A stretch of 64,000 nucleotides of DNA from Sclerodactyla briareus. Its lineage: Eukaryota > Echinodermata > Holothuroidea > Dendrochirotida > Sclerodactylidae. The stretch is from positions 292,501 through 356,500 of the forward strand of contig JAODTK010005762.1 of NCBI GenBank assembly GCA_026419785.1, in the 5' to 3' direction. Under the pieces are notes generated by a model that was not told the origin of the DNA, made no database searches, and worked only from the letters and a program-made list of their open reading frames with translations. Position 1 is the first letter of the stretch, and each line of letters starts with the position of its first letter. This document shows positions 1 to 64,000 of this stretch, one piece after another. The translations under genes were made by a program, and so were the position numbers.

Positions 1-1260
1 AGGCTTCTAATAAAGCCGTAGAATTGTTTTGGCGATTCAAAAATTGTCCTTGCCTCTTCGGCCCTATTTGGTAGTCTTCTCTATACGCCCTTCGCATAAC
101 AATAGTCGCCTAGCCTAAATGCATGTCGTATTATTTTTTACAGACTGTGAACTTCACCCAAATTCACTTCGATATTGTTAATTAATTGGCCCCCGATTGT
201 CCTTGTCTAATTATTATTGTTGGTGGTCTCTGGAGAGAGGAGCTGTGCCGTATTTGACATTTTGCATAATTTTAATAATCTAATCGAAGGAGAGTAAACA
301 TGGGGACATAACCGGAAAGTTATCAGGATTTTCTTTGATTGTCCTGTGCTCTTGCCTGTTCATGTCTGTTGACCCGGGGGTTATATAGAGGCACTGATAA
401 ATGGTCCGCCTTTATCGCCGTCAACTTCGCCGAGAGTATACACGGAAACTCGATTTGGATCATTAGGCGTTGGGTTATCAGTTGCCCCAAAATTACTGTA
501 ATTTTAAAGTGTCATAGAAATAGACACCTTTTGGAAATTACTTGGTTCTAAGGTCGTTGAAAATTGCCTTTAGCTTTCATCTTCATAGCCAAGAAGTGAT
601 ATTCACTCTCGTAATCTATAGTAACCATTGTAGGGGGTTGCTCGGCCATGATTCAGTTCAGCAATATTTTCACTCGGCACAACCTCAATTCATTCCCCAT
701 GCACTAAGCCTTCTGACCTGTGCGAGGCGAGCCACCGGCCAAAGCAGATATAGAACATCAGGCATCCATATCAGTATAATGCTATTCCTTGTGGTTCCTA
801 TTTCGACCAGAACTTGGAGAATGAACATTTTCCCCCAATCACTAGTTTCTCGCATGCGCCAGGGCGGCTCCATATGTTGATCTCGGTCTCGGCAATTTTC
901 TGTGTTACTACATATTCAGTTCTCTCACATCTAGTTGGGAAATAAGTCACATCACAGCGGAACCATGTACCGCAGTGCATCTGAACATAACGTTAAACGT
1001 TAGTTTACAGTAATATGGATTTTTAAATATGGTATACTTGCGGAGCGCAGAGGATGAAGCAAGGCCCAGCAAGGATGCAGACCTGGATACTGCACATCAC
1101 TATCAGCTTCACGGGATACACGGAACAAGGCAAGTCCTGGTACCTTCATGCGGGGGCTGGGGGGGGGGGTAATACTCGCAGCCGCAATTTGAAATGCCTT
1201 ACTTCCTTTTTGTCCTGCTCCAATGCCTTGTGCTGCGACGAGCAAGAAGGCAACAGTACA
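1..1260. other. No recognised feature
   Basis: I see no gene or clear repeat here. The longest open frame, at 542-880 on the plus strand (112 codons), matches no family I know and has no supporting splice signals. A run of ten G lies near 1160. Confidence 0.5.
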
Positions 1261-1279
1261 CTTTTGAAGTCTTTGGAAT

Positions 1280-1350
1280 GACCGACCGGGAATTCCGAAC
1301 CCCCGGTCCTCCGGGTGGATGGGCCCGGACGCCCTACGTCAATTATCCAA
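1280..1350 (-). repeat. tRNA-like degenerate element (SINE head candidate)
   Basis: On the minus strand this folds like the 3' two-thirds of a tRNA. A 6-bp T-stem (1285-1290 with 1302-1307) encloses a loop containing GGTTCGGAATTCC, a disrupted B-box. A 5-bp anticodon-like stem (1311-1315 with 1324-1328) encloses an 8-nt loop. The D-arm region is poorly conserved. The extra bases in the T-loop and anticodon loop argue against a working tRNA gene, so I read it as a tRNA-derived SINE relic. Confidence 0.45.
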
Positions 1351-2670
1351 CCACTCGGATAAAGGTTTATGACATATGCGGTATGTTCTGATGAAGCTCA
1401 ATTCCCGCGAAACATTTTACAGTCCTCAGTGATCAGGGACGGTGCAACCAGGGGTCCAATGGCACAGCCCCTCTGCTCCCCTTCATTGAACAACCTAATT
1501 GGGAAAACATTAGACCCTTGTCGGGAGCAAATTGAAGGATCGTCGGTTAGCAGAACACGAAGAAAGAATGGACGAAGTAAACGGAAGAAAAATAAAAAAG
1601 ACAAAATGAAAATTTGGAAATGGGTATTTGTACTGTGGAGGGTAGAGCGTGGCAGGCTCGTAGCCAGCTTGCCCAGTCATGGGGCGAGTACGAGTGTTTC
1701 CCCATTGGCTACGCCACTGGGACGAGGAAAAACTTGTCCATTTTTTCCCCCGTGTGGAAAACCATGGCGCCGTCTCTGCCAGTGACATAGCTACGCTGCC
1801 CAGAGGGTACGGATTTCCCATTAGGCGCTCCATGGTACCATCCGCAGGGCTTGCGCAATCCGCAGAAATCGCTCACCGATTGATTCCTTGCGCATCGATC
1901 TGCGGATGCACTGCGCCTGCGGACCCGTCAGGATGGCACCTTTTGTTAATCCTAGGTTTTTCGATTCAGCGGACTGCGCAGTACCTGCGCTGCGTTTGCG
2001 CTTCGCTGCGGCGGACTAGTGGAGGGCGAGCTTAAGGGTTTCAAATCCCCGCGCGCACTCACTTCCGCGCAAATGCGCTGAGGTCAAAACATGATGTGTG
2101 ACGATCCTCAAAGCAGGTATGGATGCGTTACTTCTGGAGGGCAGCGGGCAGAGAGGGGGGCATCGAAACCAACAATTGTTTAGTCATAACTCCTCCTCTT
2201 GTTTTTATTAGAATTAGGACCTACCGTGATATTTCAAACACTCCGAGAGGGCCAGAACGTGCTGGAATCGGTGGGATTATAAATTATTTGTTTGGTAATT
2301 TGGACGGAAAAATAATGCAACTGAAATTGGTTTGGTGAACTTTTACCTCGTTTCAAAACTTCCCAATTATTCGAAAGAATGAAAAAAAACATCGAAATCA
2401 GGCCGAATTCATCATTTTAGTAAAGTTCACGCGCAGTCAGTGTAAACGGAGTTCCATACTTTTTGCTTTGTCACGGGAATAGCCAAGCATAACGTCCCTT
2501 CAAAATCTCTTCATTTTTGCCTAAAACCAAAAGAAACGTCGAATTTCGTGTGAAAAACGTGTGTTTTGTGACGATTAATCTCTGTGTAAAAATCTAACAT
2601 GTTCTGTCATTCCAAACTATGAGAAGGAAGAAAAGAAACATGTTGACAGATGCGCAAAGGTACTCACATA
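1351..2670. other. No recognised gene
   Basis: There are no convincing coding or mobile features. Around 1845-2000 the motifs TCCGCAG and TTGCGCA recur in both orientations, so the stretch could form weak hairpins. Overlapping frames of 107-138 codons lie at 1369-2035 but resemble nothing known and are probably chance. Confidence 0.4.
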
Positions 2671-2671
2671 C

Positions 2672-2712
<41 letters not shown>
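2671..2712. repeat. (CA)n microsatellite
   Basis: About 21 CA dinucleotides with one CG interruption near the start. It sits directly upstream of the dispersed repeat at 2713-2890, and a looser CA-rich tract sits in the same place before the related copy near 42,975, so it appears to belong to that repeat. Confidence 0.95.
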
Positions 2713-2716
<4 letters not shown>

Positions 2717-2890
2717 AACACCTTTTCGACTGACCTTGTTGCTGGACTATCCAGTACCCTTGAGTACCCCATTATAGGGTACCCTCATATGGAAAACTCC
2801 CCACACACCATGATTGTTGCCATAACAACTGCTGTTATGCGCAACCACTCATGGTGAATATAGGCGAAATGGCATAGGCCTACTGATTAC
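2713..2890 (+). repeat. CA-headed dispersed repeat, copy 1
   Basis: This aligns by eye with 42,930-43,105. Both follow a CA-rich tract. Both then have a GTACCC-rich segment, a small palindrome (CATAACAACTGCTGTTATG here), and the shared end AATATAGGNGAAATGGCA. The family is not one I can name. Confidence 0.6.
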
Positions 2891-4250
2891 AATACTTCTT
2901 CCAGTCCTTCGCGGCGGATGAGGTGAGAATAATATTATAAAAAGTATCATTATATTCTAATATTCAGACTCACATATTTCCGTTTTGACCAGCAACCCTC
3001 CAGCCTGAAGGACTAGGAGTACCTTACCGGCCCAGAAGTATCCACCGTGTAGAGTTCAGTAGTAGAGGTACTACTAGCTCAACTTCAGAAGGCAAACGCA
3101 AATGTTGAAAGCACTTTAGTATACCTATACACAGCCTTCACTGTATCTTTCCACTTTGCTAACTCTCTCAGTCACTCCCATAGAAGACATTATTTTTTAA
3201 CTAATTCAATGCTACTCAACACCTTATGCCAGCAAGCCCACAACGACTTTATGTCAGTTCGAACTGGGAGAAGGGTCTGCCCATCCAGGCCCACCTAGAC
3301 CTGGGTCCCAAACAGGTCAGCCCTATTGAGTTGGCACACAAGCGAACTGCCGGACGGAAAGCGATGTTGATATGCATCAACGTGGGGTAATGTTCCCTGC
3401 CAAGAATAAAAAATCTGACAGCCCCCATCCCGCCACCTTCGTCTCTCCGTTTGTTTGACAATGTGTCTGACCAGTGAATACCGGATACCAATACCCTACT
3501 TCGAATGCTACACTCTTCATATCCTTCCGAATTAGTAGTACCTTCATGTCCGGGCAGGGGATCAGCAGCATTCTGTGGGCTAGAGCTCCTTTACATTCAT
3601 TGCTTGCGTTCGAAGAGTTTCAGGAGAAATTAATTTTAGCCACACGGCCGGACCCTACCAAGTGGTATCGTCACCCTTCGTCTACCCGCCGGCACATTGC
3701 CCAGGTATCTTACTTCTAGGCGGCCCTCCACAACAACAAGAAATGTTCATGAATTATTTGCACATATGCTGGTTTTCTACTTTCTCTCTCTTCGTGATAA
3801 AATATCAGTGCATAAATGAACCATCCGGGCCGGGAATGGTAATCTCCTGCCAATTGAGGGTTGCTAAATAATTCTTGTACGAACCACAGCAACCCATCGA
3901 GCTAGCCACTCCGCTCAGATGGATAAATTGCACGTATGCGCGGGGTGACTGCCCCCCCCCCCCCCTCGTCGGGGAGCTCGACTATCCATTGGGAGAATTT
4001 GGCGTCACCACTGGTACCAATCCTCCATTTACCTGAGCGTCTCTCATCATAGTACAGGTTAACGAAAGTTAACTGTTTCACGTTCTCGATGATGACATCC
4101 TCGCATGGACGTTGTGTCTATCGGAGGGAAGAGAAGAACTCTCCTAAAGAATATGGCCTCGGTGGCTCGAATCCTGCTGGAATGCTGACGTAGCCGTGAG
4201 ATTTCTGAATCAGAAACCAAAAGGATGAGTCATTGCTTGACTGCCATGAT
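2891..4250. other. No recognised gene; poly-C tract
   Basis: No gene is recognised. A run of 14 C lies at 3952-3965. The frames at 3249-3871 overlap on both strands and look like chance. Confidence 0.45.
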
Positions 4251-5335
4251 TGTCAATGACCTCAGATGACATTTGATCCTGAACCAATAGCGGGACCATG
4301 TCCTCGTTAGTGCGTATCCACATACGGAGAGCGCGATCCCTATAGACGGGATCGAGTCATCGTGTCCACAAGCCAAAATTGGTCAACATATCAAATTTTC
4401 GAATCCATCTCTCAATTATTTACACGAGAATGAAACGCATCTAAACCAGGAAAAATATGCTTCTTGTACTCACTATTAGAAAGATGCATACCAAATTTTC
4501 AGCCAAGAAGACCTCTGTTAACCTCAGGTGGCTTTCGACGTGACCCCCAAACAATAGGGCCCATGTGCTTACTTTGCAGAGCATACATACAGTGTATGAG
4601 CTTGATCCATCCAGATGGCGTCAAGGCCAGCTATCATGTTCACGAGCCAAAATTGGCCGGAATATAATTTTTTCACAATTCCCCATTACATACAGAAACA
4701 AAAAACATAAATGACCCCACTCTACACTCTACAATAGGATCTTGTATCCCCACGTGTGGCACACCAAATTTCAGCGTGGTAGGACCACGCGTCTTGAACT
4801 CATCATGTTTACATTTTTTCAGACTCTGACCTACATTGACCACAGATTACCTTCGACCTGACCCCGAAACCAAAGGTGTTCATTAGGGATCTCACTTACC
4901 ACGTATGAGCTTGAACCATTTCAGTGGGTCAAGGTATTTTGTTCACAAGCCATGAAAAAAATTGGCCAGATTATCAATTTTACAGATTTTCCCATTCTTC
5001 CAAACCAAAATGAACCCCCCCCAAACCAACGGAAAACAGTTGCACTTTACTCCGTCATTAGAAAGATGCGGCCAATTGCAGCTTGATCGATCAAGCATTC
5101 TAGACTTGGATTGAGCAAAAATATAAATTTGAGAAAAAAATTGTAACCAAAAATCACTCTTAATCTACACCATCCAACATCTAAACAGAACAAAAGGGTT
5201 CTTGTAATCATCATGAATGCAAAGCTGCATACCAAATGTCGGCTTGGTCAAATCAAGCATTCTGGATTCATAGTGGTAACCAAGGTTTCCATACTTTTTA
5301 CACTTTGTTGCCTCAGTGCCTTCGCCTGATTCCAT
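4250..5335 (+). repeat. Block of ~280-bp diverged repeats (ACCAAATTT / TGACC type)
   Basis: Several diverged units follow each other. Landmarks are 'TTGTACTCACTATTAGAAAG', 'GCATACCAAATTTTCAG', 'TGACCCC', and 'TTCACGAGCCAAAATTGGCC'. Corresponding landmarks fall near 4466, 4740 and 5035, about 275-300 bp apart, with a further partial unit near 5200. The same landmarks return at 22,060-22,470 and at 63,600-64,000. Open frames here are not coding. The units resemble non-coding 'TGACC' repeats common in marine invertebrate genomes, but I cannot name the family. Confidence 0.65.
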
Positions 5336-5575
5336 ATCCATCTAGCTGAGGATTGATTTATCGGTGATCACAATCCGTCTCCATACACATACGCACGCGC
5401 GCAAAGACACCCCACTCGAGTGCATATACTTTTCGACTAATGGAATTCGACAATAACAAAAACATGTCTGTGAACATATTGAACTGCGGTTACGTCTGTC
5501 TGTTTCGTAGTAATATAGCGATTAGTTGGTTGGGTTGATGTGCCTGTTGTGACAGAACAGTCATATTCTGGAAAT
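5336..5575. other. No recognised feature
   Basis: Contains a short CA/CG-rich patch at 5380-5410. Nothing else is recognised. Confidence 0.4.
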
Positions 5576-5579
5576 GGAG

Positions 5580-5850
5580 CAGGCTCTGCGACAATAATCT
5601 GGGGAACGTTGGTTGACTGGTTCGCAAAAACGTAGGTTCAACGTTGTCTGATGGTTGAATGCTCGTAGGCATAGTTGTAGCAACTTTTGAAAATATGTTG
5701 TACTGACGTTGGCCCAACGATTGGCTGCACTACGTTGGCCCAACATTGGCCCAAAAACGACACAAGCCATTTGATCATGCTAGCCTAGTGTCCTCTGTCA
5801 ACATGCCGTTTCGCCTACCCCAACCTTTGCCAACGCTGCCCAACGTCGTG
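5580..5850. repeat. Cluster of GTTGGCCCAAC-type palindromic motifs
   Basis: Short palindromes recur, including GACGTTGGCCCAACG and TACGTTGGCCCAAC, with further CCAACGTTG variants near 5600-5650 and 5820-5850. This resembles the end of a palindromic MITE, but I cannot find a matching opposite end or a target duplication. Confidence 0.35.
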
Positions 5851-6282
5851 CTAACCGTCGTGAATAGTAAGGATTTCCAGTTAACCAATTACGCACTCAT
5901 TCATGGAGGCACATGCCTGGAACGCACTTAGCTGCATCCACCAACCAAGTTGCTGCAGACATATAAGGAGCCGTCCTAAAATAGAGGGAGCTATAACTCT
6001 TTAGTATATACCACGAACGAATATTACTAACATATATTAAGACAAATCACCGATTGGTTAAAGGGTCATCCTCCACATGAGTGAATGAGGCTTGACACGA
6101 TTTTGGGTGAACAAAGTTCAAACGCCTGTTTCAACAAGCTACCACTAGGCTTGGGCCTCAACCTCTGCCGTTTAGGTGGTGCGTGGGCAGATAATCATGA
6201 AATGCAACCATCTGCTGCTGCTGGCCCATCAGTGGCTCACCGGACTTTTCAAACTGTGGGGGGGGGGGACAAGAATACTATG
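5851..6282. other. No recognised feature
   Basis: No gene or repeat is recognised, apart from a run of nine G near 6260. Confidence 0.4.
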
Positions 6283-6372
6283 TAAGCGGAGCGCCACCAT
6301 GGTGGGCTGCTGAGCGTACAATGAAAATTTTGGTTGCGCAAGTCCCCCAGATGGCCGGAAATGACCTCTCTC
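6283..6372 (-). repeat. GGTGGCGC-core repeat family, minus copy
   Basis: The reverse complement carries the family landmarks in order: a TTTCCGGCCATCTGGGGG start, a GAAAATTTT-type middle, and the CCACCATGGTGGCGCTCCGCTT end. Plus-strand relatives lie at 49,620, 50,200, 51,425 and 52,090. Confidence 0.55.
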
Positions 6373-7130
6373 GAGCCTTTTAGGCTGCATTACCAATCTT
6401 AAAATCTGGGCATTTTGTGATCCCAAATTCTATCCTGGCAAAATTTTAATATTTCGTCGGACCATGGTCGTATCGCTCCTCCTTGCCCAGACTGTTCAAT
6501 ATTATTAGTGCTCAACACTACGGTCACCATGCCGCTGGCGCGCAATTTTTCTGGTTTTTCCCGCACATCTTGAAAAACAGGATCTCACCAGAAAATTTGG
6601 AAATTGACTTTCTACGGTCCCAACCATTATATGACGTCTTAGCCGTTACCTGGAGAAACATGCGTTGAAAATCGAAGCAGTCTGATAGCCTAAGCTACTG
6701 CATTTCCAAATCGCGCGTGGTCGATGGATTGAGGAAACGGACCGGAGGCTAAAGAGTTAGTAATCCAAAAGGGGTTGACTGCAGTTTTCAAGGTCACTGA
6801 GATGTTGTTGTATAATTTCACATTTCACCTCACAGATATGAATGATTTAGAGGGCCAATGAGTAGAAATTTCATAGAGGTGCGGAGATGACGGGAAAGCG
6901 ACGGGACACAATCCTGCACTAGTACACGGCGCGAAGCGCGAATTTTTTTCACTTCCCTCGCATTAGCGGCGAATTTGCATAATTTTCTGCCTTTCTTGTG
7001 ATAGTTCTTGTTGTGTTTTGCCAATCTATTTCAATTTCAAACTGGTAGTCGAATATTAACTACTTCAAAATTTTTCCGATCCCCAAATCTCATTGGGGGG
7101 GGGGGGAGGGGAAACGGGGCACAAGGTTTT
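6373..7130. other. No recognised gene; relic repeat patch
   Basis: A weak match to the GGTGGCGC family lies near 6525-6600. A run of G occurs at 7096-7106. Nothing else is recognised. Confidence 0.4.
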
Positions 7131-7173
7131 CGAGGGGGCAACGTTCCCCTGGCCCCTCTTGGTAACGATACTG

Positions 7174-7640
7174 GGGCCCATGTGGCTTCCGTGTGGCCAG
7201 TCTTGTTGTTTTATCGGTGAATGATGGGCTGACTCTACTGGGCCCATGTGCGTATTCTGAGTGATGTATGGGCATTGTCCACTGGCAAATAATTAGCTGT
7301 ATTTGACGGGCCCATGTGAGTTTTTGGGCGTACGGTCAATTGTCAGAGGCGATGTAGGCTCCCTATCCATGGGCCCACGTGATAGTGTTGGTTGAATGGT
7401 ATAACAATGGCCCACACAGCACCCTTTTTTGCCATGATTAGGTAATTGGTGGGGCCAAATGAATCTCACAATCTTAGGTAGGGGTTGTCAATGGTCCTCG
7501 ATGGGCCTAACGAATTTGCCCACATTATGGTACTCACGTATAGGCACCGTAGACAAAATATTCTTGGGCACATATGGGCTGCCCATATGATCTCACAGAG
7601 CAGCCATGATATGTCAATATTGGCACCGTGTGGGCTAGCT
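7174..7640. repeat. Tandem array with GGGCCCATGTG every ~66 bp
   Basis: The motif GGGCCCATGTG, or the close form GGGCCCACGTG, begins at 7174, 7240, 7308 and 7371, so the spacing is 66, 68 and 63 bp. Weaker versions follow (GGCCCACAC near 7409, later GGGC-containing variants to about 7640). Between motifs the sequence is much less conserved. It has no coding potential. Confidence 0.65.
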
Positions 7641-9070
7641 GTTTGAGTTCGATCCAGGCCTCTGCATTCACTATTTTGAAGAAAAATGGCTACGCCCGGT
7701 CAAGGAGCACCACCTAGCAAAGCGAATGAATGCCAAGGCTCGTGGGCCGAGGATCGGTCAACACTAACACTAACAGAACCTGAACATTTCTAGGAACATG
7801 CACAATTAGCAGACCTGACACATTGAAAATTCTTTGGAGGACAAGAAATAATCATGAAATGGATCATATCCAATTCATCTTCATTAGACTATTACAGACT
7901 GTTTTGAGTTGCTCAATGGAACTAAAACATCATTCGTCTTCATAAAGCTCAATGCTGCAAATGAGCAAGATTCCATCTCTCTTTATAATCCCCTTCCACT
8001 GAAACAGAATTCCAAGCGTCTTCTGCTCCATGTCAGCGTTGATTTATTTCGTGGAGTGGTAATGCCTATTGTGCAATCCTCATGGTGATTGCATTCTGTC
8101 AGTAGGTGCACATGCGACACCCGACTACAAGCTACTAAGGATTCGTGGTCCATACCACCAATATGACCAGACCACCAATATGACAGCACCCTACGCCCTT
8201 AACCAACGCTGCTGCGGTTTCGCATATGGGGGTCCTGATGACTCGTGACCAAATCGTCATGTCACGCCATTTCTGGCTGGATCTTTGGCTTATTCTTTTT
8301 GTGCATGGTGGGTTCCCACTCTTGCGCGGCAAATTATGGTATGCCACACATTGTTAAAAAGAAATCAATGTGTTGGACACGATAATTGATGCTACATTGG
8401 AGTATTAGAAAACAGTCAAGGTAGTATGCCGCACGGAGTGAACTTCTCAAGTTTCCCATACGTGTGTCATTTTGCGTGCGTTTGTGCGTTAGTTCATTGC
8501 GCCTTATGCCGCCATCATTTGTTTTCTCCTAAATACTTCGATATCTTGTTGGCGTACTGATGGATCTGTCTAGGGAGGTGGGGTGGAATCGAGCGTCCCA
8601 AGGGAAGTGCACCTCCATTTATGGCATCACCCTCCCTTTTGGCAAAAATATGCATATTCATGGGCTCTTCCCCCGACCTGCGACGCCACTGGCTCAGATG
8701 GCGATTGCCTGACAATTCTGCACTTTTTTGGAGAATAAGTCGTCACAGAACATATACACCTATAAAGTATACTCTGGCAATTGAACGAGGTGTCTGTACG
8801 CGCGCCTCTAACAAATAAAGGTGTTTCCAGATTGCCTGCCCGTACTATATTATTCCGATTGTGTTCTTTGTCAAATTCTTTAGGAGTGGGGTGGGGGTTA
8901 GCACTTATCCAATATGGAATATTTCCTGTTCAGGAGTGCGAATTAGTTCGAGAAGCTTCTATTCTTATTTTATTTAAACAAAAAAAACACCGAAATTTAA
9001 AAAAATATTTCGTGTCCCGCATTCCAAGTCCAGCCGTCACTGGACCGATTTTCCCTAGATATGGCTTCAC
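7641..9070. other. No recognised feature
   Basis: Unannotated sequence. Short frames at 7983-8347 and 8515-9116 resemble no known protein. Confidence 0.4.
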
Positions 9071-9077
9071 TTCACAT

Positions 9078-9390
9078 CATGGTTCCGACGTGATGCAGTG
9101 GATCCTCTATGGCTAGCGTTTTTTTACAGGGATAATTGCAATGAGTATCGTCTGTCGACTGTGAGCAGTCACGTTGAACTCAGGTTCCGAGAGCGTGGTC
9201 GGGTCTGGAGGTTCATGTGGCCTCGGTGGTCGACCCCGGTAAAATGGCGTGGTCGCGGGAGCAGGTGGGATTGGTTACACCACTGTATCTTATCATAATG
9301 TCATATGAGCACTAGTCGAGAAGAGGAAGGCGGAAATCGCCGGTGCTTATCCCCGATCAATACAGCCAGGGCTACCTAGATGAGTCTTAG
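9078..9390 (+). repeat. SINE-like dispersed repeat, copy 1 (5'-truncated or diverged)
   Basis: This matches 33,740-34,070 in the same orientation over about 310 bp. Shared blocks in order are CTGTGAGCAGT, a CTGGNGGTTCA block, TAAAATGGCGTNG, GGTTACACC, CTNGTCGAGAAG, and ATACAGCCAGGG followed by GAGGAGTC-like sequence. It has no open frame of note. The other copy has a tRNA-like B-box at its 5' end, which suggests a SINE. Confidence 0.6.
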
Positions 9391-12300
9391 TTGGCGTCTG
9401 AACCTACGGGAATCGAAATCCAATACGGTCCGCAGGGTGTAACTTGGGGATTACATTCTTTTCCTGTACTTATTGTACTGTATCTTGAGGCATCTGTAAC
9501 GCATACGGTTTGATGTCGATAATTGCTCGAAGAGCGTTATGGATGCACTAATCGTGATAAATTTCATGAAGAGAAATATCCACGTCCATTCTAAGTTCTG
9601 ATAGTTGAATACTGTTGTAACAAAGACCATCAAGCAGGTCTCTTCCAATGAATACCAGATTTGCTGGGTAGGGGTGGGTATGTACACAAGGTTCAACAAC
9701 GGATCAACACGGGTGGGTTGGGTTGTATAGTGTCATCAAAGTCAACAACATTCTGAGAAAACTATACGGCTTCGTTGGAAAAAAGATGCACTTTGAGCCA
9801 GGCTTGCGTCGAGGAATGCTCTTCACTCGAAAACGTAAACAATTTGAGGGAAGAGGAACAACATGATAAGTGCAATATGAAGCTATTCCACAACTAGTTT
9901 CCTCAAGTCTGAAATGTACCGGTCTCACATTTTGTCTCTTTATACCTTCTTGTAAACCCACCCTTCCTCTCCCGGCCCTTCTCCTACGGCTACACTTACA
10001 CGTCTCTGTGAAAAACAGTAAATCACTGACCACTTTGTTGTTTACAGTGAATTACAGGCAGTATAGTTGCCAGTTATTAATGAAAACCTCTACATGACAT
10101 GGATACGACAAATAAAATCTGATCGTCGGCCTCATCTCTAGTTACCCACTGTCGTGAAATTTGACCACGCTGGTCACTGAGCAATTACAGCTACAAGTGA
10201 GAACGTGTGCTTGATTGGCAGAGTGAGCCATCACTAATTGGTACCAGCTGGGAGAGCTGACTGTGTGACCGCAGAATAGCCAGATGGAATAGTTAGAGAT
10301 ATCCGAATTGGGAACGATCAGGCTTGAGTACGGTCACCATAGCAGGTACGAGAGATTTTTTACCGTGTCCAGTCGCTTCCCTTGCTTCCACTCTAGATTG
10401 TTTGTTTCATTTTCACCGCGCGCGGGGTCCAGACTAGAGAAGCTTACCAGCGGCGATCTCACTTCTACCCCTCATGCAATCTAGTAAGGGAATGTTATTT
10501 TCCAATTGTACAAAATGTACCTAGCTGTTGAATTAGATGTATCATATCTTTGCATGGAGAGTGGAAATGAATGAATAAATTGAAAAAAGAGTGACTCAGC
10601 TCTTAATCAGATGCGTTCAACTGACCCCTCAGTTGGATCGTACCACCTTTGACGCTTTTTGACACTCGTGGGGCACTGGATTAGTTTTTTTGCAACTCGA
10701 AAGCTCATATCGAGCATTACGTACATAACGGTAGTTACTGATCGGGAATCTGTGGAAATTGCATTTGATAAATTTCAGCTTGTAAACATGACTGACGTCA
10801 AGAACTCACAATTTCTACTTTTCACGAAAAGCGGCCCGCTTCAGACACGAAAACAATAATGTACGTGTGCTTCTCGTACATGATTTTAACATGATTTGAC
10901 CAATCATTATCGACTTACTGTATTCACACGGCCTTACATTATTTATATAGAGCCGCTAGCTAATTAATCAACCTTTGAATAAACGTGTAACCTCACCCCT
11001 AAAAACACCAGGGGTGTGTGTCATTTGAGGATAGTTCATACTAAGCATGGGATGACCTACCCAATTGTGGGGTTCCCGACTTATTAGTTGGGCAACAAGC
11101 TGAAACCATCCATTGTGATCCCAGAAATGGCCCTCGGTAAAATCCACAAAGCAAAAGATAGGACTCTCCTATCAACAAGGTACCGTGATCACAATTTTGT
11201 TTTCAACGCTGACCCTAAATCATTCTGGGGTATAGTATACGTCTTCCCAAGCTTTCTAACTTGACCGTAGACCCCCAGAAGACTCAGAAGACCCTGATTC
11301 CCAAAATAATGCAGTATATTCATTGATTACATTTCTTACGGGGAACTATAATATACCTAAATATCGCAGCCTTCATATCCGTCCATGGTGTGTTGCGTAC
11401 GATTAATCGTATTTGAGTAGACGTACACATCACAACACAACCTATGTACACGCCCACACTTTTTTGTGATCGACTCACTAAATTCCAGATTGGTCAACGG
11501 ATAAAAAGAACAAATCACACAAGATCGCGCAAAAACCCGCAAACTATATGACGAAAATGCTCCATCATTGACCATAAAACCTGAACCATTGTACAGTAGT
11601 GGGATACCACCATCCGGTTTTACCGGCAAAGCACAGCTCCAGAACAAAGAGAATACTATGCGTTATGAAAGAGCCACTAGGGTTACAGACAGAAGGTTCT
11701 CATTGGATGATGAGTCATTCATGGCATTCTCGTAGGAATTGAATAGAATTAGGACCTGCACCGGACTCACAGCAACACAAGTCCTATTCACATTGGTCAT
11801 CGTTCGATGCTCATAAATCAATGCGTTATATAGTTGGCCCAGAGGGGGGGCGGTCGAAGTGAAGAGAACGTTGGCACATGCATGTTACAAATTCATTGTC
11901 AAGTTTCAGTTCCAGTCCCCCACCCCCCCCCCCCCCTTCCTCAGTCTCTCTCGTAAGAATTACCATGTCTTCAACTCTCAGTCAACAGGGGACTTTGAAA
12001 CTATTCGGATGGTTAGTTCATTTCAAGGGCCACATTAAATAATAAATCTGGAATGAGGGGAAAATGAGAGTGCACTGATTTGAATGGCTCTACTGCAAGA
12101 GTCTAAGGAGAGTGGTAGCCCCTTGTCCCATTATCGGCATTTTTTTTTTTTCAAACTATCAGAGAGGGTAGGTATTACTACAACTAAGTTTCACGGCTTA
12201 AGCTGGCAAAATTTGTAAGAAGTGAAGCATTTTGCAATATTTCACATAATAGCATTATCCCCCCTCTCAATTACCTTTGAATCCTAAATTCCTGGAATAG

Positions 12301-13700
12301 TTCATGGCAACACCACTTGTAATTATAAACTGACCAATATCATTGGATAGGTCTAACTCGATCCTAATATGTAGGAACCTGCATTTTATTGTTGCTGCTT
12401 CCTCGGCTCCAATTTGTGGACAAACGATTCGAAGAACATGTACCGTGTCTCCTTTCCACACTTACAGCTGGGACTATTGCAGTGCACGCCCCGCTGTGCA
12501 TTGAATGAAACGTTTATGATTTGAAGCCATAGTTATACCCCCTGGGCAGGAAATCTCGACCAAACTTGTAGATATTCCGCTACTGGTAATTCTGATCTGC
12601 ACAAATAACTCGTCGGCTGATGGGTGCGCTAGATCGGCAGCAGTCCGACGCATAGACCGACGACCTGGTAAAGTTTCTCCTTAGTGTGCTTCTGATTATA
12701 GGGAGTCTGTAAGTGCTGAGCTCATCCATGGCGACCCGCCAGCGAAGTTGCCTCGATAATCACTTCCGGCGTCACCACACTGGCGAGCGATCATAAAATA
12801 ATGAAGCCCACATCAACGCTGGGGGGACACTCTTCCTCGTAGGAAAAAATACCACAAAAACAAAAACCTTCATACCCACGGTATGTTACGTGAAGAGATT
12901 GGGCTTATGCCTGCAGAAAGAAAGTGGCGGCCGTCTGGGGGTTACGGACCTTTATCCCAAGAGAAAGCACTGAAGAATCGGGCATTATACAGGTATCGCC
13001 CTTGGAAGTAAACGTGGTTAGTACGTCCCCTTTGAAAGAATGGCAAAAAATGTCAAAAGCAATGGAAACGTAGGTCAGGAAGCCTCTCTCAGCACGAAGG
13101 GAGGGGTGGAATCTCAGGACAGAATCCGGACGAGCCAAATCAGGGATAATGCATGCTTGCTTCTAGCTGTAAATACACCGGGAGTGTTGGTTGAGTGCGG
13201 TTGTCAGTGGCAAGTTTTCTTTTCGCCGGATTAGGAGCTGGCCAGGAATTATTACTTAGGGAATAAAATAATATGGTATGTACAGGTGACGGACCGACTA
13301 CCTACAGAGAATTGGGCTTGGACCGGCAGATAGAGATTTCATTCATTCAAACATTCCCATTCCCCGCAATATGGCTACTGTGTCATCATGTATATAGTTG
13401 TTCTTTATATGGCGCCGGGTGGGGATTCACCATTGCACTTCGTTAGTCATTCGGGCATTTGTTGAAATGAAATGGGATGGCGAATACCGTCAGTGTCTAT
13501 ACCACACTCATAAGGTGGCGGGGTCCCTAGATTTTGACAAGTCATTCAGGCCAAGCATTCGTTGCATTGCCTCCCTCCCTATTGATGTTGCAGAATGTAA
13601 TCGTACTACGGCCACATAATTTTTAGCTAATTCCATCTATGCTTCATATATTACTTGAGAACTACTGCCCTATTATGAGATCATGTAGCTTTTATTACAT
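9391..13700. other. No recognised gene; homopolymer tracts
   Basis: About 4.3 kb in which I recognise no gene. A poly-C tract lies at about 11,919-11,938 and a poly-T run at about 12,140-12,151. The largest frame (9704-10,033, minus, 109 codons) is Arg-rich and matches nothing known. Confidence 0.4.
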
Positions 13701-13708
13701 TCATAGGA

Positions 13709-14155
13709 ATGTTAACATTGATTGTCCACGAGTATTCCCTGACTAATGAGTTCCGAGTTTGTCGTTTACAATGCTTTTCACCCAACGTCGTTTCACAATC
13801 TCCAGTAAACGAACGTCCCATATGTGTAACTAAGTCTTTCTCGCTGAATATGGACATAGGCATAAGCACGTCTCTTTTACGTCTAGCCTATGGGAAGTGC
13901 GAGGGAGGCAGCATGCAGGGAAGAGGATACTGCGTGAATTTGTATAAGGGGAGGGGGATCAGCGTTAATGTTATGCGAGAATGCGGGTATGCATACCTGT
14001 TGTTCAATATCCCATACAGCAATCCAGTTAAGATTGTGAGTGAAGTGGGCTATCACTCTGGAGAGTCAAGAGATATTTTGATGCCACATACAGCCAAGAG
14101 GATCATTTCTGACAAACAAAAGAAGGATAGACGATTGACTTTGAGTGGCTTGTAA
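13709..14155 (+). CDS. Unrecognised 148-codon open frame
   Basis: This is the longest open frame in the window that is not in a simple repeat. It starts at ATG 13,709 and ends at TAA 14,153-14,155. I do not recognise the protein. It has no obvious signal peptide, membrane segment or cysteine pattern. Its C-terminal end is Lys/Arg-rich. No splice sites or promoter elements are evident nearby. In ~64 kb of eukaryotic DNA one frame of this size can occur by chance, so confidence that it is a gene is low. Confidence 0.12.
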   Translation: MLTLIVHEYSLTNEFRVCRLQCFSPNVVSQSPVNERPICVTKSFSLNMDIGISTSLLRLAYGKCEGGSMQGRGYCVNLYKGRGISVNVMRECGYAYLLFNIPYSNPVKIVSEVGYHSGESRDILMPHTAKRIISDKQKKDRRLTLSGL

Positions 14156-14315
14156 AATGACATGGTGGGGTCATCTGTAGGGATTAAGGAACATTGTTTT
14201 AACAAATACTTCTATGATTCTAGCATAAATGTTATATGACGGAAATTTGAGAAATATAGACAGGGGGAGACGGTGGTAAGTCGAAATCGGAAAGTGTTGA
14301 ATTGATGAAAAGGTC

Positions 14316-14412
14316 ATGGCTCCAGCGGGATTCGAACCGCGGACAACCTTCTCTTACTATACGTGCAAAGCGCGCTCCGAATCAAGCTATATGCCGACTG
14401 GTGGTCGCGAAC
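14316..14412 (-). repeat. tRNA-like element (SINE head or tRNA pseudogene)
   Basis: On the minus strand there is an intact B-box, GGTTCGAATCC, and an A-box-like TAGCTTGATTCGG about 45 nt upstream of it. A 4-bp T-stem forms only in a shifted register that leaves an 8-nt loop, and no 7-bp acceptor stem is visible. This supports a tRNA-derived pseudogene or SINE rather than a functional tRNA. A (TA)n tract lies ~35 bp upstream on the transcribed strand. Confidence 0.5.
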
Positions 14413-14445
14413 CCGTGAAATATGGTACCCTTTCAGCGTGGATCT

Positions 14446-14478
14446 GTATATATAGCTATATATATATATATATAGTAG

Positions 14479-14509
<31 letters not shown>

Positions 14510-14510
14510 C
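14446..14510. repeat. (TA)n microsatellite
   Basis: About 65 bp of nearly pure TA repeats with a GTAGA interruption near the centre. Confidence 0.95.
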
Positions 14511-16260
14511 TGCGGGTTGTGAAAGTCACACCTGCAGTCTGATTTTTACAGGAACTCCTCCCCCACCCACTAAATTGACATGCCTTGCCTGACAGTACAG
14601 ATTGACAGGCACAACATCCATCAAGCCTACTTTATTTGCGTCACTCCCATTCTGAATCGAATCGCTTAGATCATCATTATGATATACATTTACATTCGAA
14701 CTTACCACATCGTTGGTTGGCGCGAAAACAAAGGAAAGCAAGGATATAGCGATGATGTCAAAGCATGACAGACACGATGATGCCAAGTCATATGATACAA
14801 TAATGCGAGGTAACAGTGTACTTTATTATTCATCAAAGAAGGGTTTGTTCGTCGATGGACATCATCACCATGTGAAACACTGCCCAAAGAGGGCAAGTTG
14901 TATATGGTATGCGTTGTTGAACACACAAAGGCTCTTCGAAGCGGGACGTGGCAGAATGCTACAATGAACTAACAATACCATCTGTCGAGTACTTTAGTGT
15001 CAAGCTGTCAATACGCTTCAAATCGTGTTGTATTGTACCGGGATCATTATATTAGGAGCGATTCGTGCAGATTTTATGCAATTCAATTCATCATTTGATG
15101 AACTATTGTTGTGCAGTTGTGGCGGCCCTAGAAACAAAATTTTCCCGGGTTTTTTCCAACCAAACTATCCAAATACCCGCCAAATAGCTGTCTAACAAAG
15201 CAAAATTGGCTTTCGGGATTGACGGAGTCACGAACTGTTGAACGTAGGGCGTATGATCGGGCATTCGGGTGGGGTTAACACCTCGGGTTCCTGCCATGGG
15301 GTTCGTGGGTTTCGAGAAGCGGGACAGTAAAATGTTCTCCAGTTTCCGATTGTGTGATGAATGAAAGTCTCACAGTAGCGCTTTTTGTATTAATTCTGTA
15401 ATATGTCGTTTTCATTATTTCGGAATACTAATATAGCCGATTGATCATCTCTCGCCATCCCGCCAAGTGCGTCAGTATAAAGCGTCACTCATATGCAAAA
15501 AAACTCACAGACATTGCACTTCTGTGGCTATGTATCTCGGCCAATCAGGTCACTGTTGCCACACATGTGGCCAGGTAAATCAAGTGACTGGAGCTGTTGA
15601 AGCGCTGGGGCAATGGCTGTGAGACAACGCAACTGGACACCGACGTACCTGCTCCTGACTTCGAGGCCGGCCCTAATTGAGTATTTAGACATTTCACCCC
15701 AAATCCTTCCAAATCCACAATTCTACAACAAGAGTGCGATTAAGCTTTGAGGCTGATTGACTGCTCTAGCCAGCTTTTGCAAAAAAAAAGGTAATTTGTA
15801 GGCCAAACCCAAAGTGGTTATCCAGGCAGACAGCTAGTTGCAGTCAGAGACACAAGCTTTCCGACAGCTTACGGGGAGCTGAGATGCACCCAATCCGATG
15901 AAGCCTGGTCCAGGCTAGGCCTACAACTTCCAGCTTCAATGCATTTAGACCTGGCCTATCTGGGCCCGCTACTACCACTACTGCTGAATAATATTCTTAA
16001 CTGAGTAGGTCTGCGTAGGTCTAGCATTAGGTCTGTACGCTGCATTTATATGTTATTCAGACGACGTTAATGTGTCGTTACCATAGACGGGGTATAGTGA
16101 ACAGGACGGAAGAGATATGACCGGTATTTGCAGCCATGAACTCGCGTTGAGCCGGAAACGGAGCCTACGTAAACGTACAACAATTGCTATGGACAGGGTG
16201 TCTACAGGGGTCTTTTTTATCGTCATTGTTAAAGAATATCGTAGCAGGTAGAGGGTAAAA
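14511..16260. other. No recognised feature
   Basis: I see no gene or clear mobile element. The frames at 14,526-14,967 overlap on opposite strands and look like chance. Confidence 0.4.
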
Positions 16261-16268
16261 TCTGCGCG

Positions 16269-17271
16269 CAGGGCGGCGCCACGGGGGGGTGGGGGCAGGG
16301 AGGGGCGCCCCCCCTATGGGTTTGGGGGCCGAAAAAAAAGAACCATCGACAGAATGTGATGTTTTAATGCACACGCTTTCGTCGGGGGGTGAAGTGTCAA
16401 AAACGTTATCCAACTTAGGTTATTTTCTAATCGTTCTCATCGAGACTCAAATCGAGACTCAAACTGTTGCTGTAATATAGCGTCGGCAAGGTTAGCGTAG
16501 TTTACCAGATGGGGGTCAACCCTCCAATAATCATGCCGTCGCAAATTTTCGGGGTCGGCCAAAACAAAAGGAAGAAAGAAAGAGGAAGGGAAAGAAGAGG
16601 AAAAGAGGAGCGGAGGAAGAGAAGAGGGAGTGGAGAGGAGGAAAGAAGGAAGAGGGGAAGGGAAAGGAAAAGGGAAGGGGGAGGGGAACACCCCATCACC
16701 TTGACCCCGCCCCCAAATCAGTCACCATTGCCCGAGCCGTCGGCAAAAAAACATTAATCTCTACACCCCCCCCCCCTCTCCAATAACCAACCCTTCGCTA
16801 TGCCCCCTGATGTTTACTGTTTTTGGAACACGGTGGTCATTATGAGCCACCGTTTGTTAACTATTGGGTTAAAAGGACTCAATGTTAACTTGCAAACTTC
16901 GCAGCGCTTTCCGGCCCTCAGTGTGCACCTGGCATGCGTGATCACTCCGACCAATGCCGATCACGCCTAGATGTCTTCGATTTGCATTAGTAACAGAGTT
17001 TTTGCAAAAAAGGTAAGCCTACCTACCTGTACAGAACGTAGTACAGTTTCATTCGGGTTATTTTTGTCAGTGCTAGCGAATGAAATTGACCTGCTGGAAA
17101 AATTGTTCATGCATTTTATTTTTTTCCAGAGAAATTATGGATTTTTGTACAAAATTCGTTGAAGTAGAACACGTACAAAGTGTATTTCATAATGTGGCAC
17201 CATTTTGCATCTAAGCAGTATTAATGACTCTAAAAAATCTGCCCCCTACGTAAACCCTGGCGCCGCCCCGG
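16269..17271. mobile_element. hAT-like non-autonomous DNA transposon
   Basis: The left end reads CAGGGCGGCGCCA and the right end, reverse complemented, reads CCGGGGCGGCGCCAGGG. The flanking octamers are TCTGCGCG (16,261-16,268) and TATGCGCG (17,272-17,279), a 7/8 match. An 8-bp target duplication and a CAGGG start are typical of hAT superfamily elements. The element is 1,003 bp and contains a ~130-bp polypurine tract but no transposase-like frame, so it would depend on an enzyme encoded elsewhere. The family is inferred, not confirmed by a search. Confidence 0.6.
16561..16690 (+). repeat. Polypurine tract inside the hAT-like element
   Basis: About 130 bp consisting almost entirely of A and G on the plus strand, mostly GGAAGA/GAGGAA units. 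Such mirror-like purine tracts can adopt triplex (H-DNA) structures. The Lys/Arg/Glu-rich and Pro/Ser/Leu-rich frames across it are artefacts of composition. Confidence 0.85.
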
Positions 17272-17279
17272 TATGCGCG

Positions 17280-18774
17280 ACTATCACGAACCTACGGGAT
17301 TGAATGGTTGATATAGCACTAGTAATGGTAAAACTATATAAGTAAAAATGTTAGGAGGAAACAAAAACCAGTTGCCACGGAATGGACACTCCGGTCTTGA
17401 CTCATAAAGTTGTAATATACAAGCTCGCTGTGTTATGAAAACACGGGTACAACAACAGTTGTGAGTTAAGTATGCTAAGTCTGTGGACTCCCGGTAACAG
17501 TACCCATTACCCTGTATAGGCTCAGTTCGTGGACTTACCAGTTCAAATCAGCGATTTGATACTACATGCACACTACTGCCACTTTCCACATCCACGTTGC
17601 TCTGCCTAGAATTTGTCTAAGCATGATGATCCGAAAAGTGTTTATTTCGATGCATGTAATTATTAGCCTAGTGCTGGAATGTATTTTCGTTGTTGTTTGT
17701 CTTTTAGTTCGAAATTCTGTTCGACAGTTCATAACAAATTTCATGTATGTTTTTGTTATGATGCATATGGACAGTACAGTAACGGGCCTAGACTTACTAT
17801 ATATGCGTAATCAAAAAAAAAATAGTTATCAATTGCTGTTAGCAGTTAGTAGCAATGCAAAATGAAATGAACATTGCGTAATCATTTGGTGATTACCGGG
17901 ACTGGGAACTGGCATAGTGTTAGTATCTTATTGAAAATCAGAATTAACATTCCGGTTGCCTCTCTTTTGGGCCGGAAACTTCCGCTATGTTTTGTCGTGT
18001 TCTCGGGTTGTGGGTAAGAAATTCTAGCACACCACAGTCTGCGACTTCGCCGTGCACCGTAATTTATAGCCTAGTCTCGGCTCAAAATAAGTGACTCTGA
18101 TTTGCCTCGTTCATACAGGAGTGGGAGTCTCCATGATTAATCCGGGAATTGGCGTCTGGTTTTATTCATATCCGTCGATGACAATCGCGGATAACTTTTT
18201 TTGTTGAATCCGGATAAGTTTCCCAAATCCTTTCCATCCGGAAACCGATTGTTAACTATCGCGACAATGGAGCTCTAACCCAAGCATATTTTTACCTCGT
18301 TCTTCGGTATGGTAACCAATAAAACATCTCTTGACTGGAATCTCCGACGAGCTTCATAAACTTTGAGTAGTTCAGACAGTGCTGCTGTCTTGTGACCACA
18401 ATATCGAGTCGTAGTATACCTAAAAGTCCATTAAACAAAGCCTGTAGTATCCCTGAGAGATGCTTGAAGATACGATTAATGAGGTCTCAAGAAAAGTACA
18501 TGCTGGTTCTGTGTTCAACCTTCAACAAACTTTAGTAGTTCAAAATATAGCTAGCTACGTTCGTGGAACGACACCAATCGTGAAGTTAAACATCGTAATC
18601 AATCTCAACACATCTCACGTCTGCAAAATTCGAGAGGGATGTGTCTACCACTCCGTTAAAAATATGCCCAATTTCCTTTTTTGCTGGGGAACCCAATAAT
18701 ATCTGAAGTAACACAGATACCGATAACGTGAACATAGGCCCTTAAACTCATATAAGGGATTACATATAAGGGAT
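17280..18774. other. No recognised gene
   Basis: A hydrophobic 99-codon frame occurs at 17,566-17,865 (plus) with one membrane-like stretch. I do not recognise it and treat it as probable chance. A 15-bp direct duplication containing ATAAGGGATTAC lies at 18,750-18,777, just outside the foldback element. Confidence 0.4.
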
Positions 18775-18783
18775 TACCCTAGC

Positions 18784-19712
18784 GGGGACCGCCCGATGTT
18801 CATAAGGCCTTTTATTCATAAGACCTTTTGTTCATAAGGCCCGTTATTCATAACTTGCAAATTTTCGGAAAAAGGGTCCGTTATTCATAATGGCCAAAAA
18901 GGTCCGATATTCATAATAAAAAAGGGGTCTTTGTTCATAGGTCCGATATTCATAATGACCAAGAAGGCCCGTTTTTCATAATATCAAAAGGGTCTGTTAT
19001 TCATAACAGAGCACAAAGGTCTGAAGTCATATAGTAAAAAAGTCGATATTCATAATGGCGAAAGGGTCCGTAATTCATAAAAGTGGAAGGCCCGTTATTT
19101 CAAATAGTGAAAAGGGTCCGTTATTCATAATGGCCAAAAAGGTCCGATATTCATAATGGCGAAAGGGTCCGTTATTCATAATAGCAAAAGAGGTTCGTTA
19201 TTCATAATCGGCGAAAAGGTCCGTTATTCATAATGTGTTTCTTTTCAATAATATACTTGCCAAACAGATTGTTCTACCTATGCGAGGTCCGGCAAGTATG
19301 CAAACCCCTAAACGCAAACCTTTTTCTGTCATCCAGGTCACCTGCGATCCCTGGCAGTCCACGACCGGTGTTTGTTTTCCTATTATGAATAACGGACCCT
19401 TCTCCCTTTATGAATATCGGACCTTTTTTCCTATGAATAACGGACCTTTTTTCCCATTATGAATATCGGACCTTTTCTCTCATTATGAATAACGGACCCT
19501 TTTTCCTATTATGAATAACGGACCTTTTTTCCCATTATGAATATCGGACCTTTTTTCCCATTATGAATATCGGACCTTTTTTCCCATTATGAATATCGGA
19601 CCTTTTCTCTCATTATGAATAACGGCCTTATGAACAAAAGGCCTTATGAATAAAAGGCCCTATGACAAACGGTCCTTATGAATAAAAACCCTTATGAACA
19701 TCGGGCTGTCAT
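18784..19712. mobile_element. Foldback transposon with minisatellite arms, copy 1
   Basis: Two inverted arms surround a unique centre. The left arm (18,784-19,230) is an array of ~25-30-bp units built on TTATTCATAATGGCNAAAAG and GGTCCG. The right arm (19,378-19,712) is the same array reverse complemented. The centre (about 19,231-19,377) is unique and closely matches the centre of the second copy at 45,895-46,760. The tips read GACCGCCCGATGTTCATAAGG on the left and, reverse complemented, GACAGCCCGATGTTCATAAGG on the right. Flanks are TACCCTAGC (18,775-18,783) and CACACTAGC (19,713-19,721), a 7/9 match, consistent with a diverged 9-bp target duplication. No transposase frame is present. A 9-bp duplication with long inverted repeats would fit a Mutator-like (MULE) foldback, but that is inference. 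Confidence 0.8.
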
Positions 19713-19721
19713 CACACTAGC

Positions 19722-20591
19722 CACCACACTGAAATGATATATTTATTTGAAAAACACCAGGTTTAGATTTCTCTGCCAATACGAACATGAAAATCTTGCG
19801 CAATCCTCACGCCTACCTGAACAACATTTGACTGATAGGTTCAAATGCTAATTAGTACTTCAAGACAATTATTGACTGAGTTGAAATAATTCTGATTTAC
19901 TCGAGTCTGCAGCCGCACTGCTAATTTTGTGCAGTTTAGCTCATCATTCTGGAGAAAACATTGAACCTTTAGGGTGTTCGATGGAGTTGTTAGGTGCCTT
20001 TCTTGGGTACGCTATTCCGCCCCTGTCTTCTGGTTATAGCCTCCCTGACTGTGTGTCCTCCGAAGTCTTCACTGGCGACGTCTCTTCCTATATTATTTTA
20101 TAGACAGGTTGACTCGTCTACGGCCAAAGAACATTTCAGGCTGACTTGGTTTGTCTTTACAAGTGGTCGGCATGTTGTTCAACCGGTACCCTTGAAACCG
20201 AATCTCATGTCTCGGGGTTTGACCCCGACTCTCCTCGAATCCCCATGTAGTGATCATATGGTAGCCAAGGCTACCAAGAGTCAAAACTGTTCACTCATGT
20301 CGAAAAAGCTGGTCATAATAATGATGCGGTCCCAGTGCCTCTCCCCATATGCCTCTCGAATGTGTTAACAGTCACTGGCAGAGAAAGATGAAATTGTTCA
20401 TTCTGGAGTTGGTAGATTTGTAAATGGCAGACTGGTAGCATTAGGCAGTGGAATGTTCTCAACACAGAAGAGAACTCAGAGATGTCGCATGCCGTGGAAG
20501 TCTTCACTGCAATTTCCATCCAGGAGATCCTGGACAGCGATACTCAGTCTTTCAAAACATACATTTCCATGGTGAACGCTGCGGAGGGCCC
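19722..20591. other. No recognised gene
   Basis: A 124-codon plus-strand frame (19,994-20,368) is not recognisable. A small palindrome, GGTAGCCAAGGCTACC, is present near 20,260. Nothing else is recognised. Confidence 0.4.
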
Positions 20592-21693
20592 TTAAAGGGG
20601 AACTCCAGGCAAGAGACATGTTTCCTACTTTTCTGCATCTTTTCAAACCACTTCCATCCGTATTTTGAGCGCTCCGAAAGACTCTCCAAGATCAAAAACA
20701 CGAGTTCAAAACTTCCCGCCTTTGGCTAATGCGCCCTGACACAGCGCTACTGTGCACAGCGCCATCTTAGCGTGACTATTGAGAATCCTCCTTAATTGTG
20801 ACATGAGCGGCGACCCAGACTGCTATTTATAACCGAATAACACGATAACAATGTTATACCAGTCCAACTATGAACTGTTATTTGATCACGTCAGTCGAAG
20901 TTTTAGCATGGCCTCGTCGAAACAATCATACTTATAATCTGTACTACCCCTTCCCCTTTCTAAATTAGCATTTTCACCCCAATTTCCTATCGGAAATTTC
21001 GAACAAAATGACTGGATTTTGCCGACATAAATCAATTTGACCAAAACAAGCAGGCATCATGATTTAAAATGACCGAACAGATTATGCCCCTTCTACGACG
21101 ACTGTCAATGAGAAATTAGTACAGTGGAATCTCCACATACACTCAACTCAATGGGCATCTCTAATAGACTTTGTGTGTACAGTGTAACGTCGGATCGAGC
21201 GAGTTCGAAAAGATTGTTGGCGAGTGGGCAATTTATTGCATCTTGTGATATTTTCTGAACGGTTGTAGGCCATAACTCACTAGAAATGAGTTGGAGACTC
21301 CCCACCAGTGTAATTATGCATCCAATTTGTTCTCAATTAACAGTATTCTTTTTTGAAAGAATTATGATATGAACTGGCGTTCTGCTACTTCTGGGCGCTG
21401 AGCGGCTACTCACTCACGCATGTATACGTACATGCACACACTGAGGCTATGCTGTTGCTTGGTCGTTGTCTTCGTCACGATATTGGGGGATATTTGAAAG
21501 TTGTACAATAATTAATGGCGCTGTGGGATGTTACCGCGCTGGTTTTATGACTATGCAACCAAGAGCGAGACTTTGAATTCACTGTGACAATGGTAACGGA
21601 GGTCTTTCAAGTCCATCAAAACACCGTGAGGAATGTCTGAAAAATATCTAGAAATGCAAGGAAACATACCTCTTGCCTGGAGTTCCCCTTTAA
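20592..21693. mobile_element. Kolobok/T2-type non-autonomous element with TTAA target site
   Basis: The left end (from 20,592) reads TTAAAGGGGAACTCCAGGCA and continues AGAG..ATGTTTCCT. The right end (to 21,693), reverse complemented, reads the same, so the terminal inverted repeats are about 33 bp with one 2-bp difference. TTAA lies on both sides (20,592-20,595 and 21,690-21,693). The start TTAAAGGRR is the signature described for T2-type MITEs related to Kolobok transposons. The element proper is 20,596-21,689 (1,094 bp). Its interior has no transposase-like frame, so it is non-autonomous. Confidence 0.85.
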
Positions 21694-22055
21694 TGTCCCC
21701 AGAGAACCCTATTTAAATAGAACGGACTCTCGCCGAACATTGCCTGCTAGCCTGGATGATGAGAATGCTGGTAGATAACCACAACCATCCTCCGGCTAAT
21801 GCCTCTAGGGCGCTTTGGCAGTTGTAGTGAGATCACGGGAGACCCTATAGGTTCTGCCTAATGCATGAGAGACTATCAAGGAGAAAAACCTTATAACAGG
21901 AAGCCAAACGGTTTAGTGCTCCCTTAACTGCCACATATGACTTTGATTTCAACCGGAAAGTCAAAAGGCTTAGGTGATCCCTTTACTTACACAGAAAAAA
22001 CCTAGGAATATTCATTGATATATATGAGACTCAGCACCAAATTCAGCCTAATAAA
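21694..22055. other. No recognised feature
   Basis: Nothing is recognised in this stretch. Confidence 0.4.
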
Positions 22056-22470
22056 ACAAAGCATTGTGGATCGACATTCCACATTCTCAAAATGTGACCC
22101 CAGTTGACCCGTCACAGAGCGATAATCACTTTGGGAAACATGTCAAATATGGCCTGAATCATCCAGGTGGGGTGTACTTATTGTGTTCACCAGCTACAAT
22201 TGGGCGAAATATAGTTTCTTCCAATTTTGCTTTCATATTTCAACGAAATGACCTCCAGTCCAGGGTCCGTGTGGGCTTACTTCCATAAGGAAGCTACATA
22301 GATGATATCCATTTTCGGGGCGGGGGTGGAGAAGCAGCTTGGCCACTCGAAAAGAAAGAAAGAAAATTTGACTAAATGCCATTGGACCTCAAGACCTTGA
22401 TCACCCTACATATATGCCAATGTGTCACTTACTAGTCACCGATGCTACTGACCAGCTTAAAGAAAAGTCA
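22056..22470 (+). repeat. Diverged copy of the ~280-bp TGACC-type repeat
   Basis: This shares the landmarks TGACCCCAGTTGACCC, ATCCAGGTGGGGT and TTCACCAGCTACAATTGGGC with the blocks at 4,250-5,335 and 63,600-64,000. The 74-codon frame over it at 22,064-22,288 is therefore not a gene. Confidence 0.55.
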
Positions 22471-24620
22471 TGTCAGACACCCGCACGAGAATAATTTTGC
22501 ATATTTTCACGGCCCCAATTCCAACACACTCCCCGAAAAGATCTTTCACTTGATGGTTTTACTATTGGGACCCGAAGTTCACATCATCCATTAGGTGTAG
22601 CATTCCCGAATCGAGTGTGACAGTAGACTTGTACCTGGGTAAACGTCATAATTGCTCACCCGGTCATGTGGCTGAGGTGAGCTGAAAAACAGGAAAATTA
22701 CACAAATTAGCGAGCCCCGATCCTGTGTGTGCACCCACTTTCGAACTCCTCCAATACTGACAGTTTTGGGTCAATTGAATCAGAGAATGCCTTTGAGAAC
22801 ATTTGTGCTAGTACACCGAATGAGGCAATTTTTTGCGGGGGTCCCCGTAACATGGTAGGGAGCTGATGACCGTAGACAGCAACATGCCCATTATGCCCTG
22901 ATTCGCAGGCCCCACCGGAAATAAGCAATTTCTTATTGCGGCTACTTATCCGGACGGAACGATACAAAACTCATAAAATATCACTTGGGGACAAACACCG
23001 CTCTTCAGCCGAGAACTACGGCGTACGTTCGTCCGTTCCTGTCCCCTTCGTCGGTAGACGGAAGGTAACACTCGAAAATAAAATATCTTGCAACTCCTAC
23101 TCTCCAGACGTAGCGTAGGAAAGATGTATGCGCGGGAAATATATCTATAAGTTGCCTACCCCTCATTGTAAGTAATCGGCGTGGAGTACCTTGCTTCAGG
23201 ATTACAACGTAGTCTCGAACATATAATGTGTGGGTTACAATTGTTCGAGGCCTCAACCAATCAGATCACCACGCCCTATTTGAAAAAAACGATAACACCA
23301 GGCCTCACCTTCCTTCTTGGGTGATCCAGGGGTATTGAGGAAATGTTAGTATCAACCGACACCAATTACCGTCACCATGACAACTAACTCACGTCCTCCT
23401 CTCATCGTAAATGATACTCCTGATGGATCTGGCTTGCTGGAACTACCAACAGAGAAACGGGCAACTGTGGAAGATAAATTCAGGCAGATTATCAGTGACG
23501 ATGAAAATGAGTTTGACCTGCATGTGACCTAATAGCAGTTCCCGGGGAGCAGGTAAATGCTACTCTCAGAGGAGCATTTCCCTGCCGGGAGCAGGTTCCG
23601 TCGCGGACTCAACCCCCCCCCCCCTCCCCCATTTCCCTGCCGGGAGCAGGTTCCGTCGCGTACATTACGCCCCGCCCCCGCCACACCTCCAACCCTCCAC
23701 CCGCATCAGGAAGCAGAATAGTAAACTTTGCCAGGTACATTTAAAAAATTTCTGACAAAACAAAAGATGAGGTTTTTTTCCGAAACCACTAGTCTATTGA
23801 TTGCAATCATTGGATGTTTTGCTAGGTAATCAGTTTGTTTCAACTGTCCCGGTGTGAGAGTTTTGGAGTTGGGGGACTTGCTTTTGCTGTAAAGAGGGAA
23901 ATCAGTCGTACGGTTTGCTAGCCCCTAACTGCTCCGACGCATTTGGCACTAACAAGGAGAGAGGTTCACCTTCAAATCCATCACAACTTAATTGTTTGAA
24001 AAATCCAACGAATTCATTAAAATTGTTACTGAATCGAAATTTGTATAATATAGGCAAATAGAAAATTATTACTTGACCTCAGTGACCAACTCGCTCCTAT
24101 AGGCCTATTTCAGCACAATGGTGGACCAAATCCACCACGTTTCATTCGACAAAGTGAATATGCAAACTACATGTATAGAATGACACTATGTAGCTATGTT
24201 CAAATTTTCGTGGATCGAAGTTAGGACCATAATCCACAAAATTTCGTGAAAATATATGATTAAACTTTACATGAATTATGCCATGATGATAATAATTGCA
24301 TATGTTATGTATCAGTATATACCGAACTCCATGAATATAGTTTTCTTTACGGTTCGGTCGTGGTGTTGCCAACGAGCTCAAGCTGTCAAAGTGAATTACA
24401 TGCTTAGCACACCCCTACGAGTTCGTACCTACGATCTAATCGGATCGAGTTCATCCAGCCCCTAAACCACATACACTATTATTCAAGATCGGTCCCACGG
24501 TTTCTGAGCATTCCCGAGAACAGGGAAAAGCGAGACACACACACTGAAAACAGAACTTCGTTCGATCCACGGCATGCAGGTCACAACAACTACCACGTTT
24601 CAACCTTAGGGCTGTATCAG
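22471..24620. other. No recognised gene; one short direct duplication
   Basis: A 30-bp segment beginning ATTTCCCTGCCGGGAGCAGG is repeated at about 23,574 and 23,630, separated by a C-rich stretch. The palindrome GGTGGACCAAATCCACC lies at about 24,121. I see nothing else. Confidence 0.45.
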
Positions 24621-24629
24621 GCGTGTAAT

Positions 24630-24662
24630 TTTTTTTTTTTTTTTTTTTGGGGGGGGGGGGCG
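24630..24662. repeat. Adjacent poly-T and poly-G runs
   Basis: About 19 T are followed directly by about 12 G. Confidence 0.9.
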
Positions 24663-24689
24663 GGGCCTCTTTCAGAGCCCAGAGTTAGG

Positions 24690-24770
24690 TTCTTAAAATG
24701 TTGGTGCCACCATAGGAGAATTTTTGACGCTACAAACTCTCCAGGTGGCCGGAAACGGCACTTCACGACG
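24690..24770 (-). repeat. GGTGGCGC-core repeat family, minus copy
   Basis: The reverse complement shows GTGCCGTTTCCGGCCACCTGG, then a short middle, then a GGTGGCACCA end in the family order. It is diverged but consistent with the copies at 40,180 and 51,425. Confidence 0.5.
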
Positions 24771-26859
24771 GTCTATCCTGCATGTTCCTAGTCTTGAAAT
24801 ATAGATCTCGTTCTCGTGTCTGGAAATTTCTCAATTAACGTAAAAAGTGTTCTGTGAAAAATAGTATTAAATGATGTATGAGTTACTGCGACTAAGAATC
24901 ATCATTGGGGTGCCATGTCACCAGGGCTGACGTGTGGTGGCATTATTGCATTATAACATTTGCTTCGTAATTGCCCGAATGCACATTTGTTTGAGGGTGG
25001 TGGTGTTAGGCTCCGGGCGCTGGTAGGAACTGATAACCCACTCAGGTCAACAGATTCGCAGCAGTTGCACCTGCCGCTTGAAGCAAGCATGAGCGGTTCT
25101 AGACCTAAGTTTCCGGGCGCGGGGGGGGGGGGGGGCTTTAAGGGTTTGATACGGCAGATTATAGAAACCTGACTGAAAGTGAGTGGCAGGTTAAGGTACT
25201 CTTTTAATTTTCGATCAATAGAAGAATAAATCATGATTTTACAGTTATGGCAGCACTACTTCTGTTTGTCGACTTGACAGTACGGTCACTATTACTGTAC
25301 AAGCAGCCTATGTACTCGACGGGACTATGAGATAGCATTTACTTTTATGGCATTCAGGAGTAGGCGTATCCTGGTTATCGCGAGAAATATGACCTGTGGA
25401 AAATTTGGTAGCTTAAAGGTGTGAAAGGAGACAGGGCGCTCATGTTAGTTCAATATGCAATACGAAAATTCAACATGAAAATATCAACACCCTCTGGCGT
25501 TTTTTTTGGGAGGGGGGCTGAGCACATTTTTATGGGGGTAGAACCGCGCCTGGCATGTATGTCTGCGGTACAGAAGTGATAAACGAACCAAAGGATGGTG
25601 AAAAAACCTTGCTGAGGAGTCTTTTGTAGAATCGACAGGACGCTATACCCGCGGAAACGCTTTGGGGGCCGTGATACAGTGATAAAGGGCTGAATACGAG
25701 CTCAAATTAAAGGGATACATCGGAGCGGAATGCTGACTAACTCTGTTTGCCGAGTTTGCTGGCAAATACTGTTTTACAAATACGAATATGTTGAAAAATG
25801 AGTTCACATTTTATACTCCGAAATTTCAAGATCGGCAGAACGTGCGCGAGGGATCGGAAGGCGTGGTAATGGTCGTGGATAATTTCAAAACTATTTGCGA
25901 CACTGATTTATTCATTATTTATTTTGCTGAAGAAACAAGAGAGGTAATCGAGAAACAAATGTGCGATTATCAAAAAGGACGCTAGATGGTGAATGACACT
26001 AGACAGACCGGTTGTTCGAGATTCGCCCAACATTTGTTTTTCACATGTCGCATATGTTCTTTGTGAATGTGAACTGGTTCATAATCGCAATGCTACACGC
26101 GACATTCGCAGTACGTCGTGAGAGTCCACGACAAACCGCATCCGACTCTGCCACCACCGCGGAACTTCGCGGTGCCCCCGCATGTGAGAACGGACACTTA
26201 TAGAGGAAAAACAACGCCAGATCGAGGGCCCGAAGGGCCCTCTTGCTGGCTTGACAGAGTGATTGTTTCAGTTCTGTAGGGGGCAAGCAGGGAAGGGGGG
26301 GGGGGGCGAGGAAGACCAAGATGGAAATGAGGTAGGGGAGGGGAGGGGGCTACGAAACTCGGGGGAGTGACAGACGAGGGAGTACGGAAGGGCGGAGAGG
26401 ACAGTAATGTAATGGGAGTAAAGTGGCAGAAGAAGTTATAATGGATAATAGGTGATAGGAGGTAAGATTATATTTTATGGTAATTTATTTATACTATTTG
26501 CTTATTTAATTATTTATTTGGATTTGAGGGAGGGAGAAAGGAAGGGAGAGGTTTGGAACTGGTGCGCCCACCCAATAAGAGGGGCTGTGGCGGGACCGCT
26601 GTCCGTACTGTTTGGCCGGAGCGTATTAACTCACAAGCACTCGACCATCAAACCCCGCCACACACACCCACCCCACCCAAAAAAGGGATTCCTTGAAAAT
26701 AAAACGACCCCCTTACTACCTCACTTGTAATGGGGTGTGGCTAATCGACCACGGGGGAGAGGCGCAATAGAAAAAAGGGGAAAAAATTACTAGCCGAAGT
26801 CGGCATAGGAAATACTTAGGGCCCAGAATGGAAGGCTGGGAGAGGAGGAAAGAGGGAAA
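24771..26859. other. No recognised gene; G-rich patches
   Basis: Poly-G runs occur at about 25,121-25,134 and 26,297-26,307. The sequence at 25,505-25,555 has a G-rich run ending in CGCGCCTGG, like the end of another repeat. A 65-codon frame at 25,788-25,985 (plus) has mixed, protein-like composition but no recognised domain. The 26,300-26,700 stretch is G/A-rich and may be part of the degraded 3' end of the neighbouring LINE. Confidence 0.35.
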
Positions 26860-29050
26860 AAAAGAAGAAACAGAGGGCAATGTCGTCAGCGAATTGGGAG
26901 ATACAGATGTTAGCGGGTTGGAGTTTGGCAAGTCATTCACATAGATTATATACAGCAGAGGACTGAGGACAGACCTCCTGGGGAGTCCCAGCACTGTGAT
27001 TAAAAGAGGGGGGCAGCATGATTGTTATGGTACATGGTAATTTTCCTATTACTCGAAGGAAGGCGGAAAAACAGGTTGGTTACATTAGAAGGAATGTTGA
27101 GTTTGCAAAGTATCAATTTAAGGCCGTTTTATCAGACTGGTCGAAAGCTTTCTCAGCATCGAAAAATAGCATGGGTCTGCAGATTCCTTTTAAACCTAAT
27201 TTGATGCATCGTCGTGGACTGAAAAGTGGACCAGTATCCCTCTGCGGTCCTTGAAAACATATTGGATTCTGAAAGATCCTCATGTTCCAAGGAAGTCCCG
27301 AAGCCCTCCCCCCCCACGGTTCTCTCAAAGATTTTGCCAACCCAAGATGTAAGCAATAGGGCGGTAATGAAGGGTCAAGGGGGGATTTATTAGCCTTGGG
27401 AATTAGAATATTTTTGGCAGTTTTCCAGGAGGCATGGAAATAACAGCATTGAGGACCATGGTGAAGAACCCCTACAAACACAAAAACGTTTTAAAAACTC
27501 TTCACCATGTTTCGCTAATGTTTCAAAATCTTTTTTCGTTGAGTATCACGAAGGTTGGAGAATGTTCCAGAACGTTGTGCACAAAACGTTTTGAAGAAAC
27601 TTTTTGAAAACATTTTCTGAAAGTGTTCTGAAAGGGTTTTGTGGCAAATGATTTGCGCCACAACGGATTTAAGTATGTTAGTATATTATCGATTTGTTAC
27701 CTAGGTTTGCTGTAACTTCTAAATTTGAAGTTGAATTGAAATGCCTCTAGAATATTTCCCACAACATTTTTGGGATGGTATGGGAACGTTTCTGTAACAT
27801 TCGTGTTATCAACATTAAACGTTTTCAAAAAAAACATATGAGAAACATGTTTAGAAACGTTCGAGAAGCTTACAAGGGTAAGCAGAGCGGACTCTGGGAG
27901 ATGCTTAAGGAGACGATAAGTAATCCCATCAGGACCAGGAGAAGAAGACGTTTATTTTGCCTAAGAAATTCCTACTTTCCAAAGAGTTAATGGGGTTAAT
28001 AAGGTCCGGGCGTTAGGGACACAGTTTTGTGTAACGTTTAGAGGGAGATTTCCATTTATGTAGTTGTCAATTTGATTTAAATGCTCAGTCAAAGTTGGGG
28101 GCATAATGGAGGGGTAAAAATATTTTTGAAGGTGGAGGCTAAGAGTGGGAAGTGGCGGTGCTATCAATGAGGTTAGTAGGGATTGAGTTTTTCTTGGGGT
28201 TAAAGTGGAATTGGGGAAAAAAAAAAATTTTTTTCCAAAGCCTTTGGGTCATCTTTCTTATTTAGGTTAGGCAGAAGCTTTCCAAGCAATAGTTTTCTGA
28301 CTTTTTTATATTCATTTTCTATTGGATGTAAGGACATTTATCGCCCTTTTGGTGTGCATGTTACGATTTTCCATATATTGTCTTCTGATTTTTCTCCTGG
28401 CCCTGATAAGGATCTAGAGGGCTTGCTGATTTTCCAAGGCCTGTCCTCCTTGAGAAGGGGGCAAGCTAGCTTCGAAGGATGAGTTTATGGAGGGTTATTT
28501 CTCTGGGCATGTAATCAATATTCTGAGGATAATTTTCAGAGTTGTTCCAACTTTTGTTGATATGTAATGGAAAAGGGGTGGAAATTTCTCCTCAAAAGGG
28601 CCCCAATTAGTTTTTCCCTAGGATTCCTGTAGGAGGGGGGAGTAGAGTATAGAGGGCGGGACGTTAAAGGTAGTAAGAACTAGGTAGGGTTCACTGAGAT
28701 CTGGATCTCATGATTAGGGTGTTGATCTGATTGGCAGCAAGATCAGTGGAGGCAATACATGGTCAAGGAGCTCTCTTTAAGGTTTTCTGGGGTCCGTCTG
28801 GTCTAGTATTGAGCAGTGAGGACAGCAAGCCCATTCCTTTCCCAGATTATTATTTAAAGAGATGTCTCCCAGGAGTAGTTCTACCACAGCCAAAGTCTTT
28901 GTGAGGCAGTTGAGGTCACCGATATGATAGAACTTAGATTTAGCTTATCAAAACTTGATCGTACTTTATTACCGGAGGGGGGGTTGGGTTATAGTAACCG
29001 TGACCTCAATGCAGGTTTTGTGCTTAGTGGGGAGGTATGTGATAACGGCC
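26860..29050 (-). pseudogene. Decayed non-LTR retrotransposon (LINE) ORF2
   Basis: Reading the minus strand from high to low coordinates, pieces of a LINE ORF2 appear in order but in shifting frames. An endonuclease-like remnant (GDLNC-like) is near 28,910. Then comes a basic linker with RARRKIRRQ near 28,400. The reverse transcriptase starts with PGPDGITYRLL at about 27,930. It continues after an insertion with SWKTAKNILIPKANKSPLDPS, FFDAEKAFDQ, then SVLSPLLYIIYVNDLP at about 26,970, and the catalytic FADD box at 26,882-26,893 in a different frame. These are standard RT motifs of Jockey/CR1-like LINEs; the exact clade is uncertain. Several stops and frameshifts, and the insertion at 27,478-27,870, make it inactive. 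Confidence 0.85.
27478..27870. mobile_element. Small element inserted in the LINE reverse transcriptase
   Basis: This 393-bp block interrupts the RT reading between the PGPDGI region and the SWKTAK region, which are contiguous in intact LINEs. TACAA occurs on both sides (27,473-27,477 and 27,871-27,875) and may be the target duplication. The ends carry related inverted motifs (AACGTTTTAAAAAC at the left, AACGTTTCTAAAC on the complement at the right), and the interior repeats AACGTTTT/AACATTTT. No coding capacity. It is a MITE candidate of unknown superfamily. Confidence 0.55.
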
Positions 29051-29821
29051 CTTTAAGTTGCTTTATATTAACGATTTAACCTCTCTCGATAGGTTCCCTC
29101 GAAGTTGACCGTACGATGATGATCCCGGTGTCGTTGTACGGCTACACATCCCGGAAGCATTCTTAGAAGCTACCCCATCAGACGACAAGTTCGGCGATCA
29201 GCCTGCCCCATAGTACAGACCTGACACACATACACACGACCTGGGTAAATGAGAGATTAAAAAAATAAATGACGTGGCAACGAACAGGTTTTTGTCATGC
29301 AACAGATTCTCCTCTGCTCAAATGACATAGCTGAAAAAAGGGATATATGTCGTCAAACAAACTATTTCTTTGAGAATTAAGCATGTGTGCCTGTTTAGGT
29401 AATTTCAATTATAATGAAGTCATAAGGAGGGGAGGGGGAGGGGGGGGGCTGTCGCATGAGTAGGAGGCCGGGTGGGCTCAGGAGGCGGGAGAATATATAC
29501 ATTATGGAGATGTTACAAACAGTTTGGTTTATCGACGGAGTTCTTTGAGTGGCATTGCCTGCATGATACACGGTGCATGTTTTCATATGCAACTAACAAC
29601 ACTAATGCACGTATCAACATTTATGCTAGCAACATGAACATCCACACTACTAGGTATTATCTAACATTTATTGAATCATCAGAATTAACAATTGCCCTTT
29701 GCAACCGCTAAGTTATCGATGGGCTGACCACCAAACATTATAAATTGACAGATGTAGCAATACCTTTTTTATCACACTACGAATGCGTTTTAGTCAATGG
29801 CCCTGCTCGGGACGAGCGCGC
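29051..29821. other. No recognised feature
   Basis: G-rich patches occur at about 29,425-29,450. Nothing else is recognised. Confidence 0.4.
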
Positions 29822-31509
29822 TTAAAGCCGCGTTTTCCCATGGGCACCGGGCGGGCGGGCGGGCGGGCGGGCCGGGCACGCGGACAACCGAGTGACCCGC
29901 TTCCATGCACGCGGGCGGCAGGCGGGCGTTTTCTTGAAGTCACGCACCTCTCACCTTAGTGTGTACTTGCCTATATAAGAACCGTGTAGCCTATCTATTA
30001 TTTTGTGTTATTATTGTTATATTGTTATTATCATTATTATGATTAATTAATCATTCATTATTTATTAATTATGATTTATCAAACCGGCACGCAAGTATAG
30101 TCCTACTAGCGTTTAAACGCTAAACCACCGGTGTTTAGTTTCTCGAACCATTGTTCTAATGGGGGTGTCTTTCGAACTGGTGACTTTAGTAATTACCAGA
30201 TAGAATGAATACAAAACTGTACGTGCTTTCAACGGCTACGCGACGCAGTCACAAACTCTTGGTTGTTGTCGCTCTACCTTGGTATATAGGTATTACGAGT
30301 TCCGAGAAGAGCGCTTTGCGCATAAATGTCAACGATAGCGCCAAATTACAAAATAATTTATTTTATACAAATTAACCTCACAATTGCCAGGTTTTGGAGA
30401 TTTAATTGCATAAACTGACACGTCAATGGTTTTTTTTCTTTTTAAACATGCGTAAAGGTGTTCAATAGGTGTCCGGCGTTAAAAAGGAGAGAATTTGTAT
30501 ACGATATCATTACGAGTGTTGAACAGTTAGGAGGTTGCTTGGAACATTGAATGGAACATAACTTCGCTCTCTACTCGCAACTACCGGGTACAAGCCAGTA
30601 AGATTGCAGGGAAATCCCCGGAAACGATACGAAATACAACGCGGGACCACGGCGGGCGGGTCGGAAAAAATCGCTAAGGACCGATTCGAGAAAACGCCCG
30701 CCCGCCCGCCCGCCCGCGTGCATGGAAACGGACTCCATTGAAAATACGGTGAGCGATTTTAGACGCCCGCCGCCCCGAAGCCCGCCTGCCCCGCCGCGTG
30801 CATGGCGGGCGGGCGGGCGTTAGAATGGCTCACCATATATTTCAATGGAACCGTTTCCATGCAAGAGGGCGGGCACGCAGGCTACGCGGGCACGCGGCGG
30901 GCGGGCGTTTTCTCGAATCGGTCAGGTAGCGATTTTACCCGCGTGCCCGCGTGGTAGTCGTCATCGATTTACGGGCTTTCCCTGCATCTCTTATGCCCTG
31001 TAGGCCCGATAGTGGAGAGTAGAGACAATGTATGTTCAAAAATGTTCCAAACAACATCATAAACTGTTTCAACACTCGTGATGATATCAGGTATACCAAA
31101 TTGTCCCTATTTTTAACGACCAGACAACAACTTTGAACACATGTTTTTAACCATGACGTGTTCAAGTATTTGCTAATAAATTTCCAAAACCTGATCAATG
31201 TGAAGGTTCTAATAGTTTTAAGCGCTATCGTTGAAATTTAGACAAGATTCTCAGCAATAAACAACGGTGGTTAGGTTTAAACACTGGTATGCGTCCGGGT
31301 TGATTGATTAATAACAATAATAAGAAAATTAAAAAAACAATAATCCACGGTTCTTACATAGCACATATACACACCAAACGCTTGGGAAGAGGTGCCATGA
31401 TTGTGTTGAAAACGGCATGCACCAGCCTGCCGCCCGCCCGCGTCATGGAAAAGGGTCATCCGCGTGCCCGCGTGCCCGCGGGCCCGCGTGCATGGAAACA
31501 CGGCTTTAT
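29822..31509. mobile_element. 1.68-kb palindromic DNA element with GC-rich modules
   Basis: The whole segment folds on itself. The left half matches the reverse complement of the right half from tip to axis (axis near 30,790), with the left half longer by roughly 250 bp of indels. The tips are TTAAAGCCGCGTTTTCCCATG on the left and, reverse complemented, ATAAAGCCGTGTTTCCATG on the right. Landmarks shared between arms include ATAAGAACCGTG, CAAACCGGCACGC, CAACGATAGCGC, GATATCATTACGAGTGTTGAA and GACCGATTCGAGAAAACGCCC. A GC module, GTTTCCATGCACGCGGGCGGGCG, occurs near both tips and twice near the axis. TTAA/TTAT at the borders suggests a TTAA target site with one mutation. No coding frame is credible. 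Superfamily is unknown; the TTAAAG start hints at Kolobok or piggyBac-like target choice. Confidence 0.8.
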
Positions 31510-33654
31510 CGCAGACAATGATCGAAAGGCTGCAGTCGCATGTTTGTGTACATGCAGAGCCCATCTTACGATGATTTGAGGCTAGAACCTTCAGTCCCTA
31601 GGGAACAGACTCCTGTGTGTTTCAGCTATATACGGTAGACAACTATTCCTGCCCGTTAAGTTGGAGACCTCCTATGCTCTTCCAACCCGATGCTGCTTCA
31701 TGCCACTCGAATTACTTCACCATCTCTGCCGATAAAGACTACATGCTACAGACAGCCATTCGTACCAATTGAGGCCTCTCTTGGTTGACTATACCCTATA
31801 ATTCCATGGTACTTTTGCGGTTCCACCGCCGGCTTGGCATCACCGAAGTGTCGGAGACGTTCGACGATAAGCAGCTAAGTATACGTCTCTGTCCGTTTAA
31901 ACCCCGTGTTGGAGCTTCTGTCAGTATTCAAATTCAAAGTTCATTGTACAATCTAAGGTAACTCACTAGTTCGTATGTTTTTGTAATTTTTAATTCCAAC
32001 CGTCTGGTTCCGGTTGTCTACCATTGCAATGTACCATATTTATTATTTAACCATGTGTATTGTAAAGGCAGTTTGATTGGAGACAGGTAATCCCCTGCTC
32101 CACTACTGATGATGAGCCGATAGGCTAACCAGGGAACAACAAGTAACCTCAACTAACATCGGCTGGCTGCTAAACCGCCAATGTGTATATCCCCACATCT
32201 GAGCGAGCAGTAGGCGACACTGTCTCATGTTGATAGCGGAAGGTCGCATCCAAGGGCTATGGAAAATTCAAAGGGACAATAAATACTGTCGGTCTAGACC
32301 TAGGGATATGAAAGTCGCCAATTCTGCATCAGGACACGCATGGTGTATGTGGGGGTTTTTACGATGCACAGGAGAACGTGCAGATTGAGAACTTGTGACA
32401 GTTTGTACATCACAACCTACAATTCTTTCAACAAGTAGGTCTACGGCCTTTGGTGATATATGTTATAACTTTCATGGAAAGTCGAAGTCAGTCGATGCGT
32501 CCTACATCCCGTGAAGAGAAAAGGTTCAGTAGCGATTCTTTGTGAAACAAACTGAATAGTAGACCTATAGTCGGGTGTTGTAATATTAGAGAGGAGTGCC
32601 TTATAGTGCCATAGTCTGGTTGCTGTGTGACACCCAAAGTTAGTCTCTTGATGCCGAAATCAAAAGAAGGTTAATATCTCAAGTAGGTATGAATGCAGCG
32701 TAAAAAAAGTGAGAATCTGCGCATACAGGAATTTCCTAGAGAAAATACGCTTGATTAAAAATATATAAAAAAAGACACCTAAATGGGCGTCCGGGCGGGG
32801 ACCCACGGGCTAATGGGGAAGTTGGTCTCGAATAGATCGCCATGTTCCGGATCGCGATAAAATTAGGCTTCCGCTACACTCTTTATAACTCGATAACTTT
32901 ATACTTACACTGAACCAAACTGCAAAAGTCGAGACACACATCGAGTCCTCCTTCTCCCCATCTCTGAATGTTCCACTGTCAACCACGGAATGATTGGTAA
33001 AAACAGGGACGCTCAATATCTGGTGTATTATGGTCGAACGAGTCTTCCAGTTTCATACCTTAGGGACCTAATCACTCGAGTTTTATCATTCGCTTTCACG
33101 CCGAGTTTTTGTCGACAGCAACAGAAATGTGTTGCGAGGGGATCCACAAAATGACTTATCGTTACGATGGTCTTGTTTAAATACGGCTAAGACATCGCGT
33201 GGGCATGCAGTGTCAATGTGTTCGAATTCCGTGAATACTTCGAAAAGTTCGGACAACCTCAAGTTTTAAACTGGTGGCGCGGTTGCCCATCGTACAAAAC
33301 TGTGAATCCGACGTAGATGGGTTTTTTTTATATTCTATTACGTCATGTTTCTCTGTAATAAAATGAGATCATATATTTGATCATAATCAGTTCCAGAAAT
33401 AGAAATAAACAAACTGAACAGTGCCCGAATCGAATTGCATACATATAGGCCTAATCAACCTCATTGTTATAAAATCAGATAATGAAAGGTTATAACACGT
33501 ACTTATAAACTGTCAAGGCCTTTTCAAAACAGTATCATGAAAGCAGTATCATGAACTTTTCTATACATATCGACAAAGCGAGGGGGTGGTAGGCCCTACA
33601 TACTGGTGAGGGGTGGTTAGGCCTACATAGACGCGGAGAATGGTTAGTTAGAGT
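31510..33654. other. No recognised feature
   Basis: About 2.1 kb with no gene, clear repeat or mobile element that I can support. Confidence 0.4.
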
Positions 33655-34070
33655 GGATCAGTGGCGCTCCTGCAGCAAATTCGGGTTCGAATTCCGGCAG
33701 TCACTAAACGTTTTTCCCCAGGTGGCTGTATACTTGATTTTCACTTCAGGTCCGCCGTGATTCATGGATTTTCAGGGGGTTATTGTGGTTCTCGTTACGG
33801 GATATTTGCAATAAGTCTCGGCTGTGAGCAGTTACGTGAACTTGAACTTCCGTTCTGCAGGTTCATGAGAAAGTGGTCGGTCGGTCTGGAAGTTCACTGA
33901 TAGTCCTTTCGGATGGAGACGTATTAAAATGGCGTAGGTTAGGTGGGGAATGGTTACACCCATGCCTCGATACATCTAAGCAACTGGTCGAGAAGGAGAA
34001 GAGAAGGCGTCCCAATACGGCAGCCAGGGTCCTTAGAGGAGCCTCAGTTGTGGCTTTCTCCTGAACCGTT
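33655..34070 (+). repeat. SINE-like dispersed repeat, copy 2, with tRNA-like head
   Basis: The 5' end has GTGGATCAGTGGCGCTCC, resembling an A-box, and GGGTTCGAATTCC, an intact B-box, about 20 nt further on. The body from about 33,740 matches 9,078-9,390 (shared CTGTGAGCAGT, TAAAATGGCGT, GGTTACACC, GTCGAGAAG, CAGCCAGGG blocks). A pol III promoter-like head plus a conserved ~310-bp body seen twice supports a tRNA-derived SINE. The 3' end is not sharply defined; AAATAAAATATAAAAATTAAAT follows at about 34,082. Confidence 0.6.
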
Positions 34071-34184
34071 AGAAACAAACCAAATAAAATATAAAAATTA
34101 AATCAATAAGCGGTACAAATGTATGTTCAAGACTTAGCATCAGTCGTGAATGTTCGTCCAGCACATTTGGGGGTGTTGTAATGT

Positions 34185-34390
34185 GTGTAAACCAAACAAA
34201 CAATTTTTCCTATTGCCAGTTTGTTTGCAACCAAATAATTGATTTCTGTGGCTTGAGCTACAGCACCATTGTGCTCTTCTTTGTGCTTCTGCATAGGCAG
34301 GGAGAAGTGTGCGTCAATGCTAGACTAGGTACTATTACTGGTGAGTCATTATTTTGTGTCGCATATGCACTGGGGAAGAAAATTTGAATC
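34185..34390 (-). repeat. Single copy of the ~133-bp unit amplified at 56-57 kb
   Basis: The reverse complement matches the end of the array near 57,040-57,245. It includes one array unit (CCCAGTGCATATGCGACACA through CACCAGTAATAGTACCTAG and TCTAGCATTGA) and the adjoining non-tandem flank (GAGCACAATGGYGC, CCACAGAAAT, TTTGGTTGCAAACAAACTGGCA). Here the unit occurs once. Confidence 0.75.
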
Positions 34391-36269
34391 ATAGCGCTTC
34401 CAATGAAATGAAGAAGGAAGTCAACTAACAGAGAAAAAAAAAAACAACACAAATAGATATACACTCCCTGCAGAGGTGGGTACTGAATCTGGCGTTGGAG
34501 ACAAACTTCGCAGGAAATGGCATTTACGGGCGCATTTATTCTTAACGAAACCAATTTCTTACTGAGATATCATCAGCTAGACATTTCCATTTGAGATGTG
34601 TTTCTACGTATCCGATTTAGAACCTTTTGCGAGAGAGACGTGGCCATCCCTTGCCCCACATAGCGGTTCATAAATTCATCACTACTTTTAGACAGGGGTG
34701 TTGGCATGAAAAAGGAAAAAAAACACTCACTGAGACGGTAACAATTTTATTTCCAATAGCCATCATTGTATACCCATTTTCAGACAAATACCACGCACAC
34801 GAATATAGAGGCACACTTACGCACATGCATCTGTGCATGGGCTGAATTGTCATCCGTGTCTATAGTAGTATCCGACTTATTGCGAGTCATTTAACCTCAG
34901 AATATACAGGCAGTCCGCCACCTCTCCCTTCCAGAGTGACTAAACAAAGAAACAATTATTTTCACGAAGAATGATTTCATGATACCAAGTGAATTGGCTA
35001 TGTTCGTTCAAAGGCCCGAACATGCAGTTGCATAATTTCCGTGCCCTCTGGTGACGCGTTGTAACAAACGTACGTCTCGCCCTGAAGTTTCAGTTACTTT
35101 TGGCCCCGGATTAAAACTCCACTAGGATTCTCGCGTACCCTATGGAAGCCTCCGCGTAGTTTTATACTGGCATCCCAATAGTGGCTGTCGATCAAACCAT
35201 AGAAACTGAATTTAAAAATCTGTTTACGAGCTGGAATAGGCCTAATCACTGCCCAAGGAACAGTATAACATGATTTCAAGAAATTCGAATAGTGTTCGTA
35301 GAAGACTTCGGTAGTTTTTTTTTTCACATAGTGGCCTATTATGTCCTTTTTATTGATCGGGCGGTGTGTCAAATTTTGGTCAAGATCTATCGAAGAGTAT
35401 ACAATTGGGAACCAATGAAGGATACAATTGTCAGGACACTACATGGCGACAGGGTAGATTTCCACTATCAACACATGAAATACTCTTCAATACCTTGAGT
35501 TAAACATGTCAAGAAAGTTTTCCTACGCATTTTTGTATTCGTTGAGAAGTTACACACGATATTTCGGAGGTGCACATTTGACTGCCGCACGTCGCAAGTG
35601 AACTAGGGTGGGGCGTCATGTGATCAGGCAGTGCAGCTATCTGGTGGTCTCGTGGCTGGCTTGAGTCCTGTATCAAATCCTCCCAATTTCTCGCCCGTGT
35701 CCATTTTCCGGCCGGTACCGTAGCGGGATGGCCGGAAACGGGACCATCATACCGGGGTAAACGTACAGGAAATTGACGCGTGCGGAGCTAAGAGAACATA
35801 TTTCTTAATGCCCAGAGGGTATTCATTCTAGAATAATGTACATGAGAATACAACCATTGGCTCCTGAGGAGAGGTGTAAAACTTTCCAAGGGGAAAGGGG
35901 AACAGCCCAGACCCTTGTACAACCATTCCACCGTATTCAATCCCATGCCGCACAAACGATAGGACCTCGGTCGGGAACCCGCGGTCCTTCGATTTTCACG
36001 CGGGTAGCCGTTGTCTGAAACACTCTCACCGTAATCAGGGTCTTAACCCACGCCCGCTAATGGAAAAATACCCTCGACCGGGGGGTGTGGGGTCGTTAAG
36101 TAGGGTCGCGGGGGAATAGCGGATACAATCTTACACGCGAATCGATTTTTCGACCACTTTGTTCAAGTGAGAGTCGGAGTGAAACCGGTTCACACGGTTA
36201 GGGTATACCATGGGTGCGGGTGCGGTCAATGTCTGTCGGCACCTTCCGTTCAAAGATATTCACTTTGCA
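34391..36269. other. No recognised feature
   Basis: Nothing convincing. A GATGGCCGGAAACGG patch near 35,729 may be a fragment of the GGTGGCGC family. Confidence 0.4.
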
Positions 36270-36270
36270 G

Positions 36271-36316
36271 GAAAAAAAAAAACAAAAAAAAAAAAAAAAA
36301 AAAAAAAAAAACAAAA
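36271..36316. repeat. A-rich homopolymer tract
   Basis: About 40 bp of nearly pure A with three C interruptions. The Lys-rich and Phe-rich frames over it are artefacts. Confidence 0.9.
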
Positions 36317-36859
36317 ATTAACAACATGCATGCAAGCTTTCCAGGTATTTGTAATCGGTTGATACGAATGTTGCCGTACATTCTTGTGTGCTCTGTTTAC
36401 AGTGGCAGTTTTTGCCATGTTGGCTATGACCATGAGGCCTGAAGTAAACAATGGTGGCAGTGTTGAGTCATAACTCCTAGTCAGTTGAAGACTGCGCTGT
36501 CTTTGGAAGTTTGTCATAGTGCTTGGTTTCATTTGATTTGGATGGTTTTTTTCGCGGGCCTCGGAGATTCTCCATCTCGCAAAACTATAACGGCAAATTT
36601 GTTAGATTACTTTCCATGCTTGTCGATCGCGTGATTCCGCTATCATGGTGTCATGACGCGTTTGCATAACATCTATGGCGAATCCTAGCCGTAGAGTTCT
36701 CATATGAAAGTGAGGATGGCCCTCCTGGACTGGCTAGTGGACGGGGATATCAGAGAGTCAGACCAACCAAAGTGTCTGGCACAGGTACTGAGAATTCTTG
36801 TGATTTTTTTCTGCAAGAGTTAGAGTCTGTATCTTCTTTTCCAATCCTCGGGAACTAAA
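36317..36859. other. No recognised feature
   Basis: Nothing recognised. Confidence 0.4.
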
Positions 36860-37150
36860 ATGCTGTTAGGTCCAATAATGTCAAGTGGATTATGTGGGAA
36901 TTGCCAAAGGACCATCTGAAATTCTGTTGCATCATAAAGGGACTCATATAGTCCGGGGGACACCACTTAAACTCAGGATTAGTTTTTTTATAGTAAGGTC
37001 CCTTGAAATTCTAATGGGACCTTACTGACTCAATATGGACTTGAACGGGCGGTGTTAACCCATAACTGTAATACCACCCCAGTGAGGGTCCATAATGTCC
37101 CGTTGGCTCATTTTGGAATCATCAACTGGACCATCTGAATCCCTCAATTC
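36860..37150. repeat. Two-copy direct repeat around a hairpin
   Basis: A ~55-bp segment (GTCCAATAATGTCAAGTGGA to GGACCATCTGAAATTC) at about 36,870 recurs, diverged, at about 37,088 (GTCCATAATGTCCCGTTGGC to GGACCATCTGAATCCC). Between them is a perfect 10-bp hairpin, GTAAGGTCCC / GGGACCTTAC, at 36,993-37,025 with a 13-nt loop. Confidence 0.55.
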
Positions 37151-39599
37151 CAATTTGGCTTGTCACCTGACGAAACCTTACGGGATTAAACTGGATGTTA
37201 TACGGGTAATCTAAAAATCTGGGGTGGCCTATTGGAATTGAATTGTCATGCATGCATTGAATTTAATTCAACCGATATTATTAGATAACAAGCCCTGCAA
37301 CTTTTGCGAATTATCAAGGAATGCATCACACTGTCTAAACGCGGGCTAGTGGCCTGCAAGCGAGGGACTTCCAGACATGGGTTTGTTCCATAGTGAGTTA
37401 ATTGTTAGTTAATCCTTGTATAGTCAGTCATGTACTCATGGATATAGATTACCCCCCCCCCTTCCCTTCCTTTCTGCTGACCTACCCCTCTCTACCCCCC
37501 TCTCCTCAAAGTAACTGGTACAAATATAAAAACGTAGGTGATGTCATACACTATAGTTCAAATGACAGAGGCTGTATCATATCTCGGGTCTTGTGGACGG
37601 AGAAACATTAGTGTCAGGAATCTCGGGCATAATATACTTGTGGAGGGATATACTGATGCAGCGACTAGAAAGTGATGGGGGGGTTGGCGTGCGATCGGAC
37701 CTCACAGTAGTGGGTTCGAGGTCGTGTGGACCCCTTCTGTAACTCTTCATCTATTAGTGACGAGAATTCCTGCATAAAAGGAGAAACCTCTTCTCTTCCA
37801 ATCGCGGTCACCTGTGGAGGCCTCGAATTTGTATTCCCTATTACAAGCCTGGAACGTTTATCCCATTTCCTTGGGACTGCCTATTGGTACAGATTGTGGT
37901 CGCTCGAGTCGGCATTTTTGTGTGCGGAAGGTACGGTGTGTTCCGCTGAAGTCTTTTGGGGTGGGAGGGCGCATCGTACTGATGACATTTTGCGGTTGAA
38001 GAGCTATACAGTCAATATGAGAAATCCGTGAAACGAAACAGTTTACTCACCAAAAATGCACGTAAAAATCGCAAACACCGTTCTTATCAAACCAATTGAA
38101 GATTGGTTAGTAGGCCTATCTTTTCATGTTAATTCGTACTCGCGTGAGTTTGCATTATGTGTATGACGCATTTTATTGGTGTATGCGGTATGGCACCAAA
38201 TCGGCTTCACCCGAGCACCAGACGTAAAATAGGACGAATGAGTGTAATTGGTTCGCAGGGATAAAGATCAAAATTTGATATCTTCACATAAAGCGATTTC
38301 ACTCCCAGTTTGGTAATGAGAATGGCATGTTTACGGTTCATCACATAGTTTTTCACCTTATGCGAACCATCCACCTTCGCAAAAGGAAACAAGAGGGCAA
38401 TCACCAGAGTTGCAGGATCTCATCGGCAAATGGGAACTAATCAGGTGGTTATACCTGAGCATGGTCGCGAGTTACAAATAGACGAAATTTATCAAAAATA
38501 AGTCTAGAGACCCTGTTTTCCCGGAAAAATATTCATATTCATAGAAATTTAAGTAAATTTACAGCATAAATTTTGGGAAACCCTTTGTTTCAATACTCTG
38601 TACCTTGTTCTAAAATTGGAATCGTTCACGTCCCAGGCCCTGCGTAAGGGGGGGGGGGGCGTGATGGGTGGTGCTGAGCACCCCAGATTTATCTGATGGG
38701 GTGCGGAGACCCCTACCGATTTCAGGTCATTTGTGTCCAGCACCCTTGTCGATTTTTGGCTTAAAGGCTGTCATGGATTAAAATTTGCACGAAATTTGGT
38801 ATTCCCGGTTTTCGATCAGCTGGCTGCGTAAGTGGTTATTCAGTGTACTTGATGTGTAACGCATATTTCTTATTAGATTGTTTAAAAATTGTGATGAGAA
38901 GGCGAAATGCCAGAAGAAAAAAAAAATCGCGCTGCTCGCGCGGTATCCTACTTTTCCGTTACACATGTATAATACAGTGGCCCACGTGTATACAATATAC
39001 GCCTTTGTCAGATCCTGGCAAATTAGATTTTGTCCATAGTGTCATCTTCAAGTGTGGGGAACATATAGGTAGGAACGAGGAGAAGTTTGGTTAGGACTGA
39101 TTCATGTTACATCCCCCCCCCCCCCTCCACACTACAACAATGCCGGAATCCAACTGCGATGTTCTTAACACTGCCACACAGGTTAGCTAATTCTTCCTAT
39201 TGCTCAGATGGCTTTGCAGCTTGACGTGCTGTTTTCAATAGAGGATGAAAGAGGAGATGTAACGAAAAACAGCAGGGAGGGGATCGTGCACATTAGTAGG
39301 GAAGTTTACGTGATTGACGTAGGGTACTACTAGGCGCGGGCGGGGCGAAACATTCTGAGACATGTAACAAGTTAGACGAAAAATTTGAGCGGATACTAAT
39401 CTGGAAAAAACTGGACCAAATGTATGCTGCCTGGCTCAATCCTTCAGATCAAATGACGGGAAATGCGCACAGTTTCCATGACAGTGATGTTCAAGCAAAT
39501 AGTCAATCTGCGGCGCTCCAACCCAAGTGGAAGGGTCCTCGATGGAATATAAGACAGGGCTATGGAGGGAAGGACACCATGATGAAGAAATGTAAGGAT
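37151..39599. other. No recognised gene; homopolymer tracts
   Basis: Poly-C runs lie near 37,451 and 39,107-39,125, and a poly-G run near 38,649-38,660. The 101-codon frame at 37,726-38,031 is not recognisable. Nothing else is supported. Confidence 0.4.
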
Positions 39600-40145
39600 T
39601 AACATCGATCAGTTTTCGGAAATTTACTGTCAATTTTCACTGATTGCATACTGCCATAGTTCGCGGGAAGTGCCGCTCCGTGCAATCTGATGGGGGGGGG
39701 GGGGGTGGGGGGTGGTCGTAAGACTATTTTTGTACGGTACGCGTCAACTGATGGTGGCGCGAATTGTAATAAAAAACGTAAATAAGTTCCTTCAAGAGTG
39801 TTTTTGAGATATACATTCGAAATTTATTGTCAATGTTGGGGATGTTGCTGTACTTTTTTGGGAGTACAACATGGAAGCACCGTTTCGGCAATCTGGGCGG
39901 ATTCATAAGGACTACAAAATTTCCTTGTACCTATACGAGGCCAAGTGTGGGCCCAAATTTGTGAGGAATAAAACATCAATTAAGTTCCTTCAAGAACGTT
40001 TCTGAAAATACAAATTTCTGAAAATTATTGCCAATTTAGAGACGTTGCTCATGCTGCCATACAGGCGGGAATGGCCGTTCCTGCAATTGAGGGTCTATAT
40101 AAAAACGAAAAATTTCCCTCTACCTACGCGTCGGCGCGGCGGAAT
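39600..40145 (+). repeat. Tandem ~200-bp repeat of the GGTGGCGC family, block 1
   Basis: About three diverged units. Each has AAGTTCCTTCAAGAACGTTT, then a GAAATTTATTGTCAATTT-like stretch, TGTTGCT..CTGCCATA, a TTCCTGCAATCTGGG segment, an AAAATTTCC segment, and a CTACGCGTC..GATGGTGGCGCG end. A second block with the same units lies at 41,580-41,965. Confidence 0.65.
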
Positions 40146-40179
40146 GTTACTTCTTATTGGGAGGGGGGGGCTAATGTGT

Positions 40180-40290
40180 ACTGTTCACTGCATCTAAGTC
40201 TTAGCGCCCCCATTGGTAGCGGTAGCGTCGAATTTTTTTTGGGGGTTTCAGCCCTCTAGATGGCCGGAAACGGCATTGGCGGAGTGGCCT
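40180..40290 (-). repeat. GGTGGCGC-core repeat family, minus copy
   Basis: The reverse complement begins GCCGTTTCCGGCCATCTAGA and ends CCAATGGGGGCGCTAAG..TTAGAT, matching the plus copies at 50-52 kb in order and length. Confidence 0.6.
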
Positions 40291-41579
40291 GTGCTACAAT
40301 ATGTAAGGCATAAAAATGGATATCTTTTCATAATAGTACTCTTTTTACATATTCCTAACTTCCTAACTCATCTGAAGAAGGAAGCACATGCTGAGTAGGG
40401 ACATGTTTTGTCTTGAATTAATTCGAATAGTTTCAGCCTCCCTTAATCCGTGACAGGCATATTACCAGTCGAAATAAATACAAGGAATAAGACTGCACCA
40501 CTCTGTTTATAATGCGTCCCATATATACACCGAAGCGTACAATTGTTAAATTCATTTTAATGGCTCTGACTTAGGGTCGTAATAGGCTCTACGTCCTGAC
40601 AGCATCGCAAACCACCTCGATTGATTTGATTTGATGGGTTGCCTGGAGCAAAATTACCAACGTGCTATGGTACATAATGGGCACTCATATTATCAATTCA
40701 AACCGCCAGTAGATTTTTTGCGAGCATTTTTTAATTTACTTCCTTCGCTGCATAGTACCTAATGTCAGATTGTTTTATTTATTTGTGTACACGAATTTTG
40801 GCTGAAATATGATCCCAAGGACAATATCGTCCCAACGTAGACTAGCGTCGTCAGACATGTTTATTATCCCTCCATGAGTGTTCATCCTTTTCCGATGGGG
40901 GGGGGGGGGGAGTAGTGAATGATGTCAACCCGATGCGACACGCAGTACTGGCCTTCTGCTCACGAGTATCACAGTACGGCCATTACGGGACCTCAAAGAT
41001 GCAACTGGAGATGACTCATATTGCTATATAAGCCTCCGAAATGCTTATATGATGATCTTCACTATTCACGGAGTAGTCCTAGAATGTTGAAATATTAATT
41101 TAAACAATCAGGCGATAGCAATTCAATACATCATTGAATGTTTTTCGAACCTGCAATCTTGGGGGGGGTGGGGGGGGGGCTAAAGCAAGCATTCCCACCT
41201 CATTTTTTTCATGGGGGGGGGGGGGGCTGAGCCAGGCGCAACCAGGGCGTCGTGTTCGAGGGCTCACTATTTTTTATAAAGCAATCAATGGTCACCTTTC
41301 ATTCCCATTAGTGCCATCACGTCCCTGTTATTCGACCCTCTCGGCACACTTACACTAGAGCTCGTTCAACACGAGCAGCAAATAAAAGACTGCTATAGAG
41401 CTGTCAGACTGAACAATCTACCTGAGCTATCGTGACCATCAACGATAGTGAAAAGTTCCAAGTGGCAGTCAGAGTTCATCTCGCAGCCCATCATGATGAT
41501 TTCTGGTTTTTTCACGCATGCACACTAGTCTGACGCCGCCTGGTTCCACCGGGACGTTGGCTAGAATTCCTCCCCTCAA
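40291..41579. other. No recognised gene; poly-G tracts
   Basis: G runs lie at about 40,898-40,911 and at 41,161-41,227 (two interrupted runs). Nothing else is recognised. Confidence 0.4.
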
Positions 41580-41965
41580 AAGATCAAGACGTTTCTAAAT
41601 ATAATTCCTTGCAATTCATTGCCGATTTTGGGGACATTGCTTACTGCCATACGGTCCGGGAATTCGATTTCTTCCTCCTTCTTCCCTTCAAATCTGGGGG
41701 GGGGGGGGGGGGGGGTCTGTAAAAAACCAAAAAATCTTGTTACCCTACGCGTCAACAACCGACGGTGGCCCGAATTGTAAAGATTAAAGATTGATCAGTT
41801 CCTTCAAGAATGTTTCTTGAAATAAGAAATTCGGGATTTTCGACTGATTTTAGGGTTGTTGCATGCTTCTGCCTTACGGACCCCTAAGTGACTTTTCCTG
41901 CAATCTGGGGGTCTGTAAACTGCAAATTCCCCTTGTTCGCTAACGGCCAACCCGGTAGCGCTTCC
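41580..41965 (+). repeat. Tandem ~200-bp repeat of the GGTGGCGC family, block 2
   Basis: Two units like those at 39,600-40,145. In the first unit the internal AATCTGGGGGTCTGTAAA segment has a G run of about 20 (41,697-41,715). In the second unit, ~200 bp downstream, the same position has only five G. This is direct evidence of homopolymer expansion inside a repeat. Confidence 0.65.
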
Positions 41966-42885
41966 GCTTTGGATGGTGCTTACCCTCATATGTCCCATCA
42001 AGATTCAACCAGATCGCCCGCCCTATCATTATCAACTGAAGACAGTGAAAGTAATTATTATCCAAGTGATAATATCAAAAGCAGGAGCACTCCCTTTTCC
42101 CTTATACCGGTCGGCCTCAAACTGACGGCGGTCCATAATGGGACCCTGGTAACATTTCCCTACACACACCAAAAACCTTGCTATTAGCCCGCTGTTCACT
42201 GTTATTTTGCCTTTTGCCTTATGGTGTCGCCCTTGGCCTCGTGCTGCTAATTACATATTTTAGGGTACCGTTACCGCGTCACGTTATTCGCTATGAATAA
42301 CTAAAAAAAAGTATACATAAAATTGCAAAAGAAAAAATCTTGAAAAAATGAAAATGACGAAAATATAGATTTTCCTGTAGGGGGTAGGGTGAGGTCTTTT
42401 GGTTGGGTTCAGGAAAGCTCCGGCACCCCCATATAGAAAATCGTTTTCGCGGGGGCTGTTTTCATGCCTGCAATTTCTAATTTATAACTCTGAAAACAGA
42501 ACAGATTTTCGAAAATTCCCAAATTTGGCCAAAAATCCATTTCCTCCCCCCCCCCTAAAATCCAACATTTTTGGTAATTTTTGGCTGATTGCATGGACAC
42601 GTTGTACTTGTTGCCTTTTTACATGCTAACAAAGTTTGAAACTATTCAGCCCTCAAGATTAGCGATATCTTGAAAAATAGTGAAAGTATTCGTAAAAATG
42701 AGAAATTGCCCCAAAATTCGTTTTTTTTATTAAACCCTCTAATTCCAATTTCGATAGTTTCCACATCCACCTAATACCTTCTTGAGAACAAGATATGTTT
42801 TGTGAAAAATTTGTGTGTGCAAAATTTGACTTGTTCAGCCATCCCCACTTGGAGATATTTTGCGAAAACCCATCAAAAATCTGAC
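41966..42885. other. No recognised gene
   Basis: Contains fragments that resemble the same repeat family (CCTGCAATTTCTAA..GAAAATTCCCAAATTTGG, and a poly-C run at about 42,546-42,556). No coding signal. Confidence 0.35.
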
Positions 42886-43105
42886 GGACTCGCAAACGCA
42901 CTCACAACACACACACCACACACACGAAGCACACAACGGGACTCTTTCGCGAGTGCACCTTAATCTGGATCACCCGGCACCCATGGGTACCCCACCAATG
43001 GGTACCCCTCAGTGGATGTTTCCTAACCACCACTATGAATACCATAGCAACCGTTGCTATGGCCACCAGCAACAGTAAATATAGGTGAAATGGCACTTTA
43101 CTACA
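42886..43105 (+). repeat. CA-headed dispersed repeat, copy 2
   Basis: A CA-rich tract (about 42,901-42,933) is followed by sequence aligning to 2713-2890: CACCCATGGGTACCCC, the palindrome CCATAGCAACCGTTGCTATGG, and AATATAGGTGAAATGGCA. The palindrome differs in sequence from copy 1 but keeps its symmetry, as if both arms were under structural constraint or by coincidence. Confidence 0.6.
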
Positions 43106-43107
43106 CG

Positions 43108-43137
43108 TCTCATCCGGTCCCTTCGGGACCGATGAGA
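43108..43137. other. Short hairpin
   Basis: TCTCATCCGGTCCC and GGGACCGATGAGA pair around a TTC loop with one bulged C. It is too isolated to assign a role. Confidence 0.5.
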
Positions 43138-43317
43138 TATTATCACATTCATCCACCCACTACACCCGGGCCAACCCGCATCCTATGGAAGCCTCGCAGA
43201 GCTAGGATTCCATTGTGGCGTACTGTATGCGTGTCCGGATGGATGTGAAAATCACAGGTTTCCGAAAACGGAAAACCCTAGAAGTTAGGCGGACAGACCA
43301 TAAAAATGCAGCAGCCC
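43138..43317. other. No recognised feature
   Basis: Nothing recognised. Confidence 0.4.
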
Positions 43318-43900
43318 ATGCAATCGTCGTTCATTGACTTCGATACAACCCATCTCGTAGTCCGTGCCCTCATCCTATCGAGAATGGGACTATGGGAACA
43401 GCCTTCTCTTGGGTAACGAAAGCCGACATTCTACGGTTAAAAAGGATTCAAAAATGGGCTGCTAAATAATTGCCCAGGTTGAGAATAGAGCATGCAACAC
43501 CCTCTTTTCTTAGACTGCACTGGCTACCCACGACAAAGAGGATCCATTTAAAGTTATTGTGGTGTGTTTATCATGTTTAAAGGGTCAGCCCCCGCAATGT
43601 TATCATCCTGTGTCTCACTAACACTCCATCGTCTAACCTCCGATCCTCTGCAGATAATACTCGCCTATTGGAACACAATACCAATAGAATCCGAAATCAG
43701 GAGAGGCGTCGTTTCTTCCGGTGTGGCAATTCCCAGATCTGGATTCGCTCCCATCTACAGTAAGAGAGCTGCCAACTTTGAACACATTCAAGAAACATCT
43801 GAAAAATTTTATTCGCCTAACTTGTGTTTGCAGCTTTATAGCGCTACGATCTTCATGGCGCCAGCGCTTTATAAATATATCATGTAGGTAGGTATGATGG
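43318..43900 (+). pseudogene. 3' end of a CR1/L2-type LINE (ORF2 C-terminus), decayed
   Basis: Reading across frames gives the hallmark C-terminal region of CR1/L2-like ORF2 proteins: VRALILSRM.DYGNSLLLG, LKRIQKWAAK, EHATPSFLRLHWLPT, FKLL.VYH, RNLRSSADNTRLLE, RRFFRC, and ELPTLNTFKKHLKNFI. The stretch ends with GCGCTTTATAAATATATCATG and then TAGGTAGGTA, which resembles the simple-repeat 3' tail of such LINEs. Multiple frameshifts and stops show it is dead. The 5' part, including the catalytic RT core, is absent (5' truncation, as is usual for LINE insertions). Confidence 0.85.
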
Positions 43901-44382
43901 GCTATTTGAGGAAGATATTCAATAGAAATCATTCGCGGTGACACGCATTTGTATACGCATCAGTGCATATGCCCATTTTCCCTATTCAGTGTTGCGGATT
44001 GCTTTCATTTAGAATTCGTTTTGCCTCTGTGGAACCAATATCTATCTTTGTAAACTAGAGGGAACATATTCAGACACTAGCCCCATCTCAGCTGACGTTG
44101 ATTCGCGATTTTTCACATGCGGACCAGGACCGGCATACCCAACAATGGAATCGTCGCCTAATCCATTCAAGTCAGTCCCAACAATTTTCTGACGATTTTC
44201 AGCACGCAGTAGTACATTTTGAGAATATTCAAGTTTTCGTGCGTTTCTGTCGACTGTTAGTCATTCGCCTCCAATGAAGGAACCGATTGGCTGATAAGTG
44301 ATGTGAAACCATACATCACTTAACAGAACTACAGTCCCGGCCACCAGGAGCTTCGGCCAGATTAGACGCCAGAACAAGACAG
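43901..44382. other. No recognised feature
   Basis: Nothing recognised. Confidence 0.4.
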
Positions 44383-44443
44383 AAGATAGATAGAGAGATA
44401 GATAGATAGATAGATAGAGAGATAGATAGATAGATAGATAGAT
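44383..44443. repeat. (GATA)n microsatellite
   Basis: About 60 bp of GATA repeats with two GAGA interruptions. Confidence 0.95.
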
Positions 44444-45885
44444 TCGAAGACAGATTATTCTTCTGTTGTAACTTCTCCTTTTTTGGTATCGCTACCAATC
44501 ATCCGGCTTATTGCACCCTCTATTCTGGAAATGTTCGGCATATGCCATCATCAAACCGGGGTAGTGAGTTAATGTAAGTATCCGATCAGACATATGTCGG
44601 AACGGGTTGAGAGCCCGTTTTCTCACCTCATCCGTAGAAAAAAACTAACCAAAGGCGGAAGACTGCAGTAGACTGTTGTAGGTTCTCTCAGCGCGGCCGG
44701 GCGTTAGTTGAGACTTTTGACCCAATCTTCAAATCGTCAAAGGTGTCCCAGGAGCAATGAACATAGTATTTAGGTTGATGATCAATACCAAAACGAAAAA
44801 ACAAACAATTATGGAGAGACTGGACAGATAAACAGACTGGAAATTGAAATTATCGTGGATTATGCTAGTGTGTCGGGTCATGTGGACTTACTTCTGGAAA
44901 CTAGAAAACATGTCGAATTTAAAAAAACTAAGGTCATTGGTTTTTGATCAACTGAACCCTTCGTGTTTACCATCTTCGCATTTCAGGAAGATGAAATGGC
45001 TTCCAGTCAAGTAACAGAGTTTCTCCCAATTGAAGTTAAAATCATATTTACAACAGGTTACTAAACAAAAAATGGAATTGTCCACCTAGCCCCCTGACCT
45101 CCAAATCCTCCCTGTGACCTCATCAGTATAATACCAGCACCAGTAGTTCTTCAGTTGTTGTTCCTGGGTGCAACATATAATGGTTTAATACTTTCCACTA
45201 TATTTGTTTGTACTTTATTGAACTCTTGCATCTACTATACAGATCTTGGTAATCTGATATCTGTTAAACGTGCAATCAAACTTATGACTACTGTACCTGG
45301 AAGAAGAATACGGCCATATTTTTTTGTATTTCATCGTTTCTGGTTTTTGGTGTCATTGGGTGCCTTTGTTTTGTTCATGTTTCTATTTATAGACCACGTG
45401 GAATAAAGCTGCACTAACACTTTTTTCCCTGTCTTTCTATTTATGTATCCATTTTGTTCTTGAGGCTCTGCAAATAAATGTGCAAATACATAAAGAACCA
45501 ATCAATCATTATTCAAAGTTTCAGGATATCCATTGAAATTAGGGTCAACTTTCTTCCCCCAAAACTATCCGGCAGTCTGAAAGACTTTTAAAACCGGTAA
45601 AAATGAATGAATTTGAACAATTTTGAATTCAGCGAATTCGATTCATACACGTTAAATGTTATTGTGTGGAGAATGAAGTTCAAACATACCGATGAGCAGA
45701 TTGGGTTCTGTTACAGAATATATGGTCAATATTGTGGGAATAGCATGCGAAATTCAAACTTGGACCAAGTGAATAAGATAACAACGTGACGTTCTATATA
45801 ATTTATAGATGTGTGTTCAAGTTCGATTTTGGATGACCAGATTTGTTCTTTGGAATTGTCTTTATTATGAGAGTCACTTTTGAAA
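44444..45885. other. No recognised gene
   Basis: An 83-codon hydrophobic frame (45,155-45,406, plus) with two membrane-like stretches is present but not recognisable. Nothing else is supported. Confidence 0.4.
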
Positions 45886-45894
45886 CATAATTAC

Positions 45895-46760
45895 CGTGAC
45901 CGCCCGATGTTTCATACGGCCTTTATTCATAAGGCCCGTATTCATAACGTGGCACATTTTTTGAAGAAAAGGGTCTGTTATTCATAATAAAAAAGGGTCT
46001 TTGTTCATAAGTCATGTTCATAATGACCAAAAAGGCCCGTTTTTCATAATTATCAAAAGGGTCTGTTATTCATAACAGAGCACAAAGGCCGATATTCCAT
46101 AATAGTTAAAAAGGTCCGCTATTCATAATGGCGAAAAGGGTCCGGAATTCATAAAAGCGAAAGGGGACCGTTATTCCTAATAGCAAAGAGGTCCGTTATT
46201 CATAATCGCAAAAAAGGCCGTTATTCATAAATAAAAAGGTGGGAAAAAAAAAAAGGAAAAAAAAAATCCGTTATTCAGAATCGCGGAAAGCCGTTATCAA
46301 TAATGTGTTTCTTTTCAGATATACTTGTCAAGCAGATGATTCTACCTATACGATGTCCGGCAAGGATGCAAACCCTAGAACTTCACCTTTTTGTCAGCTG
46401 CATCCCTGGCAGAGATCCACGACCGGTGTTTGTTTCCTATTATGAAAAGCGAACCTTTTTTCCATATTCTGAATATCGTACCCTCCCCTATTATGGATAA
46501 CGGACCTTTATTCCTATTATAATATCGGACCTTTTATTTTTTTCCATTATGAATAGCGGACCCTTTTTTCTCATTAATGAATAACGGACCCTTTTCCACT
46601 GTTATGAATAACGTACCTTCTTTGGATTTATATATCGGACCTTAGAAATAAAGAACCTTTTCGGCCATTATGGATAACGACTGGACCCCAAAGACCTTTG
46701 AATAAAATGCCTTATGACCAACCGTACCTTATGATAAACCCCTATAACCACGGCTGTCAC
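45895..46760. mobile_element. Foldback transposon with minisatellite arms, copy 2
   Basis: Same architecture as 18,784-19,712. The left arm (45,895-46,302) repeats a TTATTCATAA..AAAAGGGTCCG unit, the right arm (about 46,437-46,760) is the inverse, and the centre (about 46,303-46,436) matches the first copy (AATGTGTTTCTTTTCA, GTCCGGCAAG, GCAAACCC, CACGACCGGTGTTTG). The left tip is CGTGACCGCCCGATG; the right tip, reverse complemented, is GTGACAGCC. CATAATTAC occurs perfectly on both flanks (45,886-45,894 and 46,761-46,769), a clear 9-bp target duplication. This proves it moved as a unit. There is no coding capacity. The MULE assignment rests only on the 9-bp duplication and long inverted ends. 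Confidence 0.85.
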
Positions 46761-46769
46761 CATAATTAC

Positions 46770-47837
46770 AATATGTTTGTGTCATCTAATGATTTCATTG
46801 CCATCACACCCAAGCAACAATGTTTGGTCACATGAAATTGCTATGAAAGAGAATTCCTTTGCTTCAGTTCCAATAATTGATTAGTACATCACTATTCAAC
46901 AATTGATCTAGTGCCCACTTTTCAGCAAATATTGTTTAGATCTTATTTTTTTGGATTGAATTGATATGTTAAGCCTACATAACCTTCATATAAGATTCCG
47001 AGTGTTATTACTGCCGGCGAATAGTCTTTTCGATAGGTTGACAGGTAGGTTTCAAAGGTTATTGAACACAGTTATAGAAGCTATACTGAAGACTCAGCGC
47101 CTATTCATCGAAGGTTGTTGCAGGTTTCATTGGAGAGACTATAATTGAAGCTTAATCAAAGAATACTGGGGATCGTGATTATTGTTGATAAGGATGGGTT
47201 TATTGACCGCTGTAGGAATGATATGCAGTCCAATTTTGCAGTTTCCATGCGTCTGAAAGTGAATCCTGTTTTTCAGAATTCCAAAGTCCTCCAGCGGATA
47301 GGCTTGCACTCTTTATCAGTACAATAAACCCACCTTAACGAATTGCCTGTTTCACTGGTTCATTGTCATTCCATCATGATAATGTTAACATCTGTGTATC
47401 GACAAGGCAAACTTGCAACTTGATTTGGAATATATGGGCTCAGGAAGCCACACAAGGCTCAGCAAGGGAATCTGGCCGTATTGATCGTGGATGAGCACCA
47501 TAATGATTACCCTCCCTTCTCGACTCGTGCTCAGATATCCAGGCAAAGGTGAAACTAATCCCAACCTCAGCTCAGACTGATATTTTCCACTGCTACATGA
47601 GCGTATGGTGTTTTCTCAGCATTAGAGATCCCTGAATTCCTTCACTACCAGTATGGCTTCCCAAACAGTCACATTATGATTTTGTAGTTTTTTGAAGTCG
47701 AGAGATGGATGTCAAATTGTCGTGACTTATTTCTGGCAAGTGCTACGTTAAGTCAAACCTCGGAGTGATTTGCAGATATTTTCTTTATTCCTGACAGTCA
47801 GAGGAATCTATCTATGAAATCATATACTTGTGTGTTT
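46770..47837. other. No recognised gene
   Basis: Two adjoining 60-codon frames (46,966-47,148 and 47,145-47,327) have protein-like composition but no recognisable domain. Nothing else is supported. Confidence 0.35.
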
Positions 47838-48035
47838 GCAGGCGCGTATCCGGGGGGGCTTTGGTAGCGCCGCGCCCCCCGGGTATAAGAAGGAGGAAAA
47901 AAAGGAAAAGGGGAAAGAAGAAAAAAGAGGGAGAGAGAAAGAAGAGGAAAAGAAAAAAGGAAGGAGAAGGGAAGGAAGGAAAGAGAAAGGGGGGGGGGGG
48001 AGGAAGAGGAATAAGAAAAAGGGAAAGGGTGTGTT
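47838..48035 (+). repeat. G-rich repeat end followed by polypurine tract
   Basis: A CAGGCGCGTATCCGGGGGGG start resembling a transposon end is followed by GCGCCGCGCCCC and then ~140 bp of nearly pure A/G (47,888-48,030). The arrangement parallels the hAT-like element at 16.3 kb (GC-rich end plus purine tract). I cannot find its opposite end. Overlapping Lys/Arg/Glu-rich and Ser/Phe/Pro-rich frames are artefacts. Confidence 0.55.
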
Positions 48036-49615
48036 AAAAAAATACGAGGTATCAAAAAACTTAAAAGTGACGTAGGCTTTTAATTGTGAGTCATATAAAC
48101 CATTGCGAAGAATGTTCCCACAATTTTAGCACTAACCCCCCCCCCCCCCTCCTGGTCGCTGGTCTAATCAGTGTTACAATCGTCAGTTTCCCGCTATCCC
48201 TGATGATAAAATATCGGGGCCGAAAGCCCCCCTTCCTTCCCACCCACTACAGGCTTTCAGGGAAAACGTCATGGGGTTAAACATGATTTAGGTGGATCCG
48301 CCACATACCCACTATCCAGGCATGAGTGAACTCAATTCCGACATAACTTAATGTTTGACTCCCTTGTCGAAAGATTGAACCATATTCGCTAGGGCGAACC
48401 CATTATCATAGGCATCGGAGGCAGTGCATATAGTCAAGTTGATATCGAGTAGCGCAGCTCGGCGGCGAGAAAGGGAGCATGTGAGAGCGGGGTGAAGCAA
48501 AAGTGAACTGTTTACACATAAACTACTGAGTGCCCACAAAAAATGGTGGGTTCTTCGTCAACTTCAATGAAATTTGGCAACATTTTGGGATTGTGGCGTA
48601 ATTATAGCGGTAATCTGACAAGCTCACAATTTCAATGTTTTAGCGCCCCTACAAAAACCTAAGGCCTGTGAAAGATCAGGGATAGATTGGGAAGTGCCGT
48701 TTTCTAACATCTGGAGGCCTCATATCCCGATATTCTGTGAAAACACTCACCACCGATGCTTTTCTCTCTCTGTCTGATATTGATCAACGACCAATAAGTA
48801 CTCTAGCCCAGTAGGGACGAATGGGACAGAATATTTTTTTCTCGAACATTACATTCCATCGGGAGGGGGGGGGGCACGGGGAGAGGGGCACATGTTTTCG
48901 ATGAGGGTGGCTCGTGCTCCTCCCCCTGCCCCCTATAAATTTGTAATTTTCGAGGAAAAAATATTCTGTAGTCAGAAAAGACGACCATTTGGATATAGAC
49001 CTTAGCTAATTTGTTGTTTTCATGACAAGAAAGGCAGTCGCTTAATGTGGCCAAATTTGCACTAATAATATAAGTGTACTACGTTCGTGCTTCGCGCGAG
49101 GTACAGTGGTGAATTCGTCCGCGTTGCTCTCACCCCGTCTCACCTCTACAAGCTCTATATGGGACATTTCTTCCTCATTGGTCCCTAGGTCATACATATC
49201 TTGAGGTGAAATATAATACAATCAAAATTTTCATTGGACTTGGGTCAACTACAATCAACCTCTTTTGGGTTACTACACCCTTAGCCCTGTCCTTTCTTTC
49301 CTCTCTCAACCACGTCCAATTTTGAACTGGCCGTATCCTAGGCTATCAGACTGCTCGAATTTTCACATCACAGCGCGTGTTTTCTCCGAGGAACTCTACT
49401 CTCGGACGTTGGCCTGCTCTCTATGGCATTAAGTTTATATCATGGTTGGGACAGTAGAGCTAAAGCAGGCTAATGTCCTAAATTTCTGTTAGGATTATGA
49501 TTTTTCTGAGATGTGCTCTGGAAATCTGAGAAAAATGCGCGCTTCGGGCAACGTAGGAACCGGGTCTGGCTATGTCACAATTTTCACCGATTCCAAATTT
49601 GGTTGCTCATAAAAA
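48036..49615. other. No recognised gene; repeat fragment
   Basis: A poly-C run lies at about 48,137-48,149. A diverged GGTGGCGC-family start (GTGCCGTTTTCTAACATCTGGAG) is at about 48,693. A G run lies at about 48,864-48,872. No gene recognised. Confidence 0.4.
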
Positions 49616-49617
49616 AA

Positions 49618-49705
49618 CGCCCGGAAAGGCCATTTCCGGCCATCTGGGGATTTGCACAATCAAATTTTTCGTGTGGCGACGCCACTGCTCTGATCCACCT
49701 CCCCT
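49618..49705 (+). repeat. GGTGGCGC-core repeat family, plus copy
   Basis: CATTTCCGGCCATCTGGGGA, then CAAATTTTTCGTGTGGCGAC, then a GCCACTGCTCTGAT end in place of the usual GGTGGCGC. Confidence 0.5.
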
Positions 49706-50194
49706 TCAGAGCCTCCCACTGAAAAAATCCAGGGCATGCGGCGAACAACCGAAAGTCACAGTACGGAAGTAGGGCTACTATTCTGCAATTGAGTGATCTA
49801 TTGCTCTTGAAACTTCTCAACGATTCGTGCCAGCAATGAGCAATGTTTGGGCTCTGTTTAGATAAACGGCAAAATCATCTCCCACATTCATAACGGGTGT
49901 GTACATCGCCGGTAATTCATATAATGTCACAGATATTTATGTCTAAGATGAGGGGGTTGGATCCAATCCTAGCTCCACCTGTTTACGTAAATTGTACGTA
50001 AATTTGCAGTAGGTTTCGGTTTTTCGGTATTTAGTTTGAACTTACTTGCTGACGATTTCTTCTAGAAACTAGAGAGCGTAAAATGTTGTATTGGCTTATT
50101 ATTTATCTGCCGAGATACTTCAGAGTGAAAACTCCTAAACATTCTTTTCTTGCTGAAAGTGCACATCCCGATTTTTGCAATTAGGCTCGGACGA

Positions 50195-50350
50195 GTGCCA
50201 TTCCGGCGATCTTGGAGGTATGAGAAGCCAACATTTTTCTGGGTGTCGCTTCTCCCCAACCAATGGTGGCGCCCAGCTTAGATATTAAATTGGAGTTCAC
50301 ATGCCCACCACCCCCCACTTTTCGAAACGGATTGACGCGCCTGATTTTGC
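50195..50350 (+). repeat. GGTGGCGC-core repeat family, plus copy
   Basis: Order: GTGCCATTCCGGCGATCTTG, CCAACATTTTTCTGG, GTCGCTTCTCCCCAACC, AATGGTGGCGCCCAGCTTAG, then a CCCCCCACTTTTCGAAACGG tail. The same order is seen at 51,425 and 52,090. Confidence 0.7.
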
Positions 50351-50459
50351 AATCCAGAGACCTGGAGGAGAAACGACAGAGAGAATGGGCTAAATAACAC
50401 AGTATTCAAATCTTTCTGCACAATGGAACGCCACAGCAAAGACTTGGCCAAGTCTAACC

Positions 50460-51060
50460 CTCCTATATCAAAGCATGAGGTGGGGGCGCTTGGCGAAAGG
50501 CGCCACTGCTCCTGGCATGGCAGTATACTGATGGTCTCAGGCGATGGTGTCGTTTCATGCATTGGTAGCGCCATGGGCGTCAATAGGTGGGGGACGGGGG
50601 GTGGTGACATGTCCCCCCACTTTCAAAGTGGGGGGGGGGATAATATCGTTTGTCCCCCCACTTTTTCCGACCGTAATAAAAAAAATAGGCCCATGCCCGA
50701 TGTTGTATCACTCGAAACTGATTCATTTTTGTTAACCAAACAATAATCGCGTTGGAATGTGTCTTAAGTAAGTCCACTAATTCCAGGTGCGGACTCCAGG
50801 TGAAGATCTGGGACCCGACTAGGGCCGACGTCGAGATTACCGCATGTTTCATATCGAATTTTAAATCGAATAGCCAAACTTGCTAATTTTTCGCGCGCAA
50901 TGGCGTTTGCTTCCGGCGTTGTAGGCTAAATATGGCGATGAATGCTTCGAATCATTTTTTCAGAAGCCAAATATAGGGGGCAGACTGCCCACCACCCCCC
51001 CCCCCCAATTTTTCTGAGATGAAAGTCGGGCGAAAATTCGTGAAACCTAGGAAGAAAAAA
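50460..51060. other. G/C-rich fragments of dispersed repeats
   Basis: CGCTTGGCGAAAGGCGCCAC near 50,489, poly-G/poly-C runs at 50,628-50,638 and 50,993-51,006 next to CCCACTTTTTCCGACCG and CCCAATTTTTCTGAGATGAA. These look like broken copies of the same repeat family. No gene. Confidence 0.4.
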
Positions 51061-51424
51061 GGCAATGTGAAAAAAATACCTGATTTTTTTTGCAAACTTT
51101 TTAGATAAAAGCCGGAAAACATGCAAATTTTTCTCGCGCGACAGTAGTTTCCAATGACTGAACATGTCAAATTCGGGCAAAAATGTTCTTTCTTTTTCTG
51201 TTCCCAAATTTGAGTGGTCCCGTACGCCTTATGGCCTTTCCCTTCGATCCCCTGGAGAACGTTCGGTAGACCCCTTGATCCCCCGCAAACAAAGTCAGAG
51301 TAGAAAAGGTAATAAAAACAACATGTATGATATTCAGGAAATCATCTTAGTATGCACAATGACAACTTTTTTGTCTGTCTTTTACTCAAATCACACATGT
51401 AGATGGGTGCTATTGAGCCTGGCA

Positions 51425-51555
51425 AGTGCCGTTTCCGTCGATCTGGAGGGGTATGAAGCTGAATTTTTCGTGAAGATGGTCGCGCCAACCGATGGTGGCG
51501 CTCCGCTTAGATGGTAATTTGCATTCAATTTCCCCCGCCCCCACTTTTTCCAACT
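51425..51555 (+). repeat. GGTGGCGC-core repeat family, plus copy
   Basis: GTGCCGTTTCCGTCGATCTG, GAATTTTTCGTGAAGATGG, TCGCGCCAACCGATGGTGGC, GCTCCGCTTAGATGG, then a CCCCCACTTTTTCCAACTG tail. Confidence 0.7.
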
Positions 51556-52089
51556 GTCCGACGTCCCCTGGGTAGCGCAGTTCCCAGCTCAGCTGCAGCC
51601 GCCAAAGCCCGATGCAGTTTGCCTCATTCCCGGACAGGAATAAGGCCGTTTTGAATGTGCATCAGTGATCTCAGCCTGATATGAATGTGTACGTTTATGA
51701 AGGAGAAGAAATGCATGTCAATACACTTACACATCAGTTATTCATACATGAACCGATTGTCCCGTTCATTTTTCTCCAGACTGGTTCTTAACGATATTAA
51801 ACAAGGTAACATATACGGCACTGTGATCATATCAGTGACCATAATATAGTTCAGTGTCGGGCATATACTGTATGGGCTGACGGGCAGAGGAATCAATGCG
51901 TCACTCGTATGGCGTTGGTTTATTATGTGTGAATATGTATGTGGAGAAGGAAAACCCAACCCTTAAATTTAGATTCAATATATTTCAGTATGAGTGCAAA
52001 GATCATTTTTGTTCTCAGTGTGATTCTACAAGGCACATTGTTTTTAGGGATAGTGTGAGCATATTAAAACGGTCTCTCATGCTCCCGAG
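51556..52089. other. No recognised feature
   Basis: Nothing recognised. Confidence 0.4.
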
Positions 52090-52195
52090 GTGCATTTCCG
52101 GCGATCTGGGAGGTGTTGAAACCTCAAAATTTCCTGATACACTCCGCGCCAACCGATGGTGGCGCTTCGCTTAGATATTCCCCCGCACCCCACGG
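52090..52195 (+). repeat. GGTGGCGC-core repeat family, plus copy
   Basis: GTGCATTTCCGGCGATCTGG, CAAAATTTCCTGATAC, CTCCGCGCCAACCGATGGTG, GCGCTTCGCTTAGATATTC. Near-identical in its core to 51,425. Confidence 0.7.
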
Positions 52196-53990
52196 GTTGA
52201 CAAATCCTGCATACACGCCTGGTGTGGGTGTGAATGTATAGATGTTCCTATGTTTGTGACGCCTGACGCCCGCCTGTTTTAGGTCAGGTAAAACATTATC
52301 CGAGGTCAACACAAGTAAAAAGCTGAACTGTTTGTTCCGATAAGACCAAATTTATTATGTAGTTTTCTACAGGAATCCAGGAAGCCTGTTTTCTCGTTTA
52401 AGAGGCACTGCCTCACCCGATTCCCTCATAGCGATATCGTTCGGGGTTATTTCTAAACAGTCACCACTATTTGAAACACAACCAATTAATACCATGTTTT
52501 CAGATGTTTTTGTTGGTAATTATTCTTGGCCGGGAGTTTCGACAGATTGTTCTGCCCACTGTAGGTTCAACGTCGAACTGCGTGTTCCCTAATGACCTTT
52601 GACACAATGTCATTATCATCTCATAAAACTGTAACCGCAAAAGGGCTTATTGCTTTCAGGCTGGGTTATTTTCTGAGAGGGGGGTGCACGTGGGCGGGAG
52701 TTGGAGGAATGGGAATATATTACAATTTGGCCAATTTTAAGCTTGCAAATACAATACTCGTCCCGCCCACAGGATTCATCAAGCTCATACTTGGAATGTG
52801 AGTTCTCCATAATGAGTATAGGAGTCCTATTTTTCAAGATCAACAAAGGTCTCAGATCTAAAAATCGTTGTCCAGTGTAGACCGGGGGTCACTCTTAGCC
52901 GGATTAAAAATTTGTGTATTGTTATGTTTTGGCCATCAGCGTTTGTGAACACAACTTCTGTGGGTCAGGGTGCATGAAGCTCATGCGTAGTATGTGTGTT
53001 TCCAAGTACTTGGTCTCTATTGTTTTCAGGGCCAGGTCAACAGAGGTCGAAGTCCAGAAACCTTGTAAGTCGAAAGGGATTTATTTAATTAGGATCAAAT
53101 TTGTCGAAGTCAGAAGGTTATTTCTTGCATTTAAGGAATTATTAGGTCATACATCAGTCGGGCAAATTCCTGTCTCCTTGACGTGATGTGTCTTTTACCT
53201 GAAGGTACCAACATATTGGTATTCGATGCTGCTGTTGATGTCAGGGCTATAGCGGAGTATGACATGATGAACACATGGATAGTGACAAAGCCCGGCCCAT
53301 ATTTTGATTAACAAGGATTCCTGCTTCAGGGGCCACCATTTGATGGACATTGTGTTGGAAAATGCAGACTGCAAACTGATCAGGCTTCATCCATCACAAG
53401 GGAATGACAAAAGGACAATTGAGTTCTCTAACAACTAGTATTTTCTGTTTCACAATCAGTGGTTGTTTTGGTTTAAGTATTTTTCCAACCATCTGGATCT
53501 GAGAAGTCGAAGGAGAGGGATTTGCTAGTTAACAGATAATAACGGCAGACTCAAAATGCAACACAGAGATGGCTACAGTTTGCCAGCCTCTCAGTGCTTC
53601 ACATATGAACTGCACTAACCAGTGATCATAGTCCCTGCAGATTAGGCTTGAGCATCGGATTATGTAAAATTGGCTCATTACCAGTGCTGTTACATTCAAG
53701 TCACTATATTTCACGGACTTTATCAATGATTTCCAGAGATTTGTGTTACTCAGATCAAGTCACTGACTCGAGTTGCTGTATTGTTTCATGGGGCAAAAAT
53801 CATGAGTTGTGCAAGTTTCCACATTTTAGAGGGACATGACTCTACAGTGCTGCTAATTACCCCACCCAATTAGTGGTTCTCAAATCTGATAAGATCATGT
53901 ACAGTGACTCAGCCCCGATACTACACATACAACTTCATCAAATGGCGCTACAATCCCTCAGAAAGATCCTGTTAACATGTCAATGTGGCC
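52196..53990. other. No recognised gene
   Basis: One short frame (about 53,190-53,311, plus, ending at TAA 53,309-53,311) contains LPEGTNILVFDAAVDVRAI and has unusually protein-like composition, but I cannot tie it to a family or to neighbouring exons. A 90-codon frame at 52,914-53,186 overlaps it in another phase. Confidence 0.35.
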
Positions 53991-54030
53991 TGCACACAAC
54001 ACACACACATGCACACACATCACACACCCT
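53991..54030. repeat. Imperfect CA repeat
   Basis: About 40 bp of CA dinucleotides with ATG and ATC interruptions. Confidence 0.85.
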
Positions 54031-55040
54031 AAATTGAATTGTTTGCTAGATCCCTTTCTGAACTTTGTTCAGGGGGGAAAATAATTGCACAGACAATAGC
54101 AAAGACATTTATCCAAAATATATTATACCCAAGGCACATTTCACTTTAAAGAATTTAGGCAAACCTTTCATATGAGAGAATAAAACAAAATCTTCAAGAT
54201 AAATATACTACCATCCTATCAGGTTACAATATGAACAATGTTTTCAACAGATTTTACTCGTAAAGCATAATGAGGTTTGTTTTGCTGTGGCTTACTAGCA
54301 CTAGCCAAGTCAGACTGAATATGTTCCACAAGTGGAAAACATCACTGAAACATCATACAACAGAACTCCAGTAGCCTACATGCAACTAATTATTATGAGT
54401 ATAGCAGCTACTAAAGTAACCTCTAATAGTTTTGTTCTTGTTATACGCAGTCAATGTTTTGATAGCTGCATTCAATGGTATGCCTAGGAGAGAACACGTG
54501 ATAACGAGCTGCCCAAATCTGCATACAGTTTTCATGTTTCACGTCATCATTGTAAAATATCTACATTAACAGTCAACAAACACACCCATTTACAATATCT
54601 CAATCATTGTTTGCATTCACTCATTTTTCGACATTGGTCATTTCGTTTACCCTTTCTAGTTTCTATCAACCTATTCCCACTGTATTTTGACAATACTGTT
54701 GGCTGAATGATTTATCAATCTGTCTGTCTCTTCGTCTGTGTGACTAGGAAGCACACAATCTCAAGGAGAGTGATAAAATCATTGAGAATGCATGTGTGGA
54801 ATATGCACAACTTCAAGACAGTTATTTCAAACCAGGACAAAGGTGTCACCACATATTTATCATTAACCCATAGGAAAATGCTACATAACATATAAAAAAC
54901 ATATAATATAATATAAAAACCAATTAACCATATAATGAAAATACTTCCAATTTGTTTAAAAAATACATATTAGGTTTCTTGAACATTTGAGCAACAAAGT
55001 CTGCATGGGTGATGCAGCGAATTGTTAGTTACATGTCAAC
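54031..55040. other. No recognised feature
   Basis: AT-rich, intron-like sequence with no recognised gene. Confidence 0.4.
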
Positions 55041-55500
55041 GCATGATGGTCACACTACCAAGAATTGACCCATGAATGACCTATGACCTATGAGTTCCTA
55101 ACACATCATGTTGGTCAATGATAACATGGACCAACTTTCATGACGATCCATTCTACTTTGGAAGACTATAGCTTGCCTGATCGTTCAAACTGAAAGATGA
55201 CCCTTTCAGTCCAAATGAACCTGAAATTATCGTTGACCTCAAACAGAACACAGAACACCCCATATATATAGCATTGGAACCCGATAATACTGATCGACAT
55301 TCATGATCGTCAAATTGTAGGAGGAGAAGCATTGTCATATTCTCACAAAATGGCGAATATTGACCTACAATCTGTTGAACACCCCAGATGACCATGACCC
55401 TTCTCATTGTCATCATGTGACAAAATGTCATTTTAATCCATCAAAGAATGGAGGAGTATCTGCAGGAACCAACTGTGAACAGACAGACAGACACATAGAT
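55041..55500. repeat. Diverged TGACC/GGAGGAGAAGC-type repeat
   Basis: Contains ATGACCTATGACCTATGA and GTCAAATTGTAGGAGGAGAA. The second motif recurs in the block at 60,770-61,240. The 92-codon minus frame at 55,153-55,431 lies in this repeat and is not a gene. Confidence 0.45.
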
Positions 55501-55619
55501 GATTTAGGCTTTTAGGATGAATTGAAGCTCTCCAAAAAATATCAAATATTAATAGTGAAAGTAATCATATTAAATAAGAATTATTTAGGCTTAGTGATTC
55601 CTTGACTCATTTCCAATAA

Positions 55620-55695
55620 ACTACATATGATTATATATGAACAGCTGATTATATATATGTGTGTGTATATAATACATAATATATATATATATACA
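55620..55695. repeat. TA/TG-rich simple repeat
   Basis: Interrupted (TA)n with a short TGTGTGTG stretch. Confidence 0.8.
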
Positions 55696-56269
55696 TTCCT
55701 CACAAATTTCTCATCACAAAAACTGACACCATCTTGACAAACAGAGGGGTTCCTGTACTTTTACCCAGGACACCCAAGAGTATAGCAAAAAGTCCTCAGT
55801 ACTTAGGATAATAGGAGTGGAAAAAATCACTGCAACACAGAAATAATCTGGAAAGGATCATAAGACACAGTACTGGGGGGGAATGATCCAGGGGGTGCAA
55901 TATAGCGCAGCTGAAAATCCTCCAGAATCGGTAAAATAAAACAGAAAACTCCAACATGAGTCAGCTCTCAATTTAGGATAACTGATAAGAAAAACTTACA
56001 TAATCGTTTGAATCTTGCACCACTGATGTGAGTCACTTTTAGAATGAGAAAAATTCCATAAGTGATCGGACTAAAATTGGCAAAGTGGGGGAAGACCTCC
56101 AATCAACACACACCGCTCCAATAATATGATCAGCATTGGATCACTAGTTTTGATTTAGATAAGACACAAAAATTGATGCCACACAATCTTGCTACATTTG
56201 GCAACTTTTTCCCCTAGTCATATACAATAGTGCCCTTTACTCCCCCGTTGTTAACTTATTTTGCAAATT
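55696..56269. other. No recognised feature
   Basis: Mostly unannotated. Sequence from about 56,180 resembles the following tandem unit but is very diverged. Confidence 0.4.
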
Positions 56270-57175
56270 CTCCTTCTAGTGCCTATGCACCACGTAATGA
56301 TGACACACCAGTAATAAAACATAGTCCAGCATCAAACCACCTCAAGTTGGAGAAGACAGGAAATAATGACACACCTCCTCTGTGGTAACTCTATTTTGCA
56401 ACATCTTCTCCCAGTGCATATGCGACACAAAAAAATGACCCACCAGTAATAAAACATAGTCCAGCATCGAACCACCTGAAGTTTCTCCCTTTGGAGAAGA
56501 CAGGAAATAATGACACACCTCCTCTTGTGGTAACTCTATTTTGCAACGTCTTCTCCCAGTGCATATGCGACACAAAAAAATGACCCACCAGTAATAATAC
56601 TAGTACTCGATTGAACCGCCTTTGACGAAGACACAAAATAATGACACAACTCCTCTTGCTGTAACTCTCATTTTGCAACTTTTCCCTAGTGCATATGCAA
56701 CACTAAATAATGACTCACCAGTAATAGTACCTAGTCTAGCATTGAATCACCTTCTTTGAAGAAGACACAAAATAATGACACAACTCCTCTTGCTGTAACT
56801 CTCATTTTGCAACTTTTCCCTAGTGCATATGCAACACTAAATAATGACTCACCAGTAATGATACCTAGTCTAGCATTGAATCACCTTCTTTGAAGAAGAC
56901 ACAAAATAATGACACAACTCCTCTTGCTGTAACTCTCATTTTGCAACTTTTCCCTAGTGCATAGCAACACTAAATAATGACTCACCAGTAATAGTACCTA
57001 GTCTAGCATTGAACCACCTTCTTTGAAGAGACACAAATAAATGACACAACTCCTCTTGCTGTAACTCTCATTTTGCAACTTTTCCCTAGTGCATATGCAA
57101 CACTAAATAATGACTCACCAGTAATAGTACCTAGTCTAGCATTGAACCACCTCCTGCCTCTGCAGCCGCACGAAC
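56270..57175. repeat. Tandem array, seven ~133-bp units
   Basis: The landmark CCAGTAAT occurs at 56,308, 56,443, 56,588, 56,718, 56,852, 56,985 and 57,118, giving periods of 130-145 bp. Units share GACACAACTCCTCTTGCTGT, TTTTGCAACTTTTCCC, AGTGCATATGCAACACTAAA, TAATGACTCACCAGTAATAG and TCTAGCATTGAA. The last four units are nearly identical, the first three are more diverged, so the array is being homogenised from one end. A further diverged unit lies at about 57,340-57,430. Minus-strand frames with internal repeats (56,342-56,678) are artefacts. Confidence 0.9.
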
Positions 57176-58193
57176 AAGAGCACAATGGCGCAGTAGCTCA
57201 AACCACAGAAATAAGTTATTTGGTTGCAAACAAACTGGCATAGAACATTTTTTGTTTTGGATCAACCCAAATGGTCAGGACGACATTTTCCTACTGATGC
57301 TAACTAATTCCTGAACATACAGTTTGTACTAATGTTCATTGTTGACAACACCCCTCCTCTTGCTGTAGGCCTAGTTTTTATTCTAAACTTCCCCTGCACT
57401 GTAAGCTAACCCATCATTATGACCCTCATCCTGAATGGGGATCACAAGGAATGACACCCCTCCTTCCACCCTATCCCTATGCATAACTATCTGACTGTGG
57501 CAGTACATGAAACAAGCATGACTGGTTTCAGCTTAAAGAGAGTTACCAAATTTCTCCTGAATAGACATTGGCATTTGTACATGTGTTTACGAACTCTCTA
57601 TCCCATTATTTACCAGAAGTCATGACATTGTTCCCCACAGTTCCAAATCTGTAAGTTGCTTTACCCCTTGTCGAATCCTGAAGTTGGGTATTCTTGCCCA
57701 AAGAACAACATTTCCCTGCAATCTTTCTATGCTAGAAGAGAATACTGCTACTTTGTGGGGTGTTGTGAAAAAAACAAGCAAATTGCTTGATAGTACAGTG
57801 TAACTGTGTGCCAAGCTGAAATTTGCCGAGATATGAATATATTTTACCCACAAATGACTGTCGGTGTATACAGAAAACGAAAGGATTCATGTAATCCACA
57901 TTTGAATGCTGTGCACACACAGAAAAATGACACTCCAGTTGAACATGACCTATGTATAAATTGTACCCTTATCAATTGCATGTACCCCTACTACTCCTGG
58001 CAAGCAAAGGTTCGCTAGGGACCTGTCTCATTGTCTTTGAGACGGCCAAGTTTTTTACAACAGGTCAGCTAGCAGAGGAGTACTCTGGACAACTACTGAT
58101 GGACGGATGGAGAAGAAACAGACAGACAGATAGATAGAATGATCCTCATAGTAGGTCATATAAGGTAGCTGTTTTGAGCTAATGATGACATAC
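57176..58193. other. Array flank; no confirmed gene
   Basis: 57,176-57,245 is the non-tandem flank also found beside the single unit at 34,190-34,300. A 77-codon minus frame at 57,620-57,853 contains VAVFSSSIERLQGNVVLWAR, loosely like an Ig strand A-B region, but it lacks the paired cysteines; I do not call it. Confidence 0.35.
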
Positions 58194-58348
58194 CTTGATC
58201 ATGCTACGCTGACGGTTATGAACAATGATTCCTTAAACGGAAATCAACCAGTTGCATCACATCTATAGACCCCTGCATCATCTTGCTGCATAGGTGGGAT
58301 TACATGCAGACGAAAGTTGTTTCGTCCTGGGGAGGGTATATTCCATAC
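58194..58348 (-). pseudogene. Ig-like domain, second-half exon (putative)
   Basis: On the minus strand a good acceptor (CTTTTTTTCCTGTGCAG) precedes 58,348 and a strong donor (AAG|GTATGT) follows 58,194, bounding 155 nt. The open frame reads NNFRLHVIPPMQQDDAGVYR then CDATG, carrying the DxGxYxC signature of Ig strand F. After an in-frame TGA it continues ESLFITVSVA, a typical strand G. With the exon at 60,367-60,518 it makes one Ig fold: the Trp of strand C and the Cys of strand F are about 40 residues apart, as expected. The in-frame TGA and a one-base phase mismatch with the upstream exon mean it is a pseudogene, or the sequence has errors. Such domains occur in secreted or cell-surface proteins; which one is unknown. 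Confidence 0.55.
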
Positions 58349-58679
58349 CTGCACAGGAAAAAAAGAAAACAAAGGAATTTCATAAAGGATAGATACATCT
58401 CACTAAAAGCAGTTAGGATTCTATATCACAGTTAGGCTGAAGGAAAACCTGGAACTTTATATGAAGATTAGTATAAAGGTGAATGGGTGATAAACTTGAT
58501 AGTGTACACGAGTGGCAGCAGTAAAAAAGTCCGAAGCCGGACAATTTGCAGCAAATCTTCAAGGATTGAATGGGGGGGGGGAAATGGTCTGGGAAATTGG
58601 TTCTGGCTGGGGATCACTGGTAAGGTGATATGGCTATATGGTGTCACAGGAGGGGGTGAAAATAGGCTCATGAAGAAGT
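58349..58679. other. Intron-like sequence
   Basis: Lies between the two Ig-like exons. No separate feature is recognised apart from a G run near 58,572. Confidence 0.4.
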
Positions 58680-59298
58680 ATGAGTAGGGGAGGGGGAGAG
58701 TGAGTAGGGGAGGGGAAGAGTGAGTAGGGGAGGGGGAGGAGAGTGAGTAGGGGAGGGGGAGGAGAGTGAGTAGGGGAGGGGAAGAGTGAGTAGGGGAGGG
58801 GGAGAGTGAGTAGGGGAGGGGAAGAGTGAGTAGGGGAGGGGGCAAGTGAGTAGGGGAGGGGGCAAGTGAGTAGGGGAGGGGGCGAGTGAGTAGGGGAGGG
58901 GGCAGTGAGTAGGGGAGGGGAAGAGTGAGTAGGGGAGGGGGAGAGTGAGTAGGGGAGGGGGAGTGAGTAGGGGAGGGGGAGAGTGAGTAGGGGAGGGGGA
59001 GAGTGAGTAGGGGAGGGAGGCATGAGTAGGGGAGGGGGAGAGTGAGTAGGGGAGGGGGAGAGTGAGTAGGGGAGGGGAAGAGTGAGTAGGGGAGGGGGCG
59101 AGTGAGTAGGGGAGGGGGCGAGTGAGTAGGGGAGGGGGAGGAGAGTGAGTAGGGGAGGGGGTAGTGAGTAGGGGAGGGGGCAAGTGAGTAGGGGAGGGAG
59201 GCATGAGTAGGGGAGGGGAAGAGTGAGTAGGGGAGGGGAAGAGTGAGTAGGGGAGGGAGGCATGAGTAGGGGAGGGAGGCATGAGTAGGAGAGGGGGG
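58680..59298. repeat. Minisatellite, ~20-bp GAGTAGGGGAGGGGGAGAGT unit
   Basis: About 30 units of 17-23 bp, differing mainly by AAG/GAG/GCAA/GCG variants after the G-rich core and by short GGAGGCAT units. The G strand is the plus strand. It sits in the presumed intron between the Ig-like exons. Three long Pro/Ser/Leu-rich minus frames (up to 284 codons, 58,468-59,322) run through it in all phases only because the unit rarely makes stops on that strand. Confidence 0.97.
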
Positions 59299-60366
59299 AG
59301 AGGGAGAAGGCTTTTTGAACAATTTTTGAAACTTAACATCTAGGCTAAAAACTAAAAAAAAAAAAGAAAAAAAAAATGGTTTGTAGAAATAGGTGAAACT
59401 TGAGCAGATCTAAAAAAATGAGTTCTCGAATTGCTAGTCTCACCTGTTGGAGGTTTGCGATTCAAGCAGATAACAGCAAAAATCTAAAAGCAACATAGAG
59501 GTGGCTATAGTTTTGCCAGCCCCAAGTGTTCACATGGAAACAGCCCTAACAGGTGTATGGAGTATCACTGTCAAACTCATGGGATTGAATGATGACAATG
59601 TCTACCAATAACAAGTGTTGTGAGAATGTGACTGGTAGGAATTTTGACCACTAAGTGGATTAAACAACGAGTTTATCAAAATTGCATAAATCATGCAAAT
59701 AAGACACATTGAATGACCTCAACTAACATTTCAAATTCAGGATTGATGACGACATCCATCAAGTCTTCGCTGAATTGCAAACTTTCAAAATTTTCATATG
59801 TCATGCAAATTAGGCACATTATGTGACCTTGAGTACCCAGAATTTGGTCTAATTTCTCAGGAATAAAAGGTTGTATGTTTAAATCTGTCAACTCTGATAT
59901 ATTATTAGAAATAAAACCAACCTAATTCATCTACAAATTACCCTGTACCTATGTGCCAAATCAGTTCACCATAGTTGCTATAGTTCATCTATGATCTCAA
60001 ACAATGAATAACATAGATTAGGACAATACCCTACGTACTTCATTTTTTTTTCAAACTCTCCAGACGGATCGGTTGCACCCAACCCTGATACCACTCACAA
60101 AAATTCATCGGAATCGGTATTACAGTCTCTGAGACATTGTGACATACGCGCATGCAAACACACACATTCCAAAATGATTGAGAGGTTTCTTCCCAAACTT
60201 CATTCAGATGTGACTAAATAAAGTAGACGGACCGTTCTTTTTTATTCTTTTCTGCATGGTGTTTTAATTGATTTCATGAACAAGGACAGTGCAATCCACA
60301 GAACTTTTGAGATTCAGCAATAATAATTCTACCTTGCCCAGATTTGAATGGTCCTGTATGCCTTAC
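59299..60366. other. Intron-like sequence with a diverged direct repeat
   Basis: An A-rich stretch lies at 59,355-59,378. CATGCAAATAAGACACATTGAATGACCTC at about 59,693 recurs, diverged, at about 59,805 (~110 bp apart). A TGACATACGCGCATGCAAAC..CACACA patch at about 60,140 resembles the tail of the TGACC-type repeats. No coding signal. Confidence 0.45.
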
Positions 60367-60518
60367 CATTAGTTATCTGGACTCCGTTCCGGTACCAGGT
60401 TATGAATGGGACCACTCCAATGGATGAAACAGCAGTGCACCTCACGAAGGAGTTGCTTGTCTGATAGTCTGCATGGACTCTGTTTGACTATTCGGGAAAG
60501 TCACCACAGGTAGAGTGC
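60367..60518 (-). pseudogene. Ig-like domain, first-half exon (putative)
   Basis: On the minus strand an acceptor (TATCATTCTCATTAG) precedes 60,518 and a donor (AATG|GTAAGG) follows 60,367, bounding 152 nt. The first part reads LPVVTFPNSQTESMQTIRQA, like Ig strands A-B. After a one-base frame shift near 60,447 it reads VRCTAVSSIGVVPFITWYR then NGVQITN, with the strand-B Cys and the strand-C Trp in WYRNG. The acceptor is in phase 1, usual for Ig domain borders. The two exons total 307 nt, right for one domain of about 100 residues. The frameshift points to a pseudogene or a base-call error. No signal peptide, membrane segment or further domains were found. Confidence 0.55.
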
Positions 60519-60769
60519 CTAATGAGAATGATAGTATAATAATACATTCAATACATAGATCACCCTCAAAACAGAGACTGTTGAAGTGCTTCAGGCAAGA
60601 AGGTTTAATCTCTCAATCCTTTGCTATACAAGGTAATACGGGGGGCAGGCAAGGAATATGCCATCACTGAGTCATAGGCTCAGTTCGTAGATAGCTGTCC
60701 GCCAACTTAGGGCCCGAGGTCCCAAACGGGACATTAGAATAAAAATTACTTGAACACCCCAAAGTATGA
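60519..60769. other. No recognised feature
   Basis: Nothing recognised. Confidence 0.4.
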
Positions 60770-61245
60770 CTGTTAACCATCATTATGACCGAATGTCAGT
60801 ACTTGCATCAAAACTTGTAAGAGGAGAAGCTTTTGCATATTTCCACATGGTGGGCCCTCGGGCCACACTAGGGCCTTTGTTCCCAAATCCCTGGGCACCC
60901 TAAAGGTACGGCTATCAGATCATCATTAGGACCGACAGTCAGCATGGTGGCACACTAGATTTGTAGAGATACAAGATTTCACGTATTTCGTATAATGGGC
61001 CCTATGGCCCAGTTGGGCCCCTCTGGCCCCAAAAATTCGAACAAAACCCCCAAAATGGCCCTCTACCCAAGGCATTACACGTAACTTCGAAGAAAATCAT
61101 TGAAGCTTGTGGGGAGGAGAGATTCAACAACATCATAAAATGGGCCCTCGGGCCCAAGTCATATCTTGGAACAAGAAATCCGAACACCCAAATGGTACAT
61201 CTATTAGACCATCATTATGACTGAACATCAGCACTGTGCAATGGT
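60770..61245. repeat. Tandem ~190-bp GGGCCC-containing repeat
   Basis: About three units. Each has CCATCATTATGACCGA or similar, then AGCA/AGTACT, a GGAGGAGAAGC-like stretch, and ATGGGCCCTCGGGCC with a run of GGCCC motifs. Landmarks fall near 60,780/60,849, 60,932/60,996 and 61,210/61,140. No coding capacity. Confidence 0.6.
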
Positions 61246-61562
61246 CGGTCGGTCGGGGCATCGATTTGGGACGAATGATGAAAGTCTCTTCGGCCGTTTG
61301 TATTGTGCCCTCTGCTTTCGACAAAGAGCAACATTTCTGTCTTGCCATCACTTTGTGGAGTGGGTAAAAATAGAATGTACATAAGTCATAGTTTTTCTTC
61401 TATGGAGTTGCAAGGAAAAACCTTGAGTAGGTATAAATCTGGAATTGGACTCAACTGGATCACTGTTAGGAATAAACCAAATGTGGTGTTATGACGGTTA
61501 TCAACTTGGAAATCTCATACGCAGCTAGTTCATGTGAGCAGAGAATCGACTGTGCAAAGCTT
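61246..61562. other. No recognised feature
   Basis: Contains GGTCGGTCGGTCGG. Nothing else is recognised. Confidence 0.4.
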
Positions 61563-61572
61563 GGGGGGGGGG

Positions 61573-61615
<43 letters not shown>

Positions 61616-61629
61616 GGGGGGGGGGGGGG
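61563..61629 (+). repeat. 67-bp poly-G tract
   Basis: Sixty-five G with one A (61,575) and one T (61,615). Poly-Gly and poly-Pro frames across it are artefacts. The length may be imprecise, because sequencing such runs is error-prone. Confidence 0.95.
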
Positions 61630-62295
61630 CATCCCATTTTGTACTGGGTGAAATGTTTTATTCATCTCTAGCTTTTTCTGACGTATAAAACATTGCCATT
61701 CCATTGTAGATGTAAAATGTAATGGATTCAATAACATTTTTCGCCTGATACATTTCACAACATTGTGGCATTTAGCCAATGCTGAGCTGTAGACATTATC
61801 TTAACCCCTTCAGCTTCCTTCAGGCCATGATGAATCCATAAAATCTGAGGAGGGTGGGGGGGGGAAGGGGGGGGGGCGTTCCTAAAATACCTCTTTCATT
61901 TGTAGTCAAGTTCAGCGAACAAATCCAGTCACTTAGTGGCATGTATCATTTCAAGTTTCCTCAGAAGTGGGGAAAATTTACACTTCTTAAAATGTAGGTG
62001 AATGTAATTCTCCCATTATGGGTTTACTGACAGTTTTCCCTCCCATGTACTGTACCTTACAACATGCAAGGAGTTGACTACGATTCAAAGCCTTCAGAAG
62101 AAACCTCTTGTACACCTAGTCGCCTACCGACCGCATTGCCAGAATTGTGAAACAACAACAGCATGCATTTCGTATCATTCTCCGATATAGCCTACTAACA
62201 TAAGCCTACTGGCTTGTGAGCTGCAGCAAGAAAAGTACTTGTGCCGAGGTGGCCGGCTCACCAACATACTGGGTTAACCTTGCGACATCACTTAA
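61630..62295. other. No recognised gene; G run
   Basis: A second G-rich run lies at about 61,854-61,876. Nothing else is recognised. Confidence 0.4.
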
Positions 62296-62299
62296 TACA

Positions 62300-63615
62300 C
62301 CAATTGGTACAGGTGTGCGAAGCTGCAACGAGGGTGCTTGGTGGAGCAGGACGTGATGTCACGCTAACAAGTGGTCCATAACTGTAAGAGCTTGCAGAAC
62401 TTTCAGCTGACTGGGAATGCTCGTGGGCCGTCCGTGCTGTCACCCAGTACAAGTGGGTTCTAACTGTAAATACTACAGCCACTTCATCTGTGACAGGGTT
62501 GCTCAGTGGAGCAGGACCATTATGTCACGCCAATACAAGTGGTTCATAACTTAAATAGCTACCAGCACTTCGCTGTGACAAGGGTTCTCAGGGGAGCATG
62601 AAAAAAAAAAAAAAAAAAACAGTATGTACAAATACAAGTGGGTTCATCACTGTAATAGCTACCAGGCACTTCAGCTGTGACGTTGAATACTGGGTGGAGC
62701 ATGCAGTCTGTGATGTCACGCCAGTACAAGGGGATCCATAACGTAAATGAGCTACCAGGCACTTCGCGTGAAAACCCCCCGCCAAAAGGGTGTTGCGATC
62801 AGGAGTGGAGCTAGGACATATGTCACGCAAATACAAGGGTTTCATACTGTAAATAGCTACCAGCACTTCAGCTGTGATGTAGGAAGGCTGGGTGGAGATG
62901 CAGTCGGTGATGAATCAAGCCAGTACAAGTGGTTCATAACTGTAAATAGCTATCAGGCACTTCAGCTGTGACAAGGGTTGATCCTGGAGCGGACCTTAGT
63001 CACGCCAAATGACAAGTGCGTTTAGAAGTGTAGATAGGTACCAGGCAATTAAGCTGTTGCAAGGAAGTGATCGGTGGAAGCATGCGCTGTGATGCACGCC
63101 AAAGCCAGTGGTGCATAACTTTAAATAGCGACAAGGCACTTCAGTGTGACAAGGTTGATCAGTGGAGCAGGAACATTATGTCACGCCAATACAAGTGGTT
63201 CATAACCTGTAAACATAGCTACCAGGCACTTCAGCTGTGACAAGGGTTGCTGCAGGGGAGCAGGACATTATGTCACGCCAATCCAAGTGGGTTCATAACT
63301 GTAAATAGCTATCAGGCACTTCAGCTGTGAACAGGGTCGCTCAGTGGAGCAGGACATTACGTCACGCCCATACAAGTGGTTCATACTGTAAATAGCTACC
63401 AGGCAATTAACTGTGAAAGGATGCTTGGTGGAGCCTGTGCAGTCTGTGATGTCACGCCCCATACAAGTGGTTCATAACTGTGTAAATAGCACCCAGGCAC
63501 TTCAGCCTGCAACGAGGAATGCTTGTTGGAGCGCAGGACTTTTTTTTTTTTTGATTCAAGCTATACAAGTGGCTCATACCGTAACAGCTGCCCGGCACTT
63601 CAGCCCACACCAAAA
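62300..63615. repeat. Tandem array, about fourteen ~90-bp units
   Basis: The unit reads roughly CAAGTGGTTCATAACTGTAA, ATAGCTACCAGGCACTTCAG, CTGTGACAAGGGTTGCTCAG, TGGAGCAGGACATTATGTCA, CGCCAATA. About fourteen units occur. Most differences are single-base gains and losses, giving irregular spacing of 80-100 bp. Short A or T runs replace parts of two units near 62,600 and 63,541. Frames over it are artefacts. Confidence 0.93.
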
Positions 63616-64000
63616 ACAAGAGAATTCATGTACTCCCCAGAGGAAGCATATTCCAAGTTGTCAGCTTGGTTGGACCAAGCATTCTGGACTTAGCAGGCAC
63701 ACAAAGTTACCATACTTTGATCTCTGACCCAAGCCGAAACAATGGGACCCATGACTCGTCGGTTGACGCCACACACCAGTATCGCTCATCCTCCAGGTGG
63801 GGTCAAGTTATGCGTGTCACAAGGCTAAAATTGTAGAGGATATCTTGAACAATTTTCCCATCTGACCAAACATGAAATCCCTGCTCTACACCAAACAAAC
63901 AATAGGTTCATGTACTCTCTCAGAGAGGACAGTATGCCAAATTCTCTCGATGAACAAGCCTTCTGGACTTATCATGTCCACAAGGTTTTAGACTTTGACC
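63616..64000 (+). repeat. TGACC-type ~280-bp repeat, about 1.5 units
   Basis: CATGTACTC lies at about 63,628 and again at about 63,914 (286 bp apart), each followed by an AGCATTCTGGACTT-like and a CACAAGGTT / CACAAAGTT segment. The same landmarks as 4,250-5,335. The block runs off the end of the window. Confidence 0.7.

Follow-up and report, generated by a model that had tools for sequence, protein, structure and literature searches.

The Foldback (FB) element of Drosophila and the TU element of sea urchins have long inverted repeats and many copies that lack a transposase, and their target duplications measure 9 bp and 8 bp, respectively. Both are named as foldback elements in PMC4079207. 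Tetris of Drosophila virilis is a non-autonomous foldback element with tandem repeats in its TIRs, built of ~220-bp units and flanked by 8–10-bp duplications, for which no autonomous copy was found (PMC4079207). In Tm1 of root-knot nematodes, a MULE/Phantom foldback element, the TIRs are composite and vary in their number of ~14-bp repeats, the terminal motifs are asymmetric, and both MITE-like and longer members occur; 9 bp is the commonest duplication length, and there is a known putative transposase (PMC3169594). In Galileo, a member of the P superfamily, the TIRs are long and internally repetitive, with several sites bound by the THAP domain of the transposase and a repeat number that varies in one subfamily; Galileo also has a known P-type transposase, 7-bp duplications and ~210-bp repeats (PMC3688188, PMC3573991). 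Animal Mutator-like elements (MULEs) make 8- or 9-bp duplications, and among them Muta1 and Muta5 of Aedes have TIRs of short tandem repeats (145 and 151 bp), mixed 8- and 9-bp duplications and many non-autonomous derivatives (PMC5225508).

The family reported here, found in a 64,000-nucleotide stretch of the Sclerodactyla briareus genome (the window), is rated, by its structure, as a new family of this already known kind (FB, TU, Tm1, Tetris, Galileo). It differs from FB and TU in sequence, and has an 8-bp duplication and two different tips beginning with GG. Unlike Tm1, it has 8-bp duplications and no transposase was found; its units are 16 and 26 bp long, in contrast to the much longer units of Tetris and Galileo, and its arms are longer than the TIRs of Muta1 and Muta5.

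Two Foldback Copies in the Window

Two copies of the element lie in the window. Their identities below refer to a 1,002-bp family consensus, built by aligning 22 chosen copies from the same genome.

18776..18783, no strand: left target duplication of copy 1, ACCCTAGC (from the sequence and the two-tip flank analysis)
18784..19713, plus strand: copy 1, entire element, 930 bp, ~85% identical to the consensus
18784..18798, plus strand: tip of copy 1, GGGGACCGCCCGATG
18799..19235, plus strand: left arm of copy 1, with outer 15–16-bp units and inner ~26-bp units, TTCATAA core
19236..19375, plus strand: non-repetitive centre of copy 1, ~140 bp
19376..19698, minus strand: right arm of copy 1, inverted units
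19699..19713, minus strand: other tip of copy 1, reverse complement GATGACAGCCCGATG, family form GGTGACAGCCCGATG
19714..19721, no strand: right target duplication of copy 1, ACACTAGC, matching the left at 7 of 8 positions
45887..45894, no strand: left target duplication of copy 2, ATAATTAC (read directly)
45895..46761, plus strand: copy 2, entire element, 867 bp, 79–84% identical to the consensus
46762..46769, no strand: right target duplication of copy 2, ATAATTAC, 8 of 8 (read directly)

In both copies, arms of TTCATAA-type units are oriented towards each other with the ~140-bp centre between them, and the two are 77% identical across 845 bp. The sequence-only reading, which had proposed two copies sharing tips, a centre and inverted unit arms, is thus borne out, with the ends adjusted to 18784–19713 and 45895–46761. 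Because they are only ~85% and 79–84% identical to the consensus, both copies are judged to be old elements. Apart from these two, no member was detected in the window at E 1e-5 when five sequences of the family were compared with it. A 14-base tip with up to three mismatches matched the window six times, three of these being tips of the two elements, against 5.6 matches expected, and is uninformative.

Other repeats occur in the window. A separate long palindrome (30323–31240), ~70% alike, has ends TAAATKTCAACGATAGCGC and a GC-rich core of CCCGCCCG runs; its sequence differs from that of the foldback family, and it probably represents a further transposon with inverted repeats. A 134-bp unit is present in five tandem copies (93%) at 56249–57155 and has an inverted relative 22 kb away at 34113–34377, and a ~181-bp unit (sub-unit ~85 bp) forms an array at 62328–63532. 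At 58681–59310 there are ~31 copies of the 20-bp G-rich unit TGAGTAGGGGAGGGGGAGAG, with long open frames in three frames, and an inverted pair of a ~280-bp repeat, 71% alike, occupies 6666–6942 and 49084–49365. An open frame on the minus strand (27113–27490) contains FFDAEKAFDQ, reminiscent of the reverse-transcriptase motif of LINE elements; at a limit of E = 0.1 it matched nothing in Pfam. The same result was obtained for all ten open frames of the window that were compared with Pfam, and Rfam and tRNA scans of the whole window were empty.

Dispersal of the Family

The host assembly searched comprises 319.5 Mb in 3,171 contigs. The exact 15-base tip occurs at 82 sites (42 forward, 40 reverse), and its reversed control at none; with a 23-base tip and up to three mismatches the number rises to 198, again with none for the control. 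The ~140-bp centre gave 40 scored matches, the best 40 of 135 candidates, both window copies included. Searching the genome with centre and tips, as the sequence-only reading had proposed, therefore reveals a dispersed family.

The ends of this family are sharp. Beyond GGGGACC...GTCACC, the 22-copy consensus consists almost wholly of unassigned bases, and flanks aligning past the tips, which had been named as a sign of segmental duplication, are absent from the 22-copy alignment. Segmental duplication is rejected on this lack of common flank sequence. Dispersed copies lie in unrelated flanks with 8-bp target-site duplications, in agreement with the proposal that the structure has moved as a single unit. 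The window copies belong to a dispersed foldback DNA-transposon family that is apparently non-autonomous. A viral-contig pattern scan gave three matches, and the one examined (L001) was without the element in the stretch read.

Tips and Target Duplication

Elements of the family are bounded by the tip form GGKGACMGCCCGATG, and the two tips of an element generally differ, as GGGGACCGCCCGATG and GGTGACAGCCCGATG. Judged by the third base, 25 of 27 two-tipped elements have one GGG-type and one GGT-type tip, and the 5′-GG start is found in 25/27 left and 24/27 right tips. The side of each tip is fixed relative to the centre. Of the left tips scoring at least 35, 15/16 are GGG-type (exception L018), and of the right tips scoring at least 35, 24/25 are GGT-type (exception L034). 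In 6 of 13 stretches read (L096, L099, L101, L104, L105 and L107), neither arm units nor a centre follow the tip in the region from about +430 to about +780; these are on contigs C2819, C2883, C2964, C3019, C3023 (244680) and C3098, and comparison of the six with each other revealed no common interior. They are probably truncated ends, and may otherwise be short-armed elements with other interiors or a hidden autonomous copy.

The length of the target duplication depends on where the tip begins. When one tip base was taken as flank, 13 of 40 sequences examined passed a two-tip score, and five of these 13 reached 8 or 9 matches of 9, one being perfect. In this frame the base to the right of the element is C in 13/13 copies but equals the left base in only 3/13, and this C therefore belongs to the tip. 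The frame anchored on the GG tips was applied to 72 loci, a selection already cleared of overlapping loci and of some loci known to have no partner tip, and it yielded 27 distinct elements with a sufficient two-tip score. At length 8, mean flank identity in these 27 is 62%, against a shuffled maximum of 37.5%; among the remaining lengths between 5 and 12, none rises above the maximum of its shuffled control, which length 9 equals (32.9%). Matches at 7 or 8 positions are seen in 14 of the 27 elements, six of them perfect, whereas at length 9 no element (0/27) matches at 8 or 9 positions. The remaining 13 fall below 7/8, and some of these appear to be one base out of register and are uncounted as support.

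The target duplication is 8 bp, and the ninth base is part of the tip, which begins 5′-GG. A 9-bp duplication, which had been read as perfect in copy 2 and as a 7/9 match in copy 1, is rejected on the absence of any element at 8 or 9 of 9 and on the constant tip C: copy 2 has the 8-bp ATAATTAC followed by a chance C, and in copy 1 ACCCTAGC and ACACTAGC agree at 7/8. Copy 2 itself is absent from the list of 27, its right tip being decayed and failing the two-tip score, and its duplication was read by eye. Genome-wide, the consistent 9-bp class that had been expected gives way to an 8-bp class. More generally, a duplication length read from two copies can be wrong by a single base if the flank happens to match the tip.

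Arms of the Window's Subfamily

The consensus arms are long inverted arms of direct tandem units, with 19 exact cores in the left arm and 17 in the right, the spacing being 15–16 bp close to the tips and, for the most part, 26 bp farther in. After reverse complementation the two arms match at 347 of 406 aligned positions. Both tips continue into CCGATGTTCATAA, and the arm units CCGATATTCATAA and CCGTTATTCATAA repeat sequence just inside the tip; the consensus contains four and five of the former on its two strands, and eight and seven of the latter.

The sequence-only reading had proposed arms that expand and contract. For the window's subfamily the changes are mostly losses: 43 deletions and 17 insertions of at least 12 bp separate the copies from the consensus, and 10 of the 43 deletions are 24–28 bp long, or one unit. 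Unit segments of the left arm best match their own consensus position in 308.5 of 359 cases, against a chance expectation of 23.9; the test was confined to that arm and favours collinearity, since its segments were themselves delimited by aligning the copies with this consensus. The units are mostly collinear and inherited in order, with more variation by deletion than by insertion, and free expansion and contraction is rejected as the rule here on the collinear units and the 43 to 17 imbalance. Fourteen pairs of deletions are similar in place and length, 11 of them between different copies; large deletions are thus not all private, and some changes may be shared by descent.

Second Subfamily and Long Form

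Expansion did occur in one copy, L109, of a second subfamily, for which L109, L068 and a portion of L110 were read. In L109 the tip takes the variant form ...CGATATTC, and the ~290-bp centre is unrelated to that of the window copies. The left arm of L109 contains seven identical 26-bp units; in its right arm a slightly different type of unit is repeated identically eight times, with two units in one run and six in the other, whereas its relative L068 has single non-identical units at the corresponding place. In L109, amplification took place in situ and on either side separately, and to this extent the proposed growth of arms stands. The tip variant is present at least seven times among the matches listed for the 23-base tip. 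Among the best 40 of 164 candidates, eight other places match the L109 arm/centre junction over at least 100 of its 161 bases; they are distributed over seven contigs (C329, C1595, C2375, C2750, C3089, C3146 and C3150, the last with two), and two of these contigs are loci with the tip variant. The centre itself gave 40 scored matches (the best 40 of 302 candidates); because few of their contigs recur in the junction search, part of the centre matches may represent an independent repeat.

Arms that are tandem arrays, and the growth of an array in L109, would be expected if minisatellites had grown independently, or if segmental duplication rather than transposition had spread the copies. The sharp ends, unrelated flanks, 8-bp duplications and collinearity of units across copies argue strongly against such an origin, which we regard as very improbable, and transposition is the reading followed below.

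The middle of the element is also variable. L049, L080, L060 and L092 keep the family tip and arm and have other interiors in common, and L086 has only short, weak pieces common to L060 and L092. A complete long copy (C2193:155284–159921, 4,638 bp) carries the family tips and an arm on either side, with imperfect flanks (CAATAAC / CAATAAAC). Part of its interior recurs, 74–85% alike by segment, at 13 or more places including its own (from the best 40 of 1,833 candidates), and the other 12 have an extra ~360–470 bp absent from C2193. Family tips or arms adjoin at least 4 of the 13 places (C2193, one of two on C394, C2768 and C959). In the C394 copy, the interior bordering the GGTGACA arm is similar (53 bp, 89%) to the final ~30 bp of the short centre together with the adjoining unit, and this likeness suggests that one form may derive from the other, short or long, by losing or exchanging its middle. 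Three kinds of middle, of ~140 bp, ~290 bp and several kilobases, thus occur between like arms, and unit number varies, as in the amplification of L109.

The long form was considered as an autonomous partner and rejected. Nine stop-free pieces (74–123 aa) from two long-form copies had no Pfam match up to E = 1, and no listed transposase-domain match lies in the 13 interior places. The long-form interior looks non-coding or too decayed.

Candidate Mobilizing Enzymes

The absence of a transposase inside the element, part of the sequence-only reading, holds for the elements examined, and searches of the host genome for a full-length element with the same tips and a transposase gene found none. 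These domain searches score the best candidates only and ignore introns, and the control genomes gave no matches for hAT, KDZ or P; for these reasons the absence of a match is weak evidence. A Mutator-like enzyme had been inferred from the supposed 9-bp duplication, a basis that is lost with a duplication of 8 bp. A Mutator-like or a Merlin-like mobilizer fits best.

Tm1, and probably also Tetris, are assigned to Mutator-like (MULE) transposases, and an enzyme of this kind is a credible though tentative candidate here. In Aedes, MULEs make 8–9-bp duplications, ten of the twelve long-TIR families have 9–15-bp subterminal tandem repeats, and Muta1 has nine 12-bp repeats with 3–4-bp spacers, close to the 15–16-bp outer units found here (PMC5225508). 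Tm1 is classed as a MULE/foldback element (PMC3169594), and foldback elements mostly seem to be Mutator (PMC4079207). Against this, no 9-bp class accompanies the 8-bp duplications of the family, whereas Muta1 in yeast is reported to have produced both lengths, 8 bp in 21 cases and 9 bp in 39 (PMC5225508). In addition, the MULE domain PF10551 had no match in the host genome (4 candidates scored, introns and decay not being allowed for), and no MULE transposase with family tips was found with this profile.

Merlin (IS1016/IS1595-type) transposases are associated with TIRs having terminal 5′-GG and with 8- or 9-bp duplications (PMC8101967), and the GG tips and 8-bp duplication of the family agree with both features. 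One remnant of the Merlin domain PF12762 (DDE_Tnp_IS1595) is present in the genome, but this locus (L073) has one stop and no family tips within the 3.3 kb examined. Among the paper titles searched, none points to a Merlin foldback element; the two words co-occur in PMC10794571 and PMC8848866. We consider a Merlin mobilizer unlikely on balance, though worth retaining.

The enzyme could instead be another one that makes 8-bp duplications (hAT, P or KDZ), or an undescribed and possibly lost one, which is a somewhat doubtful proposition. Matches to hAT (38), P-type (10) and KDZ (1) domains do occur in the genome; however, no listed match lies between family tips inside an element examined, and the nearest hAT piece seen is 12.6 kb from a tip (contig C3024). 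hAT and P elements have CA-type ends, unlike the GG tips of this family. Separately, C2437:57081–58178 contains three evenly spaced P-type transposase domain matches, each to part 37–91 and stop-free, and is a tandemly repeated transposase piece.

Proposed Mechanism and Implications

With good confidence, we interpret the family as old non-autonomous foldback transposons, moved in trans by a cut-and-paste transposase, with arms derived from amplified sequence inside the tips, an 8-bp duplication and a replaceable middle. A transposase made elsewhere would recognize the GG-starting tips together with the repeated arm motif CCG(A/T)TATTCATAA, bring both ends together, excise the element and insert it with an 8-bp stagger. 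The arms would have formed when sequence lying immediately inward of the tips was amplified in tandem; because their units resemble that sequence, the arms are probably amplified transposase-binding sites, each arm offering several. A precedent exists in Galileo, for which binding of the TIR tandem repeats by the DNA-binding domain of the transposase was shown (PMC3688188). The middle may be swapped or lost between arms of like kind, and repeated units are also prone to slippage and unequal exchange, processes that would account for both whole-unit loss and the amplification in L109. No transposase was found with family tips, which counts against cut-and-paste movement as a demonstrated step. 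Other points weigh against the interpretation: 13 of the 27 two-tipped elements are without a duplication at 7 or 8 of 8, the copies examined are decayed, and the likeness of units and tips could reflect descent without any binding function.

It is possible, and we suggest it tentatively, that this foldback plan of amplified tip-motif arms and interchangeable middles arose under a transposase outside Mutator and P, for example a Merlin-type or undescribed enzyme with strictly 8-bp duplications, like arms carrying at least three unrelated middles and gaining units one at a time while their lineage was mobile. The family adds to the known foldback elements one with a clean 8-bp footprint, and its collinear-armed subfamily, set against a copy with freshly amplified arms, offers a direct comparison of transposon ends growing into minisatellites.
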